Of a DNA stretch of 64,000 nucleotides, positions 1 to 64,000 are shown piece by piece. The stretch covers positions 186,001-250,000 of the forward strand of contig CP076020.1 of the NCBI GenBank assembly GCA_018622675.1, written 5' to 3'. Source of the DNA: Mycoplasmatota bacterium. GTDB lineage: Bacteria; Bacillota_I; Bacilli_A; Izemoplasmatales; Hujiaoplasmataceae. A program made the position numbers and the translations under genes. Positions within the stretch are counted from its first letter, which is position 1, and every line of letters begins with the position of its first letter. Below the pieces are notes generated by a model. That model worked only from the letters and a program-made list of their open reading frames with translations. It had not been told where the DNA came from and did no database searches.

Positions 1-2
1 AA

Positions 3-3000
3 TTAGGTGGAGAGATATCATGGACTTTAGACAGTGTAACTGAAGCAGTTTATGATTATGAAAATCAGCAATTCCTATATGATTTTGTGGATACACCATT
101 GTCATTTACAATTGAAATATCAAAAGGAACATCAAGTAAAACGATTGATTATCAAACAATCTTACATAAAATTGAACCTGTGAGTTTTGATTATTTCCAT
201 ACGCTTGATAGAACTTATGGTAGTTATTATTTACAAGGTCTAGTGGTCTACTGGCATCCATATTTTTCATATATCATGGATGAATTTGGAAATATTGTCA
301 TTGTAGAAGATGACTTAGAAGGTGTGAAAAAAGGCGATGAAGTTCTTTTATATTTAGATGTTTCTTATCGTTATGATTATAGTATTTTCTTTGAAAAACC
401 ATACGATAAAGAATCAAGTTTGATAGCGATTATATCTCGAGATAATCCAATTGAAATTGATTTTACACCAATGGATGTATTAAGTCTTCAGTCTTCAGAT
501 TTTACAGATTTATCTCTTTATCATCATTTGATTGAGATTGAAGGTAAATTAATCAAATTGGATGAATATCATCTAGCTATTGAAAGTGCTTATGGTCTCA
601 TTCATATTGATACTGCTGATAGTCATACTTACTTTAATCTTACTCAATATGAAGATCAATATATTAGCATAAGAGCCTTCATCTTCACATATGATAGTGA
701 TGATGGTTCAATTGTCCTAAGGTATATAGGTAGGGAATCTGACCTTAGTCCAATAAGTTATATGGACATAGATAAATTAAATATTGTTAAAGATTATATT
801 TTAGATGTATATCAAGAACCTATGATTGGTGATATTGATTTTAACTTCTCGCAAGTCTATGATATTTTTGACGAGGGAACATTTACTTTTGAAGTGGCTC
901 TAGATCAACCGGCATCAATTATAGATATTCCTAGTGATTACATTAACTCTGTCACTGAGATTAGCTTGATTAATATTGATGTTGATATTGTGATTGGTGG
1001 CGCGAGTGATTCATTTACAATGACAATGACTGTTTTACCAGCTATTAGTAAAGGATCAATAGCGGATCTAAAAACAAATATAGGGCAAACTTATCGTGTT
1101 TTAGGTCAAGTCATTGCTGTTACAAAATCAACTTACAATACCTATGTATTGATGGTTCAAGGTGAAGGTGGAGTTGTTTTTGTTCACTTAAACCATGAAG
1201 AGTATTATGAGTATTATGATTATAATGGCTATGTGGGAGAAATTGTTGAAATTACTGGATCAGCTGAAATTGTATATGGAAAGTATGAGGTTAATCCAGA
1301 TAGTTTTAAAGTTATTTCACGCTCAGGTACTGTAGAAATTGGTTTTCAAGAAACAGATATTAGCGCTTTATTAACTTTGAATATATTTGATGATAGTATT
1401 TATGGTAGTCCTTATCAAATCACAGGATTGGTTGAAAAAGAAGATGGCAATCATGCAGAATTATATTATATCAATGACGGTGTTAACCGTATACTAATCA
1501 CAAGCAATGAATTATATTATGGAATTCTATATCATTACATTGGCTATGAAGTTACGCTTAAAGGTTTTGTCTATGGGGTTAATCAAGCATTTGATATTGA
1601 TGAAATGACACTCATTGTTAATCATTATAAATACGATGAAACAAATTCTATCATGCTTTCTAATTTAACTGATCAGGATGTTGTGGATATAATCATAGAT
1701 AACATATGGTCAAATTATCAAGATAACTATATGAGTTTAAATCCTGGTGATACGGGTTCTTATCTAGCTTATGTGTATGAACCGATTTCAAGTAGTTATC
1801 CTGATGCTAAAATTACTCCATCAGTAAAGACTGGCGCTGATTACATCGAGTTTTATAATGATTATTTTATTGCTAAAATGCTTACAGAAGATGCAATGGT
1901 TGAAATACTAATGACTGTTGATTGTGGAATTGCAAGTAAAACGGTGGTCTTAACCTATAAAATCAATGGTTATACACTGAGTGCTTTCACAGACTTATTT
2001 AGTCTTGATTTAGGAACTGAAGAAATTGTACTTGAAGCTGAATTAATGTTAAGTGGTTGGGGATATCATTATTTCCTTATTAATGGTGACATATACTATT
2101 TAGAAACTAAAGCTTATATGGATGCCTATCCAGGTCAATTAGTACTTTTGACAGGAAAGAAAAATATTATTGATGGTATTCCAGATTATACTTATGATAT
2201 TTCAGTGATAGATCTTGATGATTACCCTTACTCTGTACTAGAAACCACATCTTCGGTGACCATCAATGATTTATATATAAACGACTATGATGTAAATCCT
2301 TTACAAAGAGATTATTTACAAGTCTATGGTATATTAGGCTACGACCCTTATTTAGAACTTTATACTTTATCTGATGGGGATGAGATAGTTTATGTGCGTT
2401 ATTCAGACTATTATTCATACGAAGATTATTTACAATACTATGTTGGGTATCCAATATTACTTGATGTCTTCTTACCAATGCAGTATATTTTAGGAGAATA
2501 CATGTTGGTTGATACATTTGGAACAACTTCAAATTTTGAAATAGCACCATTACTTGATGTTGAAGCTCTAGACTTATCAGAAAATTATATTGAAATGTAT
2601 TTTGAAAACTTACAAGTCCAAGCAGGATCATTAATCTTTGATTTTCCAAAAACAAATGATGCAACATCTGCCAACTATTCATATAGTTTAGTCAATACTT
2701 CAGATAGTCAATGGGTTGACTTGGTCAATGAAACAACCAACATCACAGATATATTAAGAGTTATTCAATTAGAAGTACTCATTGAGTTAGATTCATCTAC
2801 TGAGACAAGAACTGTTCTTGTGAGTTTTGATTTGCTTGCTAATGAAACCCTGACTGTTAAAGAAGCCTTGTATGCTCCATATAATGAATTGATACAAGTT
2901 CAAGGTATTGTTACTTACATAAATGAAGAATATTTATACATGATGATTTCAAACAGTAATTATAACTATTTAGTTTCCTTAGATACAAGTATAGATTCAT

Positions 3001-3488
3001 TGTTTGATATGGCTAATGTTCAATTTGCTCTTGGGGATGAAGTGAGATTGATAGGCTGGACAGATTATTTCCAAGAAAGTGAATACATCGTCTACATGAG
3101 TGATTTACGTGCAGTAGAAGTCATTAATTCAACAAGCTCATACACACTGACACCTGAGATAATGACTTTCCAAGATTTAATGTTTATGGATTATTTAGAT
3201 CCAATGAATTATTTCAAATATGTTTCAGTTGAGGAAACATTAACATGGAATCAAAGTAGCATATACCCATCTTATCAAATTACTGATCATAATAAATATG
3301 TTGAAGAATATGCTGAATATTTTGATATTGAAATCATACCTAATGTAGACATAGATGAATTCCATAATATAATAAATCCATATGTTGGAGATACATTGAC
3401 TATCGAAGGTTTTATTTTCTTAGAATCCATTTATGTTGATTTCTATTTCTCAATCGCTATGACAGATTATCAAAATCTAAATGAGTAA
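3..3488 (+). CDS. Large secreted/surface protein, C-terminal part (5' end outside window)
   Basis: The reading frame is open from base 3 through the left edge, so this is the C-terminal ~1,160 residues of a longer protein; the GTG at 87 is not a convincing start. The sequence is rich in Tyr, Asp, Ile and Thr and is built of repeated beta-strand blocks. Several blocks look like OB-fold modules of the kind appended to extracellular nucleases such as YhcR. Examples begin near codons of IADLKTNIGQTYRVLGQV, VTINDLYINDYDV and TVKEALYAPYNELIQVQGIV, each followed by a YVLMV/YLYMMIS-type strand and a 'G-x-V-x-L-x-G' strand. Ig-like blocks lie between them. No catalytic domain, LPXTG motif or C-terminal membrane segment is seen. 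A terminator follows directly. Extracellular binding or scaffold function is inference; the missing N-terminus probably holds the signal peptide and any enzyme domain. Confidence 0.75.
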   Translation, partial: LGGEISWTLDSVTEAVYDYENQQFLYDFVDTPLSFTIEISKGTSSKTIDYQTILHKIEPVSFDYFHTLDRTYGSYYLQGLVVYWHPYFSYIMDEFGNIVIVEDDLEGVKKGDEVLLYLDVSYRYDYSIFFEKPYDKESSLIAIISRDNPIEIDFTPMDVLSLQSSDFTDLSLYHHLIEIEGKLIKLDEYHLAIESAYGLIHIDTADSHTYFNLTQYEDQYISIRAFIFTYDSDDGSIVLRYIGRESDLSPISYMDIDKLNIVKDYILDVYQEPMIGDIDFNFSQVYDIFDEGTFTFEVALDQPASIIDIPSDYINSVTEISLINIDVDIVIGGASDSFTMTMTVLPAISKGSIADLKTNIGQTYRVLGQVIAVTKSTYNTYVLMVQGEGGVVFVHLNHEEYYEYYDYNGYVGEIVEITGSAEIVYGKYEVNPDSFKVISRSGTVEIGFQETDISALLTLNIFDDSIYGSPYQITGLVEKEDGNHAELYYINDGVNRILITSNELYYGILYHYIGYEVTLKGFVYGVNQAFDIDEMTLIVNHYKYDETNSIMLSNLTDQDVVDIIIDNIWSNYQDNYMSLNPGDTGSYLAYVYEPISSSYPDAKITPSVKTGADYIEFYNDYFIAKMLTEDAMVEILMTVDCGIASKTVVLTYKINGYTLSAFTDLFSLDLGTEEIVLEAELMLSGWGYHYFLINGDIYYLETKAYMDAYPGQLVLLTGKKNIIDGIPDYTYDISVIDLDDYPYSVLETTSSVTINDLYINDYDVNPLQRDYLQVYGILGYDPYLELYTLSDGDEIVYVRYSDYYSYEDYLQYYVGYPILLDVFLPMQYILGEYMLVDTFGTTSNFEIAPLLDVEALDLSENYIEMYFENLQVQAGSLIFDFPKTNDATSANYSYSLVNTSDSQWVDLVNETTNITDILRVIQLEVLIELDSSTETRTVLVSFDLLANETLTVKEALYAPYNELIQVQGIVTYINEEYLYMMISNSNYNYLVSLDTSIDSLFDMANVQFALGDEVRLIGWTDYFQESEYIVYMSDLRAVEVINSTSSYTLTPEIMTFQDLMFMDYLDPMNYFKYVSVEETLTWNQSSIYPSYQITDHNKYVEEYAEYFDIEIIPNVDIDEFHNIINPYVGDTLTIEGFIFLESIYVDFYFSIAMTDYQNLNE

Positions 3489-3512
3489 ACAATCATAAAA
3501 TTTAAAAGAAAG

Positions 3513-3546
3513 AGATCATATCATTTAAAATATGATCTTTTTTTTG
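3513..3546 (+). terminator. Rho-independent terminator after the surface protein gene
   Basis: A 9-bp stem (AGATCATAT at 3513-3521 with ATATGATCT at 3530-3538) is followed by a run of T residues. It starts 25 bases after the stop codon at 3488. Confidence 0.85.
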
Positions 3547-3673
3547 ATTTGTTTGTTTTAACATTGATAAATATCTATGGAAAATAATAAATTAGTGTAT
3601 AATATTAACTGTTGGTACGCATTTATCAATGACACGCTATAAATATAAAGGTCTATTTTTAGTTCTTTAAACC

Positions 3674-3692
3674 TATCAACCGATGGTTGATA
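3674..3692. promoter_or_regulatory. Perfect palindrome, candidate operator of the XRE regulator
   Basis: TATCAACC (3674-3681), spacer GAT, GGTTGATA (3685-3692) form a perfect 8-bp inverted repeat. It lies just upstream of the putative promoter of the HTH gene at 3768. Autoregulation by that XRE protein is an inference from position only. Confidence 0.45.
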
Positions 3693-3711
3693 ATTATCAA
3701 TTACTCGTATA

Positions 3712-3740
3712 TAGACTTTTGCGAATAATGAGTATATAAT
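3712..3740 (+). promoter_or_regulatory. Putative sigma-A promoter of the XRE gene
   Basis: A -35-like TAGACT (3712-3717) and a consensus -10 TATAAT (3735-3740) are separated by 17 bases. The start codon is 28 bases downstream. Confidence 0.5.
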
Positions 3741-3767
3741 GATGATAAAAAGTACTTGGAGGGTTAT

Positions 3768-4856
3768 ATGGATAATCAATTGATCGGAAAATTTTTACTT
3801 AAATTAAGAAAAGAAAAAGGGTTAACTCAAAAAGAAATAGCTAAATTGTGTAGTGTTTCTACACAGGCTGTTTCTAAATGGGAAAGAGGAGATTCAGTTC
3901 CCGATATAGAATTGCTTAATAGGCTAAGCATACTATATTCTATAACTATCAATGAAATTATTGATGGAGAAAGAAAAGAAATATATGTAGATGTCGATAA
4001 AAGAACAAATATCATTTCCTTAACGAGCTCGATTCTTGTATTCATAACTTATTTTTTTACGTTTGCTAAGGTGCCAAATGAATTTTTTGGAGGTTCTACT
4101 GTTGATATTGTCTATAAAGGTTTTCAATTAATATTTAATGGTATCAGTGGTTGGCAAATATATTTAACTTGGGGTGTTTTTGTATTATTAGTAAGCCATT
4201 TAATTCTTAATATTTTTATTTTAACTCATGTGGTTCAAAAAGAAAAACCAATCAAACAATATTTTATTATTACCTCTATGGTTATTATTTTAATAAGCTT
4301 ATTTTCTATTGGTCATCCATCCTTTACTGTTTTCCCACAATTTATCATTTTAACTTGTGTTGGAATCATCTTATTCATGAATATCAATAGAGATGAATTT
4401 CAAACTAGAATAGACGATTATAGAACATACAACAGACAATATAAATCATCAAATATTGGAGAAGATTTGCTTTTATCAGATGATAAAGTCAATTCAAAAT
4501 GGATGAAAATCACTAAAATTTCATTTTTGATTGCTTTTATTTTTTACCTTTTAAATGTCAGTGCACTCATTGTGGCTTTATTTAATGAATTAGATAATAA
4601 TGTTCAAAACTTAGATATAGGCTTTCTCTTCTTAGCGACTATATTTGAAATAATTTTTATCATATTCTTTTTCTATAGCTATAGGTTTATTGGCTCAATA
4701 TATACTTCACAAATTTTAAAGATAGATGCTTTATTGATTATCTTGTTGATTCCTTGGATGTTCTTTGTTGGCTTAGGAATTAACATTATGATTCTAGTGT
4801 TCATCTTATTAATTTTAGCATTCAATTTTTTTATGGCTGCAAGAAGACTTGCCTAG
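3768..4856 (+). CDS. XRE-family HTH regulator with C-terminal multi-pass membrane domain
   Basis: A 362-residue protein. Residues ~5-66 are a helix-turn-helix of the HTH_3/Xre type (LTQKEIAKLCSVSTQAVSKWERG). About seven hydrophobic segments follow (roughly 80-100, 128-150, 165-185, 190-205, 250-272, 280-300 and 320-355). The fusion of a cytoplasmic DNA-binding domain to a polytopic membrane domain is a known architecture in Firmicutes and suggests membrane-linked signal sensing; the signal is unknown. The ATG at 3768 is preferred over an in-frame TTG at 3756 because a GGAGGG ribosome-binding site lies at 3758-3763. The gene stands alone, with its own promoter and a strong terminator behind it. 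Confidence 0.85.
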   Translation: MDNQLIGKFLLKLRKEKGLTQKEIAKLCSVSTQAVSKWERGDSVPDIELLNRLSILYSITINEIIDGERKEIYVDVDKRTNIISLTSSILVFITYFFTFAKVPNEFFGGSTVDIVYKGFQLIFNGISGWQIYLTWGVFVLLVSHLILNIFILTHVVQKEKPIKQYFIITSMVIILISLFSIGHPSFTVFPQFIILTCVGIILFMNINRDEFQTRIDDYRTYNRQYKSSNIGEDLLLSDDKVNSKWMKITKISFLIAFIFYLLNVSALIVALFNELDNNVQNLDIGFLFLATIFEIIFIIFFFYSYRFIGSIYTSQILKIDALLIILLIPWMFFVGLGINIMILVFILLILAFNFFMAARRLA

Positions 4857-4875
4857 TAAATGATTTTTGTTTTTG

Positions 4876-4910
4876 ATAGATAAATACTGACTAAGTATTT
4901 ATCTATTTTG
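4876..4910 (+). terminator. Rho-independent terminator after the XRE gene
   Basis: A 12-bp perfect stem (4876-4887 with 4895-4906) with a 7-base loop is followed by a T-rich tail. Confidence 0.85.
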
Positions 4911-4961
4911 TTTTTAGCGTTATAATAAAATTATAAATGGGGTATTTTTGGGAGTGATGAT

Positions 4962-5232
4962 ATGTCTAAGAATTATATGGGTGACTTTGATATAAGGCAA
5001 TGAGATAGTTATCAAACAGAAGGGGCTCTCTTACCTAGTCCTGACCAGTATTTTGGTGAGTTAATTGTTAATCAACATCATTTAGTTTTTAATCAAGAAC
5101 CTGTGATGATATAGAAGAAGTTTTAATCTTTTAAAGAATGATGATTCAATAGATATCATTGCTTATCAAACATATCAAACTTATAGATTAAAATAGGACT
5201 TATATCCTAAAGAGAAAACTATGAAGAAATAG
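4962..5232 (+). pseudogene. Degraded small coding sequence
   Basis: An ATG at 4962 with an upstream GGGAG opens a reading frame that is broken by TGA at 5001-5003. It then stays open for 36 codons with plausible protein composition (ALLPSPDQYFGELIVN) up to TAG at 5112-5114. Protein-like stretches continue in shifted frames (DDIEEVLIF, then NDDSIDIIAYQTYQTYRLK) until about 5232. The pattern of in-frame stops plus frameshifts is that of a decaying gene. The family is not recognised. TGA is used as a true stop elsewhere in the window, so reading it as Trp does not rescue the gene, and the later stops are TAG. The rest of the 4857-5374 interval holds only the terminator and the promoter region of the next gene. 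Confidence 0.5.
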
Positions 5233-5374
5233 TTTTCTTTCCTTTAGTCTCTATTGTCCACCCGATAAGCAAGAAATCTACCATAGATATTTTTATAATA
5301 CTATGTTTTTACATATTTTATTTTTTTTTTAGATGATTGTGTATTATAATATAGGTTTGAAAGGTTCGGTAATC

Positions 5375-6400
5375 ATGAAAACAAAAATTTATCAGGTAAA
5401 TCAAGATGATTTTGATACAATCATTAATCATAGTGCACAAGTGATTAAAGCAGGCGGTCTTGTGGTTTTTCCAACAGAGACTGTTTATGGTATTGGTGCC
5501 AATGCTTTAGATAGTCATGCTTCAAAAAAAATCTATCAAGTTAAAGGAAGACCATCGGATAATCCTTTAATTGTACATATAGCAAATCATAAAGATGTGT
5601 ATTTATATGCCAAGCATATATCCCAAGAAGCTAAGCTTTTAATGGATGCCTTTTGGCCAGGACCACTAACTTTAGTTTTAACTAAAACAGATTTAGTGCC
5701 TCAAGCCATCACAGGTGGATTAAATACCATAGCTATTCGTTTTCCAAGGAACCCAATTGCTCAAGCATTAATTACTAGTGCTAAGCTTCCTATATGTGCA
5801 CCTAGTGCTAATATAAGCGGGACACCTTCATCAACGACTTTTGACCATGTTTTTAAAGATTTAAATGGAAAAGTAGACGTCATTATTGATGGCGGGATGT
5901 CTCATGTAGGTTTAGAATCAACGGTTTTAGATTTGACAGGAAAAACACCAGTGATCTTAAGGCCGGGGGCTATTACAAAATCGATGATTGAAAAAGCCTT
6001 GAATAAAAAAATTAGCGCCCCAGATACTTTTATCGAAGATGAAAGTATCCCAAAAGCACCAGGTATGAAATATAGACATTATGCTCCTAAAGGGCAGGTG
6101 ACTTTACTAGATGGTAATCACCAACAAATTAAGAAATTCATAAAGGATTTAAATGATAAAAATATTGGTCTTATCGCCAGTGATGAATTATGTGATCTTC
6201 TAAGCGATTACCATACATTTAAATTAGGATCAATTCATGATATTGATACAATTGCAAAAAATATCTTTTTAGCCTTAAGAACAATGGACAATTTAGATAT
6301 TAAAACCATTTATATTGAAGCTATAAAAGATCAAGAATTAGGTACAGCCATTATGAATAGATTATTAAAAGCAGCCAATAGAAACATCATTCATTTGTAA
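5375..6400 (+). CDS. sua5: L-threonylcarbamoyladenylate synthase (Sua5/YwlC)
   Basis: A 341-residue protein with the full Sua5 layout. The N-terminal YrdC/Sua5 catalytic domain (about residues 8-200) has the VVFPTETVYGIGANA and KGRPSDNPLIVHI signatures, and the C-terminal Sua5 domain follows after the RPGAI...PGMKYRHYAP linker. It makes threonylcarbamoyl-AMP from Thr, bicarbonate and ATP, the first step of t6A formation on ANN-decoding tRNAs, in the cytoplasm. The length is normal for the long Sua5 form. The start at 5375 (MKTKIYQ) is preferred over 5333 because an AAAGG lies upstream and a TATAAT-like element (about 5344) overlaps the longer version. The cyclophilin lipoprotein gene follows after 15 bases and is probably co-transcribed. 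Confidence 0.93.
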   Translation: MKTKIYQVNQDDFDTIINHSAQVIKAGGLVVFPTETVYGIGANALDSHASKKIYQVKGRPSDNPLIVHIANHKDVYLYAKHISQEAKLLMDAFWPGPLTLVLTKTDLVPQAITGGLNTIAIRFPRNPIAQALITSAKLPICAPSANISGTPSSTTFDHVFKDLNGKVDVIIDGGMSHVGLESTVLDLTGKTPVILRPGAITKSMIEKALNKKISAPDTFIEDESIPKAPGMKYRHYAPKGQVTLLDGNHQQIKKFIKDLNDKNIGLIASDELCDLLSDYHTFKLGSIHDIDTIAKNIFLALRTMDNLDIKTIYIEAIKDQELGTAIMNRLLKAANRNIIHL

Positions 6401-6415
6401 TAGGAGGTTATTGAT

Positions 6416-7042
6416 TTGAAGAAGATATTATGTCTTATATTTTTATTAGCTATCTCTTTACTTGGATGCCATAATCCTGCAGTGGAAGAAGATATAGACT
6501 TACAAACACTAGATTACTATACATACTTAAGTGACGATAACCCTCTTGTAACAATAAATGTCAAAGATTATGGGACAATGAAACTTCAGTTATTTCCTGA
6601 TGTAGCTAAAAATACAGTTGATAATTTTATTCAATATATTCAATCTGGATCATATGATGGAAGTTCTTTTCATCGTATTATAGAAGGTTTTATGGTTCAA
6701 GGTGGTATAGTAGATGACACGAATTGTTCTATTAAAGGCGAGTTTCCAAGCAATGGTGTTGCTAATGGTTTGTCACATTTTAGAGGTGTGATATCAATGG
6801 CTAGAACGACTGTCAAAGATAGTGCAACGAGTCAGTTCTTTATTGTTCATGAAGACAGTGATTTTTTGGACATTAATTATGCAAGTTTTGGTGGTTTAGT
6901 CAGTGGATTTTATGTTTTAGATGAATTGGCTAATTTATCTACTGACCAAGGGGATGCACCACTAGAAAAGGTAATGATTAATAGTATGAGTATCGAACTT
7001 AATGGTTACCAAGTGGGTCAAGTTAAGTGTGCTAGTGATTAA
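6416..7042 (+). CDS. Cyclophilin-type peptidyl-prolyl isomerase, lipoprotein
   Basis: A 208-residue protein starting at TTG, supported by AGGAGG at 6402-6407. It has a lipoprotein signal peptide with a lipobox ending at Cys18 (LLGC), so the mature protein should be anchored on the outer face of the membrane. The cyclophilin core covers about residues 45-200, with SSFHRIIEGFMVQGG, SMARTTVKDSATSQFFIV and a late YASFGGLVSGFYVLDEL strand. It would catalyse prolyl cis-trans isomerisation of exported proteins, fitting the many surface proteins here. The GD-rich loop usual before the first signature is altered (VDDTNCSIKGEFP), which is common in bacterial secreted cyclophilins. Confidence 0.9.
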   Translation: MKKILCLIFLLAISLLGCHNPAVEEDIDLQTLDYYTYLSDDNPLVTINVKDYGTMKLQLFPDVAKNTVDNFIQYIQSGSYDGSSFHRIIEGFMVQGGIVDDTNCSIKGEFPSNGVANGLSHFRGVISMARTTVKDSATSQFFIVHEDSDFLDINYASFGGLVSGFYVLDELANLSTDQGDAPLEKVMINSMSIELNGYQVGQVKCASD

Positions 7043-7163
7043 ATTAACCAATAAAAAAATTGATATAATCTTCCAAGAGAAAGTATTGAATAACTATTTT
7101 AATAGTAAATATAAAGTATACCAGTTAAATGCATGATATAATGAAGACAAAGGAGTTGCAAAA

Positions 7164-7706
7164 ATGTTAGATGTTATAAAGAAATATCCTATATTAGATA
7201 TCATTTTAGGATCAATATTCATCATCTTAGGAGTTTTATTTGTGTTTATTCTCCCAGATATAGGTGAAAGTATAAAAGATATAGCTATAGGACTGATGAT
7301 ATTAATCATAGTGATATTATTCATATATCCTGGTTTAAAAAAACAAAAAACAAAACTTATGACTACTTTATTATTACTTGAGTTAGTCATAGGCATTTTC
7401 GTAACTAGCATGTTTATTTTTAATGAAGGTGGCAATCCTTCTTTATGGATTGGACTTATTATATATGTTCATGGTGTAGTTGGGTTAATTGGTGGATATT
7501 TTAGTTCAGAAAAACAAAAAATGTGGTTGTTTTTCTTATCACTTTTGTTTGTGACTTTTGGCGTTTTTATATTTGCTTCCCAAATTATTACCAATGACAT
7601 GTTAATTAATGTGTTATTGATTATGTTTTTAGCACCTGGCCTTTTCTTTCTAGCCATGGGATTACTAAACCTTAAAAAAGTAAAAACAGATACTAAAACA
7701 TCATAA
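7164..7706 (+). CDS. Six-helix membrane protein, HdeD/DUF308-like
   Basis: A 180-residue protein composed almost entirely of six hydrophobic helices arranged as pairs with short charged turns. It resembles the HdeD/DUF308 small membrane protein group in size and topology, but no residue motif proves it. The ATG at 7164 is preceded by AAAGGAG and a TGATATAAT -10-like element near 7134. It is monocistronic, with a terminator right after. Function unknown. Confidence 0.7.
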   Translation: MLDVIKKYPILDIILGSIFIILGVLFVFILPDIGESIKDIAIGLMILIIVILFIYPGLKKQKTKLMTTLLLLELVIGIFVTSMFIFNEGGNPSLWIGLIIYVHGVVGLIGGYFSSEKQKMWLFFLSLLFVTFGVFIFASQIITNDMLINVLLIMFLAPGLFFLAMGLLNLKKVKTDTKTS

Positions 7707-7732
7707 ATGATTTAAAGATAGAGTTTTACAAG

Positions 7733-7766
7733 CAATCATAAATGTAATAATTTATGATTGTTTTTA
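7733..7766 (+). terminator. Rho-independent terminator after the HdeD-like gene
   Basis: An 11-bp stem CAATCATAAAT (7733-7743)/ATTTATGATTG (7750-7760) is followed by TTTTTATTTA. Confidence 0.85.
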
Positions 7767-7876
7767 TTTAGCTTATGTGAATATAGATGATAAAAAAATT
7801 CCATAAATACAAACACATTTATCTTGCTTTTATTAGGTTTTGTGATACTATATTCAAGGCGATAGGAGTTGTTAGT

Positions 7877-9463
7877 ATGATTACAGTATCGAATCTAGAA
7901 CTAATATTCCCTGATAAAAAAATATTTGAAGATGTCAACATTCAATTTACTAAAGGTAATTGTTATGGGATTATTGGAGCTAATGGTGCTGGGAAATCTA
8001 CTTTTCTTAAAATATTGTCAGGAGAAAAAGAGTCTACAAAAGGACATGTATCAATAGAAAAAGGTAACCGCATGGCGGTTCTTAAACAGGACCATTATGA
8101 GTATGATGATTATAAAGTCATTGAAACAGTTATTATGGGACATAAGAGATTGTTTGAAATTATAAAAGAAAAAGAAGCCCTTTACAATAAAGAGCCTTTT
8201 ACTGATGAAGATGGTATTTACTTAGCAGATTTAGAAGTTGAATTTTCTGAATTAGACGGATGGAATGCTGAAGTTGATGCCGAAAAGTTATTAAGTGGCT
8301 TAGGTGTATCTAACAAACTTTATGAAAAGAAAATGAGTGAAATTTTAGGAAAAGATAAAGTTAAAGTTTTGTTAGCCCAAGCTTTATTTGGAAACCCTAA
8401 TATTTTATTGTTGGATGAACCAACAAACCATTTAGATTTTCATGCCATAAAATGGTTAGAAAATTTCTTATTAGATTATGATCAAACAGTCATTACTGTT
8501 TCACATGATAGACATTTTTTAAATAAAGTATGTACACATACTGTTGATATAGATTATACCAAAGTAAAACTATACAGTGGCAATTATGATTTCTGGAGAG
8601 AATCTTCAGAACTTGCCCAACAGTTGATGATTGATTCTAATAAGAAAAAAGAAGAGAAAATTAAAGCACTTCAAGCTTTTATTGCTAGATTTAGTGCTAA
8701 CGCATCAAAATCATCTCAAGCAACTTCAAGAAAAAAATCTTTAGAAAAAATTAATCTTGATGAAATTGTTCCTTCAAGTAGAAGATATCCATATGTTGGT
8801 TTTGAATTAGAGAGATTATTGGGAAAAGAGGTTTTGGAGGTAAGTAACCTGTCAGCTTCTTATAAAGGAAAGAAAGTTTTTTCGAATGTTTCTTTTAATA
8901 TTAGTCGTGGAGAAAAAGTGGCATTAACTGGATTAAGTGATCTTGCTAGAACTTTATTATTAAAAGTCTTAGAAGGTGAAATTAGCCCTGATACTGGAAC
9001 AATCAAATGGGGTCAAACGGTCACAAAAGCTTCACTTCCATCTGATAATACTCATTATTTTAAAAATAATGGCTTAAATTTAGTTGATTGGTTAAGGCAA
9101 TATTCTAAAGATCCAGCAGAATCTTATATTAGAGGATTTCTAGGAAGAATGTTGTTTTCTGGTGATGAACCACTTAAACAAGTCAAGGTCTTAAGTGGTG
9201 GAGAAAAAATGAGATGTATGTTATCAAAATTAATGATGGCAAAAGCCAATACTTTATTAATAGATCAACCAACAAACCATTTAGATTTAGAAGCAATACA
9301 ATCAGTCACTCAAGGTTTGCAAAATTTTAAAGGGTCGCTTATCATTGCTTCCCATGATCATGCGCTTTTATCTAGTGTCACTAATAAAGTGGTTAAATTA
9401 CTTGATGATGGGGTCTTTGTATATAATGGTGATTTTGATCAATACTTAGAATTGGATATATAG
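7877..9463 (+). CDS. ABC-F ATPase, YbiT type, with degenerate second nucleotide-binding domain
   Basis: A 528-residue soluble protein with two ABC domains and the ABC-F linker (about residues 240-310, including RFSANASKSSQATSR as in YbiT). NBD1 has Walker A GANGAGKST (34-42), Walker B plus catalytic Glu LLLDEPTNHLD (E181) and switch His210. Its signature motif is replaced by SEILGKDK, as is usual in YbiT relatives. NBD2 keeps the signature LSGGEK (439-444) and His493. However, its Walker A region reads GLSDLARTL (352-360, no Lys/Ser), the Q-loop Gln is lost, and the catalytic Glu is Gln (LLIDQPTNHLD, Q464). Only the composite site made of NBD1 Walker A plus NBD2 signature can work. ABC-F proteins act on the ribosome in translation or antibiotic protection; the role here is inferred. 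The ATG at 7877 follows AGGAG at 7864; the upstream in-frame ATG at 7787 lacks one. Confidence 0.9.
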   Translation: MITVSNLELIFPDKKIFEDVNIQFTKGNCYGIIGANGAGKSTFLKILSGEKESTKGHVSIEKGNRMAVLKQDHYEYDDYKVIETVIMGHKRLFEIIKEKEALYNKEPFTDEDGIYLADLEVEFSELDGWNAEVDAEKLLSGLGVSNKLYEKKMSEILGKDKVKVLLAQALFGNPNILLLDEPTNHLDFHAIKWLENFLLDYDQTVITVSHDRHFLNKVCTHTVDIDYTKVKLYSGNYDFWRESSELAQQLMIDSNKKKEEKIKALQAFIARFSANASKSSQATSRKKSLEKINLDEIVPSSRRYPYVGFELERLLGKEVLEVSNLSASYKGKKVFSNVSFNISRGEKVALTGLSDLARTLLLKVLEGEISPDTGTIKWGQTVTKASLPSDNTHYFKNNGLNLVDWLRQYSKDPAESYIRGFLGRMLFSGDEPLKQVKVLSGGEKMRCMLSKLMMAKANTLLIDQPTNHLDLEAIQSVTQGLQNFKGSLIIASHDHALLSSVTNKVVKLLDDGVFVYNGDFDQYLELDI

Positions 9464-9505
9464 ATGTTTTGTTTTACAATGTGATATAGTTAAAACTTAA
9501 ATAGA

Positions 9506-9538
9506 AAAAACTCATTCTTGAATAAAGAATGAGTTTTT
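9506..9538. terminator. Bidirectional terminator between convergent genes
   Basis: A 14-bp perfect stem (9506-9519 with 9525-9538), with A-run and T-run flanks, serves both the ABC-F gene and the opposite deoxynucleoside kinase gene. Confidence 0.85.
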
Positions 9539-9541
9539 GAT

Positions 9542-10192
9542 TTATGAATCGGAATCTAAAGATAATGATTGTTGTTGGTGGGTTGATTTTTGATATTGCT
9601 CTTCAATTTGTGCGACTAATTGATTAAAATGCAATTGATTAAACATATCATCAACTTTTAAGTATAATATTTTATCTTTAGGTAAATGATATTTACTAAA
9701 AACTTTTTGTAAAGCTTTATTATAATTTTTGTAATGGAATTTTAAATAGTTAAATTGATCATTTTCTAAAGAACGAGATCTTTTTTTGACATTATCAAAT
9801 AAACTTTCTTCATCACGAACGAGAACAATATGAATATCTAGTTTAGGGATTAACTTCATATGTGCATCTGCAATTTTATAAGTTAAATCAACTTCCTCAT
9901 CAGTCATCATTCCCTCTTTTTTTAGAAGTTCCGCAAAAATTAAATTAGAGAACATTGTTGAATCACAGATTAAAAAAGGTTCATCTTTTGTTTTCCACAT
10001 GGATAAAAATAATTCGCCATAGAAAGCACCTTGTGAGACAAGGGCAAACTTCTTTTTGTCTGCATAAAAAAGAGGAAGAAAAGGACTGTTTTCAACAGGT
10101 TCTTTTACCATAGGCACATGATAATATGATGATAATAAATGTGCTAGGGTTGACTTTCCGCTACCGATGGGTCCAATAATACCTATTCTCAT
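9542..10192 (-). CDS. Deoxynucleoside kinase
   Basis: A 216-residue P-loop kinase of the dNK/dGK/dCK family. It has an N-terminal GPIGSGKST loop (residues 7-15), a KEPVE substrate-loop motif, a DST motif where the family usually has DRS near residue 82, and a basic LID segment KKRSRSLE. It phosphorylates deoxynucleosides with ATP or another NTP in purine/pyrimidine salvage, which fits an organism with other nucleoside salvage enzymes in this window. Substrate preference (deoxyadenosine, deoxyguanosine or deoxycytidine) cannot be read from the sequence. It ends with a Ser/Gln-rich tail and stands alone between two terminators. Confidence 0.88.
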   Translation of the reverse strand: MRIGIIGPIGSGKSTLAHLLSSYYHVPMVKEPVENSPFLPLFYADKKKFALVSQGAFYGELFLSMWKTKDEPFLICDSTMFSNLIFAELLKKEGMMTDEEVDLTYKIADAHMKLIPKLDIHIVLVRDEESLFDNVKKRSRSLENDQFNYLKFHYKNYNKALQKVFSKYHLPKDKILYLKVDDMFNQLHFNQLVAQIEEQYQKSTHQQQSLSLDSDS

Positions 10193-10263
10193 AAATTCAC
10201 CTCAATATATTTTACTTTGATTATACAGTTTATCTTTATGATAGTCAAAGTTATTGTTTAAAA

Positions 10264-10297
10264 AAAGTGATACAAATTTAAATTTGTATCACTTTTA
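10264..10297 (-). terminator. Terminator of the nqr operon
   Basis: A 17-bp-per-arm perfect palindrome is centred at 10280/10281. On the minus strand it is followed by a T-run (positions 10263 downwards). It lies between nqrF and the kinase gene. Confidence 0.85.
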
Positions 10298-10303
10298 GAT
10301 GGA

Positions 10304-11404
10304 TTAAGAAAATTTATCATAAAAGACATTTTCTGATTTGATATCATGTTTATTTAAAACTTCAATACAAGCATTAATCATACCAGGTGAACCACATAAA
10401 TAGGCTTCTGAATCGCTTAAGTCACCTGAGTTTTGATCAAGGACATCTGTGATTAAGCCTATGGCTCCATCCCAATTGTCCTCAGGTAGTGGGTCAGATA
10501 GGGCTGGAATGTATTCGAAATTCGGATATTCTTTTGCAAGTTCAACAAATTCTTCAGTGTAATATAAGTCTTTTTTAGATCGTGCACCAAAGAAATATTT
10601 AACATTTCTTGGCATACCTTGGTCTTTTAGATAATGTAGAATGGATCTAATAGGTGCTTTTCCTGAACCACCAGCGATACATACAATATCTTTATCTGAG
10701 TCTTCTTGTAAGTAGAAGTTTCCATAAGGTCCTGTAACGATCACTTTATCTCCTAGTTCCAAAGCTTTGTGTACAAAAGTTGTTGCTTTTCCTTTGGGTA
10801 CCATGCGGATGATTAACTCTATTTTATCAGTGACTTTTGGATTGGATGCGATAGAGTAAGCGCGAATGATTTCAATTCCTGGAACTCGAAGTTGTGCGTA
10901 TTGACCAGGTTTAAATGACATGGTTTTTGGGTTGATGAATTGAAATTGCACTAACTTAATGTCATAGGTTAAGTCTTTAATATTGATAACTTCACATGTG
11001 TATTCTTGTGCATCTAGCATTGAGACAGGTATTTCTATTTCGATATTATCTTGAACCTTTACCTGACATGATAATCTTACATTGTCTAATTTCTCTTGGT
11101 CTGATAAAAATGGTTCTTCCATTGGTTTAACATCGCCTCCGCCACTAATGACCTTTACTTTGCAAAAACCACAAGTTGCTTTACCACCACAAGCTGAAGG
11201 GATAAATATTTTATTATTAGATAGAATATTTAATAAAGTATCGGTATCTTTTACGGGGATGACAGTATCTTTATTGATGGTGACTGTCTTCATCTTAGAA
11301 CCACCTAAAATAAAGTTTGCGCCAATCAATAGTAAAGTAATGACCAATAGAATGCCTATAATGACAAGCGGGATATAATAGTTAACAGCTAAAAATAAAT
11401 TCAT
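10304..11404 (-). CDS. nqrF: Na+-NQR subunit F: NADH dehydrogenase with [2Fe-2S] and FAD
   Basis: A 366-residue last gene of the nqr operon. It has one N-terminal membrane anchor (about residues 8-32). A plant-type [2Fe-2S] ferredoxin domain carries four cysteines (C72, C78, C81 and C113 in PSACGGKATCGFC and LSCQ). The FAD domain has RAYSIAS and the NAD domain has AGGSGKAPIRS. It oxidises NADH in the cytoplasm and passes electrons via FAD and 2Fe-2S to the membrane subunits. At 366 residues it is a little shorter than the ~405 of Vibrio NqrF. The ATG at 11404 is chosen because the AGGAGG box is only one base from the ATG at 11410. No nqrA is present next to the operon. Confidence 0.92.
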   Translation of the reverse strand: MNLFLAVNYYIPLVIIGILLVITLLLIGANFILGGSKMKTVTINKDTVIPVKDTDTLLNILSNNKIFIPSACGGKATCGFCKVKVISGGGDVKPMEEPFLSDQEKLDNVRLSCQVKVQDNIEIEIPVSMLDAQEYTCEVINIKDLTYDIKLVQFQFINPKTMSFKPGQYAQLRVPGIEIIRAYSIASNPKVTDKIELIIRMVPKGKATTFVHKALELGDKVIVTGPYGNFYLQEDSDKDIVCIAGGSGKAPIRSILHYLKDQGMPRNVKYFFGARSKKDLYYTEEFVELAKEYPNFEYIPALSDPLPEDNWDGAIGLITDVLDQNSGDLSDSEAYLCGSPGMINACIEVLNKHDIKSENVFYDKFS

Positions 11405-11415
11405 TTTCATACCTC

Positions 11416-11997
11416 CTAAAAGAATGATAAGCCAGTAAAGCCAATAAAAGCAAGTGATAAAATGCCTAATATAATAAATGCAATTGCTTTACCAGTTAAC
11501 CCTCTTGGAAGATTACTAAACTTATTAACTTTTTGTCTAATACCGGCTAATAATACAATAGCAATCATCCAGCCAACTCCAGCTGAGAATGAATAAGCGG
11601 CAGTTTCGACAAAAGTATAATCTCTATTGACAAAGAATAGTGATACAGCTAATACAGCACAGTTAACGGTAATGAGCGGTAAGTATATACCAAAAGCGTT
11701 ATATAGTTTTGGTGAGAACTTAGCTAAGAACATTTCTAAAAATTGTACAGTAGCTGCAATCGTGATAATAAATACTAAAAGCGATATTTGAGTTGTATTT
11801 GTATTTTTTAATAACATATAAATTGGCCAGTTAATGATTCCGGTTAAAGTCACAACAAAGATTACTGCATAACCCATGCCCTTAGCATTCTTTACAGAAG
11901 TTGAGATGGCAATAAGTGGACACATACCCAGAATATAGATTAAAGCAATATTTTGATCTGTTAATGAAGAGACAATAATTTCAATTATATTTTCCAT
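11416..11997 (-). CDS. nqrE: Na+-NQR subunit E
   Basis: A 193-residue integral membrane protein with six predicted helices. It carries NqrE-specific segments (LGMCPLIAIST, PLITVNCAVLAVSLFF, FSAGVGWMIAIVLLAGIRQK and GLTGKAIAFI) that match the NqrE branch better than RnfA. NqrE and NqrD form an inverted-topology pair that binds an iron centre through Cys residues in MCPL and NCAV. It sits between nqrD and nqrF in the usual order; the short gaps indicate one transcript. Confidence 0.93.
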   Translation of the reverse strand: MENIIEIIVSSLTDQNIALIYILGMCPLIAISTSVKNAKGMGYAVIFVVTLTGIINWPIYMLLKNTNTTQISLLVFIITIAATVQFLEMFLAKFSPKLYNAFGIYLPLITVNCAVLAVSLFFVNRDYTFVETAAYSFSAGVGWMIAIVLLAGIRQKVNKFSNLPRGLTGKAIAFIILGILSLAFIGFTGLSFF

Positions 11998-12025
11998 AAG
12001 TTTCTTCCTTTCATCATCTTAGACA

Positions 12026-12661
12026 TTATAATGTCTGTTCTGGTTTTTCATAATAGTGGATTAATTCTCTAACACCCCATATAAGAAGTGCAAGAACAAA
12101 GAATCCACCAGGAGCCATTGCCATAACAACCCATCTTTCCCAACTTGCCGACATAACTTGCATGTTTAGAAGGGTTCCGAAGGCTAAAATTTCTCTTATG
12201 GCAGCGACGGTTACCAAAACGAAGGTGTAACCCATACCACTAGCAAAACCATCTATAAGTGAATATTTAACTGGATTTTTAGCGGCAAATGCTTCTTGAC
12301 GCCCCATGACAATACAATTGGTAATAATTAAGCCGACATAAGCGCCTAGTGCATCAGCTATTGGCATAAAATATGCTTGTAAGAAAGCCTGAACAGAAAT
12401 TGTGAATGTTGAAATAACAACCATATAAGTAACCATTCTTACTTTTTGCGGAATGATATTTCTAATTAAGGAAATGGTTAACGAACTAGCCATAATAACG
12501 AAAGTAACACCTAGTCCCATAGCGATTGCATTTTCGACTTTGTTACTAACTGCTAAAGCAGAACAAATTCCTAATACAGCAACTACGATAGGATTATTTC
12601 TAGAAATACCATCTCTTAAGATATTAAACCATTTAGTATATTTAACTCTAATAAGTTTCAT
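12026..12661 (-). CDS. nqrD: Na+-NQR subunit D
   Basis: A 211-residue six-helix membrane protein. Conserved segments are NNPIVVAVLGICSALAVS, SLIRNIIPQKVRM and LIITNCIVMGRQEAFA, typical of NqrD/RnfE; the MGR-x-EAFA form favours NqrD. Cys residues in GICSA and TNCIV are the presumed ligands of the NqrD/E iron centre. A GGAGGG box precedes the ATG at 12661. It is translated from the same transcript as nqrB and nqrC, 11 bases after nqrC. Confidence 0.93.
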   Translation of the reverse strand: MKLIRVKYTKWFNILRDGISRNNPIVVAVLGICSALAVSNKVENAIAMGLGVTFVIMASSLTISLIRNIIPQKVRMVTYMVVISTFTISVQAFLQAYFMPIADALGAYVGLIITNCIVMGRQEAFAAKNPVKYSLIDGFASGMGYTFVLVTVAAIREILAFGTLLNMQVMSASWERWVVMAMAPGGFFVLALLIWGVRELIHYYEKPEQTL

Positions 12662-12672
12662 GATTTTCCCTC

Positions 12673-13257
12673 CTACTCATTTTGACTCTGCCAAGCAATT
12701 TTTGCTTGCTCATAGTCATCATTTAGAAACTCTTGAAATCTTTTTGATGTGTTTGTAGCACCAGTGATAGCATCGATTTCATTATCGGCGTTGGTACCTG
12801 GATCCTTGTTTAATTGAAAATCAGGATTAAAGATTTTGCCAACAAAAGTTTCTAGGTATTGAGGTTCCGCAAGAACACCACCTAAACCTGGTGTTTCTTC
12901 TTGTTGTAATATGGAAACATTGATAATGGTTTGGAAATCATCCTCCAAAGTTAAGATCCCTTCTATAGGTCCCCAAACACCATTTCCAGAGATTTCAAAG
13001 CTGATTGAACCTGTATCTGGATTTACATAAAAAGTCCAATCATCAATGTTAACTATATTCATTTCTTCATCAAATGTATCATTGATGCTTGCCAATGCAT
13101 ATGGGATATCATTGGCTTCTAAGATTGCAATTTTGATTTTAGCATCTTGGTTATTTTGTATTCTTTCTGAAGTGAGGGCTTCTACCCCTATAATAATTCC
13201 AGAAGTAAATAAAGACATCACTATCACAAAGATTATGACTCTAAGATTGTCTTTCAT
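12673..13257 (-). CDS. nqrC: Na+-NQR subunit C, covalent flavoprotein
   Basis: A 194-residue protein with one N-terminal membrane anchor (about 7-28) and an extracytoplasmic FMN-binding domain. The motif DAITGATNTSKRF matches the (S/T)GAT site where FMN is attached to Thr by ApbE. ETPGLGG, upstream of it, is also conserved in NqrC/RnfG. It is shorter than proteobacterial NqrC (~255) and near RnfG size. The start overlaps the nqrB stop by four bases (ATGA), giving translational coupling. The ApbE flavin transferase needed for maturation is not in the window. Confidence 0.92.
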   Translation of the reverse strand: MKDNLRVIIFVIVMSLFTSGIIIGVEALTSERIQNNQDAKIKIAILEANDIPYALASINDTFDEEMNIVNIDDWTFYVNPDTGSISFEISGNGVWGPIEGILTLEDDFQTIINVSILQQEETPGLGGVLAEPQYLETFVGKIFNPDFQLNKDPGTNADNEIDAITGATNTSKRFQEFLNDDYEQAKIAWQSQNE

Positions 13258-14195
13258 TGTGCAACCTCCTCAACAACTTCATCTTTTGTTTCTTCTTTAT
13301 TTAATGAATCATCAATTAGTGGTGCTATGGCATTCATAATAATAATTGCGAAGATAACACCTTCTTGGAATGTTGCGAAGTTGCGAATCAGTACAGTAAA
13401 GAAAGCTAAACCAATACCATAGATCATTCTTCCCTTACTATCGAGTGGTGATGATACAGGGTCAGTTGCAACAAAGAAAGCTCCGAATAATAATCCACCT
13501 ACAAATATAGAAAGTATTGGGTCTGGAAAGACATCGGGTAAGATCCAATAACCTAAGGCGGTGAATACTAAAACAGATCCTAAGTAAAATACTGGTATGC
13601 GCCAATCAGCTACTTTTAAAATTAATAGGGCAACACCTAAGATGATGATACCAATCCTAAAAGTTTCTCCAATAGCACCTGGTACATTACCAAAGATTAA
13701 ATCGCCAAATGAATAAGTGAAATCACCACCTGCATTTAGCATGTTTAAAGGTGTAGCTCCTGAGAAACTATCAATACTTGGATGAATCCATTCAGCAGCT
13801 GTAATCATTGAAGGGAAAGATATAGTAACGAATAAGACACCAACTACAGCCGGATTAAAAATATTTTTTCCAAATCCCCCAAAAACAGATTTACCAAAGA
13901 AAACACCAAAAACAGTAGCAACAGCAACAACCCATAGTTTAATTGTTGGTGGTAACATTAGTGTGACTACTAAAGGAGGGACAATCCAAGATATATCAAG
14001 TTCTGTTTTCCTTACTTTAGCAAATATTAGTTCAACTAAACCGCCAGATACTAAGGCTACTAGTGCAACTGCAAAAACATAAATCCCGTATAAAAAAGCA
14101 GAAGCGATTAATAGGATCAGTAAACTGGCTGAAAAAATCAATAGATTTCTTTTACTTGGTACATTCGGTGATGTTAAATGCATTTCTTGACTCAT
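13254..14195 (-). CDS. nqrB: Na+-NQR subunit B, covalent flavoprotein membrane subunit
   Basis: A 313-residue polytopic membrane protein (about nine to ten helices). It has a DSFSGATPLNML motif, where the Thr of SGAT is the covalent FMN site of the NqrB/RnfD family, plus GKNIFNPAVVGV and FVATDPVSSPL. It is shorter than Vibrio NqrB (~412) because the N-terminal extension that holds the quinone-site region in canonical NqrB is missing, so in length it resembles RnfD. It is the first gene of the operon, with GAGGAA before the ATG and a ~230-base leader upstream. Confidence 0.9.
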   Translation of the reverse strand: MSQEMHLTSPNVPSKRNLLIFSASLLILLIASAFLYGIYVFAVALVALVSGGLVELIFAKVRKTELDISWIVPPLVVTLMLPPTIKLWVVAVATVFGVFFGKSVFGGFGKNIFNPAVVGVLFVTISFPSMITAAEWIHPSIDSFSGATPLNMLNAGGDFTYSFGDLIFGNVPGAIGETFRIGIIILGVALLILKVADWRIPVFYLGSVLVFTALGYWILPDVFPDPILSIFVGGLLFGAFFVATDPVSSPLDSKGRMIYGIGLAFFTVLIRNFATFQEGVIFAIIIMNAIAPLIDDSLNKEETKDEVVEEVAQ

Positions 14196-14258
14196 AAAAT
14201 TCCTCTTTTCTTAGTTATTTTAAATCCATATGATTTAATGAAGTGTTTCTATTTATTG

Positions 14259-14329
14259 GATGTTAATTATCAAAAGCTAAGAAAGTTTATATTTTGATAG
14301 TTATTAAGTGAACTTTGATAAGCAACATC
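14259..14329 (-). promoter_or_regulatory. Long-range stem in the nqr 5' leader
   Basis: The arms GATGTTAATTATCAAAAG (14259-14276) and CTTTGATAAGCAACATC (14313-14329) pair through GATGTT/AACATC and TATCAAA/TTTGATA, with a small internal loop. They enclose 36 bases. This is inside the transcribed leader if the promoter at 14424-14453 is right. It matches no riboswitch class that I can recognise. Confidence 0.35.
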
Positions 14330-14423
14330 TAATAAAAAGAGATGTAAAAAAATGTTTCTATAGTGCTTATAAATTGTTCTTATAAATTTATGTATTTAGA
14401 TATGCACCCTCCCTTTAAAATGT

Positions 14424-14453
14424 ATTATAGCATTATTTTTTTTGAATTGTTAA
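14424..14453 (-). promoter_or_regulatory. Putative nqr operon promoter
   Basis: On the minus strand, TTAACA (14448-14453) and TATAAT (14424-14429) are separated by 18 bases. Transcription would start about 220 bases before the nqrB ATG. A GGGAGGG ribosome-binding-like sequence (14407-14415 region) follows immediately but opens only a three-codon frame. The whole gene-free interval 14196-14585 holds this promoter, the structured leader and the terminator of the next gene. Confidence 0.5.
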
Positions 14454-14530
14454 GGTGACTTTAAAAAAAATGTTCTTTTTTTTATTTTTTTTGTATCTTT
14501 TTCTATATTTTTTTGACTTAATGATAAATT

Positions 14531-14565
14531 AAAAAAAAATATCAAGCCAATAAAATTGACTTGAT
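14531..14565 (-). terminator. Terminator of the PfpI-family gene
   Basis: A ten-base stem with one mismatch (14541-14550 with 14556-14565) is followed on the minus strand by nine or more T residues (A-run at 14531-14539). Confidence 0.8.
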
Positions 14566-14585
14566 AACTTTAATTTACGATTAAA

Positions 14586-15089
14586 TTATTTAAGTGCATC
14601 TACAATCGCTTTAGCAAACATTGGTAAATCTTTAGGTGATCTTGAAGTGATTAAATTGCCATCAATGACAAGTTCTTCATTAACAAAGATTCCTTTAGCG
14701 TTTTCAATATCTCTTTGTAAAGTATGGAAACCGGTTAGCTTTCTACCTTTTAATTTAATACTAGAAATAAGTAACCATGGTCCGTGACATACAGCCGCAA
14801 TCACTTTTCCTTTTTCATTCATGCCTTTGACAAAATGAACAGTAGCTTGATTTCTTCTCATATAATCAGGTGAAAATCCACCTGGAATGATTAAGGCATC
14901 ATAGTCTTCTGCGGAAACATCTTGGCTGGCAAAATCGCTTTCTAATGGCACACCGTTTTTACTTGTGTAAGTAGTTTTAGCCGCAGTACCAATGAGATCT
15001 ACGTCATAACCTTCCTCTTGCATCCTATAATAAGGATATAGTAATTCTTTTGCATCATATTGATTTTCTATTAATATCGCTATTTTCAT
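14586..15089 (-). CDS. DJ-1/PfpI family protein
   Basis: A 167-residue cytoplasmic protein of the glutamine-amidotransferase-like DJ-1/PfpI superfamily. The nucleophile-elbow Cys and adjacent His are present in IAAVCHGPWLLISS, a Glu equivalent lies near residue 16 (LYPYYRMQEEGY), and the IIPGGFSPDYMRR loop is typical. Members act as deglycase/glyoxalase-like or chaperone stress proteins; older names call them intracellular proteases. The ATG at 15089 is preferred over the TTG at 15098 by its GGGAGG spacing. Single gene, own terminator. Confidence 0.9.
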   Translation of the reverse strand: MKIAILIENQYDAKELLYPYYRMQEEGYDVDLIGTAAKTTYTSKNGVPLESDFASQDVSAEDYDALIIPGGFSPDYMRRNQATVHFVKGMNEKGKVIAAVCHGPWLLISSIKLKGRKLTGFHTLQRDIENAKGIFVNEELVIDGNLITSRSPKDLPMFAKAIVDALK

Positions 15090-15223
15090 AATAAACAAAA
15101 CCTCCCTTTATTTGAATAAAAATACGAATAAGTAACATTTTTCTTATCTTAATTATAAAACATAGATATATCAATTGCAAAAATATAGAGAAAAAAAAGG
15201 CATGTAAACGGTATCTTTACGAT

Positions 15224-15237
15224 GAAAACGCTTAAAA
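15224..15237. promoter_or_regulatory. Candidate cre (CcpA) site
   Basis: TGAAAACGCTTAAA fits the catabolite-responsive consensus TGWAANCGNTNWCA except at position 13. It is 15 bases upstream of a TATAAT (15252-15257) that probably serves the PNPOx-like gene. Confidence 0.4.
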
Positions 15238-15358
15238 TTGAGTGAATCATGTATAATATTTCCTCGAATTATCAAATTTAAGAATCTTTTGTGTGAAAGT
15301 AAGCAAAGATAATAAAATAAGTTTAGGTGATTAAGTTTTTGTAAAAGAGAGGATGAAT

Positions 15359-15817
15359 ATGTTTAAAAAGATGAGAAGAATGGATAAAGCATTATCCAAG
15401 AAAGAAACACTTGAACTACTAGATAAAGCTGGAGTAGGTATCTTAGGAACAATGTCTGACAATGGATATCCTTATACAATTGCCCTTAACTACGTATATT
15501 ACCAAAACAAGGTTTATTTTCATTGTGCTAAAGAAGGGCATAAAATTAATAATATCAAAGCTTATGAAAAAGTATCATTCACTGTTTGTGAAGACGTTGA
15601 GATTGTAGGTCAAGAACTAAATACAAAATATAAATCTTTAATCCTGTTTGGCAAAGCTAAAGTGATAAAGCCGAGTCATGAAATCTTATGGGAGTTAATA
15701 AAGAAGTATTCTACAATAGATTTTGAACAAGCCAATAAAATGATAGATAAAGAAATAAATGATACAGCCATTGTTGAGATAACAATTGATCATATTACAG
15801 GCAAAAGAGGGCGTTAG
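15359..15817 (+). CDS. Pyridoxamine 5'-phosphate oxidase-like flavoprotein (NimA-like)
   Basis: A 152-residue split-barrel flavoprotein of the PNPOx-like group. The core strands GVGILGTMSDNGYPYTIALNYVYYQNKVYFHCAKEGHKINNIK are the usual FMN-binding pattern, with a conserved HCAKEGHK. These proteins bind FMN or F420 and reduce small substrates; nitroimidazole reductase-like members are common in Firmicutes. The substrate is not deducible. The ATG at 15359 is chosen because AGAGAGG at 15347-15352 is well spaced for it and abuts the alternative ATG at 15353. Confidence 0.85.
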   Translation: MFKKMRRMDKALSKKETLELLDKAGVGILGTMSDNGYPYTIALNYVYYQNKVYFHCAKEGHKINNIKAYEKVSFTVCEDVEIVGQELNTKYKSLILFGKAKVIKPSHEILWELIKKYSTIDFEQANKMIDKEINDTAIVEITIDHITGKRGR

Positions 15818-15870
15818 TTTATTTTGTTTTTCTTAAAATAATAAAAATATAATAAAAAATAACAATCTAA

Positions 15871-15899
15871 TTGATTTTTTAAAATGATTGTGGTATTCT
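15871..15899 (+). promoter_or_regulatory. Putative promoter of riboswitch 1 transcript
   Basis: TTGATT (15871-15876), a 17-base spacer and TATTCT (15894-15899) lie about 44 bases before the aptamer. Confidence 0.45.
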
Positions 15900-15942
15900 T
15901 TAGGTGTCAAATCCATTTTGTAGTTTAACTATGAATGTGGAT

Positions 15943-16024
15943 GAATGACAAAGCTAAACCCGGAGCGATCCGGCGACAGAAAACTATAGGGTCTCAGTAT
16001 TACTGAGATAGCCAGTTGCCTTTC
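15943..16024 (+). ncRNA. Cyclic-di-GMP-I (GEMM-I) riboswitch 1
   Basis: It has the GEMM-I core in order. AAGCTAAACC leads into a stem CCGGA closed by the GNRA tetraloop GCGA and TCCGG. The segment GACAGAAAACTATAGGGTCT corresponds to the conserved GACGCAAAGC..GGGUCU receptor region. A 7-bp hairpin TCTCAGT/ACTGAGA and the strongly conserved TAGCCAGTTGCC 3' end follow. The G expected to contact c-di-GMP (before CTAAACC) is retained. The departure from ACGCAAA to ACAGAAA makes it a divergent member. It ends 25 bases before the ATG of the exported protein gene at 16050. I see no terminator between, so the output mechanism is unclear. Confidence 0.8.
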
Positions 16025-16049
16025 AAAAACATTTATAGGAGAAAAGACT

Positions 16050-16550
16050 ATGAAAAAGCTATTATTTAGCTTGGTTTTGATGTTTTTTGTATTTATAGGT
16101 ACAGTTCGTGTTTACGGATTTTATCAAGATACAAAAGTCACTCAATTAACTGAAGTCAAAACTCACCAATTATTAACCCAAAACCTTATGACTGATAATG
16201 ATAAAAACTTGGTGCCAAAAGGATCTATTTTAGGTGTTAATGATACTGAAGAATTTGTCTTCGAATACCAAGTATTTGTACAAAAAGATTTAGAAATTGA
16301 ATATACAGTGAATGATATTAGAATTAACCAAGAAGAAGTTAATGAAGATATAAGCAATCTTTTTAATTTTGATTTTGAATATGAACTTATTAAAGAAGAT
16401 TCTATTCAAACTCAATTATTGACTGCTAGTCAAGAAGGGTATTTTGTTAAAATAACCTTAACTGTGTCAATGAGTGAACCAACTTATCAACAATATCAAT
16501 TAATTGCTAATCAAGCGATGAATTTCGATGTTTTATTTAGTGTGAATTAA
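16050..16550 (+). CDS. Exported protein with SipW-cluster context
   Basis: A 166-residue protein. It has an N-terminal signal sequence (residues ~1-24: MKKLLFSLVLMFFVFIG, then VRVYGFYQ), followed by an all-beta-looking mature region of about 140 residues rich in Glu, Asn and Gln. The signal end GFYQ resembles the FAYW end of SipW-type signals. The mature part shares a pattern with the next gene's product (…NLVPKGSILGVNDTEEFVFEYQVFV versus …SLVPSGYAMQVNDVEFITLSYRIGV), so the two are paralogues. RBS AGGAGA lies nine bases upstream of the ATG. Control by the riboswitch just upstream is expected. Probably a TasA/CalY-like extracellular structural protein (inference). Confidence 0.7.
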   Translation: MKKLLFSLVLMFFVFIGTVRVYGFYQDTKVTQLTEVKTHQLLTQNLMTDNDKNLVPKGSILGVNDTEEFVFEYQVFVQKDLEIEYTVNDIRINQEEVNEDISNLFNFDFEYELIKEDSIQTQLLTASQEGYFVKITLTVSMSEPTYQQYQLIANQAMNFDVLFSVN

Positions 16551-16631
16551 TTTTTCCCCCTAATATATAATACACAGTAAATTAGAATATACTTATTTTA
16601 TCATATTATTTCTATGCATCAGTCTTTTTGA

Positions 16632-16660
16632 TTGACATTGAAAGCATAATATGGTAAAAT
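16632..16660 (+). promoter_or_regulatory. Promoter of riboswitch 2 transcript
   Basis: A consensus -35 TTGACA (16632-16637) and a -10 TAAAAT (16655-16660) have a 17-base spacer. It gives a transcript entering the second aptamer about 35 bases later. Confidence 0.7.
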
Positions 16661-16702
16661 TTGTATGCTTTATGAGAGAACTACTAGAAATTTTATAAAA
16701 AT

Positions 16703-16777
16703 TAATGTTAAAGGCACTCTTAGAGAAATCTAAGTTCGCAAAACTATAGGACCTGAAATGGTAGCCAGTTGTCATTA
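16703..16777 (+). ncRNA. Cyclic-di-GMP-I (GEMM-I) riboswitch 2
   Basis: It shows all GEMM-I landmarks. P1 is TAATG (16703-16707) with CATTA (16773-16777). GGCACT enters a 6-bp hairpin CTTAGA-GAAA-TCTAAG with a GNRA loop. Next come the tetraloop-receptor segment TTCGCAAAACTATAGGACCT and GGTAGCCAGTTGTC. The guanine that distinguishes c-di-GMP from cAMP-GMP aptamers appears present. Its 3' strand is shared with the terminator at 16763-16822, giving a transcriptional switch. It controls the genes from 16869. Confidence 0.87.
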
Positions 16778-16822
16778 GATGTATGTGATTATATACATTT
16801 TTAAGACACTGGCTTTTTTTTA
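16763..16822 (+). terminator. Riboswitch-controlled terminator (expression platform)
   Basis: AGCCAGTTGTC (16763-16773), the 3' strand of the aptamer, can instead pair with GACACTGGCT (16805-16814), leaving one bulge, and is followed by at least seven T residues. Aptamer folding and terminator are therefore mutually exclusive. Ligand binding should prevent termination, so the switch is predicted to be ON with c-di-GMP. Confidence 0.8.
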
Positions 16823-16868
16823 TAAACTTTCTTACAGTAAAATAGTTTTCTCAATCAGAAGGAGAGTG

Positions 16869-17453
16869 ATGCCGGTGTTAAATAATAATAAAATAAGATT
16901 GGCTTTAGCCGCCTTCTTATTTATAGGTTTTATCTTCACAACAACATCAGCTTTCTCATACTGGCAAGAAGTTACTTTGTCTAATGACATAGAAGTGATT
17001 AATATAGGTGAACCTGTAGAAATAGTTGTGACTGACTTAAATTCTTCACCTGAACAAGTATCTTTAGTACCAAGTGGATACGCTATGCAAGTCAATGATG
17101 TTGAATTTATTACACTCAGTTATCGTATTGGTGTTTCAAAAGAATTACTTAATACTGTGAACTTAATCATTACAAAAGATAATGTTTTAATTAATAACCA
17201 GGACACTTATTCACATTTAATTGATATAGATATAATGAATATGGGCGAAATCGCTACAGTAGATCTATTCAATGATTCTATTGTTATCACTGTTGTCATT
17301 AGATTAATTGAACCTATTGATTCAGAAGAAGCACTTGAGTTAGGTTTAGATGAAGATCGCGTCAATGTAGAAGACTCAGTCGCTGCATATAATGCAATCA
17401 TTGGTCAAAATGTTAGTTTTCAATTACTATTTGAATTGAAAAACAAAGAGTAA
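16869..17453 (+). CDS. SipW-type exported structural protein
   Basis: A 194-residue protein. The signal sequence (residues ~9-32) ends in TSAFSYWQE, close to the FAYW motif of SipW-processed TasA/CalY-type proteins. The mature region is beta-rich and acidic and is a paralogue of the product at 16050. AGGAGAG directly precedes ATG 16869; the alternative upstream ATG at 16779 lies inside the terminator hairpin and is rejected. It is the first gene after riboswitch 2 and is co-transcribed with 17502 and 18134 up to the terminator at 18453. A role in a c-di-GMP-induced extracellular fibre or matrix is inference. Confidence 0.78.
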   Translation: MPVLNNNKIRLALAAFLFIGFIFTTTSAFSYWQEVTLSNDIEVINIGEPVEIVVTDLNSSPEQVSLVPSGYAMQVNDVEFITLSYRIGVSKELLNTVNLIITKDNVLINNQDTYSHLIDIDIMNMGEIATVDLFNDSIVITVVIRLIEPIDSEEALELGLDEDRVNVEDSVAAYNAIIGQNVSFQLLFELKNKE

Positions 17454-17501
17454 TTTAAATAAAAAAAATAAAAATATAAGAAATATAAGGAGAGTTTTAA
17501 A

Positions 17502-18086
17502 ATGAAATCAAAAAAATTAGTTATTGGATTATTGCTATTATTAGCAGTCGTATTTACAACAGGAACATTTGCATATTGGGCAAGTGGAGTTAATGGACCA
17601 ACAACAGATGGAACAACAACAGGAACAGTAAATATTGGTCAAGGTGAAGCTGTTGAAACATCTTTTGTATTAACAGGAAGTCCTGCTACAGGTGGAAACT
17701 TGGTGCCTGCAAATCAACTTTCTAATAGCCCTGCGGGGTCTGTTGATGAAGTCAATGTTACATATGGTGTACAATGGACTGAAGATGGAACCACATCACA
17801 ACTTGCCGGAACTACAAGCACTGCTCCAATTACAATTACTTGGGTAATTACTGCAGACAATAGCGGAAATGATGTATCAACTTTAGCAAATACTTTAATT
17901 ACTGTTACACCAAATGTAGGAAATTTAGCAAGTTTAACTTTAGATGCTGCTCCCGAAAATTTTTCATTTGCTGTTACAATGACTGAACCAGCAGATCAAG
18001 ATGAATATAATGATATTTCAGGAGCAACAATTACTATTACATTTACTTATAGTTTAGGATCAATAACTACTACAGATAACAATTAA
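17502..18086 (+). CDS. SipW-type exported protein, probable major matrix/fibre subunit
   Basis: A 194-residue protein. Its signal sequence ends TFAYWASG (residues ~21-28), the textbook SipW-dependent signal end. The mature chain is unlike its neighbours in composition: rich in Thr, Gly, Ala, Ser and Pro, with few charged residues, Cys-free, and predicted all-beta. The low-complexity, Thr-rich sequence and the strong ribosome-binding site (AAGGAG, 17489 region) suit an abundant structural protein of the TasA/camelysin type. I see no direct sequence match to TasA that proves homology. It lies in the riboswitch-2 transcript. Confidence 0.78.
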   Translation: MKSKKLVIGLLLLLAVVFTTGTFAYWASGVNGPTTDGTTTGTVNIGQGEAVETSFVLTGSPATGGNLVPANQLSNSPAGSVDEVNVTYGVQWTEDGTTSQLAGTTSTAPITITWVITADNSGNDVSTLANTLITVTPNVGNLASLTLDAAPENFSFAVTMTEPADQDEYNDISGATITITFTYSLGSITTTDNN

Positions 18087-18133
18087 TTAGTAATAACTTA
18101 AATAGGTTTTGCTAATACAAAAGAGGTGATGCC

Positions 18134-18445
18134 ATGAAGAAAAAAGGTAAGATATTAAGAATTGCTATTTTAGCATTCATGGTTATTTCTTTATCATTAA
18201 CAACCAGTCATACTTTAGCCTATTGGGCAGAACCCATCATTGTTACTGAATCTATTGAATCTTCAGAAACTATTACTGCCGGAGATTGGGAACAAGCTTT
18301 TCCCTATGATTCAAACTATAATGATTATGAAGCTGGCGATTTAGTCACTTATAATGGTAGGACCTATAGAGCTTTAAGTGGACTTGCTAATAGTCTTACG
18401 CCCGGATCTGGATGGTTTTGGTGGCTAGGTTGGTCAAGATTATAA
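18134..18445 (+). CDS. Tiny secreted carbohydrate-binding protein (SipW-type signal plus CBM5/12)
   Basis: A 103-residue protein. A signal sequence ending TLAYWAEP (residues ~28-33) is followed by a ~20-residue linker and then a complete CBM5/12-like chitin/carbohydrate-binding module (residues ~52-103). The diagnostic aromatic pattern is W…Y…GDLVTYNGRTYRAL…PGSGWFWW. There is no catalytic domain. It may tether the extracellular structure to a glycan surface such as chitin or another cell's envelope. It is the last gene before the terminator at 18453, in the riboswitch-2 operon. RBS GAGGTG precedes the ATG. Confidence 0.83.
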   Translation: MKKKGKILRIAILAFMVISLSLTTSHTLAYWAEPIIVTESIESSETITAGDWEQAFPYDSNYNDYEAGDLVTYNGRTYRALSGLANSLTPGSGWFWWLGWSRL

Positions 18446-18452
18446 TGTTTAT

Positions 18453-18486
18453 AAAACGCAAAAAGAAAGCTTTTTGCGTTTTTTTA
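18453..18486 (+). terminator. Terminator of the riboswitch-2 operon
   Basis: A 13-bp stem AAAACGCAAAAAG (18453-18465)/CTTTTTGCGTTTT (18470-18482) runs into a T tract. Confidence 0.88.
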
Positions 18487-18494
18487 ATCCATTA

Positions 18495-18522
18495 TTACTA
18501 TTCTTAGGAATTATGATATAAT
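18495..18522 (+). promoter_or_regulatory. Putative promoter of the signal-peptidase operon
   Basis: TTACTA (18495-18500), a 16-base spacer and TATAAT (18517-18522) lie 38 bases before the sipW start codon. Confidence 0.5.
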
Positions 18523-18559
18523 ATGAATTAGATTGTATAATAATTGAAGAGGTAAAAAA

Positions 18560-19141
18560 ATGAGTGAAAACAAAAATAAAAAAATTTATAGTTTAATCAA
18601 GATGATTCTTTTTTATGTGCTAGTCTTTTTCTTAAGTATGTTTGTTATTTTTGAGGTGTTTATGCCTAAACAAACTGTTAAGGTGTTTGGCTTCAAACCA
18701 TACAATGTCATCACTCAAAGTATGGAGCCAGTATTGAAAGTGAATGATTTAATTATTGTTAAGAATTTTGATGTTGAAGATTTAGAAGAAGAGGATATCA
18801 TTACTTTTTATGCTGATATAGATTATAATGGAGAAAAAGAAATTGTCACTCATTACATTTATTCAATTGATATGAATGATTCAGATGAATATATCATAAG
18901 AACTAATCGACACTTTGATGAAGACAATAATATAGTTCCTGATACTTGGATACTAAATGAAGATGATGTTTTAGGTTTATATAGTTTTAAGATTCCTTAT
19001 TTAGGATATGTCACTGAATTCTTTAAAAGTCCTTTTGGTATTGCTGCGATAGTTGTAAATGCAGGTATTATAGCCGCAATTGTGATTTTAATCAAAAGAG
19101 AAAAGAAAATGAAGATGAAAGAAGATGAACAAATAGAATAA
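18560..19141 (+). CDS. sipW: SipW-type (ER-like) signal peptidase I, copy 1
   Basis: A 193-residue protein with an N-terminal transmembrane segment (~14-35), an extracytoplasmic S26B domain and a C-terminal transmembrane segment (~152-177). The catalytic Ser54 lies in ITQSMEPVL. The general base is His98 in VTHYIYS, as in SipW, archaeal and ER signal peptidases, and not the Lys of the bacterial P-type. SipW enzymes process a small set of matrix proteins such as TasA, matching the FAYW-type signal proteins just upstream. It is the first of three paralogous genes in a row. Confidence 0.9.
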   Translation: MSENKNKKIYSLIKMILFYVLVFFLSMFVIFEVFMPKQTVKVFGFKPYNVITQSMEPVLKVNDLIIVKNFDVEDLEEEDIITFYADIDYNGEKEIVTHYIYSIDMNDSDEYIIRTNRHFDEDNNIVPDTWILNEDDVLGLYSFKIPYLGYVTEFFKSPFGIAAIVVNAGIIAAIVILIKREKKMKMKEDEQIE

Positions 19142-19160
19142 TTAACTTTAGGAGTCTTTT

Positions 19161-19787
19161 ATGAAAAAAGTTTTTAAAAAGACATTAGATAGCATGAAAA
19201 GATTTATTTTGTTTTGTTATCATTATTTTAAAAAACATTATGTGAAAATAGGCTTTTATTTTTTAGCATTTATTTTGTTTATAAATGCTATTTTTATGAC
19301 AGTCTATCTGATTAATCGCAACTATGATTATAAAATTGTAGATACATTATATATAGAAGCTATTTTACCTAATCAAGATATAAATAGCACTTTAAAAACA
19401 GGAATTGTAAAAATCAAAAAAATAGATTACGACCGTATTTCTACGGATGATCAAGTTGTTATGTGTTGTGCTTATGGATTAGATGAATTTTGGGTTCAAG
19501 ATGTTGTTAGTGTAAATAAAGATGATAAAGTGATACAAACATCTTATGATGATTTTACATTTACATTAGTAAACGAAGATGATGCTTATGGTGTTTATAT
19601 AGAAGAAGCTAATATTTTTGTCACAATGTATTATACATCATCATTTATTAGAGGATATGCTTTATGGATGGTATCTGAAATTTTATTTATTTATATATAT
19701 CACTTTGTTTTTATACAAAAAAGATTAAAAGGTGTTTTGAAAAAAAATACACCAATAGAAAGTGCTGAAGAAGATGAAAATATTTAA
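19161..19787 (+). CDS. Apparent catalytically dead SipW paralogue
   Basis: A 208-residue membrane protein with helices at ~30-52 and ~160-185 and an extracytoplasmic region. Its spacing and motifs track the flanking peptidases. NQDINSTLKTGIVKIKK aligns with TQSMEPVLKVNDLIIVKN, ISTDDQVVM with LEEEDIITF, WVQDVVSV with IVTHYIYS, and LVNEDDAYGVY with LNEDDVLGLY. In this alignment the catalytic Ser becomes Asp73 and the His becomes Asp114, so peptidase activity is not expected. It may be a substrate-binding or regulatory subunit (inference). It overlaps the next gene by 14 bases. The alignment was made by eye and the similarity is weak outside these blocks. Confidence 0.6.
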   Translation: MKKVFKKTLDSMKRFILFCYHYFKKHYVKIGFYFLAFILFINAIFMTVYLINRNYDYKIVDTLYIEAILPNQDINSTLKTGIVKIKKIDYDRISTDDQVVMCCAYGLDEFWVQDVVSVNKDDKVIQTSYDDFTFTLVNEDDAYGVYIEEANIFVTMYYTSSFIRGYALWMVSEILFIYIYHFVFIQKRLKGVLKKNTPIESAEEDENI

Positions 19788-20319
19788 AAAAACCTTACAT
19801 ATCCTTTTTTATGGGCTTATATTAATGATTGTTTATTATTTGGCTTTACAATTTTTAATGCCAGATAAAACCATTGATTATATTGGTTTCAAAACCTTTG
19901 TTGTATTAACACCTAGTATGGAACCAAAAATCAATGTCAATGATATGATTGTTGTTAAGAAAGCAAAACAAGAGGATATTGAAGTCGGAGATATTATTAC
20001 ATTTGAAGTGTATATCCAAAATTTAGGTCAAGAGGCTTATGTTACCCATTATGTTGGTGACATTGACGACACCGGTGATGATGCCATTTATTATACACAT
20101 GGTGAAAATGCACCTGAAGGTGTTTATGACAAATGGGTGGATCAAGATAATCAAGACATTAATATTACATATGATGATATAGCGGGAGAGTATCTTTTTA
20201 AAATACCTAATTTAGGCTTTGTTTCTAGGTTGTTACAAGATCCTTATATGTTAGCTTTTATTGTATTTGATGTAGTGATTATTTATGCCTTAGTTAAAGT
20301 CATCAGAAAAAAAGATTAA
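19774..20319 (+). CDS. sipW: SipW-type (ER-like) signal peptidase I, copy 2
   Basis: A 181-residue protein with N-terminal (~8-28) and C-terminal (~152-175) membrane helices. Ser48 lies in LTPSMEPKI and His92 in VTHYVGD, forming the SipW/ER-type Ser-His dyad. The ATG at 19774 is chosen (AGAAG ahead); it overlaps the preceding gene by 14 bases, implying translational coupling. Two active SipW enzymes for one cluster suggest a split client range, perhaps including the distant protein at 55719. A terminator follows at 20332. Confidence 0.88.
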   Translation: MKIFKKTLHILFYGLILMIVYYLALQFLMPDKTIDYIGFKTFVVLTPSMEPKINVNDMIVVKKAKQEDIEVGDIITFEVYIQNLGQEAYVTHYVGDIDDTGDDAIYYTHGENAPEGVYDKWVDQDNQDINITYDDIAGEYLFKIPNLGFVSRLLQDPYMLAFIVFDVVIIYALVKVIRKKD

Positions 20320-20331
20320 ATGATTGATAAG

Positions 20332-20360
20332 GAGAAAGATAAATTCTTTCTCTTTTTTTT
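20332..20360 (+). terminator. Terminator of the sipW operon
   Basis: A 7-bp stem GAGAAAG (20332-20338)/CTTTCTC (20346-20352) is followed by eight T residues. Confidence 0.8.
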
Positions 20361-20450
20361 CTTTAGTGATTGCAAAAGCTCGCAAAGAGTATTATTATAT
20401 AAATAGTGTATGATAAGCTTAAATTTGTTTATGGAAAGGACAAGATTTAC

Positions 20451-20858
20451 ATGGCTATTTTGGAAAAAGTAAAGAAATTAACAAAAAATATTTTTACAAG
20501 CAATGATCAAGATGTTGATTCATTAAATCTTATTTCAGTGGAAAACATGGAGACTAAGTATCGTCAAGAAGATTACATGGGTGCCGCAAAAGATTTAAAG
20601 CTTTTACTTGAGAGATACGGAAGAAGAAAAAGGAAGAATCACCGTTATAAAGGAAGAGAGTTTATATATTTTATACTAAGTAATAAACATAAAGACCTTA
20701 AGAATACGGGTTATACGCACTGGGAAAATATTGAAAAATTTATCAAACTAAACCAAAATAAAGTATATGAGTACCATAGAAAAAATTTAAGAAATGCAAT
20801 GGATTTCTTTGAAAAAGAAGTGAAGAGTATTAATGAAATTAAAATTCAAACAAAATAA
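20451..20858 (+). CDS. Hypothetical small basic protein
   Basis: A 135-residue, largely helical, Lys/Arg/Asn-rich protein with no signal or membrane segment. A central basic patch RYGRRKRKNHRYKGRE (about residues 58-73) is notable and could bind nucleic acid, but no family is recognised. The ATG at 20451 has AAAGG ten bases upstream; an earlier in-frame start at 20406 has none. It sits alone between two terminators, separating the matrix cluster from the glycerol regulon. Confidence 0.6.
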   Translation: MAILEKVKKLTKNIFTSNDQDVDSLNLISVENMETKYRQEDYMGAAKDLKLLLERYGRRKRKNHRYKGREFIYFILSNKHKDLKNTGYTHWENIEKFIKLNQNKVYEYHRKNLRNAMDFFEKEVKSINEIKIQTK

Positions 20859-20865
20859 TCAAGAT

Positions 20866-20894
20866 AAAAATCTTCTATTTTAGAAGATTTTTTT
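20866..20894 (+). terminator. Rho-independent terminator
   Basis: A 12-bp stem (20866-20877 with 20881-20892), 3-base loop and T-run follow the hypothetical gene directly. Confidence 0.85.
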
Positions 20895-20959
20895 ATAGAA
20901 AAAAGGTTTAATTATTTTAATATATCCAAACAAATCTAAATTTTTTATATCATATTAAC

Positions 20960-20988
20960 TTGACACAATGAAGTAAGCGCTTTATAAT
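20960..20988 (+). promoter_or_regulatory. Promoter of the glycerol operon
   Basis: A consensus TTGACA (20960-20965) and TATAAT (20983-20988) have a 17-base spacer. The spacer contains the cre site listed separately. Confidence 0.8.
20972..20985. promoter_or_regulatory. cre (CcpA) site in the glycerol promoter
   Basis: AGTAAGCGCTTTAT matches the core AAGCGCTT of catabolite-responsive elements. It lies between -35 and -10, so CcpA binding would block RNA polymerase when preferred sugars are present. Confidence 0.6.
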
Positions 20989-21023
20989 GAGTGTAGAAAA
21001 GTTAATCATTCTTAGAGTTAGGA

Positions 21024-21064
21024 GAACGGACAAAGGAATAAATCCTTTTTTTCGTTCATTTTAT
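21024..21064 (+). promoter_or_regulatory. GlpP-type attenuator 1 (leader of glpP)
   Basis: A two-tier terminator hairpin has an outer stem GAACG/CGTTC (21024-21028 with 21053-21057), an asymmetric internal loop and an inner stem AAAGGA/TCCTTT. A T-rich tail follows. It lies between the promoter and glpP and resembles the hairpins at 21644 and 26331. GlpP antitermination is inferred from family knowledge. Confidence 0.65.
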
Positions 21065-21080
21065 TTATATGGGGGAAATT

Positions 21081-21614
21081 ATGAATGAACAAGTCATACC
21101 CGCTATATCTAGCTTTAAAAAATTGAAGGTCTTTTTGGATTCTGATTTAAATATTGGAATACTGATGAATTTTCAATTAGCTCAACTAGAGTCAATTGTT
21201 CAACAGATGAAAGAAAATAAGAAGATTGTTTTAATTCATTCAGAATTGATAAAAGGTTTGGCAAGCGATGAATACGGCGCGATTTATTTAATACAAGAAT
21301 TAAAAGTGGATGGAATAATATCTAGTAAACCTAAGGTCATTGAAGTCTGTAAGAAAAGAAATGTTATGGGTGTTTATCGTTTTTTTATTAAAGATACCAT
21401 TTCATTAGAACAAAGTATAGATATTGGACAGAGGTTAAGACCAGATTTTGTGGAAATTTTACCTGCAAGTTGTTTTGATTTAATTAGTGATTTAAAACAA
21501 AAGTTAGGTTGTGAAGTATGGATGGGTGGATTGATCAATAGCCAAAAACAAATTGATCAATGCTTCAATCATGGTGCCATCGCTATTACAACATCTAATA
21601 CAGATTTATGGTAA
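21081..21614 (+). CDS. glpP: Glycerol uptake operon antiterminator GlpP
   Basis: A 177-residue TIM-barrel-like protein of the GlpP family. Motifs include VIPAISSFKKLKVFLDS near the N-terminus, SDEYGAIYLIQELKVDGIISSKP, RFFIKDTISLEQSI, RPDFVEILPA and a C-terminal GGLINSQKQIDQCFNHGAIAITTSN. With glycerol-3-phosphate bound it prevents termination in glp leaders. RBS GGGGGAAATT places the start at the ATG 21081; an ATG at 21069 lies upstream of that site. It is the first gene of the glycerol operon, under its own attenuator. Confidence 0.92.
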   Translation: MNEQVIPAISSFKKLKVFLDSDLNIGILMNFQLAQLESIVQQMKENKKIVLIHSELIKGLASDEYGAIYLIQELKVDGIISSKPKVIEVCKKRNVMGVYRFFIKDTISLEQSIDIGQRLRPDFVEILPASCFDLISDLKQKLGCEVWMGGLINSQKQIDQCFNHGAIAITTSNTDLW

Positions 21615-21643
21615 ACAATTAAAAGTTAATATTGAATGAGTTT

Positions 21644-21684
21644 AGAGCGAAGAAATGTTTATTCATTTTTTCGCTTTGTTTTAT
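21644..21684 (+). promoter_or_regulatory. GlpP-type attenuator 2 (between glpP and the G3P dehydrogenase-like gene)
   Basis: An outer stem AGCGAA/TTCGCT (21646-21651 with 21670-21675) and an inner stem AAATG/CATTT are separated by a bulge. TTGTTTTATTTA follows. It has the same two-tier design as the hairpin at 21024. Read-through after glpP therefore seems to be controlled too. Confidence 0.65.
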
Positions 21685-21698
21685 TTAGGGGGTATATA

Positions 21699-23141
21699 AT
21701 GTACGATTTTATTATTATAGGAGCTGGTGTCATTGGTAGTTCAGTGGCAAGAGAGCTATCAAAGTATCAAGCAAAAACTTTATGTTTAGAAAAAGAAAAT
21801 GATGTCGCTAATGTTCAATCATTAGCCAATTCAGCTATTATCCATGCAGGACACAATCCAGAACCAGGTTCATTAAAAGCTATATTAAGTATTAGAGGTA
21901 ATCTCTTGTATGATGATTGGGAAAAAGACTTACATATTCCTTTATTAAGAACGGGTGCTTTTGTTGTGGCTCACAACAAAGAAGAAGAAAGTAAACTAGA
22001 AGATATTCTTGAAACAAGTAGGAAAAATAAGGTGCCTAATTATGAGATTTTATCTGGTGATCAAGCACGTAAAATAGAACCTAATTTAGCTAAATCAATT
22101 ACTAAGGTATTATCATTGCCATCAACAAAAGTCACTTATCCTTGGGAAGTTGCTTTTGCTTGTATGGAAAATGCTATTGATAATGGTGTTGAATTTCAAA
22201 AGAATAAGCTTGTGACGAATATAAGTGTTATTGATGGTGGCTTTGAAATAGAAGTTAACCATAAAGAAAAGTATAGAACAAAAAATGTGATTAATGCCGC
22301 TGGCGTTGACAGTTCTAATTTAGGTGCCTTTATTGAAGAACCGCCTTTTCAGATTAAACCTAGAAAAGGGGAGTATTTTGTATTAGATAAAAGAGTTGAA
22401 GGCTTTATGAAACATGTAATCTATCCCCTTCCTAGTGATAAGGGCAAGGGTGTATTAATAACACCTCAAGTACATGGGAATATACTTTTGGGACCAAGTT
22501 CAGAATATATTGATGATTTGCATAAGGCAAAAACCACTGATGAGGGATTAGCATATATTAAGAAGCATTCTACTGCATTAGCAGAGAATATACCTTTTCA
22601 TATGATTATTAGATCTTTTGCTGGTATTCGTTCTACTTCAACATATGATGATTTCTATATAAAAGAATCTTCTGAAAATAAGGGTTTTTATTACTTAGGC
22701 GGAATTGAATCACCTGGATTAACAGCTGCGCCAGCTATTGGACCCTACTTGGTCAATGAAGTCATCAAAGTGAAAAATAATTATCATCCAAAAGCTGATT
22801 TTAATCCTTATAGGAGTCAAAGGCTAGAGTTTCATAGATTGCCTTGGCAAGAAAAGAAAAAACTTTTAGATGAAGATCCTTTATATGGTAGAATCATATG
22901 TAAATGTGAAAAGATAACTGAAAAGGAAATTATTGATGCTATTCATGGGCCTTTAGGGTCTCATTCAATTAAAGGTATAAAGAAAAGAGTCAGAGCTGGA
23001 GCTGGCTTATGTCAAGGTGGTTATTGCGAAGAAAAAATAATGAAGATTATCGCAAGAGAACTAGATATATCACCTTTAGATCTAGAGTATGATGATCTTA
23101 AATCTAAACTTTTTAAAGAAGAAACGAAGGTGAAAAAATGA
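21699..23141 (+). CDS. FAD-dependent glycerol-3-phosphate dehydrogenase-like protein (GlpA/GlpO type)
   Basis: A 480-residue protein. The N-terminal DAO/FAD domain opens with IIGAGVIGSSVAREL and contains NSAIIHAGHNPEPGSLKA. The C-terminus is a BFD-like Fe-S region with Cys in ICKCEKITEKEI and GLCQGGYCEEKI (4 Cys). This COG0579 architecture, encoded together with the next two genes and glpK, oxidises sn-glycerol-3-phosphate to DHAP in anaerobic-type systems; the assignment to G3P rests on the glpP/glpK context. The ATG 21699 has AGGGGG ahead; the longer frame from 21636 overlaps the attenuator. The stop overlaps the next start by four bases. Confidence 0.87.
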   Translation: MYDFIIIGAGVIGSSVARELSKYQAKTLCLEKENDVANVQSLANSAIIHAGHNPEPGSLKAILSIRGNLLYDDWEKDLHIPLLRTGAFVVAHNKEEESKLEDILETSRKNKVPNYEILSGDQARKIEPNLAKSITKVLSLPSTKVTYPWEVAFACMENAIDNGVEFQKNKLVTNISVIDGGFEIEVNHKEKYRTKNVINAAGVDSSNLGAFIEEPPFQIKPRKGEYFVLDKRVEGFMKHVIYPLPSDKGKGVLITPQVHGNILLGPSSEYIDDLHKAKTTDEGLAYIKKHSTALAENIPFHMIIRSFAGIRSTSTYDDFYIKESSENKGFYYLGGIESPGLTAAPAIGPYLVNEVIKVKNNYHPKADFNPYRSQRLEFHRLPWQEKKKLLDEDPLYGRIICKCEKITEKEIIDAIHGPLGSHSIKGIKKRVRAGAGLCQGGYCEEKIMKIIARELDISPLDLEYDDLKSKLFKEETKVKK

Positions 23142-24403
23142 TGAAGGATGTCATTGTCATCGGTGGAGGTGCTGGTGGATTAGCTGCTGCAATTGAGATT
23201 CATCAAGCGGGTAAAGATGTATTGCTAATCGAAAGAGAAGAATTTCTTGGGGGGATATTAAATCAATGTATTCATAATGGATTTGGTCTTGAAGTTTTTA
23301 AAGAAGAATATACGGGTCCAGAATATGCCAACCAATTTATTGATGTTTTTTTACAAGAAAAAATTGATTATTTGCTTGATACAACAGTGATTGGCTTAAA
23401 AAAAGAAGGTCATATATTTACAGTAGAGACTTCTAATGAATCTCAAGGTATTGAGTTTTATCAAACTCAAACTGTTGTGGTTTCAACAGGGTCTTATGAA
23501 AGAACTAGAGGACAAATTTCAATTCCAGGTGATAGACCCTATGGTGTTATTACAGCGGGTAGTGCACAAAGGTATCTAAATACTGATGGATTACTTGTTG
23601 GAAAGAAAGTATTTATTTTGGGCAGTGGGGATATTGGCTTAATTATGGCTAGGAGAATGAAATTAGAAGGGGCAGAGGTATTAGGTGTCGCTGAAATTAT
23701 GCCACATTCTAACGGCTTAAATAGAAATATTGTTCAATGTTTAAATGATTTTGATATACCATTATATTTATCTCATACAGTGACGGAAATCATAGCTGAT
23801 GACCACCAAAGGTTATCTAAAATAAAGGTCTCTAAGGTTGATGAATCTTTTCGTGTGATTAAAGGTAGTGAAAAAGTCTTTGAAGTGGATACCTTGTTAC
23901 TTTCTATAGGCTTAATTCCAGATGTCACAATACTTGATGATTTAGGTGTTGAAATAGACAAAAGAACTAAAAGTGTTAAGGTTAATCAAGCTTATGAAAC
24001 AAATATAGAAGGTCTTTTTGTTTGTGGTAATGCATTACAAGTTCATGATTTAGTTGATAATGTAACTTTAGAAAGTAAAAGAGCAGGACAAGCAGTCGTA
24101 AGATATTTGAATAAAGATAAAGTTAAAGAGAATCATACACTTTCTTTAAATCCAGGGACTAATCTTGCTTATATCACCCCTCAAAGACTTGATATGGGAC
24201 TTGAACAAGAAAATATAAGCTTATCTTTTCGTTCAAGAAAAAAAATGGAAAAAGCAGTTTGCAAAATATATCAAAATAGTCAACTTATATTTGAAAAAAA
24301 ATTATTTTTTGTTTTACCAGCTGAAATGGAGACCATTCAATTGCCTTTTAAGACCATTCAGGATCAAGGTGATTTAAAGGTTGAATTAGAGGTGAAATCA
24401 TGA
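23138..24403 (+). CDS. FAD/NAD-dependent oxidoreductase partner of the G3P dehydrogenase
   Basis: A 421-residue Pyr_redox_2 protein. The FAD fold starts VIGGGAGGLAAAIEIHQAG, and a second Rossmann domain (ILGSGDIGLIMARRM) for NAD(P)H occurs around residues 155-175. FVCGNALQVHDLVDN near the end is the second FAD contact. A C-terminal ~80-residue extension is beta-rich. COG0446-type partners of GlpA-like dehydrogenases probably pass electrons between the Fe-S/FAD centre and NAD(P). It overlaps both neighbours by four bases, so the trio is translationally coupled. Confidence 0.87.
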   Translation: MMKDVIVIGGGAGGLAAAIEIHQAGKDVLLIEREEFLGGILNQCIHNGFGLEVFKEEYTGPEYANQFIDVFLQEKIDYLLDTTVIGLKKEGHIFTVETSNESQGIEFYQTQTVVVSTGSYERTRGQISIPGDRPYGVITAGSAQRYLNTDGLLVGKKVFILGSGDIGLIMARRMKLEGAEVLGVAEIMPHSNGLNRNIVQCLNDFDIPLYLSHTVTEIIADDHQRLSKIKVSKVDESFRVIKGSEKVFEVDTLLLSIGLIPDVTILDDLGVEIDKRTKSVKVNQAYETNIEGLFVCGNALQVHDLVDNVTLESKRAGQAVVRYLNKDKVKENHTLSLNPGTNLAYITPQRLDMGLEQENISLSFRSRKKMEKAVCKIYQNSQLIFEKKLFFVLPAEMETIQLPFKTIQDQGDLKVELEVKS

Positions 24404-24753
24404 AAAAAGAATTTATATGTATCGTTTGTCCAAGAGGATGCCGTATTAGTGTAGATGATGATCTCAATATTTCAGGTAACCAATGTCCAAGAGGGAAAAC
24501 CTATGTTGAAAATGAAATGAAGTCACCGACAAGAATATTAACAACAACTGTAAAAACTATTTTTGAATATACACCAAGACTTTCTTGTAAAACTGACAAA
24601 CCCATACCAAAAGAATTGTTATTTAAAGCAATGGAAGTGATTAATGACGTTGTGATAGAAGAAGAAATCAATATTGGTGATATCATTATCATGAATATTT
24701 TAGATACTGGTGCTAATGTCATTGCGACCAAACCATCAAGGAAGAAGGAATAA
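24400..24753 (+). CDS. DUF1667 cysteine-rich redox protein
   Basis: A 117-residue protein with four cysteines at the N-terminus (C7, C10, C14, C29: IVCPRGCRI…NQCPRG), typical of DUF1667 (COG3862). The rest is [13 protein letters not shown] and a helical C-terminus with [18 protein letters not shown]. The family is always found with the two preceding flavoprotein types and glpK; it probably carries an Fe-S or metal centre in electron transfer. The start overlaps the previous stop by four bases. Confidence 0.9.
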
Positions 24754-24754
24754 T

Positions 24755-26245
24755 ATGAAAAAGTATGTTTTAGCTATTGATCAAGGAACAACAAGCACAA
24801 GAGCGATGATATTTGATAAAAAATCAAAAATTGTTTCTATGGCCAATAAAGAAATTAAACAATATTATCCTAAACCAGGCTGGGTGGAACAAGATGCGAA
24901 TGAGATTTGGTTAAGTGTTATTTCAACGATTACTCAGGCTTTAGTGTTAAAAAATATTTTACCTAATCAAATAGAATCCATTGGTATTACCAATCAAAGA
25001 GAAACGACTGTTATTTGGGATAAGTCTACTGGAGAACCTATATACAATGCTGTAGTGTGGCAATCTAGACAGAGTCAAGATATATGTGATGATTTAAAGG
25101 CAAAGGGTTATGAAGAAATCATCAGAGAAAAAACTGGTTTATTGATTGATCCCTATTTTTCTGGGACTAAAATCAAATGGATTTTAGATCATGTCAAAGG
25201 TAGTCATGAAAAAGCAAAAAAGGGTCAACTTGCTTTTGGAACGATTGATTCATGGTTAATTTATAAATTAACAGGGCAAGTTCATAAAACAGATTATTCA
25301 AACGCTTCAAGAACCATGTTATTTAATATTCATGATCTTCAATGGGATGATGACTTGTTAGAAATACTTGGTATTCCTCGCCTTATATTGCCAGAGGTAT
25401 GTGATTCTTCAGGATATTTTGGTGAAACATCTCCTAGAAGTTTCTATGGAGAAAAAATTAAGATAACGGGTGCTGCCGGAGACCAACAAGCTTCATTGTT
25501 TGGTCAATTATGTTGTGAAGAAGGTATGGTCAATAGTACTTATGGGACAGGTTGTTTTGTTTTAATGAATACTGGAGAAAAAGTGGTTAAGTCTAGTAAT
25601 GGTATGTTATCGACTATTGCTTGGAAGATAAAAGATAAGGTGGTTTATGCTTTAGAGGGTAGTGTTTTTGTTGGCGGTTCTAGCGTACAGTGGTTAAGAG
25701 ATGGTTTGAAGATTATTGAATCTGCTTCAGAAACTGAAAAATTAGCCTTATCCATAGACTCTTCTGAAGGTGTCTATGTTGTTCCTGCTTTTGTAGGCTT
25801 AGGAACACCTTATTGGGATTCGGATGCTAAGGGTGCTATTTTTGGTTTAACTAGAGGGACTGATGAACGTCAAATTGCTCGCGCAACCCTAGAATCTATA
25901 TGTTACCAAGTGAGTGATGTACTTAAAGCTATGGTAGCTGATTCAAATCAGCCTATTCAGTTAATTAAAGCTACTGGTGGAGCAACTGTTAATCATTATT
26001 TAATGCAGTTTCAGTCTGATATTATGAATGTTTCGGTGCAACGTCCTGAAATTATGGAGACAACAGCGCTTGGCGCTGCTTATTTATCAGGGATAGGTAG
26101 TGGTTTTTGGAAGAATGTTGAAGAAATTCATCAACATAAAACAGATGATTTCTCATTTGATCCTCATATGTCAGCTAAAAAAAGAAAAGACTTATTTAAA
26201 GGTTGGAAGTTGGCAGTTGAATCAACGAGACATTTTAAGTTATAA
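24755..26245 (+). CDS. glpK: Glycerol kinase
   Basis: A 496-residue FGGY-family kinase of normal length. It has the N-terminal [13 protein letters not shown] phosphate loop, [42 protein letters not shown] and the second FGGY signature region [22 protein letters not shown]. It phosphorylates glycerol to sn-glycerol-3-phosphate with ATP. An ATG two bases after the DUF1667 stop gives a tightly coupled start; GGAAG is ahead. No phosphotransferase-type His regulation can be judged. No glycerol facilitator (glpF) is seen in the window. Confidence 0.97.
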
Positions 26246-26251
26246 GTATCA

Positions 26252-26271
26252 TATAACATTTTTGTTATATT
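26252..26271 (+). terminator. Possible terminator after glpK
   Basis: ATATAACA/TGTTATAT forms an 8-bp hairpin with a four-T loop seven bases after the stop. The tail is poor in T and runs directly into the next promoter, so termination is likely partial. Confidence 0.4.
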
Positions 26272-26298
26272 GACATGCTCTCTTGGCTATGGTAGAAT
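26270..26298 (+). promoter_or_regulatory. Promoter of the membrane hydrolase gene
   Basis: TTGACA (26270-26275), a 17-base spacer and TAGAAT (26293-26298). Confidence 0.75.
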
Positions 26299-26315
26299 AT
26301 TTTTGAAAATGATAA

Positions 26316-26329
26316 TGTAAGCGCTTAGA
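26316..26329. promoter_or_regulatory. cre (CcpA) site downstream of the hydrolase promoter
   Basis: TGTAAGCGCTTAGA agrees with the cre consensus at all but one position. It lies about 12 bases after the expected transcription start, a roadblock or repression position. Confidence 0.6.
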
Positions 26330-26330
26330 G

Positions 26331-26382
26331 GCCAGGAGCAAGCGAGACACAATTTGTGTGTTTTTGTTCTTGGCTTTTATTT
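26331..26382 (+). promoter_or_regulatory. GlpP-type attenuator 3 (leader of the membrane hydrolase)
   Basis: An 11-bp outer stem (26331-26341 with 26364-26374, two G-T pairs), the unpaired bulge GCGAG and an inner ACACAA/TTGTGT stem are followed by TTTTATTTTA. It has the same outer stem-bulge-inner stem arrangement as the hairpins at 21024 and 21644, which suggests membership of the glycerol regulon. Confidence 0.6.
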
Positions 26383-26435
26383 TATATATAATTAAATTTA
26401 TATAGATGGTTTAAAATTGGAAGGAGAGAAAAATT

Positions 26436-28496
26436 ATGAAAAATTTATCAAAACCATTAAGATGGTTCTTAGTCTTCTTAGTGGTCATCGTTGTTGGTAG
26501 TATAGCAGCGAGTTTAGTACAAAACTCATTCTTTTCTGTAAAAGTAGATAAGATTAGTTTTGAAACAGAAAGAGGAGAATTGTCAGGTTATCTATATACC
26601 CCTAGAGGTGTTGATGAAGACAATCCAGCTCCAACAGTACTTTTAACTCATGGTTATCTTAATAATGCAGAAATGCAAGAAATAGGTGCTATAGAGTTAT
26701 CTAGAAGAGGGTATGTAGTTTTAGCTTTTGATATGTATGATCATGGTGATTCAACATGGGATACACCAGCTGCCTTTAACTTCTTTGTTAATTCAGTTAA
26801 AGATGCAGTTGATTATATGTATGAACAAGACTATGTATTAAAAGATGCAGATGGCAACGGTATGATTGGTGTAAGTGGTCACTCAATGGGTGGTTTCTCA
26901 TCAAGTTATGCAGTTGTATTTGACGAAATGGCAGCGCCAGCTTTAGGTTATCGTAAAATTGCTGCTGCTTTACCAGTAGGATCTGACTATCGTTATGTAG
27001 GTATCGCAAACCCTTGGGACATTTATGGAACTAGATCAGCTGGTCACATTTCAGCTCACTATGACCAATTTTTCTTTGATAATTCCGCAGATCCTGAAGG
27101 AACGGTTATCTACAAAGATTTCGCTAATGATGATGTAGGTTTACAATTCTTAGGTAGAGATGATGAAGGCAGCGCAACTGCTGGAACATGGTACGAAAAA
27201 GATGGTGGACAAAGAGTTATTTTTACACCAGATGAAACGCATCCTCAAAACACATGGTCAATAGAATCAGGGAAAAATACTGTAGAGTTTTTTGAAACTG
27301 CATTCGAATATCAATTAGATTTACATAATCTAGGCGACTTAGAATCATATGGTATTAAAACAGGTTCTACAGGACAAGTATGGTGGCTAAAAGAAGCCTT
27401 TACTCTTCTTGCATTGGTTGGCTTAATAGGTATGATATTCCCATTATTCTCAATGTTATCTAAACTTCCTGTCTTTAATAAAATGTATAATGAAGCAGCA
27501 GTGGGTGAAGAAACAGTGGAAGTGGAAAGTAAAAAGAATCATTATATGAAATACTTTGTGATTGTCATTGTAGCCTTATTATCAGCTTATTATTTACCAC
27601 ACTTTATGGATAGATCAGGTGAGTTAGCAACAGTAGCTAATGCTATGCATTATATCATTGGTGGTCTTGCATTCTTTACCTTGATGATGTGGGTTGGTGC
27701 TTTACTTAAAGATGATAATGAATCAGCTATTTCACGAGCTAAATCAGTGACCTTGGGTGCGATTATTATTTCTTTTGTTGCACTTGCATACAGATGGTTA
27801 TTGGTGAATACAGATATTATTACAAAAGTAACATATTGGAGTGCACCTTCAGTGAACACAATTGTTTATTGGGCAATGGTTTCTGCTGGACTCATTCTCA
27901 TTGTTACCTTATCAACAACACCTATTTTTACAGTAGGTAAAGATTCTGAAAATACCTATGGTTTAAAAACAACTTTTGTTCAATTACTGGCAAGTCTTCT
28001 TACTGCTTTAGTGATGACTTTTGGATTATTCTTATTAATTGCTTTAGTTGAATGGATCTTCTTAACAGACTTCCGTTTCTACACATATGCAATTAAAGTC
28101 TTTAATTCTCAACAATTTGTTGCTGCATTAAGATACATTCCTTTATTCTTCATTTATTATTTTGCTGCAGGTATTAGTATTTATGTCAATACTGGCAAAA
28201 TGAAAAATCTTAAAGGTGATCTATTGGCTGCTTTCTTATTAGCAGGACCAGTTGTATTATTCTTAATTTATCAATATTTCATACTATATAACACAGGCGT
28301 TGCTCCATTCCCTAACTTTGCATTAAATGCAATTTTATCTGTAGGGCTTGTGCCAACACTTGTTATTGCCGCAATTATTATGAGAAGATTTTCAATTAAA
28401 ACGAATAATATTTGGACAGGTGTTTTCTTTACAACAATTTTCTTTACAATTGTTACATTAGCTAATACAGCTGTATATTTAATTACAGTTGGTTAA
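26436..28496 (+). CDS. Membrane-anchored alpha/beta hydrolase with C-terminal polytopic domain
   Basis: A 686-residue protein. It has an N-terminal membrane helix (~10-30), an alpha/beta hydrolase domain (~40-300) with oxyanion THG (71-73) and nucleophile Ser150 in GVSGHSMGGF, and then about nine to ten transmembrane helices (~315-680). The hydrolase domain would face outside if the first helix is a signal anchor. The lipase/esterase motif, plus a leader with an attenuator and cre site like those of the glp operon, suggests release of glycerol or fatty acids from lipids (inference). The fusion to a large polytopic domain is unusual; that domain may transport the product or only anchor. AAGGAG lies at 26422. 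Confidence 0.8.
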   Translation: MKNLSKPLRWFLVFLVVIVVGSIAASLVQNSFFSVKVDKISFETERGELSGYLYTPRGVDEDNPAPTVLLTHGYLNNAEMQEIGAIELSRRGYVVLAFDMYDHGDSTWDTPAAFNFFVNSVKDAVDYMYEQDYVLKDADGNGMIGVSGHSMGGFSSSYAVVFDEMAAPALGYRKIAAALPVGSDYRYVGIANPWDIYGTRSAGHISAHYDQFFFDNSADPEGTVIYKDFANDDVGLQFLGRDDEGSATAGTWYEKDGGQRVIFTPDETHPQNTWSIESGKNTVEFFETAFEYQLDLHNLGDLESYGIKTGSTGQVWWLKEAFTLLALVGLIGMIFPLFSMLSKLPVFNKMYNEAAVGEETVEVESKKNHYMKYFVIVIVALLSAYYLPHFMDRSGELATVANAMHYIIGGLAFFTLMMWVGALLKDDNESAISRAKSVTLGAIIISFVALAYRWLLVNTDIITKVTYWSAPSVNTIVYWAMVSAGLILIVTLSTTPIFTVGKDSENTYGLKTTFVQLLASLLTALVMTFGLFLLIALVEWIFLTDFRFYTYAIKVFNSQQFVAALRYIPLFFIYYFAAGISIYVNTGKMKNLKGDLLAAFLLAGPVVLFLIYQYFILYNTGVAPFPNFALNAILSVGLVPTLVIAAIIMRRFSIKTNNIWTGVFFTTIFFTIVTLANTAVYLITVG

Positions 28497-28508
28497 TACC
28501 TAAAACAT

Positions 28509-28543
28509 AAAAATGATACTGCCGATGAGGGAGTATCATTTTT
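28509..28543 (+). terminator. Terminator after the hydrolase gene
   Basis: A 12-bp stem AAAAATGATACT (28509-28520)/AGTATCATTTTT (28532-28543) with a T-rich 3' arm. Confidence 0.85.
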
Positions 28544-28614
28544 ATATATTGTTAAATTTTCTATAGAATGATATGATAATATTAGATGAGTTCTAAAATA
28601 AGGGAGATGGCCAT

Positions 28615-29442
28615 ATGAAGATATCGTTCATTGAAGATAGAGATGGATTATATCATGATCAAGTGATTTATCATTTAAGGAAATATAATCGTTCACATAC
28701 AGGAGAAGTAGGATTTAATCAAACTTATATTTATGCTTTTGAAAATGAAGAATTAGTAGGCGCCTTTGTCATTGTATATTTCTGGGACTGGATTTCTATT
28801 AGACACGTTTCTTATAAGAATGTCTCAGTCTTAAAAGCATTCATTCATAAAACATGGGAACTATATATTGATAAAGCTGTAGGCATTAAACTGATTACGC
28901 CGGTGATTGATAGGTGGAAAGATTTCTTAATGGCAGGTTTTATACCAAGTGGGGCCGTAAATTTGACGGATAACTATAACTACTATTATGCTGATGGTTT
29001 CCCCATAGATGAAAAAATATCTTCTCCATATCAATGTATAGTAAAGAATGAGGAAGAACCTAAATATAAGGATATTCTAGAAGAAAAAGATACTGATTTT
29101 AATAACAAAAATAATATTACAGCTAAAGTAGATGACATTAGATGGGTTGCTTTAAAAGGTAATCAATTTATAGGCGGTATTACTTGTGAAATCTATGAGG
29201 ACAGTCTATATGTTAGTCATATAGTTGTAGAAGAATCATATAGAAAGAGAAACATCGGTTCTAAACTAATGGAACTGGCTGAAGAAAAAGCAAAAGAAAG
29301 ACAATTGAAAATAAGTCAATTGGGAACTTGCGAATTTCAAGCCAAAGGTTTTTATGAGTTACAGGGCTATAGGGTGGTTCATACTAGACAGGATAATCCT
29401 AGAGGTTTTAAAAGTTATACTATGTTTAAAGACCTTGTCTAA
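28615..29442 (+). CDS. GNAT-family N-acetyltransferase, copy A
   Basis: A 275-residue protein. The C-terminal GNAT fold (about 165-275) has the acetyl-CoA loop VVEESYRKRNIGSKLMELAEEKA and a late GFYELQGYRVVHT. The N-terminal half (about 1-150) is a second, degenerate domain with YNRSHTGEVG and NEELVGAFVIVYFWDW, possibly a duplicated GNAT-like lobe. The substrate is unknown. It is a paralogue of the product at 30508 (same YNRS.TG opening and same C-terminal pattern), with a DUF3137 gene between them. GGGAG precedes the ATG. Confidence 0.85.
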   Translation: MKISFIEDRDGLYHDQVIYHLRKYNRSHTGEVGFNQTYIYAFENEELVGAFVIVYFWDWISIRHVSYKNVSVLKAFIHKTWELYIDKAVGIKLITPVIDRWKDFLMAGFIPSGAVNLTDNYNYYYADGFPIDEKISSPYQCIVKNEEEPKYKDILEEKDTDFNNKNNITAKVDDIRWVALKGNQFIGGITCEIYEDSLYVSHIVVEESYRKRNIGSKLMELAEEKAKERQLKISQLGTCEFQAKGFYELQGYRVVHTRQDNPRGFKSYTMFKDLV

Positions 29443-29472
29443 AGGACTAAAATAAATTTTAAAGGAGCACAT

Positions 29473-30330
29473 ATGTTTAAAGATTTAAATAAGAAAAAAT
29501 CAATATATGAAACGAATATTATTATTGGTTATATCATTACAGGTTTGGCATTTGTTTTTTATTTACCTTTAGGAAGTGTACTAGGTGTAGGGGCTTTTTT
29601 CGTCATTGCCATTCCTTTTCTTGGAGGTGCTGTTTTTGCTTCTAAAAACCACAAAAAAATCAAAGAATTAAGCAATGATTTTAAAGCGATTTATGTAAAC
29701 GAAGCCATACAAAAAACATTTGAAGATAGCCGTTACCAACATGATTACGGGTTTTCAGAAGACGAAGTTGTTGAATCAAGGTTATTTAAAGTTAGAGATC
29801 GTTATAAGAGCGAAGACTTCATAGAAGGACAATTCGAAGGAGTAGCCTTCAAATGTTGTGATGTTGAACAAAAAGAAGTAAGAGGAAGTGGAAAAAATAG
29901 AAGAGTTGTCACCACTTTTCAAGGACGTTTTTATGAGTTTGACTTCCCTAAAAAATTTAAACACGATCTTGTTCTCTTGCAGCCTAGTATATTTCAAAAT
30001 GTCCCTGGATTAAAAAAAGTTAAAACTGAAAGTATTCATTTTAATTCTGAACTTCATATCTTTGCGGAGAATGATCATGAAGCTTTCTATCTATTAACAC
30101 CTCATTTTATGGAAAAATTAATATATTTTGATCAAAAATATATAGATAAAATAAGTTTTTCTTTCAAGGACAATAAATTGTATATCGCTCATGATTCAAG
30201 AGTTGACTATTTTGATTTAAAAGCATTTAAGCATGTAGATGAACATATTTTTGAACAATATCAAGAAGAACTAAAAGATATTCAAGAACTGATTAAAATC
30301 TTAAAACTAGATGATCATCTTTTTAGGTAA
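29473..30330 (+). CDS. DUF3137 membrane-anchored protein
   Basis: A 285-residue protein with two N-terminal membrane helices (~18-38 and ~42-58) and a cytoplasmic or extracytoplasmic domain. That domain carries the DUF3137 pattern EGVAFKCCDVEQ…FQGRFYEFDFPKKFK and LLTPHFMEKLIYFDQKY. The function of the family is unknown; members occur near repeat-containing or membrane-maintenance genes. It is 30 bases downstream of the first GNAT gene and probably in the same transcript, ending at the terminator at 30348. Confidence 0.82.
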   Translation: MFKDLNKKKSIYETNIIIGYIITGLAFVFYLPLGSVLGVGAFFVIAIPFLGGAVFASKNHKKIKELSNDFKAIYVNEAIQKTFEDSRYQHDYGFSEDEVVESRLFKVRDRYKSEDFIEGQFEGVAFKCCDVEQKEVRGSGKNRRVVTTFQGRFYEFDFPKKFKHDLVLLQPSIFQNVPGLKKVKTESIHFNSELHIFAENDHEAFYLLTPHFMEKLIYFDQKYIDKISFSFKDNKLYIAHDSRVDYFDLKAFKHVDEHIFEQYQEELKDIQELIKILKLDDHLFR

Positions 30331-30347
30331 AAAACACACTTCATTCT

Positions 30348-30390
30348 AACAAACCAATGATTTGGTCTCATATCTTTGGTTTGTTTTTTA
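30348..30390 (+). terminator. Terminator after the DUF3137 gene
   Basis: The stem AACAAACCAA (30348-30357)/TTGGTTTGTT (30376-30385) is followed by T residues. Confidence 0.8.
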
Positions 30391-30507
30391 AAACTATTTG
30401 ATTAGAGTAAATGTATTAAAGAAGTCTCTATACTCATTGAAATTGTTTAAAGCCCTAAAATGTGCTATAATTTATTCATATAATAAATGAATAAATGAGG
30501 TGTTTAT

Positions 30508-31353
30508 ATGGGGGATTTAAAGTTTATTGAAGATAAGGATTTTAAGTATAATAAAAATATTAAAGATAGTCTACATGCATATAATCGTTCTCAAACTGGT
30601 TATAGAGAAAAAGACTATCAACATTTCTACGTATTTGATGATGACAAACTTCTTGGCGCATGTCACACTAAAATGGCTTCCGATTGGTGTGATATCAAAA
30701 ATATTTTTTATGAAGATAAAGATGTTTTAAAAGCTTTATTAAATGATATTAAGAACTATTATCAAGGAAGAGTAGAAGGTATCAAGTTTAATTCTGTTTT
30801 ACCTAGTCGAGTTGATGATTTCAAATCCTTAGATTTTATAGTGAAAGGGAAACTAAAGGATATGCCTAGTGGTGGCGAAAATGTATTCCTCTTGACCACT
30901 AATTTTACAATATATGGTACAGAAGAAAAATATGAAAAAAAGTCGACTTCATGGCCGATAGATGATTATCACGAAAAGATGAAAAAAGAAAATAAAAAAA
31001 TCAGGAAGTCTCTGAATTTTTCATCTGAAGTTGTAGATATTCAATATGTTGTTTTAGATGATGATCAATTTGTTGGTGGCATATATGGTAATTTTCAATA
31101 TGATTATTTATTTATAAATATTTTATACGTTGATGAAGATTACAGAGGACAACATATTGCATCAAAACTCATGGATATGATTGAAGTAGAAGCTGCTAGA
31201 CGACAAGTCTATAATTTATATTTAACAACATTTGAATTTCAAGCCTTAGATTTTTATAAAAACAGAGGCTATAAAGAAGTCATGACAATTTATGATTTCC
31301 CACTTGGTTTTAAAGAATATACTGTTTATAAAAATATTCATCCAAAGAAATAG
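30508..31353 (+). CDS. GNAT-family N-acetyltransferase, copy B
   Basis: A 281-residue paralogue of the protein at 28615. N-terminal YNRSQTGYREKDYQHFYVF and KLLGACHTKMASDW correspond to the same degenerate lobe. The C-terminal GNAT domain has YVDEDYRGQHIASKLMDMIEVEA and LDFYKNRGYKEV. The two copies differ most in the central linker, which here is Lys-rich. The tandem arrangement around DUF3137 suggests local duplication followed by divergence. GAGGTG precedes the ATG; the start has its own upstream AT-rich promoter region. Confidence 0.85.
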   Translation: MGDLKFIEDKDFKYNKNIKDSLHAYNRSQTGYREKDYQHFYVFDDDKLLGACHTKMASDWCDIKNIFYEDKDVLKALLNDIKNYYQGRVEGIKFNSVLPSRVDDFKSLDFIVKGKLKDMPSGGENVFLLTTNFTIYGTEEKYEKKSTSWPIDDYHEKMKKENKKIRKSLNFSSEVVDIQYVVLDDDQFVGGIYGNFQYDYLFINILYVDEDYRGQHIASKLMDMIEVEAARRQVYNLYLTTFEFQALDFYKNRGYKEVMTIYDFPLGFKEYTVYKNIHPKK

Positions 31354-31418
31354 TATGTGTGAATATCATCAGCGTTTTTATTTACTAAAGAAAGATAAAT
31401 TTTGAAAGAGGTAAAACA

Positions 31419-32651
31419 ATGAAGAATCTATTTACAAAAGAGCGCTTAATTAAAGCACTCATTATTGTCTCTGTTATCACAGTGTTTTTAATTGGGTTAA
31501 ATCAACTAAGAGAATTATCTTCTGGTTTCCTTGCGACTGTAGGGAATGCAGCTAAGAGTGTTATCATTCCCTTTTCAATAGCTTTTTTATTAAGTTTTAT
31601 TATAGGACCGCTAGCAAATATGATTGAAAATAAAACAGGCATAAAAAGAAATATGAGTGTTATTATAGCTGTTGTATTAGGTATCTTACTTGTGATAGGG
31701 ATATTATCGGTAACCTTAACTTTTATTATTAGCCAGTTAATTTCTGTTACATTAAGATTAGTTGAATATTTAGATAATGAAGCTTTTAAAGGTTTTATAG
31801 AGAATGTTATCCAAATATTAAGAGATCGTTTAGATATTACAAGTGTAGAACAATTAATTGAAAACTTTGAAAACTATGGATTGACACCAAGTGTATTACT
31901 TGGATGGTTTGGAACCGTTTTTAATGGTTTAAAGAATTTTACATCTAGTCTGATTCAAATAGGTTTTATGCTTATATTAACCCCAGTCTTTATGTATTAT
32001 CTTATCAAAGACAAAAACCAAGTATTTAATGGAATATTACATGTCTTTCCTGAAAAATCCCAAAAACATATTCAAGCCTTAGGTTTAGGTAGTGATGAAG
32101 TCATACGTGGTTACTTCACAGGTTATGGAATTGTTATGTTGTTTATCACTATCTTCTTTGCGATCACTTATAGTATATTATCTTTCTTTGTTCCTGGTTT
32201 TAATATTTTATATGCTGTTTTATTTGCTTTAATCATGGGCGTTTTTGCTATTATACCTTATATTGGTGTATGGATAGGTATGGCTATGCCTATTGTTTTA
32301 TTTATGAGTTTACATTTAGAAGCAAGTGATCCAGGATATATTTATATCATCGCAATCGCTATGATTTTAATATTAAATATTGTTGAAGAAGCAATAGAAA
32401 GCACTTTGGTTCAACCTAAGGTTTATAGTAAACAAGTTAGAATACATCCTTTAGCTGTTCTTTCAAGTTTTATTTTCTTTGGCGCAGTCTTTGGTTTGGT
32501 TGGATTTATTTTAGCCGTACCGATTGCGGGTATGGTCAAAGTAACATTCAAGTATTTCAAAGATTTAAATCAATCCGAGGATCCAAAACTTGAAGATAAA
32601 AACCTTGAAAAAGAAGAGAAAACAGAAAAAAAAGAAACAATTAAAGAATAA
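31419..32651 (+). CDS. AI-2E family transporter (UPF0118)
   Basis: A 410-residue protein with about eight transmembrane helices and the family pattern: an N-terminal pair, a long central amphipathic segment (~100-150), YLIKDKNQV, VIRGYFTGYGIVMLFI, FALIMGVFAIIPYIGVWIG and VQPKVYSKQVRIHPLAVL. Members export small molecules or act as Na+(Li+)/H+ antiporters, so quorum-signal export should not be assumed. A Lys/Glu-rich cytosolic tail (~385-410) is atypical in its length of charge runs. Confidence 0.9.
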   Translation: MKNLFTKERLIKALIIVSVITVFLIGLNQLRELSSGFLATVGNAAKSVIIPFSIAFLLSFIIGPLANMIENKTGIKRNMSVIIAVVLGILLVIGILSVTLTFIISQLISVTLRLVEYLDNEAFKGFIENVIQILRDRLDITSVEQLIENFENYGLTPSVLLGWFGTVFNGLKNFTSSLIQIGFMLILTPVFMYYLIKDKNQVFNGILHVFPEKSQKHIQALGLGSDEVIRGYFTGYGIVMLFITIFFAITYSILSFFVPGFNILYAVLFALIMGVFAIIPYIGVWIGMAMPIVLFMSLHLEASDPGYIYIIAIAMILILNIVEEAIESTLVQPKVYSKQVRIHPLAVLSSFIFFGAVFGLVGFILAVPIAGMVKVTFKYFKDLNQSEDPKLEDKNLEKEEKTEKKETIKE

Positions 32652-32652
32652 A

Positions 32653-32692
32653 AAAATAAGACAGTTGATCATAAAGTTTATCTTATTTTATC
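32653..32692 (+). terminator. Weak terminator-like hairpin
   Basis: AAAATAAGA (32653-32661)/TCTTATTTT (32681-32689) with a 19-base loop, AT-only stem. It may only partly stop transcription. Confidence 0.4.
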
Positions 32693-32713
32693 TAGATTTT
32701 AAGGGAGGGTAAC

Positions 32714-33058
32714 ATGTTAGTGAAAAGAATACTTATTGGATTAATTGTGGGATCGTTATTAGGTCTTGTTTGTATACTGGGTGCTCATCTAAGGTCAACT
32801 GAATCAATAGATGGATGGTACTTGTTTGCTTTTTGGTTTAATCGTTTTTTAATGGGCTTTGTTTTTGCCTTATTGCCAACAAGATTAGAGTTGAAATATA
32901 AAATCATCAGGGGTATTATCCTTGGGTTAGTGGTTTCTTTTGCATTTTATTCAGCCACAAATTATCATGATTTTCTTGGTTTTATTGCGGGTGGATTATA
33001 TGGGGTTATTTTAGAATTAGTTTTTCATTATACAATCAAGGATAAAATGGATGTTTAA
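32714..33058 (+). CDS. Four-helix hypothetical membrane protein
   Basis: A 114-residue protein with four predicted membrane helices and Gly-rich helices (GLIVGSLLGLVCILGAHL, IAGGLYGVILELVF). It includes a conserved-looking LPTRLELKYKIIRGIILG loop. It is preceded by GGGAGGG and overlaps the next gene by eight bases, suggesting coupled translation with the tocopherol-cyclase-like protein. Family not recognised. Confidence 0.75.
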   Translation: MLVKRILIGLIVGSLLGLVCILGAHLRSTESIDGWYLFAFWFNRFLMGFVFALLPTRLELKYKIIRGIILGLVVSFAFYSATNYHDFLGFIAGGLYGVILELVFHYTIKDKMDV

Positions 33059-34010
33059 GAAAATCAACAATCCCATTTTGTTTCAGGGACATTTAAAAAA
33101 GAAACAATATTTTGAGGGTTGGTATTATAAAATAGTTAGTCAAAACGGAGACTATTCATTAGCCTTGATACCCGGTATAAGTTTGAATCAACTAGATTCT
33201 CACGCATTCATTCAAGTATTTATTGTTTATAGACAAAAAGAGCTAAGAACACATTACTTGCAATACCCTCTTCAGGATTTTAAAACTGAAAGTGATGTTT
33301 TTAAATTATCCATCAAGGATAGTATATTTAAAGAAGATGCTTTATTAATGACTATGGACACAAAGGATATAAGTATAAAAGGCAGTCTTTCTTTCGAAGC
33401 AATAGAAGGAATTAAAAGATCTTTTATTTCGCCTTCTATGATGGGCTTTTTCTCCTATTTTAGATTTATGGAATGTTATCATGGAGTTGTTAGTATGAGC
33501 CATCGTTTAAAAGGACAACTAAAAATCGATGACCAAATGATCGATTTTACTGGTGGAAAAGGTTATATAGAAAAAGATTGGGGAAAGTCTTTCCCTAGCC
33601 AATATGTATGGATGCAATCCAATCATTTTAAAGATCCTCATACTTCTTTTATGTTTTCACATGCGACAATTCCTTTTTTAGGTTTTTCTTTTCCTGGTTT
33701 AATTGTTAATTTAAGATTAAACGAAAAAGAGTATCGATTTGCGACTTATAATTTTTCAAAGGTCATCAAAAAAAAAATTAAAAACCATCAAGTATATTAT
33801 GAAATTAAGAAAGGAAAAACTAAATTAGTGGTAAAAGCTTCTAATGATAAAACGACGTCTTTAAAATCACCTGATAAGGGGCAAATGATTAATTCTATTA
33901 AAGAAGGTTTATCAGGAAAAATTTATATTTGGCTCTATGTGAAAGGTCAATTAATGTATGAAGATATAGGAAAGTACGCTGGTTTAGAAATCATGATGAA
34001 GGAAAATTAA
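33051..34010 (+). CDS. Tocopherol cyclase-like protein
   Basis: A 319-residue protein with the signature regions of the tocopherol cyclase-like family (PF14249). YFEGWYYKIVS is near the N-terminus, GIKRSFISPSMMGFFSYFRFMECYHGVVS in the middle, and FTGGKGYIEKDWGKSFPSQYVWMQSNHF after it. A Mollicutes-like cell does not make tocopherol, so the substrate must differ; bacterial members are of unknown function and probably bind a hydrophobic ligand. The start overlaps the preceding membrane protein gene by eight bases. Confidence 0.82.
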   Translation: MFKKINNPILFQGHLKKKQYFEGWYYKIVSQNGDYSLALIPGISLNQLDSHAFIQVFIVYRQKELRTHYLQYPLQDFKTESDVFKLSIKDSIFKEDALLMTMDTKDISIKGSLSFEAIEGIKRSFISPSMMGFFSYFRFMECYHGVVSMSHRLKGQLKIDDQMIDFTGGKGYIEKDWGKSFPSQYVWMQSNHFKDPHTSFMFSHATIPFLGFSFPGLIVNLRLNEKEYRFATYNFSKVIKKKIKNHQVYYEIKKGKTKLVVKASNDKTTSLKSPDKGQMINSIKEGLSGKIYIWLYVKGQLMYEDIGKYAGLEIMMKEN

Positions 34011-34064
34011 TTGATTTTTTTCTCATCAATAATCATAGGGATAATTGATATAAAAATACAAATA

Positions 34065-34092
34065 AAAGACAATGAGAATTTGTCTTTTTCTT
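34065..34092 (+). terminator. Terminator after the tocopherol-cyclase-like gene
   Basis: The stem AAAGACAA (34065-34072)/TTGTCTTT (34080-34087) is followed by TTCTTTTTC. Confidence 0.75.
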
Positions 34093-34172
34093 TTTCATGA
34101 TTTCATTGACTATTTAATATTTTATATGTTATTATTCACTTGGTTATTGAATAATTTTAAAAGGGGAATTTT

Positions 34173-38154
<3,982 letters not shown>

Positions 38155-38323
38155 TAAATTGATACTTTTATTGAATGAATCATAGATAAATCTTAGAAAC
38201 AAATATTTAGTTATGGTTTGAAGATAGCTAGGATTTAATCTGTTTAAAAAAAGAATTGAATGCTTTATGTAGGTATACTATGAGGATGGTCTATATTTAT
38301 AGCAAAAAAAAGTATTGCTTTTT

Positions 38324-38351
38324 AAAAACCCACTTTTAAGTGGGTTTTTCC
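38324..38351 (+). terminator. Terminator after purB
   Basis: A 12-bp perfect stem AAAAACCCACTT (38324-38335)/AAGTGGGTTTTT (38338-38349) is preceded by a weaker AGCAA/TTGCT hairpin. The 38155-38423 interval contains only these hairpins and no coding frame that I can support. Confidence 0.85.
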
Positions 38352-38373
38352 TATATATGAATAGTTTTTTTAA

Positions 38374-38406
38374 TAAAAAAAGACATCAAAAATGCATTTG
38401 ATGTCT
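38374..38406 (-). terminator. Terminator after the rhomboid gene
   Basis: A 10-bp stem AGACATCAAA (38381-38390)/TTTGATGTCT (38397-38406) has, on the minus strand, a T-run (A-run at 38374-38380). Confidence 0.85.
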
Positions 38407-38423
38407 AAAATATCATAGATTGA

Positions 38424-39116
38424 TTATGAAATATAAATGTCATCATCATCAATATCATCGTGGTCAATAATATCAACGTCAGTGGTTTTTTGTTTTTTAA
38501 AAGTGAAAGCATTTTTTTCTAGGGGGTTTTTAGGTGTGAGAAGATAAATAAGGCCAATACCTGTAATAAAGCCACCTAGATGTCCAAGAACACTGATGTT
38601 TCTAGCAAGGAAAGTAAAAATAAGATTGATAACCACTAAAGTTCTAATGTTCTTAATCGTATAAATGTTAAACCAAGATGTTTTAATGTAAGTTAATACT
38701 AATAAAGCACCCATGATTCCAAATAAAGCCCCACTGGCACCAATAGTTACTTTATAAGGGTCTCCTAACCACCATACAAGTAAACTACTTCCTATACCAC
38801 TTATAAAATAGATGATTATAAATTTGGATCTTCCCAATAGTTTTTCGACAAAGCCACCTAAGTGATATAAAAAATATGAATTAAATAGAAAATGTAAAAG
38901 ACTTCCATGTAAAAACATGGATAAAACCAATCGATGGTAATCTCCATCCTCTGATATTTTTGCAGGGACAAGACCACCTAACTTAACTAAGTTTTCAATC
39001 GTGAATCCTCCCATAACTAAAAGAACGATGACCATGAATAGGTTTAATAAAAGAATGATCGTTGTGATTGGATGATTTTTAAAATATATTTTAAATTTTT
39101 CTTGAAATGTATTCAT
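38424..39116 (-). CDS. Rhomboid-family intramembrane serine protease
   Basis: A 230-residue polytopic membrane protein. It has the rhomboid catalytic Ser in GASGALFGIMGALL, His in LGHLGGFITGIGL, and the upstream HGSLLHFLFNSYFLYHLG with the oxyanion Asn/His region. The acidic C-terminal tail (DVDIIDHDDIDDDDIYIS) is cytosolic and unusual in its Asp content. Rhomboids cleave membrane protein substrates; the target here is unknown. The ATG at 39116 is chosen because AAGGAAG is spaced correctly for it and not for the ATG at 39146. Confidence 0.9.
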   Translation of the reverse strand: MNTFQEKFKIYFKNHPITTIILLLNLFMVIVLLVMGGFTIENLVKLGGLVPAKISEDGDYHRLVLSMFLHGSLLHFLFNSYFLYHLGGFVEKLLGRSKFIIIYFISGIGSSLLVWWLGDPYKVTIGASGALFGIMGALLVLTYIKTSWFNIYTIKNIRTLVVINLIFTFLARNISVLGHLGGFITGIGLIYLLTPKNPLEKNAFTFKKQKTTDVDIIDHDDIDDDDIYIS

Positions 39117-39261
39117 TTTAATAACTTCCTTTTCTTTTATATACATTATACAACAATTTTTGTGATGTTTTAATGAAAGTGCAATAAGCTATACATTTTT
39201 TTTGATCAGGGAATCTATATTTTTAGGTCTTGTGATAAAATAGATTTATAGGGGGTTTTTT

Positions 39262-39540
39262 ATGTTTGAATATACCACAAAAGAGAAAAATGAGGTTTTG
39301 GAAAAATATTTTGTATCAAAAGAATCTTTAATGATTCATGTTTTTCCAAAAAAGCAAAAACAAAAGTATTTGTGTTTACTTTGGATAAAGTCATTGTTTG
39401 AAAAAGATAAATATTATACAGAAAAAGAAATCAATGATCTTTTAAAAAACATTCATCAAGACTATGTAATGATAAGACGATATTTAGTTGATTTTGGTCT
39501 TCTATATAGAAAAGAAGACGGCTCTAAATATTGGATTTAA
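39262..39540 (+). CDS. DUF2087 small protein
   Basis: A 92-residue protein with the DUF2087 pattern: FPKKQKQKYLCLLWIKSLFEKDKYYTEKEINDLLK, then YVMIRRYLVDFGLLYRKEDGSKYWI. It is a winged-helix-like domain often linked to transcription regulators; alone it may bind DNA or a partner. GGGGGG precedes the ATG. The glycerate kinase gene starts 25 bases later, probably in one transcript. Confidence 0.85.
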   Translation: MFEYTTKEKNEVLEKYFVSKESLMIHVFPKKQKQKYLCLLWIKSLFEKDKYYTEKEINDLLKNIHQDYVMIRRYLVDFGLLYRKEDGSKYWI

Positions 39541-39565
39541 AAATACATATGGCAGGTATAGATCA

Positions 39566-40678
39566 ATGAACAAAATCTTAATTGCTATGGATTCATATAA
39601 AGGAACACTCAGCTCTTTAATGCTAGCTAACATCATTAAAAGTCATTATCCTATAAAGGATGCATCATTTACAGTCTTACCCATTTCTGATGGTGGTGAA
39701 GGCTTTGTTGATGCCATTGCTTATTCAATTCAACATAAACAAATAGATCTTTATGTTGAAGATGCCTTTGGAAATGTAATACCAACAAAATATATCATTG
39801 ATGATCATGAAACAGCGATTATGGAACTTGCTCTCTCTTCAGGTTTAGGCATGATTGAAGAAAAATATAGAAACCCCTTAAAGACATCTAGTTATGGTTT
39901 AGGACAAACGATGATAGATGCTTTAAATCGTGGTGTTAAAAAGATGATTATTGGTTTAGGTGGTTCAAGTACAAATGATGGCGGCGCTGGTATGCTGAAA
40001 GCCATAGGGGTTAGATTTTATGATGATCATCATCATGAAATAGAAAGACTCAATGGCCAAACCATTTCCATGATTTCAAGCATAGATTTTCATGAGATAG
40101 ATGCTAGATTTAAAGAAGTTGATATTCAAGTTGCTTGTGATGTCAGAAATCCTTTATTAGGGCCAATGGGAGCTACTCAAGTGTACGCTAGACAAAAAGG
40201 TGCTAAAGAATGTCAGGTCAATCAACTTGAACGAGATATGATGCATTTTGCTAAAGTTGTTCATCAATCACTAAATAAAGACGATCGATTACTAGAGGGT
40301 GCAGGCGCTGCAGGAGGATTGGGTTTTGCTTTAAGTTCTTTTCTTCATGCAAAACTAGTAAGTGGTTTTGATATACTTGCAAATTTGGTAAATTTAGAAG
40401 ATCAAATAAGAAAGTCTCATTTGATTATCACAGGAGAAGGCAAATTTGATGATCAATCTTTTAATGGAAAAGTGCCTGTAAAAATCGCAGAAATCTCAAG
40501 AAAATATAAGAAAACCGTCATCGGGATATTTGGCCAATCTAGTGTCAAAGATACTGGTCATATTTTTGACAAGACTTACTCAATTGTTCCTAAGTTCGCT
40601 TCAAGGGAAGAAGCTTTGAGAGATCCTCAAAGAATTTTTATAGATTTCATTAAAAACTTCAATAAAACAAATGTCTGA
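39566..40678 (+). CDS. Glycerate kinase (GlxK/GarK type)
   Basis: A 370-residue protein of the glycerate kinase family 1. Signatures are IAMDSYKGTLSS at the start, PISDGGEGFVDA, GLGGSSTNDGGAGML, GPMGATQVYARQKGA, LEGAGAAGGLGFALSSF and ITGEGKFDDQSFNGKVP. It phosphorylates D-glycerate at C2, feeding 2-phosphoglycerate into lower glycolysis. The ATG at 39566 is used; the longer frame from 39488 overlaps the previous gene and lacks a ribosome-binding site. Confidence 0.92.
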   Translation: MNKILIAMDSYKGTLSSLMLANIIKSHYPIKDASFTVLPISDGGEGFVDAIAYSIQHKQIDLYVEDAFGNVIPTKYIIDDHETAIMELALSSGLGMIEEKYRNPLKTSSYGLGQTMIDALNRGVKKMIIGLGGSSTNDGGAGMLKAIGVRFYDDHHHEIERLNGQTISMISSIDFHEIDARFKEVDIQVACDVRNPLLGPMGATQVYARQKGAKECQVNQLERDMMHFAKVVHQSLNKDDRLLEGAGAAGGLGFALSSFLHAKLVSGFDILANLVNLEDQIRKSHLIITGEGKFDDQSFNGKVPVKIAEISRKYKKTVIGIFGQSSVKDTGHIFDKTYSIVPKFASREEALRDPQRIFIDFIKNFNKTNV

Positions 40679-40700
40679 TTAAAACTTAATCAGACATTTA
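40671..40700. terminator. Terminator between glycerate kinase and the lipoprotein gene
   Basis: A 10-bp stem ATGTCTGATT (40671-40680)/AATCAGACAT (40688-40697), overlapping the glycerate kinase stop, lies between convergent genes and has A/T flanks for both directions. Confidence 0.7.
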
Positions 40701-40705
40701 AATCA

Positions 40706-41233
40706 TTACTCATATACATGGACATACCTTACTAAACTTGACTCATTGCCATAAGCATCTATGGCTTTATAAGTGATTTGATGTTCTCCGATTTCAGAAG
40801 TTAATACTTGACCTTCTACGGTAATGATGACATCTGAATCACTATTGTCACTCACATTTACACCTGCATCAATCCAAGGTGTATTGACTTTAATGGTGTC
40901 GATACCAGGCTTTAAACTCATGCTTGGAGGTGTTTCATCAATGACATCAACATACCTTGTTTTTATGATCTCTACATCAGCAAATGTTGCACGGTATATT
41001 ACTTGATAGAGACCAACTTTTGATGTGTCGACATTATTAGATATAACTTCAACAGCATATGCTTTTCCTTCTAGTGATGCATATGCACCAGCATCAGTCC
41101 AGCTACTATTGACTTCTATGGTGTCAATGCCTTTATTTAGATCTAAAGTTAAGGTTTGTGGATCTCTTATATCAACGCAACTCATAAGGGTAAAAAGTAA
41201 TATAGTTATGACTAGAAATGTTTTACGTAACAT
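40706..41233 (-). CDS. Lipoprotein with two DUF5011-type Ig-like domains
   Basis: A 175-residue protein with a lipobox at Cys19 (FTLMSC), then two tandem Ig-like repeats of about 75 residues (LDLNKGIDTIEVNSSWTDAGAY… and LKPGIDTIKVNTPWIDAGVN…), each ending with ..YVDVID or ..YVHVYE. These DUF5011 modules are common in surface proteins. Its ATG overlaps the end of the subtilase gene by 11 bases. It looks like extra Ig repeats split from the same surface assembly and anchored by lipid, while the protease itself is signal-anchored or secreted. Confidence 0.85.
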   Translation of the reverse strand: MLRKTFLVITILLFTLMSCVDIRDPQTLTLDLNKGIDTIEVNSSWTDAGAYASLEGKAYAVEVISNNVDTSKVGLYQVIYRATFADVEIIKTRYVDVIDETPPSMSLKPGIDTIKVNTPWIDAGVNVSDNSDSDVIITVEGQVLTSEIGEHQITYKAIDAYGNESSLVRYVHVYE

Positions 41234-44114
41234 CTAGGTCACCTTCTTCCTTATACCAATAGATTTGGCTTAAAGTATTGGTTTCACTTTCAATCACATG
41301 AACGTATCTGGATTTTTGATATCTTTCACCATCAATTTCAACTTGATAAATAACCCTGTAAGTTCCTGATACTGTTGTATCTACATTTGATATAATTTCT
41401 ATTTGACCATGACTTGATGTAGCCCCGGTTTCATTGTATTGTTGGCCTACAAATAGGCTAGTAACGGCTTCGTTTAATTCAATAATCACCTCAAGTTTTG
41501 CTGGAATGACACGAATTATCCTTATAAGTTCTACTAAAAGTGTATCACCATCATAAACAGAATAGGTCACTGTATAATTTCCAACAGTGGATGTATCCAC
41601 TGTTTCTTTTGTATGTAAGGTTAAGAATGGATCTAGTTCACTTACAGATGCATCTTGCCATGGTTGTTGGAGGGTTAAAGTGTCAACGCCTGGTTCAAGT
41701 GTAATGCTACCATCAATAAAGTGTCTTTCATATTGAGGATAGACAAATTGATCTTTAATAACATTGTCTGTGTCTTCACTCCAAGATAAGAATTGATAAG
41801 AGAAAGATATAGAATTTTCAAGACTTGGTGGATCTGGTGGGGAAACTGTCCCGAGGTAAGGGACGCTTTCTTGATAAAGTATGGTATCTCTATCAGAATC
41901 ATAAAATGTCACTTGATAATACTCGATTTCAAAAGCCCCATAGATGTTGATATCTTTATCTATAACCATCTCTTGGTATGGCTCTGTTAAGTCTGGATCC
42001 ATATACCAACCTATAAAGACATGGCCTTCTTTACTTGGGGTATATGGTTCATATATTTGATTGGCAGCTTGCCATTCAGTAAATATTTGATCATCAAGAT
42101 GATAGGTCACTTGGTAGGCGTTCTTATCAAAATACGCATATAAACTAATATCTTCAGTGATAGGCGTTTGAAGATATTGGTTTTGATATGTTTGATCATC
42201 ATACCAAGCTAAAAAGTCATAATGCTCTTTGCTAAGTTCTGGTAAGTTAGGGACCTGACCATAATTGATATCTTGGGTTTGGTAAAGTTCACCATCAACG
42301 AATAAGGTGATGGTATGGATATCAGGAACAAACTTAGCATAAAGATTTATGTTTGATTCAACTGGCATGGATGCATCATAAGGATGTGTATAATTAGCAT
42401 CATCATACCAACCATCAAAACTATGCCCAGTTTTGCTATAGGTATTAGGTTCAAATAATTGATTGCTTTCTACAGAATATGTTTCAAAAAATAGATCATC
42501 AATATATAGGGATACTTCAAAGTAGACAATTTCTTCAAAATGTGCATAGAGTGTTAAATCGTTATAAATAGGAGAAGGCTCATAAGGATGTAAGTTATCA
42601 ATATCTGTTGTCCAAGCAATAAACCTGTAGCCTTCCAAACTTACTTGAGGTAAAGAGATGATTTGACCCCGGTTAAAAATCTCCTTTGTGGTTTCATGAT
42701 GACTAATAAAGGTTACTTCATGGAAGTCTTTATTAAAATCTGCATAAAGGGTTATATCTTCAGTGACTATATCATTATCAATATCCCAGGCTTCAGTTAA
42801 AGCAATATCTTTATACCAACCTTGGAAAGGATAACCATCTAGTATGGGTGGTTCAGGTAATGATAGTTTTGAATCACTTAATTGATAAATAGGGTCAATA
42901 TTTGTGCCATCAAATGTTTCAAAAGAAACTTGAACCATATCATAGGTCAAAGCATTATAAGTGTTTACAAGACCATAACCATAATAATCATCAATACCTT
43001 CTTCTCCTTGATCAAGAGAAGACTGTAATAGTCTTTGAATGATTTCTTGTCTATCCATATCAGGAAAATAACTTAACATTAGAGCTAAAACACCTGCGAC
43101 TTGTGGTGAAGCAAAAGAGGTGCCATCGGTTAAGACATAGTCATTATTGATATAAGTAGTAACAATATCACTACCAGGAGCTGAAATATCTATGGTGTCT
43201 CCATAATTTGAATAACTGGCAATGATACCGTTAGCGTCAACTGCAGATACTGAAATTGATGACTCATAAGCAGCAGGATAAAAGGCTTCATTACTTCCAT
43301 CATTTCCTGAAGCAGCGACAACGATGACCCCATTATTTCTTGCGTAGTTTATGGCACTTTCAGTTAAAGAATTAAAACCAGGACCACCTAAGGATAGATT
43401 GATAATATCAGCACCTTGATCGACGGCATAATAGATACCTTCTATTAAATCGCTATCATAAAAAGAGTCTTCTCCTACAAGGTTGGCTTTGATGACCATC
43501 AATTGAACATGAGAAGTAATACCAGCAATACCCTTGCTATTGTCTTTTTCTGCACCTATAACACCAGCCACCATTGTCCCATGGCCATGATCGTCATTGA
43601 TATGTTCAAGACCAACACTTTGTGTTACAGCGTTATAAGACAAAGGGGAAATACGACCAATAAACTCTTCATGGGATGTATCTATTCCAGTATCTATAAT
43701 AGCCACTAATACATCACTTGAACCTTCAGTGATTTGCCATGATTCTATGGTATTCATCATAGTTAAGGCATATTGGTCTTCTAGGTAAGGGTCTTGGTTA
43801 CTTGGATTTATCTTCAGGGGTGAAACGATATGAGATTTATTGTTGATAGCAAAGCCATAAGATATTAAACTTTCTAACTTGGTATCACGACTTGTATGAA
43901 AAACAGCGATACCTTGAGATGAAATTTGACTAAGACTTAAGTGAAAGTTTTCTTCTAGTAATTTTGCTTCATCGATATTCTCGACTTTATAAATGACTTG
44001 ATCATAGGATTTTTCTTCAGTTAAAATATCTATACTTAAAAACATACTTAAGAATAAAGTCAGAAGTATGGCAATATTTATGGTTATTATTTTTTTTGTT
44101 TTAGTATTAATCAT
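41223..44114 (-). CDS. Secreted subtilisin-like serine protease with InlB-type repeats and Ig-like domains
   Basis: A 963-residue protein. It has a signal/anchor helix (~9-30), a short pro-region (~35-115), and a peptidase S8 domain with Asp141 (AIIDTGID), His178 (DHGHGTMVAG), Asn271 (ASGND) and Ser333 (DGTSFASPQVAG). About six Listeria-Bacteroides/InlB_B-type repeats (~405-775) follow, each with a GWY-D..…. ITLYA.F pattern. Two DUF5011-like Ig domains end the chain (~780-950). All catalytic residues are present, so it should be an active extracellular protease; repeats likely bind the envelope or other cells. TTGGAG precedes the ATG. The lipoprotein gene is coupled downstream. Confidence 0.93.
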   Translation of the reverse strand: MINTKTKKIITINIAILLTLFLSMFLSIDILTEEKSYDQVIYKVENIDEAKLLEENFHLSLSQISSQGIAVFHTSRDTKLESLISYGFAINNKSHIVSPLKINPSNQDPYLEDQYALTMMNTIESWQITEGSSDVLVAIIDTGIDTSHEEFIGRISPLSYNAVTQSVGLEHINDDHGHGTMVAGVIGAEKDNSKGIAGITSHVQLMVIKANLVGEDSFYDSDLIEGIYYAVDQGADIINLSLGGPGFNSLTESAINYARNNGVIVVAASGNDGSNEAFYPAAYESSISVSAVDANGIIASYSNYGDTIDISAPGSDIVTTYINNDYVLTDGTSFASPQVAGVLALMLSYFPDMDRQEIIQRLLQSSLDQGEEGIDDYYGYGLVNTYNALTYDMVQVSFETFDGTNIDPIYQLSDSKLSLPEPPILDGYPFQGWYKDIALTEAWDIDNDIVTEDITLYADFNKDFHEVTFISHHETTKEIFNRGQIISLPQVSLEGYRFIAWTTDIDNLHPYEPSPIYNDLTLYAHFEEIVYFEVSLYIDDLFFETYSVESNQLFEPNTYSKTGHSFDGWYDDANYTHPYDASMPVESNINLYAKFVPDIHTITLFVDGELYQTQDINYGQVPNLPELSKEHYDFLAWYDDQTYQNQYLQTPITEDISLYAYFDKNAYQVTYHLDDQIFTEWQAANQIYEPYTPSKEGHVFIGWYMDPDLTEPYQEMVIDKDINIYGAFEIEYYQVTFYDSDRDTILYQESVPYLGTVSPPDPPSLENSISFSYQFLSWSEDTDNVIKDQFVYPQYERHFIDGSITLEPGVDTLTLQQPWQDASVSELDPFLTLHTKETVDTSTVGNYTVTYSVYDGDTLLVELIRIIRVIPAKLEVIIELNEAVTSLFVGQQYNETGATSSHGQIEIISNVDTTVSGTYRVIYQVEIDGERYQKSRYVHVIESETNTLSQIYWYKEEGDLDVT

Positions 44115-44313
44115 ATAGACTCCAATCTTATAAAAAGATAATTGTATATATCATATACGAAGAAAGTAGGGTTTTTATTGGAATGATTTCATCTTTTGTC
44201 AAAAAAATGAAGAAAGTAAGTTCGCGTTTATAAAAAATAGATAATATTTAAGATTTATTTTTACCCTTTTTAGATAATATTGTATAATAAAGATAAAATA
44301 AGGGGGGGTTTAG

Positions 44314-44715
44314 ATGGAAAAGATTAAAGTATTGAGCAGAACAAAAGAAGATTATAAGGATTTAGAAGCTTATTTAAAAAAACACAAAATGGTAGATGAT
44401 AGTGGTATTTGGTTTGCTGGATACGATGATTCTACAAAAGCAGTGAGACATTCTGTGGCCGCAAATATTTTTACTGGCTACAAAAAAATAATGATTGTCT
44501 CGATTTTTGGAGATTCCATTTATGTTTTAAAAAATTCTAAAGAAGGTTTCAATGTTTATGATTTTTCAAGAGTGCATGACAAAAACAAATTTGGTATGAG
44601 ACGTCATTTACTGTATCCAAGTGTTGAAGTTCATGCAGAAAATGGACAATCACTTTATATTCAAGTAACAAAAAACAAGAAAATGATTAAAGCTTTTAAA
44701 AAACTAGTTAAATAA
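44314..44715 (+). CDS. Hypothetical PH-like small protein
   Basis: A 133-residue soluble protein with alternating strands (KKIMIVSIFGDSIYVL, GFNVYDFSRV, PSVEVHAENGQSLYIQVTKN) and a terminal Lys-rich helix (KMIKAFKKLVK). The layout suggests a bacterial PH-like fold, but no family signature is certain. A TATAAT at 44283-44288 and a seven-G run provide a promoter and RBS. The subtilase gene is divergent, so 44115-44313 holds two opposing promoters. Confidence 0.65.
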   Translation: MEKIKVLSRTKEDYKDLEAYLKKHKMVDDSGIWFAGYDDSTKAVRHSVAANIFTGYKKIMIVSIFGDSIYVLKNSKEGFNVYDFSRVHDKNKFGMRRHLLYPSVEVHAENGQSLYIQVTKNKKMIKAFKKLVK

Positions 44716-44860
44716 TATACTGTGGATGGTGATGTGATTGAATAAAGAATACTAAGATATACCTATTATCGATGCTTTAGGACTTGATGAAGAGGGGGTA
44801 ATAAGCCCTAAGATTATCCTTAAAGACAATATAAGTCTATCTAAAGATATTGATACAGCA

Positions 44861-45511
44861 TTGATGTTTTTTGATTGTCAAGCCGATGAAAAAATCATTG
44901 AAGAATCAACCATATTATATCACTTTATCGCGGCTTCTTCCAAACTAAAGCAATATATATACAAGAATAAAATTGTCCTTGCATATGCACCTTTAGGTGG
45001 TCCAGCAGCCGGAGGCTTAATGGAAGAGCTGATTGCTTTAGGCATAAAGAGAGTGATTGCTTGTGGAAGCGCTGGGGCTATCAAAGATTTTGATCAAAGC
45101 AAAATTCTCATTGTCAATAAAGCCATCAGGGATGAAGGTCTTTCTTATCATTATTTAAAACCTTCAACTTATGTTTCAAGCGATGAGGCTCTAATAGAGG
45201 ATATTAAAAAACAATTTAAACAAATGAATATTCATTATCTCCAAGGAATTACTTGGACAACAGATGCATTTTTTAGGGAAACAAAGTCAAGAATGAATAA
45301 AAGAATCTTCCAAGGCGCCATAGCCGTTGAGATGGAAAATGCAAGTATGGCCGCAGTAGCTAAGTATAGAAACATTCATTTTGCACAAGTCTTATATTTT
45401 TCTGATGTTATTCATAATGATAAGTGGAGTGGTTTTCAAATTAATCGCAAACAGATTAAAGAAATGGTTCAAAAAGTGATGATTGAACTTGTTATGAACA
45501 TCATAGGATAA
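44861..45511 (+). CDS. Nucleoside phosphorylase, 5' region interrupted by a stop codon
   Basis: A 216-residue product when read from ATG 44861, of the purine/uridine phosphorylase superfamily: LAYAPLGGPAAGGLMEELIALGIKRVIACGSAGAI and AVEMENASMAAVAKY are diagnostic. The reading frame continues upstream and encodes the expected N-terminus (DIPIIDALGLDEEGVISP…) back to a TTG at 44738 (MNKEY), but a TAA at 44753-44755 interrupts it after five codons. So either initiation happens downstream (an AGAGGGGG at 44791 precedes only non-standard ATA/ATT codons) or the gene is a recent nonsense mutant. Read from 44861 it lacks about 40 N-terminal residues that normally help bind phosphate and contact the subunit partner. 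Confidence 0.75.
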   Translation: MMFFDCQADEKIIEESTILYHFIAASSKLKQYIYKNKIVLAYAPLGGPAAGGLMEELIALGIKRVIACGSAGAIKDFDQSKILIVNKAIRDEGLSYHYLKPSTYVSSDEALIEDIKKQFKQMNIHYLQGITWTTDAFFRETKSRMNKRIFQGAIAVEMENASMAAVAKYRNIHFAQVLYFSDVIHNDKWSGFQINRKQIKEMVQKVMIELVMNIIG

Positions 45512-45527
45512 GATTTCAATAAATATC

Positions 45528-45565
45528 TAGTAGAGAGAAACACTGTTTCTTTCTACTATTTTTAT
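45528..45565 (+). terminator. Terminator after the nucleoside phosphorylase
   Basis: A TAGTAGA/TCTACTA outer stem (45528-45534 with 45552-45558) and an inner GAAACA/TGTTTC are followed by ATTTTTATT. Confidence 0.75.
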
Positions 45566-45642
45566 TAATTTTTAAATCTCTATACTAATATGATAAAACA
45601 TATTATATAATGAAATTAATTTTATCACACAAGGAGTGTTTC

Positions 45643-46989
45643 ATGGATACTTTAGTAGAACGTACGACTAAGATGGAAAAAGCATCTTATGGGTCGTGGT
45701 TTTTTGGACAAAATATCATTTATATGGTTGTGACATCTTATTTAGCGATTTTTTTAACAGACGAAGTAGGTATTTTAGAAGCTGTAGTTGGGACCTTGTT
45801 TTTGGTCGCTAGAATATGGGATGCCATTAATGATCCAATTTTAGGTGGTGTTGTCGATAAATACCAACCAAAAAAAGGCAAGTTTATGCCTTGGATAAAC
45901 GCAGTTACTATTTTCTTGCCAATCATCACCATTTTTTTATTTTGGAATTTTAATGGTAATGGCACTTTTAATATTGTTTATGCATATTTGTCATATATTA
46001 TTTGGGGTATGCTATATACCATTTCTGATGTACCTATTTTTGCTCTAGCAACCACAATGACAGAAAAGACTTATGAAAGAACAAAACTTATTGCTATTGG
46101 ACGTTTAGCCGCAGGAGTAGCTTCAATGTTGATTGGGTTAATTGCACCAGTAATGATTGTAGAGATGGGTTATACACTGATGGTGGTGATATTCATGGGA
46201 ATCTCTTTACTAGTGATGATACCTTTAAGATTTTTTGTTAAAGAAAGAGTCATTAAAAAAAGAGAAAGACCAGTGACTTTAAAGACTATGTTTAAGGCAG
46301 TATTTAATAATAAATATTTATTAATTTTTTATCTATCTTATATAGCCGTCAATACAACATTTACGACGATGACGATTGCACCTTACTTTGCTAAATGGAA
46401 TTTAGGTAACTTGGAATTACTGACAACTATTTATGCAACCTTAGCTGTTCCAATGATTATCATACCGATTATTTTACCAGCCATGGTTAAAAAATTTGGT
46501 AAATACAAAATCTTTATGACCGGTTTAGGTGTCTCTATTGTCTTTAGTATTTTACAATACTTTGTGGGTTATGATCTTTTTATATTATTCTTGATCATTA
46601 ATTTTGTTCGGTTAACAGGTCTATTATTACCAATGACAATGAATGGAATGTTTAGTGCGGATTGCGTAGAATACGGTGCTTATGTCACTGGGGAAAGAAA
46701 TGAGGGTGTGACTTTTAGTGTTCAAACTTTCTCTACTAAATTAGGGTCGGCTTTTTCCGCTGCCTTAGCCTTATTTGTGATTTCAGCCTATGGTTATGTA
46801 GGAACAAACTTAGTTCAAAGTAGCCAAGCTTTACAAGGAATATGGGTGGCTTTAACTCTAGTACCAGTCCTTGGATTAATCATTGCTTTTATTATTTTTG
46901 GTTTCATGTATAAATTAAATGAAGAAGATGTAGAAAAAATGGTTGTTGAAATGAAAAAGAAAGATGATATGAAAGTAAAAAAAGAATAG
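45643..46989 (+). CDS. GPH-family (MelB-like) sugar:cation symporter
   Basis: A 448-residue twelve-helix transporter of the glycoside-pentoside-hexuronide family (MFS_2). Evidence is LVARIWDAINDPILGGVVDKYQPKKGKFMPWI (the conserved Asp-rich loop of helix 2 to 3), GMLYTISDVPIFALATTMT, and the second-half FSADCVEYGAYVTGERNEGVTFSVQTF. It takes up a glycoside with Na+ or H+. The beta-glucosidase gene starts nine bases downstream. ATG 45643 follows AAGGAG; the earlier frame from 45610 has none. Confidence 0.92.
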   Translation: MDTLVERTTKMEKASYGSWFFGQNIIYMVVTSYLAIFLTDEVGILEAVVGTLFLVARIWDAINDPILGGVVDKYQPKKGKFMPWINAVTIFLPIITIFLFWNFNGNGTFNIVYAYLSYIIWGMLYTISDVPIFALATTMTEKTYERTKLIAIGRLAAGVASMLIGLIAPVMIVEMGYTLMVVIFMGISLLVMIPLRFFVKERVIKKRERPVTLKTMFKAVFNNKYLLIFYLSYIAVNTTFTTMTIAPYFAKWNLGNLELLTTIYATLAVPMIIIPIILPAMVKKFGKYKIFMTGLGVSIVFSILQYFVGYDLFILFLIINFVRLTGLLLPMTMNGMFSADCVEYGAYVTGERNEGVTFSVQTFSTKLGSAFSAALALFVISAYGYVGTNLVQSSQALQGIWVALTLVPVLGLIIAFIIFGFMYKLNEEDVEKMVVEMKKKDDMKVKKE

Positions 46990-46998
46990 GAGAAAATC

Positions 46999-49383
46999 AT
47001 GGAGAAAGCAAAAGATATACTAAAGCGCTTATCAATTGATGATAAAATTAAACTTTTATCAGGGAAAAATTTTTGGTATTTAAATGCCATTCCTCAAGCA
47101 AATTTAAAAAGTATCATGATGACTGATGGTCCTCATGGTTTAAGAAAACAAAGAGATATGGGAGATCATTTAGGCATAGGTAATTCATATCCAGCAACTT
47201 GTTTTCCTACAGCTTCAGCCTTAGCTTCTACTTGGAATCCTTCATTAATATATAAACTAGGTCAGACCTTAGGGGATGAATGCTTAAGTGAAGAAGTTTC
47301 TGTTTTGTTAGGACCCGGTGTTAATATGAAAAGACATCCCCTTTGTGGACGTAATTTTGAATATTTTTCAGAAGATCCTTATTTAACAGGAAAACTAGCT
47401 AGTGCATATATCAATGGTGTACAATCTAAGGGTATTGGGACATCCCTTAAACACTTTGCGGTGAATAACCAAGAAACTATGCGCATGGGTGTTGACGTGA
47501 TAGTGGATGAAAGAACCTTGAGAGAATTTTATTTAAAAGCATTTGAAATGGCTGTTAAAGAATCACAACCATGGACAGTCATGTCTTCTTATAATAAAAT
47601 CAATGGCATTTATGCCAGTGAAAATAAAAAATTATTACAAGATATCTTAAAAGATGAATGGAAATACCAAGGTTTGGTTGTGACTGATTGGGGCGCCAAT
47701 AATGATAGAGTAGAAGGTTTGATTGCTGGACAAGATTTAGAAATGCCAGGCAATCAAAATATACACGCTAAAGCCATAAAAAAAGCCCTGGACAAGGGAA
47801 CCTTAAGTGAATCTATCTTGGATTCAAAAGTCCAACGTATTATAGAAATGATGATTCAATCTAATGAAACATTGAGTCAAAAACATCCAGACTATGATCC
47901 GGACAAACATCATCAATTCGCTAGAGAAGTTGCTCAGGAATCGATTGTTTTATTGAAAAATAGGGATGATATTCTACCATTAAATAAAAAAGAGAAAATT
48001 GCTTTAATTGGCGCTTTCGCAAAGAAACCAAGATATCAAGGTAGTGGCAGTAGTTTAATTAATCCTAGTAGAATCTCAACCGCTTACGATGCTTTAAAAG
48101 AAAAATGTGGTCAAGAAATATTATATGCGGATGGTTATGATTTGTCGACGGATGAGGTTGATGAATCTTTAATTAATGAAGCTTTGAATGTGATTCATCA
48201 AGCAGATAAAGTCATTATTATGGCAGGGTTAACGGACACTTATGAAAGTGAAGGTTTTGATAGGGATCATTTAGATTTACCAATGAACCATAATGCTTTA
48301 ATAGACGCTATATCAAAAGCCCATGACAAAGTCGTTGTTGCTTTATCTAATGGGTCACCTGTTAGAATGCCGTGGTTGAACAATGTTTCAGGTGTCCTTG
48401 AACAATATTTAACGGGACAAGCAAGTGGACAGGCTTTAATAGATATCTTATATGGTGATGTCAATCCAAGTGCTAAATTAGCTGAAACATTTCCAAATGC
48501 TTTATCTGAAATTATAGCCAACCAAAATTTTCCTGGTCAACCAAGACAGGTACTATATAAGGAAGGTTTATATGTAGGTTATAGGGCATATGATAAACAA
48601 CAAGTCAAACCTTTGTTTGATTTTGGATATGGTTTGTCTTATACAAGTTTTGAATATAGTCAATTTACCATAAAAAAAGATGACTTAAATCAAGTCATTC
48701 ATGTGACTTTAGACATTAAAAATACAGGTCAGTATTCCGGAAAAGAAATCGTACAAGTATATGTTTCTAAAAAGGATAGTTTAGTTTACAGACCCAATCA
48801 AGAATTAAAAGCATTTGATAAAGTTTCATTAGCACCTGGTCAAAGTAAAGAGCTTACTTTGAAAATAGATTATCATGACTTAAAAATTTATCAGGACGGT
48901 TTTAAATTAGAAGATGGTGAATATATGATCAGTATCAATGCTTCTTCAAGAGATGTTAGATATCAAGAGATTATAAGTATTGATTCAGAGGATTCTATTG
49001 TGAATGACCATTTAGACTTATATAAGAATTTAAGCTCAGAAAGTATCATTTCTGATGAAGATTATAAAGCTTTACTAGGATATGATATTCCACCTTACCC
49101 TTCTTCTAAGCCTTTTACTTTAAATTCAACCATTGGAGAAATTAGAAAAACATTCATCGGTGAAAAAATATACAAGATAATGTATAAAAAAATGGCTTAT
49201 ATGATTGAATCAGAAGACAATGATACCACTAAAAAAATGATTGAAAAATCTATTAAAGAAATGCCTTTTAGGTCTCTAGTTGTCTTTAGTGGTGGTGATT
49301 TAAGTATAAGAAGGGCACAAGGGATGTTAGATTTAATGAATAAACGTTTTATAAGAGGTCTTATAAAACTTATATTAGGTTAA
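46999..49383 (+). CDS. Beta-glucosidase, glycoside hydrolase family 3
   Basis: A 794-residue cytoplasmic GH3 enzyme (no signal peptide). It has an N-terminal barrel with MTDGPHGLR, GPGVNMKRHPLCGRNFEYFSEDP, KHFAVNNQE and the nucleophile Asp in VVTDWGAN. The GH3-C alpha/beta sandwich has LLKNRDDILPL and GSSLINPSR. The Fn3-like domain starts at NTGQYSGKEIVQVYV. A further ~110-residue C-terminal helical tail (after SIDSEDSIVN) is longer than in basic members. Together with the GPH symporter it forms a two-gene uptake and hydrolysis unit for a beta-glucoside or other beta-linked sugar; the exact substrate is not readable. Confidence 0.93.
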   Translation: MEKAKDILKRLSIDDKIKLLSGKNFWYLNAIPQANLKSIMMTDGPHGLRKQRDMGDHLGIGNSYPATCFPTASALASTWNPSLIYKLGQTLGDECLSEEVSVLLGPGVNMKRHPLCGRNFEYFSEDPYLTGKLASAYINGVQSKGIGTSLKHFAVNNQETMRMGVDVIVDERTLREFYLKAFEMAVKESQPWTVMSSYNKINGIYASENKKLLQDILKDEWKYQGLVVTDWGANNDRVEGLIAGQDLEMPGNQNIHAKAIKKALDKGTLSESILDSKVQRIIEMMIQSNETLSQKHPDYDPDKHHQFAREVAQESIVLLKNRDDILPLNKKEKIALIGAFAKKPRYQGSGSSLINPSRISTAYDALKEKCGQEILYADGYDLSTDEVDESLINEALNVIHQADKVIIMAGLTDTYESEGFDRDHLDLPMNHNALIDAISKAHDKVVVALSNGSPVRMPWLNNVSGVLEQYLTGQASGQALIDILYGDVNPSAKLAETFPNALSEIIANQNFPGQPRQVLYKEGLYVGYRAYDKQQVKPLFDFGYGLSYTSFEYSQFTIKKDDLNQVIHVTLDIKNTGQYSGKEIVQVYVSKKDSLVYRPNQELKAFDKVSLAPGQSKELTLKIDYHDLKIYQDGFKLEDGEYMISINASSRDVRYQEIISIDSEDSIVNDHLDLYKNLSSESIISDEDYKALLGYDIPPYPSSKPFTLNSTIGEIRKTFIGEKIYKIMYKKMAYMIESEDNDTTKKMIEKSIKEMPFRSLVVFSGGDLSIRRAQGMLDLMNKRFIRGLIKLILG

Positions 49384-49461
49384 TCAATGATAGACATCGA
49401 TGTTTTATAGTAAAAATGATCAGTGTCTGAATTAAAAAATTCTTTATGGAAGGGGTTTTGT

Positions 49462-50382
49462 ATGTTTAAAAAAATACTTAGTATTGTATTGTTATTATTG
49501 ATTACTTGGGGTCTTATCTTCTCTGTTCAGGCAGATATTGGACCTAAACCAACAGCCGAGATTAATATTTTAGGTTTTGATCAAGCTTATGCTTTTGATA
49601 TCCTATTTAAAGTTGATGATGACGATGTCAGAGTTTTAAATGAAGATGAAGTTCAAGAGGAAGTTGAATATTACTATTATAAAGACACTTATCCTAATGT
49701 CTTAAATGGCTTTCAAGACGAGGATGGGTATGCATCTTATACCTTATATCGAAGGATACCTCATCACATTGAACAATTAGAAACTCATCGATTTATGTTA
49801 GGCTATGTATACCCACCAGATGACTTTAAAATTGTCTTAGTTTTAGACAATGATGAAATCATCATCTCTGATGTGGTTCATAAAAGATCTTTTAACGCAG
49901 AAATAACTTTTGACTTAAGTGACTTTTCAATTGAAGAAAGTCAGCCTGTCAACATAAATGGAGTTTCAGTTTACTTAGTGAATGAACCAAGTCCGGAAGA
50001 ATATATACCTTGGAATGAAATCATCACTCAAATCATTTTAGGTGTTATTTTTACTTTAATCATTGAATTATTGATTCTATTTGTATTTAGATACAATCAT
50101 AAGTCTTCTTATAAACTAGTTACTTATGTAAATATCGTGACTCAGTTTTTATTTCACACAGCCTTAGTAACGATGATTATCATCTTTGATTTCTTTGGTT
50201 TTGTTTTTACTTTTGTGATTGGAGAAATAATTATTTTAATCATAGAAGCATTAGTGTATAGAAAATTATTAAAGGAAAAAACGAAATCAATGGCCACCAT
50301 TTATGCCTTATGTGCCAATGTGATTTCTTTGGTCTTTGGAACTCTTATCTTAAGTGAAGTATTACTTTTAATCTTTAAATAG
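49462..50382 (+). CDS. Hypothetical membrane protein with extracytoplasmic domain
   Basis: A 306-residue protein. A signal sequence (~1-25) ends at SVQADIGPKPTAEI. An extracytoplasmic acidic domain of about 160 residues follows, then four membrane helices (~190-300). The ADIGPKP start of the mature chain is strikingly conserved-looking and recurs in unannotated mollicute membrane proteins as far as I recall, but no function is known. AAGGGG precedes ATG 49462. Confidence 0.7.
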   Translation: MFKKILSIVLLLLITWGLIFSVQADIGPKPTAEINILGFDQAYAFDILFKVDDDDVRVLNEDEVQEEVEYYYYKDTYPNVLNGFQDEDGYASYTLYRRIPHHIEQLETHRFMLGYVYPPDDFKIVLVLDNDEIIISDVVHKRSFNAEITFDLSDFSIEESQPVNINGVSVYLVNEPSPEEYIPWNEIITQIILGVIFTLIIELLILFVFRYNHKSSYKLVTYVNIVTQFLFHTALVTMIIIFDFFGFVFTFVIGEIIILIIEALVYRKLLKEKTKSMATIYALCANVISLVFGTLILSEVLLLIFK

Positions 50383-50410
50383 TTTAAAAACAAATAAAAA
50401 GGAATTTTAT

Positions 50411-50449
50411 AAGGTTTATTTACTATCATAAAGAAGTTAAACCTTTTTT
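50411..50449 (+). terminator. Terminator in the 50383-50681 gap
   Basis: AAGGTTTA (50411-50418) pairs with TAAACCTT (50438-50445) and TTTTTTA follows. The remaining gap to 50681 is extremely AT-rich (probably a UP-element-like promoter zone); I see no other feature. Confidence 0.65.
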
Positions 50450-50681
50450 AATGCTTACAAGAGATTGCTTCAATATTCTTAATAAATAAAAAAACAATAA
50501 ATTATTATATTTATCAAATAATCATTTTTATAAGATTTTTTACAATAATGATTTATTTTTTAATAAAATAGGCTAAATTGTTATCTTTTTTTAAGTTTTA
50601 ACCAAAAAATGTTTGCCATATATAAAAAAATATTATATTTATAAAGTATATAAATATCATTACCCTAGGGGGGAAAATAAA

Positions 50682-53600
50682 ATGAAAAAAATATTATTAG
50701 CAGTAGGTGCTTTATTTTTGTTCTTTGTCTTATTGGGATGTGATGAGAACGGCAGTTTTTCAATTCCTACAGATGTTACTATACCAACAAGTGAAGAAGA
50801 AACAACTGAAGAACCATCATCTGATGATTTGACAACTGTGATACCTACCGTTACTGAAGACGACTCAAGTGATTCATCTTCGAGTGATACTTCAGGTGAT
50901 ACTTCAACGGATACTTCAACGGATACCTCAACTGAAACAAGTGAAGACACAGAGCCTGTTGTTTTGTTAGATAGACCTAGAAACTTGTCTATTGATTCAA
51001 CAACGAAAATATTGTCTTGGGATCCAGTCACAGATGCGGTTGAGTACCAAGTATATGTTGATGGGGATTTACAAACAACTGTGACTACAAGTCAGTATGA
51101 CTTTTCAAGTCATACAGAGGATTATATTGTCTTTAACGTCAAGGCAATCGCGAGTGATAGTGATAGTAACTCAGATTTAAGTTTAGATATTGTTTATAAT
51201 GAATCTGCGGCCAGTGACATTAGTGAACTATCAACTGTCCTTCAAACGAGTGGTATGAATCTATCGGATAATCAAGCTTTTGCGACAGAACTAGTATCAA
51301 GAGGAGTATCTGTCACTCAGGTTCAAACAATGATGACTGATATGGGACCAGTGATGTCTAAAATCCAGGCCAATGCATCAATGAGTGATATTTACCCAGA
51401 CTTACATACAATGATAGATCATTTAGAGAATATTGAAGCATTTGTCAGTGCCTTTGTAAGAGTTGAATTACCAGCGAATATACAAGCACAAATCGATTAT
51501 TATACTGATGAAGATGGTACTTGTGAAATTTATGACATGGATACATGTGTAACTTATCATGATTACAGTGAAGAAATCATGTATTTGAACCGATTATTAA
51601 GTTTTGTTGAAACATATCCAGATGAAACTGTAGAATCAGTGATGGTGGTTGTTAGTTATTTATTAAGAATTGAATCTACAATGAATGCAGCTTGGTTTAG
51701 TGATGTGGAATCACTAATGGATGTTTCATCACCGACCACAACACAAATGAATCTTGCTATTTCTCTAAAAAACGGTTTAGTTTTAGATTTGAAAGAAGAA
51801 ATGCCAAGTCACCATGAATTCATGATTTTTAGCCAAACAATGATGACTCTTGTTGATACTTTGATGGATAATGATCGAATGAACATATACTTTGATGCAG
51901 AGAAAAATGCAAGCCAAATACAAATGTCACTTAACTTATTATATGACTTTGTTTTAGCTATAGATTCGGATTATCTTAATGGCCTAAAAACAGCATTTGA
52001 AGATGATGATCCAGTGGCTATTTTAACGACACAATTAACCTTAATCAATGCTTTTATTCAAGATAATGAAACTGAAATAGATGCTTTAGCTGATATATAT
52101 AGTGATCAAGAAAAAGAAGATATATTCTTTGATCTATTAGTAACATCTATTTTAGAATCTCAAATTTCAGACGCAACAGAACAAGCAGATATCATGTTGA
52201 TCATTGAAGAAAACATTGTTTTTACAAATCTCCTTACTATGAAATCATCTGGTGGAGATTTCTTCATAGATTTCTTGGATCAATTAGATGAAAGTGACTA
52301 TGAATTAATTTACGCGCTTTATGATTTAACAAATACACCTGACATGGGTTCTTTTATAGAAGATGATGATTCTGGAATGGATGTTAACTTTAAGATAACT
52401 TCTCACTTAGACCCAGGCCAATATGTGATTAGTGTCAGAGGATATAGTAGTTCTGAAATGGGACCTTATGACTTATATATTTACAAAGATATTGATACCG
52501 TTCCTGTTTTAATAGAAGAAATCAATGATTCTATAACAATGTTTGGTGAAAACCAATATACATTTACTATAACACAAGCAACAACAATAGAAATTTATAC
52601 TGAAAGCGATATAGATACTTACGGTATGCTTTCAGAATATGTTGAAATAACCATGACTGAAGAAGAAGCCGTCTTTAATGCCTTGAACGCTTTCATGGAT
52701 ACCATGAATCCATTGATTCAAACGATGACTGAAGACGACTATACATTATTGATTGAAAATATGATTGCTTTTGTTAAAACAGCTGCTTATATCAATCATT
52801 ATTATGTTCCAATGGATATAGATCAATTAGCGGATCTTGAAGAATCATTAGATATCTTCTTAAATACCAGTCCATATCAGTATGTTTTAATGAAAACTTT
52901 TATGAATCAAATGGACACCACGACTTATTTATATGACCTTGAATTAGCAATGAATAACCAAGATATAGCAGAAGTCATTGTTTTACAATTAGATTTTATC
53001 AATACTTTTATTGATGCCAGTGAAATTGATTTAGATGCAGTCATTACACCATATACACCAGTAGAATCAGAAGCCATATTCTTCGATTTAATCATTGCCA
53101 ATATCTTGAAAATGCAAGGATTTAATGAAACAGAACAAGATGATGTGATGTTGTTGATAGAAAATAATGTTGATTTTGCGACATTGATGTCTTTGTTCAA
53201 TCTTGCGGATGGAAAATTTAATGACGTCTTGGATAGGTTCGATGAGACTGACTATGAACTCATATATCAATTGGGTGATTTAATCGAGATTGATAGCGCT
53301 TATTATGAAGATTTGAACCAATACGACTTAGATAGAACAGAAGCTATGGCATTATTGATAGACTCATTTATAGATACATTCAATCCGTTAGTTCAAGACA
53401 TGACAGAAGCTGAATATGACATAGTGATTGATAATATTATTCAAATAGTCAAAACATCAATGGCGATAGAAGATTATCATTATGATACTTACACAGATGA
53501 TGAAATGACCGCTTATAACCTTATTTTTACAACCCTTTCTGCTTTGACATCAGAAGAGTTTACCATCATGCAAACATTAATGAATCAAATACAATTATCA

Positions 53601-53981
53601 GATATCTTTATGGATATATATGATATCTATTATGTGAGTACTGTGACAGCAACACCTGATCAACAAGATTATGGTATGATTATTGAGTTTGCTAATGTAT
53701 ATGTTGATACATATGCTTTAGTAGAGACTGATATTGATGAAATCATAGCTGGTATTCTCTTATTAGTAGATGATACAAAGATACAAAGTCTATTCAATAT
53801 ATTACCAGAAGATGTCGCTACTATAAAAACCATCATTGAAGATTATCCAAGTACATTATATGATCATGCTCTTATTGTTGTAGATTATGATTATACTAAT
53901 TTAACAAGTGCTGAGATAGAAGCATTAGAAGAACTTATTTACTGGATTGAAACGCCTTATATGGAAGAACCAACCCAGTAG
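50682..53981 (+). CDS. Large repetitive lipoprotein (Fn3, pre-peptidase-like and helical repeats)
   Basis: A 1,099-residue protein. The lipobox is at Cys20 (FVLLGC). A Ser/Thr/Asp/Glu linker (~30-90) includes the tandem unit DTST. An Fn3-type domain (~95-170, LSIDSTTKILSWDPVTDAVEYQVYVDG) follows. Three related helical blocks come next, each with the pattern LQL.FIN.FI…..FFDL...SIL or NIL…LI..N..F..L….DE.DYELIY.L.DL. Between blocks one and two lies a beta domain resembling the PPC (pre-peptidase C-terminal) module, with LDPGQYVISVRGYSSSEMGPYDLYIYKD. It is surface-exposed, anchored by lipid, and probably adhesive or structural (inference). The start is fixed by a G-run at 50668. Confidence 0.85.
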   Translation: MKKILLAVGALFLFFVLLGCDENGSFSIPTDVTIPTSEEETTEEPSSDDLTTVIPTVTEDDSSDSSSSDTSGDTSTDTSTDTSTETSEDTEPVVLLDRPRNLSIDSTTKILSWDPVTDAVEYQVYVDGDLQTTVTTSQYDFSSHTEDYIVFNVKAIASDSDSNSDLSLDIVYNESAASDISELSTVLQTSGMNLSDNQAFATELVSRGVSVTQVQTMMTDMGPVMSKIQANASMSDIYPDLHTMIDHLENIEAFVSAFVRVELPANIQAQIDYYTDEDGTCEIYDMDTCVTYHDYSEEIMYLNRLLSFVETYPDETVESVMVVVSYLLRIESTMNAAWFSDVESLMDVSSPTTTQMNLAISLKNGLVLDLKEEMPSHHEFMIFSQTMMTLVDTLMDNDRMNIYFDAEKNASQIQMSLNLLYDFVLAIDSDYLNGLKTAFEDDDPVAILTTQLTLINAFIQDNETEIDALADIYSDQEKEDIFFDLLVTSILESQISDATEQADIMLIIEENIVFTNLLTMKSSGGDFFIDFLDQLDESDYELIYALYDLTNTPDMGSFIEDDDSGMDVNFKITSHLDPGQYVISVRGYSSSEMGPYDLYIYKDIDTVPVLIEEINDSITMFGENQYTFTITQATTIEIYTESDIDTYGMLSEYVEITMTEEEAVFNALNAFMDTMNPLIQTMTEDDYTLLIENMIAFVKTAAYINHYYVPMDIDQLADLEESLDIFLNTSPYQYVLMKTFMNQMDTTTYLYDLELAMNNQDIAEVIVLQLDFINTFIDASEIDLDAVITPYTPVESEAIFFDLIIANILKMQGFNETEQDDVMLLIENNVDFATLMSLFNLADGKFNDVLDRFDETDYELIYQLGDLIEIDSAYYEDLNQYDLDRTEAMALLIDSFIDTFNPLVQDMTEAEYDIVIDNIIQIVKTSMAIEDYHYDTYTDDEMTAYNLIFTTLSALTSEEFTIMQTLMNQIQLSDIFMDIYDIYYVSTVTATPDQQDYGMIIEFANVYVDTYALVETDIDEIIAGILLLVDDTKIQSLFNILPEDVATIKTIIEDYPSTLYDHALIVVDYDYTNLTSAEIEALEELIYWIETPYMEEPTQ

Positions 53982-53999
53982 AATAAGTTTAATATAAAG

Positions 54000-54036
54000 G
54001 ATAGCGGATCGTTTTTTGATCCGCTATCTTCTTTTA
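54000..54036 (+). terminator. Terminator after the large lipoprotein gene
   Basis: An 11-bp stem GATAGCGGATC (54000-54010)/GATCCGCTATC (54018-54028) has a 7-base loop and a CTTCTTTT tail. The arms match those of the hairpin at 58134. Confidence 0.85.
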
Positions 54037-54197
54037 AAAAAACTCTCGATTCAATGCTTCAATGCTAGATAAAATCATTGGCTCATAATGGATGATTAAG
54101 TAATTTATTATAAGATAAAATATATGCTAGAAACTTGACTATTTCTGATAGAAATACTATCATATAGAAGAGAGAAAAATAATATAGAAAGGTAAGT

Positions 54198-55595
54198 ATG
54201 CTCGGAATCAATAACGAGTATAGGAAAAAAATGTATGCAAAAAATATTTGGAAAGATATAACAGCAGATAAGTTAAAAAAAGTTAATGACTTTTCTGAAG
54301 GTTATAAAGATTTTATTAGTGTTGGTAAGACTGAACGTCTTTGTGTCAATGAAGCAGTTTCTTTAGCTGCTGATAAGGGCTATAAAAGATTAGAGTATTA
54401 CAAAAGTTTAAAACCTGGAGATAAGGTTTATGTGATTAATAAAAACAAGAATATTGCTTTGTTTTTAATTGGTAAAAAACCATTAACAGAAGGTTTAAGA
54501 ATCCTTGGTGCTCATATTGATTCACCAAGACTAGATATTAAACAAAATCCTTTATATGAAAAAGATGAATTTGCTTTTCTTGATACCCACTACTATGGTG
54601 GCATTAAAAAATACCAATGGGTAACAACACCTTTATCTTTACATGGTGTGGTTTGTAAAAAGGATGGTTCAACCATCAATATTAACATTGGTGAAGCTGA
54701 TTCAGACCCAGTATTAGGTATATCTGATTTATTGGTTCATTTATCTGCAGATCAAATGAAAAAATCAGCTAAAGAAGTGATTGAAGGAGAAAAACTAGAT
54801 GTAACGTTTGGTTCTATTCCTTTAAAAGACGAAGAAAAAGATGCAGTTAAAGCCAATATTTTAAAACTATTAAAGGAAAAATATGATATTGAAGAAGAAG
54901 ACTTTATCTCTTCTGAATTAGAAATAGTACCTGCTGGTAAAGCAAGAGATTATGGGTTTGATAGAAGCATGGTTGCTGGATATGGTCATGATGATAGAGT
55001 ATGTGCTTATACATCTTTACATGCCGTATTAGATACAGATACTTCTGAATATACATCTTGTTGTATATTAGTTGATAAAGAAGAAATTGGTAGTGTAGGC
55101 GCAACAGGTGCTAGTTCATCTTTCTTTGAAGATACTGTTGCGGAATTATTAGCTTTAACAGATCAAACCAACTACTTAGATTTAAAAAGAACAATGACAA
55201 ATTCTAAGATGTTATCAAGTGATGTATCAGCGGCCCTTGACCCATTATATGATAGTGTAAGTGATAAAAAGAATAATGCTAAGTTTGGTCATGGTATTGT
55301 CTTTAATAAATACACAGGCTCAAGAGGTAAAAGCGGTTCTAATGATGCGGAACCTGAATATATTGCTTGGATAAGAAATATCATGGATAACCATGATATT
55401 CATTATCAAACAAGTGAACTTGGTAAAGTTGACCAAGGTGGTGGAGGAACCATCGCTTATATTCTAGGGGAATATAATATGAATGTTATTGATGCTGGTG
55501 TTGCGGTATTAAACATGCATGCACCAATGGAAATCGTTTCTAAAGCAGATGTTTATGAAGCATATCAAGCATATAAAATTTTCTTAACAAAATAA
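54198..55595 (+). CDS. M18-family aminopeptidase (aminopeptidase I type)
   Basis: A 465-residue cytosolic metalloaminopeptidase of the M18 family. Metal ligands and catalytic residues are visible in LGAHIDSPRLD, MVAGYGHDDRVCAYTS, LVDKEEIGSVGATG, SDVSAALDP and the final NMHAPMEIVSKADV. A central insertion domain (~150-240) carries the FGSIPLKDEEK segment. It releases N-terminal amino acids from peptides and is a normal component of peptide utilisation. The start ATG 54198 follows AAAGGT. Its own transcript ends at the strong terminator at 55603. Confidence 0.92.
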   Translation: MLGINNEYRKKMYAKNIWKDITADKLKKVNDFSEGYKDFISVGKTERLCVNEAVSLAADKGYKRLEYYKSLKPGDKVYVINKNKNIALFLIGKKPLTEGLRILGAHIDSPRLDIKQNPLYEKDEFAFLDTHYYGGIKKYQWVTTPLSLHGVVCKKDGSTININIGEADSDPVLGISDLLVHLSADQMKKSAKEVIEGEKLDVTFGSIPLKDEEKDAVKANILKLLKEKYDIEEEDFISSELEIVPAGKARDYGFDRSMVAGYGHDDRVCAYTSLHAVLDTDTSEYTSCCILVDKEEIGSVGATGASSSFFEDTVAELLALTDQTNYLDLKRTMTNSKMLSSDVSAALDPLYDSVSDKKNNAKFGHGIVFNKYTGSRGKSGSNDAEPEYIAWIRNIMDNHDIHYQTSELGKVDQGGGGTIAYILGEYNMNVIDAGVAVLNMHAPMEIVSKADVYEAYQAYKIFLTK

Positions 55596-55602
55596 TGATA
55601 TC

Positions 55603-55642
55603 AAAGCACTGAAATCTTCAATGATTTCAGTGCTTTTTTTAC
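55603..55642 (+). terminator. Terminator after the M18 aminopeptidase
   Basis: A 14-bp perfect stem (55603-55616 with 55623-55636), six-base loop and T-run. Confidence 0.88.
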
Positions 55643-55647
55643 ATAAT

Positions 55648-55677
55648 TTGAAGATTTTTTAGTAAATATGATATAAT
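55648..55677 (+). promoter_or_regulatory. Promoter of the 55719 surface-protein gene
   Basis: TTGAAG (55648-55653), an 18-base spacer and TATAAT (55672-55677). Confidence 0.6.
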
Positions 55678-55718
55678 TATTTTAATTATAGTATTTAGTA
55701 TAGAATGCAGGTACAATA

Positions 55719-58037
55719 GTGAAAGATTTTTTAAAGAGAAAAAAACCCATCATTGTTTTGTTATTGCTCATCCTAGTGATGAGTAATTTTACCTTTACTT
55801 TTGCCTATTGGGCCAGTCATATTTCAAGTCATCAAACTTTATCTAGTTCTTCAGTGACTATTGGTGAATGGAATTATACAAATGAAGTGTTAACATTTAG
55901 AAGTGATTATCAAGGTGTTTTAAGCTTAACAACAGAAACTGTAGAAGTAAATAACAAAACAGCTATTCAAATAGCTTTAACAGCTTATGGTGAATTAAGT
56001 CAGGATTCTCAAACTGAATTGATACCTGAAAGAGACTTATTGACTGCTTTACTTTCTGAAATTATAGCTATGGAAAATAGTGTATATCTTGACTTTGAAA
56101 CATTTGTTCAAGATAGTCAATTTACTGGTAGGGTTAGTATAAGTTCTAGACAGTGGTATGGTTATCAAATCTATAGTTCTAATGACCCTAATTATGATGT
56201 GTGGAATGATACAAGAGCATTGGCATTAAAAACAGGTGCTTATTTCCAATCGGATGATTTGTTTATAAATGGTGTTGATAAGATTACTCTATACCATGGG
56301 GCATTAAATTATAATAATGGAACAAGTTTCCAGTTTAAGATTGAATATGAATTAGATTCAAATCCAGGGACATGGTTAACCTTACAAGAAGGTGGAGAAG
56401 ATCTTTTAATAGATGTGATATCGGCTACGCCATTAACCTTTAGTGAAATAGATGTTAATATTGTTGAAGCTGTGAATATTAGATTTACACCAGTGATAGG
56501 TAATACGAGTGATTATATTAACTTAGATGATATTAGAATTTATGAATTTGTTGTATCAGGTAGTGTTGAAGCAGAAACATTTAGAACAGTTTATGCAAGC
56601 ACTTTAGCATTAACGCCTGAAAATGTAGAGATTAGTGATAAAGCATCAGTTCAACAAGCCTTAGCCGCTTATGATTTATTAAGTAGCGATGCAAAAACTG
56701 TTTTAACGGTTGAAAAAACATTGTTAGATCTCCTATTGTTAGAAATCAATGAACAAGAATTATTTGTTTGGGCTACAGACTTGGTTGAAGAAGCAGAAGA
56801 CTCATATTTACAAATCGATCTAGATAATGCACAAGCAGCCGTGACTTCATTGCCTGATTCTATAGAAAAAACAGCGTTACAAAGTAGACTTGATGCTGTT
56901 CAAAATATCATTGATAACATTTCAATATTTAGAAGTACACATGCAAATACCTTATTATTAAGCCCTTCAACTGTTCAAATAATTGATTTGGCGGCAGTGC
57001 AACAAGCCTTATCAGACTATGCAGTATTAAATGTAGAGGCAAAGGCAAAATTGAGTGTTGAAAAAGCATTACTTGATAGTTTAATAGCAGAAATCAATAA
57101 CCAAATCCCTACTGCTACACAAGTATCTGAATTTAGAAACAACCATGCAGCTGTTTTGGCCTTAAGTCTTGGAACAGTTGAGGTAAGTAATCAACCTTCA
57201 ATAGTATCTGCTTTAGAAGCTTACGACTCATTAACACCTGCTGCACAAACAGAACTCTCAGCAGAGAAAGCATTGCTTGATGGCTTGTTAATAGAAGTTG
57301 CGACTATAGTTGTTGTTATGGCAGAAAATTCTCATTTACAAGCAGATGTAGACAATGCACAAATTTATGTTTCAGACTTACCAAACGGTAGTGTGAAAAC
57401 AACTTTACAAAATAGACTTAATCAAGTTCAAGTCATTATAAACACACAAGCAGCCAATGCAGTTAATCTTCTTATCAGTGCCTTACCAAGTTCAGGTTCA
57501 ATAGCCTTAAGTGATGAATCTTTAGTTGATGCAGCAAGGCAAGCTTACGATGATTTAACAACAATACAGAAAACGCTTGTCACAAACTTATCTGTTTTAA
57601 CAGCTGCAGAAGCAGAATTGATTGACCTTCAAAAAGCTACTAATTTAGTTATAATTGCTGAAAGTTCTCAATTACAAACGGATGTAGATGCAGCACGAAT
57701 TTTGGTGACAGCTCTTCCTAATGGAAATCCAAAGACTGAACTTCAGGATAGACTGAATGCAGTAGAGGACATGATAGCTGTTGCAAATGCTCAATCAATC
57801 ATTGATGTTTATTTCGTAAACAATTCAGTTCAAGTGTCTATTTGGGATCTGTTTAGCGATACAAGAAAAGAAAGTGCATTTTTGTCAAAAGCAAATGAAA
57901 TTGTAAGTGATCTAGATGTTGATATCACAGTAACAAGTTCTAACAGGAATGGTTTTACTCAAACCATTTATACCATTCAAATCACTAAAAATAATGCGTC
58001 TGTTAGTATTGTTGTTGATGTTGATTTTTCTACATAG
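55719..58037 (+). CDS. Surface protein with SipW-type signal, jelly-roll domain and tandem helical repeats
   Basis: A 772-residue protein with a GTG start and a weak upstream AGGT. The signal sequence ends FTFAYWASHISS (about residues 25-38), which fits the SipW client signature. A ~60-residue helical unit (FRSDYQGVLSLTTETVEV…LLTALL) comes first. A beta jelly-roll follows (~120-285, FETFVQDSQFTGRVSISSRQWYG to YINLDDIRIYEF), similar to domains on extracellular nucleases. Three more copies of the first unit (FRTVYAS…, FRSTHAN…, FRNNHAA…) and three copies of a ~50-residue unit (LQ.D.DNAQ..V..LP.…K..LQ.RL..VQ) follow. A small C-terminal beta domain ends the chain. Function probably structural or adhesive. 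No riboswitch lies upstream. Confidence 0.85.
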   Translation: MKDFLKRKKPIIVLLLLILVMSNFTFTFAYWASHISSHQTLSSSSVTIGEWNYTNEVLTFRSDYQGVLSLTTETVEVNNKTAIQIALTAYGELSQDSQTELIPERDLLTALLSEIIAMENSVYLDFETFVQDSQFTGRVSISSRQWYGYQIYSSNDPNYDVWNDTRALALKTGAYFQSDDLFINGVDKITLYHGALNYNNGTSFQFKIEYELDSNPGTWLTLQEGGEDLLIDVISATPLTFSEIDVNIVEAVNIRFTPVIGNTSDYINLDDIRIYEFVVSGSVEAETFRTVYASTLALTPENVEISDKASVQQALAAYDLLSSDAKTVLTVEKTLLDLLLLEINEQELFVWATDLVEEAEDSYLQIDLDNAQAAVTSLPDSIEKTALQSRLDAVQNIIDNISIFRSTHANTLLLSPSTVQIIDLAAVQQALSDYAVLNVEAKAKLSVEKALLDSLIAEINNQIPTATQVSEFRNNHAAVLALSLGTVEVSNQPSIVSALEAYDSLTPAAQTELSAEKALLDGLLIEVATIVVVMAENSHLQADVDNAQIYVSDLPNGSVKTTLQNRLNQVQVIINTQAANAVNLLISALPSSGSIALSDESLVDAARQAYDDLTTIQKTLVTNLSVLTAAEAELIDLQKATNLVIIAESSQLQTDVDAARILVTALPNGNPKTELQDRLNAVEDMIAVANAQSIIDVYFVNNSVQVSIWDLFSDTRKESAFLSKANEIVSDLDVDITVTSSNRNGFTQTIYTIQITKNNASVSIVVDVDFST

Positions 58038-58079
58038 TCTGATTGAAACAAAGTGTAAAATAAATAGAATATATTAATC

Positions 58080-58115
58080 AAAGGTAGGTGCTTAAATAGT
58101 ATCTACCTTTTGATA
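58080..58115 (+). terminator. Terminator after the 55719 gene
   Basis: AAAGGTAG (58080-58087) pairs with CTACCTTT (58103-58110), and TTGATAC follows. The T-run is short, so efficiency is uncertain; a second hairpin is just behind. Confidence 0.55.
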
Positions 58116-58133
58116 CATTGAATGAAAATAAAA

Positions 58134-58164
58134 ATAGCGGATCAAATTCAATTTGATCCGCTAT
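58134..58164. terminator. Bidirectional terminator hairpin between convergent genes
   Basis: A 14-bp perfect stem ATAGCGGATCAAAT (58134-58147)/ATTTGATCCGCTAT (58151-58164), with a T-run on the minus strand for the cupin/RIC operon and a TCTCTTTATTT tail on the plus strand. Confidence 0.85.
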
Positions 58165-58168
58165 CTCT

Positions 58169-58498
58169 TTATTTAGTCACTTTAATTCCTGGTGTCTTAA
58201 TGTTAATAAATGATAAAGGACTGTCATCATCAGCCTTGACTGACATTAGAGTATTTGGTGGGCAAGTCACAATATCGTTAACTTTCACATTGTATTTTGC
58301 ATCACCAATGCTTATTTGGCCTTGACCTTCTAAGATAAAGAAAGTCACATCAACAGGTACTTGATGGTTAGGGATAGATTCGCCCTTTCCTAACATTAAG
58401 TTTTTAATAGTTGCGTTTTTGTGGTCAACCATTGTTTTGGCTTTGATGCCTCGAATATTAATTTCTGTTTTTATGTCTTTTAAATTATAATGTTGCAT
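58169..58498 (-). CDS. Small cupin-domain protein
   Basis: A 109-residue single cupin fold. Motif 1 resembles HQVPVDVTFFILEGQGQISIGD and motif 2 resembles PPNTLMSVKADDDSPLSFINIKTPG. Only part of the usual His/Glu metal set is present (His in NHQVPV), so metal binding is uncertain. It lies 14 bases downstream of the RIC gene on the same strand and shares the palindromic upstream site. It may assist nitrosative/oxidative-stress defence. Confidence 0.82.
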   Translation of the reverse strand: MQHYNLKDIKTEINIRGIKAKTMVDHKNATIKNLMLGKGESIPNHQVPVDVTFFILEGQGQISIGDAKYNVKVNDIVTCPPNTLMSVKADDDSPLSFINIKTPGIKVTK

Positions 58499-58512
58499 AG
58501 TTTCACCCTTTC

Positions 58513-59205
58513 TTATATTTCTTTTTTTACTCTAGGGAATAAAATATTATTCTCCAGATGAATATGTGTAAAAGTGTTCTTTTCTAATATTTCTAAGTTT
58601 TCATAAGTACTGATAAATGTCTGGCAAGCATCATCAGGTGCATTAAAACCATCAGTAATAGATCTCAATGATTTTAAGATACCACCAACATCTTCATGTT
58701 CCTCTTCCAATTCATCAATCACTTGAATAGCATTTTCTAGGTCTTCTAGTTTATTAGTTTCTAGATATTTTTCAATAGCAGGATATTGGATGGTTTCTTC
58801 TTTTATTAAATGCATATCCATATCTGTCTTTAATCTATGAAATAATTGATAAACCTTCATCAATTCTGGATGATTTTGTCCATGAACTCTTAGAATGGTC
58901 TTCACTTGTTCAGAGATCATGGGTAAATTTTGATTTAAGTAAGCGTGGTGTGCTTGTAAAATTTGATTAATTAAATCTAAATAAGGTGCCTTTTCCCAAT
59001 CAGTAGAAGAACTTGTTGATGAATGGTAATGTTTATGTAAAGCATCAATCACTTCTTTAACATTTAATGATTGTTCTTTAGATACATCTGATAATGTTCG
59101 ATGTCCTCCGCAGCAATAGTCTATATTATAGTCATGAAATACATCCGCAGCTCTAGGAAACTTAGATACAATTTGACCAAGAGTATTATTTTGTTTAAAT
59201 TCCAT
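58513..59205 (-). CDS. Iron-sulfur cluster repair di-iron protein (RIC/ScdA/YtfE)
   Basis: A 230-residue protein with an N-terminal DUF542 segment (IDYCCGGHRTLSDV, paired Cys) and a hemerythrin-like HHE domain. His/Glu ligands appear in LQAHHAYLNQNL, HLIKEETIQYPAIEKY, ELEEEHEDVGGIL and FTHIHLENNILFPRV. RIC proteins restore Fe-S clusters damaged by NO or peroxide and are cytosolic. It is the first gene of a two-gene operon with the cupin, with a Crp/Fnr-type palindrome upstream. Confidence 0.93.
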   Translation of the reverse strand: MEFKQNNTLGQIVSKFPRAADVFHDYNIDYCCGGHRTLSDVSKEQSLNVKEVIDALHKHYHSSTSSSTDWEKAPYLDLINQILQAHHAYLNQNLPMISEQVKTILRVHGQNHPELMKVYQLFHRLKTDMDMHLIKEETIQYPAIEKYLETNKLEDLENAIQVIDELEEEHEDVGGILKSLRSITDGFNAPDDACQTFISTYENLEILEKNTFTHIHLENNILFPRVKKEI

Positions 59206-59262
59206 AATTAATCATTCCTTTCTTTGATTAATTACAGTATATATGATTATTTTAACATTGAA

Positions 59263-59278
59263 TGTGATTCAAATCACA
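59263..59278. promoter_or_regulatory. Crp/Fnr-family operator upstream of the RIC-cupin operon
   Basis: TGTGATTCAAATCACA is a perfect TGTGA-N6-TCACA inverted repeat, the recognition form of Crp/Fnr-family regulators such as Dnr/NnrR-like NO sensors. It lies about 58 bases before the RIC start codon. The regulator gene is not in this window. Confidence 0.65.
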
Positions 59279-59486
59279 TAATGTGGTATTTAATTTGAGA
59301 AGACTTTCAAAAATTAAAAATAACACTATTTAACTTGTTTAAAAGAAAATCTAAATATTTTTTTTGTTTATTTTTGAGTTGAACTGATTTATATAAATGT
59401 ATATGATAAACTAAATCTGCTAGAATATTTATATTTAGATATTTTTAAGGATTGAGAAACAAAATAAATAATAAGTGAGGCCACCC

Positions 59487-59825
59487 ATGAATAGTAGGAA
59501 AATAAGTGCATCTTATAAAGCTTGGGATATTTTAGTTGATTTAGCAAATGAGCACAGAACAATATATTATCAAGATTTGGGTGATCAAATAGGATATAGC
59601 CCACAATCTGTTGGGTCAGTATTATCTCTACTTCAAAATCATTGTATTTGGAAGGACATACCTCCTATAACTGTTTTAGTTATAAACAAAGAAACTGATA
59701 TGCCTGGAATAGGTTACAGAGAAAGGTATGGTAGAGTCGAAAAAGATACGGAAGAAACATTTAAATATAAATGGAAAAATATACCTGAGAATTTAGTATA
59801 TAAGTATGATAAGAAATATGATTGA
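59487..59825 (+). CDS. Small winged-helix protein, MGMT/ATL-like in pattern
   Basis: A 112-residue protein. The N-terminal part has a winged-helix pattern (SASYKAWDILVDLANEHRTIYYQDLGDQIGYSPQSVGSVLSLLQNHC) and then PPITVLVINKETDMPGIGYRERYG, which resembles DNA-alkyltransferase-like folds. It lacks the PCHR active-site motif of MGMT, so alkyltransferase function is not claimed. Similar domains occur beside HNH-type nucleases, and a HNH-like gene lies 185 bases downstream. The ATG 59487 is preferred; the upstream GTGAGG (59475-59480) serves as its RBS. Confidence 0.55.
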   Translation: MNSRKISASYKAWDILVDLANEHRTIYYQDLGDQIGYSPQSVGSVLSLLQNHCIWKDIPPITVLVINKETDMPGIGYRERYGRVEKDTEETFKYKWKNIPENLVYKYDKKYD

Positions 59826-60010
59826 TTAACATAAAACTATTAACAACCTAATACAACTTAAATATTATAAATTTTCAGTAATAATTCTAAGTTATTATAT
59901 TATTAGAAAATATATCTGTGGGTGTTAGTAAGATAAGTAAGATTTCAAAATTAACAAGTATCGTGATAACTATATATCAGAAGTAAAAAGGGATTGAAAA
60001 GGAGAAAGAA

Positions 60011-60604
60011 ATGAGCGAATTATCTATGATAGACATTGTTATATATTATTTAAACATTATCAACGAAGAAGAAACAAGGAATGAAGCATTTGAGGTTGGG
60101 AAAGATAATGCCAAATATTTGTTGAATCAAACAGTCCGACAATTACATTTGCCAAGAAATAAATATTACTTATCTGAGAAGGCAAAAAATGTATGGGGTA
60201 AAATAAGAGAAGAAAGTGATGATATTTTTAATTATTGGTATCGAACCGCTGTCGAAAAGAAGTTGGAAGATGAAATTGAAGTAGAACTTTATAAAGGTGC
60301 AAGCAAAACACCTTATGATACTAAGTTTTTAAAAAAGGATGACAAGTTTATTTTTAAAGATGTTTTTCATGATGACCATATTATTCCTATGAAATTAATT
60401 TTAAATAAATTATTAAACTTAAAGAGTCCCAATAGAGAAAATGTAATTAAGATACTTGAAGATATTTCAGTTTGTAGAATGTTAAAGTCTGAAGATAGGA
60501 AAATAAAAAGAAGACATAACCGCCCTTACAACGAAAGTGAGATAATCCAAACGATTTATCGAGAACAAGAAATTGTGCTTTTAAATTATGACTATAGCAA
60601 ATAA
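60011..60604 (+). CDS. Predicted HNH-like endonuclease
   Basis: A 197-residue protein. The segment FKDVFHDDHIIPMKLILNKLL (about 114-134) matches the HNH-type metal-binding entry (D-H-I-I-P) of some restriction-like HNH proteins. Later IKRRHNRPYNESEI may supply the N/H positions. The N-terminal half is helical with no recognised domain. GGAGAAAG precedes the ATG. With the winged-helix gene upstream it may form a nuclease pair; restriction or phage defence is only a hypothesis. Confidence 0.5.
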   Translation: MSELSMIDIVIYYLNIINEEETRNEAFEVGKDNAKYLLNQTVRQLHLPRNKYYLSEKAKNVWGKIREESDDIFNYWYRTAVEKKLEDEIEVELYKGASKTPYDTKFLKKDDKFIFKDVFHDDHIIPMKLILNKLLNLKSPNRENVIKILEDISVCRMLKSEDRKIKRRHNRPYNESEIIQTIYREQEIVLLNYDYSK

Positions 60605-60696
60605 TTTTTATTTAAATTATGGGGTATACACATTGAAGCACGATGATATTAATTTAAACTTCTAATTATTTAGTTTGCGCCAGAAGGAGAATATCT

Positions 60697-60888
60697 ATGA
60701 AAAGCATTGAAATAATAGTTCCAAACGAGTTAATAAAAGAATTTTTACCTCATCCCGAACCATATGGAGATTTTGTTGTTGTTCTTAACAATGGAATGTA
60801 TACAGATGTATTTCAGAGAGATAATGGAAATTATATTACCATTACCAATGATGAGAAATTAATTCAATACCTAAAAGGTCATAAATAA
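60697..60888 (+). CDS. Small hypothetical protein
   Basis: A 63-residue soluble acidic protein (MKSIEIIVPNELIKEFLPHPEPYGDF, then YITITNDEKLIQYLKGHK) with AGAAGGAG before the ATG. The short strand-helix pattern is not assigned to any family. It stands in AT-rich surroundings between the HNH-like gene and the PH/zinc-ribbon gene. Confidence 0.55.
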   Translation: MKSIEIIVPNELIKEFLPHPEPYGDFVVVLNNGMYTDVFQRDNGNYITITNDEKLIQYLKGHK

Positions 60889-61051
60889 TTTTAACGAGTT
60901 ATTGTGGCAAGAATTTTTTATATAAGTTTCTAAAGGTTTCAATTAATTTAATTACGTTCAAAATTTATTTTGAATCTAATTAACATTATAAAGAAAGGAT
61001 AAGTATACTCAAATAAGTGAATTAACTATTTTTGAGAATACAAGATTTTTT

Positions 61052-61609
61052 ATGGACTATAATTTACAAATAGATGAGGGAGTTCTTCTTCAAAGCATTA
61101 AAGTTAAACGTATGGGTGGTTCAGATTCTTTAGATGAGCTTATATTAACTAATTTAAATATTATTTATATTGATCGTGGAAGGTATACAAAGAATGTTAA
61201 GAAGGTTCTATATTTTCCTGTTGAGGATATAAAACGTATAGATGGTAAAGCTCAAGTAGCGTTAGGTCAAAATGGTAGAAATAGTTCACTACAATTACAG
61301 ATTTATTTTAACAATGGTGTAGAATCATTTGAATTTTCAAAAAAAGCAAAAAAAGAAATTAAAAAATGGATTAAAACCATTAATTCAATAATTGACAATA
61401 TGGAAATAGAAGAAGAATCTAAAGCCATTCCTGGTGTAAAAGTTGTAACAGAAACCATTAGAGACACATTTGGAGTAATTGCGAATACTTTAACCAAAAA
61501 TAAAAAACTTTTAACAAGCAAATGCACTGGCTGTAATGCCATTTTAACAGGCTACAAAAAAGAAGTTGTAAGATGTAAATACTGTGATACAAAAAATATA
61601 ATAAAATAG
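61052..61609 (+). CDS. PH-like protein with C-terminal zinc ribbon
   Basis: A 185-residue protein. The N-terminal ~110 residues form a GRAM/bacterial PH-like beta domain (GVLLQSIKVKR, LTNLNIIYIDRG, VEDIKRIDGKAQVALG, YFNNGVESFEFSKKAKKEIKKWI). A short linker and a C-terminal zinc ribbon with CTGC and CKYC pairs follow. It resembles lipid- or protein-binding adaptor proteins; the adjoining SPFH gene begins 14 bases later, so the two probably work together. No clear RBS precedes ATG 61052, and the frame is open further upstream to about 60996 (in-frame ATA/ATT), so a slightly longer protein is possible. Confidence 0.7.
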   Translation: MDYNLQIDEGVLLQSIKVKRMGGSDSLDELILTNLNIIYIDRGRYTKNVKKVLYFPVEDIKRIDGKAQVALGQNGRNSSLQLQIYFNNGVESFEFSKKAKKEIKKWIKTINSIIDNMEIEEESKAIPGVKVVTETIRDTFGVIANTLTKNKKLLTSKCTGCNAILTGYKKEVVRCKYCDTKNIIK

Positions 61610-61622
61610 GTGGTATTGAGAT

Positions 61623-62726
61623 ATGGGGATTATTAAAGCTTTTACAGGTGCAATGAGTTCTACATTTGCAGATCAATGGAAAGATATTATTATACCTTCG
61701 ACATTTAGGGAACATACTATAGTCACACCATGCGTTCTTAAAGTAAGCAACAAAGGCACAGGTAAAAGTGTTAACCAAAAAGCAACAGATGGCGTCATAT
61801 CAAATGGATCCAAAATTTTTGTGCCAGAGAATACTGCAGCAGTCATTTTTAGTCAAGGCGGGATTGAAGACATTATTACAACATCTGGTGGTTATGAATA
61901 CAAAAAAGGTGAAAAATCGATTTTTAATAAAGATGGCTTTAAAGAATCTATTGATAAGCAAGTAAAAAATCGAGTTGGTTTTGGTGGTATATCAGATAGT
62001 GAAGTTAGGATTGCCTATGTTAACTTGCGAGAAATTCGTGACATCAAATACGGCACAAGTGGTCCGCTTATTTATAATGATGTTTTTTATGGATGTGATT
62101 TAGAAATCCATTCTTATGGATTATTTACCATCAAAGTGGTTAATCCAGAAGTGTTGATTAGAAATTTTATACCCGCTAATACTTTTTCGTACTCAATGGA
62201 TAACGAGAAAGTTCGTTCACAAATATTATCAGACTTTATTCAATCATTTAATGTTGCTATAACATCACTTTCAAGTGAGTATAGAATTTCACAATTAGTT
62301 GCTGAATCAAATAAGCTTTCTGAACAAATCAGTAATGATTCAATGAATGCAGGATCATGGGAAGAAAGATTTGGGTTTAAGGTTGTGAAAGTTTCTATAG
62401 AGAATATAGAATATTCGCAGAAATCAAGAAAGTTAGTGGACGATTATAATAAAAAAATGATGGAAATGAAACCATATAAAGATATTACTGAAGAAACATC
62501 TGATAGGATTATTAAACACAGTATTTATGATTCAACAAAAGAGAAAGGCAATGGTGTATTTAAAGCTATTCTTGGCTTGAGTTTTTTGCGCGGCCAAAAG
62601 AAAAACAAAAAATCTGTAAAATATCAGTCAAGGGAACTTAAAAGATTAAAATCTCTTCTAAACAAGGGTATAATTAATGAAGAAGAGTACAAGATTCAAA
62701 AGAATAAAATACTTGATATAAAATAA
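61623..62726 (+). CDS. SPFH-domain protein (YdjI/virion-core-like) with SHOCT tail
   Basis: A 367-residue protein of the SPFH family type that includes B. subtilis YdjI. MGIIKAFTGAMSSTFADQWKD, VPENTAAVIFSQGGIEDI, SGGYEYKKGEKSIF, EIRDIKYGTSGPLIYND and SYGLFTIKVVNPEVLIRNF match it. A C-terminal SHOCT motif (~335-367, ELKRLKSLLNKGIINEEEYKIQKNKIL) ends the chain. YdjI anchors the PspA stress protein at the membrane with YdjG/YdjH; the zinc-ribbon/PH neighbour may play the partner role here (inference). A terminator follows. Confidence 0.88.
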   Translation: MGIIKAFTGAMSSTFADQWKDIIIPSTFREHTIVTPCVLKVSNKGTGKSVNQKATDGVISNGSKIFVPENTAAVIFSQGGIEDIITTSGGYEYKKGEKSIFNKDGFKESIDKQVKNRVGFGGISDSEVRIAYVNLREIRDIKYGTSGPLIYNDVFYGCDLEIHSYGLFTIKVVNPEVLIRNFIPANTFSYSMDNEKVRSQILSDFIQSFNVAITSLSSEYRISQLVAESNKLSEQISNDSMNAGSWEERFGFKVVKVSIENIEYSQKSRKLVDDYNKKMMEMKPYKDITEETSDRIIKHSIYDSTKEKGNGVFKAILGLSFLRGQKKNKKSVKYQSRELKRLKSLLNKGIINEEEYKIQKNKILDIK

Positions 62727-62744
62727 ATGGTTAATGATAAAATT

Positions 62745-62772
62745 AAACGGACACTTTTGTGTCCGTTTTGTA
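62745..62772 (+). terminator. Terminator after the SPFH gene
   Basis: A 10-bp stem AAACGGACAC (62745-62754)/GTGTCCGTTT (62759-62768) and TTTTGT. Confidence 0.85.
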
Positions 62773-62845
62773 TTATCATATATAACTTGAAAGAAACTGT
62801 GGGAATCTCAACCAATTTGATGTTTTGGCCTAGATTCAGAGAAAA

Positions 62846-64000
62846 TTAATGATCATGTTTTTCAATATAATGAGTGAAGATGGTTATTGCTGCGTCAATA
62901 ACCACTTTTTCTATTTTATCAAGTGTATCATTCGGTGTATGATAGACACTTGATCTTGCTTGGTTAGACCAAGGCATAGCAATTAAGGTTGTTGCTTTAA
63001 CACCAACCTTCGCTAATTCACCTGCATCTGTTCCACCTGTTAAAAAAGCAATAGGTTTATAAGTGGCTTCATAATTATTGTTATTTGCTATGTCAGTCAA
63101 TTCTTTAGCAAGTTCTTCATCTAGTTTAACAGTACCATTAATATCAGATGTTAAAAAGAACACCTCATTCTTATAATATAAACAATCAGAGTTTAATAGG
63201 GTTGTTGGATATTCATCCAACAATCCTTTATACTTTTTAGCAAAAGCTCTTGAACCTCTTAATCCTTCTTCTTCAGCGTCAAAAGAAGCAATGATGATTC
63301 TTGTATGTTTTAATGCTTTTTGAGAAAAGTATCTTCCTATCTCTATAGCCATAGTAGAAGCAATTAAATTATCACCAGCACCTGGTGTTCCTTTCTTAGA
63401 AGCAAAGAACCACATCTGTATAATTAATAAAGAACCTAATGCTAATAGAATATTAGATATTAATATAAATAAATCATTTGAAACAAATAATCTTATAAGA
63501 GATATAAGTGTTAATAGAATAACAAATCCAATAGAACCAGTTACTCTTATATTATAGAGTTTAGGTTGATGTATAAAGAAATTAAATATTCTTGCACTAT
63601 CATGATGACCACTAATAATCACTTGTTGTTTAATATCTTTTTTAGGTTCTATCATACCCATAACGTTTGTTGATGTTTTTTTAGGATATAAGAAATCAAT
63701 GATTGGTAAATAAAAGAAGAACTGTAATATAAGTATTAATAAACTACCAATAGATACTAATAAAGAAAATATTGGTAAATTATAAAATAATAAAATTAAA
63801 CTTATAATATAAGCGAGAACTAATATCTTAATCCAACCTAAAAAAGCACCTTGATGAATCTTAAATTCATCAAGTGATGTTTTATCACAAAACTCACTCA
63901 TAGATTTCTCTAATATTCTCGCTGACTTATTAGAAGTTTCACTACCCGCTAATCTAGGTCCTAATTCTTTAATAATATCATCAGCTAATTTAAAAGCACC
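62846..64000 (-). CDS. M28-family metallopeptidase with membrane helices (5' end outside window)
   Basis: The frame is open through the right edge (…GAFKLADDIIKELGPRLAGSETSNKSAR before the ATG at 63901), so about 385 residues of a longer protein are seen. Zinc-ligand segments of the M28 fold are ISGHHDSARIF, PGAGDNLIASTM, FDAEEEGLRGSRAF and NSDCLY. About four to six membrane helices lie in two groups, before and inside the peptidase domain. It probably cleaves peptides near the membrane. The ETSNKSAR region suits the usual pro-segment 'G.R..GS' of M28 aminopeptidases. Confidence 0.88.
   Translation of the reverse strand, partial: GAFKLADDIIKELGPRLAGSETSNKSARILEKSMSEFCDKTSLDEFKIHQGAFLGWIKILVLAYIISLILLFYNLPIFSLLVSIGSLLILILQFFFYLPIIDFLYPKKTSTNVMGMIEPKKDIKQQVIISGHHDSARIFNFFIHQPKLYNIRVTGSIGFVILLTLISLIRLFVSNDLFILISNILLALGSLLIIQMWFFASKKGTPGAGDNLIASTMAIEIGRYFSQKALKHTRIIIASFDAEEEGLRGSRAFAKKYKGLLDEYPTTLLNSDCLYYKNEVFFLTSDINGTVKLDEELAKELTDIANNNNYEATYKPIAFLTGGTDAGELAKVGVKATTLIAMPWSNQARSSVYHTPNDTLDKIEKVVIDAAITIFTHYIEKHDH

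Follow-up and report, generated by a model that had tools for sequence, protein, structure and literature searches.

The locus described here raises a key question: do these wall-less bacteria build an outer protein fibre when cyclic di-GMP (c-di-GMP) rises? Fibres of the SipW/TasA type are known from walled Firmicutes, where they are under protein regulators, and c-di-GMP riboswitches are known to stand over flagella, pili and adhesins. In the analysed window, a stretch of 64,000 nucleotides from a member of the genus to which the wall-less Hujiaoplasma nucleasis (Izemoplasmatales) belongs, both occur together: two riboswitches (RS1 and RS2), genes for exported proteins (A to D) and SipW-type genes (E to G), all on the + strand. 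We read this as a c-di-GMP-responsive surface-fibre (matrix) locus for a SipW-matured, TasA-like fibre or coat in wall-less Izemoplasmatales and Acholeplasmataceae, with a probability of roughly 0.6. No published description of the locus was found in the literature searched.

Both c-di-GMP-I (GEMM-I) aptamers proposed in the preliminary description were recovered with RF01051 (gathering score 35): RS1 at 15943-16023 (54.8 bits, E 5.9e-8) before gene A, and RS2 at 16703-16776 (52.7 bits, E 1.9e-7) before gene B. In the alignment, the selectivity position (Vc2 G20, Rfam position 11) is G in both; the conserved 3' CC, which includes the ligand-pairing C, reads CC in RS1 and UC in RS2. U at the first of these two positions is typical of RS2-type aptamers and may weaken their ligand binding. 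Judging from the sequences, both RS1 and RS2 would bind c-di-GMP in vitro. Gene A (16050-16550; ORF, homologue alignment and hhalign) encodes an exported 166-aa beta-domain protein, a paralogue of B and C. Since its ATG lies 26 nt downstream of RS1 and no terminator arm was found in the RS1 platform, RS1 probably acts on translation of A. Possible pairing between its aptamer strand and the beginning of gene A gave no clear conserved structure. RS1 lacks a clear expression platform, which counts against the main reading. All ten A homologues (10/10) are preceded by their own aptamer, even where A is inverted on the opposite strand at the other end of the locus. A further RS1-type aptamer of the same genome precedes an ORF of 5,939 aa.

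For RS2, a terminator that uses the 3' strand of the aptamer was identified at 16763-16821, in which AGCCAGTTGTC (16763-16773) pairs with GACACTGGCT (16805-16814), followed by a T-tract. The fold has a z of -4.8, the duplex of the terminator arm reaches -16.7 kcal/mol (shuffle frequency 0.0), and the terminator is kept in relatives with matched changes. Because one 3' strand is common to the aptamer and the intrinsic terminator, the ligand should switch transcription ON. RS2 should therefore be a ligand-ON expression platform for B-C-D, the direction in vivo being predicted from this overlap.

The locus is probably organized as three transcription units rather than as a single switched operon: RS1-A, RS2-B-C-D closed by a terminator, and a SipW operon E-F-G with its own promoter. 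Upstream of RS2, a consensus scan found the promoter-like site TTGACA-17-TAAAAT with a TG extension (16632-16660; 11/12 matches), which ranks first among 40 promoter-like sites (34 expected). The B-C-D unit ends at an intrinsic terminator (18452-18485; a hairpin of -13.9 kcal/mol, then a T-run) with counterparts in loci L104, L105, L106 and L137, and the SipW operon is preceded by the extended -10 TATGATATAAT (18512-18522), a TATAAT-type -10 being present in the D-E gap at 14/15 loci. The preliminary description had placed three SipW-type genes after the switched genes. Three genes do follow D, but, given the intrinsic terminator and conserved promoter between D and E, they are probably off the riboswitch transcript.

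Genes E (18560-19141) and G (19762-20319) encode SipW-type signal peptidases, both of which exceed the cut-off of 51.85 for the sigpep_I_arch model TIGR02228 (78.0 and 63.7 bits, respectively); against the Bacillus SipW equivalog NF046067, E scores 75 bits, below the cut-off of 190. The catalytic S54 and H98 (E numbering) are invariant in the alignment of E and G homologues. Gene F (19161-19787), conserved in the locus, encodes a membrane protein that is homologous to SipW (hhalign 96.9%, E 1.6e-10) yet lacks both Ser and His throughout its homologue alignment, so that only two enzyme-like SipW genes are left of the three. Two SipW peptidases are present in most complete loci.

What, then, do the exported proteins look like? 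Gene B (16869-17453) encodes a 194-aa protein with a SipW-type FSYW leader and a beta domain, and gene C (17502-18086), in the same RS2-B-C-D unit, encodes the Thr-rich 194-aa protein with a FAYW leader that had been noted earlier and is here the candidate major fibre subunit. The proposed paralogy of A and B held at profile level (hhalign 97.9%, E 3e-13) and extends to C (B against C, 99.0%, E 5e-18). Pfam and NCBIfam scans assigned A, B and C to no family, and profiles of B and C found nothing significant when searched against PDB sequences. The suggested match of the mature parts to TasA/CalY was not borne out at the Pfam level, PF12389 (Peptidase_M73) being unmatched by A, B and C of the window, by the B and C homologues and by any protein of the genome. 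Among C homologues at E <= 0.1, 5/27 match TIGR04088 and 2/27 match TIGR04090, the model of the BsaA biofilm-matrix family (best E 1.2e-4, below the family cut-off), which has no match in C of the window or elsewhere in the genome.

The AF2 model of B (pLDDT 85) most resembles donor-strand pilins and the TasA fibre, at a level below significance (best E 1.1e-3, TM about 0.4). In Foldseek, the CfaB pilus subunit ranks first and the TasA fibre 8aur ranks fourth as a weak match (prob 0.99, TM 0.40/0.34, E 3.5e-3), with PapG, FimG and FimA also listed; these top matches are fibre subunits, in line with the earlier view that the mature proteins are structural and not enzymes. Confidence is lower for the C model (pLDDT 76), whose best 50 Foldseek matches include no pilin or TasA. 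Residues 32-46 of B, directly after the leader, are modelled with low confidence and predicted to be unstructured; the donor strand of TasA sits at this place (PMC9674648).

Gene D (18134-18445) encodes the tiny protein for which CBM5/12 had been proposed: 103 aa with an LAYW leader and one putative domain of this kind (PF02839 E 1.4e-5, 25.4 bits, just under the cut-off of 26.2; TIGR04088 E 0.0022). Homologues in the D slot score 83.8-91.6 bits for CBM5/12 and carry up to six domains, as in Peloplasma.

Another important question is whether this arrangement is peculiar to one genome. Comparison of gene order in related genomes revealed the association of aptamer, SipW and exported-protein genes across two orders; members of both Izemoplasmatales and Acholeplasmataceae keep the locus, among them Peloplasma aerotolerans, where the B-G unit is present, and its gene order is shared by chromosomes from many genera. 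An aptamer lies 44-133 nt 5' of the B homologue in all 24 cases with enough upstream sequence. Searches of the window's own genome detected six RF01051 sites (none in 14 control genomes), and all five SipW genes lie within 10 kb downstream of one. In the rest of the class, 11 of 32 SipW matches, among the matches listed, have a same-strand aptamer no more than 10 kb upstream (~0.17 expected by a simple estimate). The genome also holds 16 GGDEF matches (15 above the cut-off) and 8 EAL matches. All eight GGDEF domains found with a strict motif keep the canonical Asp of GHxxGDxxL; cGAMP synthesis, considered as the source of a second ligand, was rejected, these eight domains having no Hypr Ser.

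We propose that diguanylate cyclases would raise c-di-GMP, and that bound RS2 would then hold the aptamer 3' strand, block the overlapping terminator and allow B-C-D to be transcribed. RS1 would gate A separately, probably at the level of translation and likewise in the "make it" direction. The A-D products carry putative SipW-type leaders (an h-region, then AYW/GFY), which E and G, transcribed separately, would cut, possibly partnered by F. Once matured, the beta-sandwich proteins, C above all, could form a fibre or coat by donor-strand exchange in the style of TasA or chaperone-usher pilins, in which A and B may be minor components, tip subunits or nucleators and D may tether the structure to glycans via CBM5/12. 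Of the glycan-bound c-di-GMP fibre in the preliminary description, which was drawn up without knowledge of the wall-less host lineage, the aptamers, the maturation by SipW, the TasA-like exported proteins and the glycan-binding protein are supported, but not TasA/CalY membership at the Pfam level, and the fibre itself is a prediction. Accounts of cultured relatives in the literature consulted mention neither biofilm nor fibres made by these organisms, which counts against the main reading.

The same genes could instead encode c-di-GMP-controlled adhesins that do not polymerise, that is, separate SipW-secreted glycan-binding proteins, membrane-tethered or released, for attachment or nutrient capture. 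The CBM5/12 chains of D and its homologues, the presence in each locus of four distinct small exported proteins and the giant ORF behind another RS1-type aptamer would fit such a role; the beta domain common to A, B and C, whose nearest solved structures are fibre subunits, and the BsaA-family matches among C homologues speak against it, and we consider it possible but rather doubtful. Far less credible are filaments that keep the hydrophobic leader as their core, in the style of archaeal type IV pilins, with SipW serving other substrates. The leader is strongly conserved, and among PDB sequences the best match of B, below threshold and over the leader, is 6nav_A (E 0.81), which we take to be an archaeal pilus entry; but this match is not significant, most complete loci have their pair of SipW peptidases, and no pilus ATPase or prepilin peptidase was seen adjoining the locus.

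The direction of switching can also be read in reverse, with RS1 and RS2 as OFF switches and the coat made at low c-di-GMP; in C. difficile, every functional class-I switch is of the OFF type (PMC6366702). We regard this as improbable: the RS2 terminator and aptamer require one strand, the reverse of the Cd1 OFF arrangement, and such competition for one strand also occurs in most A20-type aptamers of the family.

Among known systems, Bacillus subtilis tapA-sipW-tasA likewise pairs a SipW-type peptidase with neighbouring exported beta-sandwich proteins whose leaders are of the SipW type, and B has the TasA fibre among its best structural matches. The Bacillus operon differs in its control by SinR (PMC9674648) instead of c-di-GMP-I aptamers, whereas the present locus lacks Pfam-level TasA similarity, has two SipW peptidases plus a Ser/His-less SipW-like protein and a CBM5/12 partner, and belongs to a wall-less lineage. 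Clostridium perfringens sipW-bsaA resembles it in a SipW-dependent filament protein that needs no sortase, but is regulated by a two-component system, with no riboswitch mentioned (PMC7395162); its family model, TIGR04090, is the one matched by two C homologues and not by C of the window. On the RNA side, the c-di-GMP-I switch of B. thuringiensis Bc2-cap is a transcriptional ON switch over a surface protein (PMC6366702, PMC9262584), and the related pilM switch (cGAMP) is a proven ON switch with terminator-aptamer overlap as in RS2 (PMC9262584). Unlike in these two cases, the genes under control here form a SipW/TasA-like set served by two independent aptamers, and the arrangement recurs at several loci of one genome.

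SipW/TasA-like genes and c-di-GMP riboswitches are joined in an arrangement that two orders of wall-less bacteria have conserved and that recurs within one genome. More than 90 related aptamers, with variants at the selectivity base, form a natural set. A bolder extension, which we hold only tentatively and think unlikely, is that free-living bacteria without walls deploy a coat of protein fibres instead of a cell wall and of surface proteins anchored by sortase. A riboswitch programme spanning the genome would control this coat, and its G20, A20 and C20 aptamers, some of them in tandem, would allow fibre genes to be chosen by different cyclic dinucleotides or by different thresholds. The proposals can be tested in cultured species, namely Hujiaoplasma nucleasis, of the same genus, and Peloplasma aerotolerans. 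For free-living mollicutes, the data suggest both an elaborate lifestyle programme based on c-di-GMP and an extracellular matrix, neither of which figures in the published accounts of cultured members that were consulted. A c-di-GMP-triggered outer fibre, none of which was found described in the literature searched, would amount to a "settle down" programme for these wall-less cells.

Both c-di-GMP-I (GEMM-I) aptamers claimed in the preliminary description are real: against the RF01051 model, riboswitch 1 (15943-16023), which precedes gene A, scored 54.8 bits, and riboswitch 2 (16703-16776), which precedes genes B, C and D, scored 52.7 bits, the gathering score being 35. RF01051 sites number six in the genome holding the window (1,648,168 bp, single contig, with the window at 186001-250000) and zero in 14 control genomes. 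The 3' strand of the riboswitch 2 aptamer (AGCCAGTTGTC, 16763-16773) also forms the left arm of a terminator, the right arm of which (GACACTGGCT, 16805-16814) is followed by a T-tract. This fold scores z = -4.8, and the arm pairing of -16.7 kcal/mol was matched by none of 200 shuffles. In relatives, the terminator arm varies along with the aptamer 3' end, as in locus L107, where GTTACCATA occurs with TATGGTGACTGGC. Through this common strand, aptamer and terminator are mutually exclusive; therefore, ligand binding to riboswitch 2 should promote transcription (a predicted ON switch). The same layout, with the aptamer 3' strand doubling as a terminator arm, was described for the experimentally studied pilM switch, which is ON (PMC9262584). 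By a strict test, 47 of the 95 distinct aptamers from this genome and its relatives have a shared-arm terminator. No terminator was found for riboswitch 1 or its counterparts upstream of A homologues, and the A start codon lies 26 nt 3' of the riboswitch; thus, riboswitch 1 is likely to act on translation.

Both window aptamers have G at the equivalent of Vc2 G20, a position considered a selectivity factor among cyclic dinucleotides but not a hard filter (PMC9262584). Among the 95 aptamers, this base is A in 33 and C in three, and two A20 aptamers belong to the genome under study. Aptamers are arranged in tandem pairs or triplets, in some cases combining A20 with G20 or C20, directly upstream of B homologues in L085, L086, L087, L088, L095/L140 and L099. 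The genome encodes 15 GGDEF domains over the cut-off and several EAL domains, so it could plausibly make and degrade c-di-GMP. The eight GGDEF domains that a strict motif picked out all retain the canonical Asp, so a cGAMP signal has no positive support.

Exported proteins whose leaders consist of a hydrophobic stretch followed by GFY, SYW or AYW are present at 16050 (A), 16869 (B), 17502 (C) and 18134 (D). Profile comparison showed A, B and C to be mutually paralogous. In Pfam and NCBIfam, no family, TasA/CalY included, fitted any of the three. D matches CBM5/12 slightly below the Pfam cut-off and a SipW-type leader near the cut-off; a Peloplasma protein in the D slot has six clear CBM5/12 domains. 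The AlphaFold model of B (pLDDT 85) is closest among solved structures to the CfaB pilus subunit, with the TasA fibre fourth (probability 0.99, TM 0.40) and Pap and Fim pilins lower in the list. Because the E-values are slightly over 1e-3, the resemblance of B to donor-strand fibre subunits is a lead, not proof. Residues 32-46 of B, modelled with low confidence, follow the leader, where the donor strand of TasA is located (PMC9674648). The model of C (pLDDT 76) gave no informative match to solved structures; of 27 C homologues, five were matched by the SipW-leader model and two by that of the BsaA filament family. The Clostridium perfringens member of this family, BsaA, depends on SipW and needs no sortase to polymerise (PMC7395162).

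The claim of three SipW-type genes held for E (18560) and G (19762), peptidases that retain both conserved residues, Ser and His. F (19161) is homologous to both (hhalign 96.9%), but its family alignment has neither residue, and it is therefore best called a SipW-like protein. A strong promoter-like sequence, TTGACA-17-TAAAAT (16632-16660), lies upstream of riboswitch 2, and an intrinsic terminator (-13.9 kcal/mol) lies 3' of D, clear in some relatives, although not all. A TATAAT-type -10 element precedes E, as in 14 of 15 loci examined. This terminator and -10 element indicate that the SipW genes are probably transcribed separately, giving three transcription units rather than one; c-di-GMP would then govern the SipW substrates, not the processing enzymes. 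The locus is flanked by a pyridoxamine-oxidase-like gene (15353-15817; NimABCDEF nitroimidazole reductase match below cut-off, 124.7 vs 260 bits) and, 3' of the SipW operon, a 150-aa ORF (20406-20858) with no family match.

A SipW-alignment scan of genome contigs yielded 45 loci, mostly from Tenericutes, Izemoplasma, Acholeplasma and Peloplasma, in which the order aptamer-B-C-D-SipW-F-SipW recurs with some variable slots. An aptamer lies 44-133 nt upstream of every B homologue that is preceded by 100 bp or more of sequence (24 of 24) and directly before the start of all 10 A homologues, five of which are on the opposite strand at the far end; in L108, it is inside a 5' extension of the A homologue ORF. 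In the taxonomic family of the host, RF01051 occurs in 32 and SipW in 33 of 34 genomes, and each of the five SipW genes of the host genome has an aptamer no more than 10 kb upstream. In less closely related families of the class, an aptamer is placed in this way, on the same strand, for 11 of the 32 SipW matches listed (~0.17 expected). The aptamer-SipW association is beyond chance.

The host belongs to Izemoplasmatales and to the genus of Hujiaoplasma nucleasis, in whose strain zrk29 thin-section EM revealed no cell wall (PMC10470597). Penicillin-binding transpeptidase PF00905, present in 10 of 14 control genomes, was not found in the host genome; this fits a wall-less cell, only as supporting evidence because the genome is an estimated 94.7% complete. 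Searches of open-licence full texts on SipW with c-di-GMP riboswitches, and on c-di-GMP in Izemoplasma or Acholeplasma, revealed no account of such a locus, and the genome descriptions of cultured relatives that were consulted are silent on c-di-GMP and on any biofilm made by these relatives themselves. We read the locus as a putative SipW/TasA-like matrix system under direct c-di-GMP riboswitch control in a wall-less host.

The four further aptamers of this genome lie upstream of other surface loci. Two of these encode AWF-leader proteins, SipW and an AAA ATPase, one with a DUF2357 protein. In such second-type SipW loci, the AAA_5 ATPase has membrane segments (L015, 5840-7477; L016, 7952-11148), and with the DUF2357 protein of L016 it forms an McrBC-like pair within a secretion locus. 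At another, an RS1-type aptamer (970820; L166) and a gene-A-like leader precede a 5,939-aa ORF with a dockerin-like C-terminus and two seemingly identical stretches ~1,950 bp apart. In the remaining locus (L017, 1278000-1294500), an A20 aptamer of the c-di-GMP type is followed by genes for an AWF-leader protein, a protein of 2,465 aa and a pair of GGDEF-EAL proteins. Together with L167, L168 and L169, four genomes keep this same-strand order of aptamer, AWF/SWF-leader protein, protein of roughly 2,500 aa and two proteins at the position of the GGDEF-EAL pair, with EAL confirmed only in the host genome. An aptamer controlling c-di-GMP phosphodiesterases would constitute a feedback loop.
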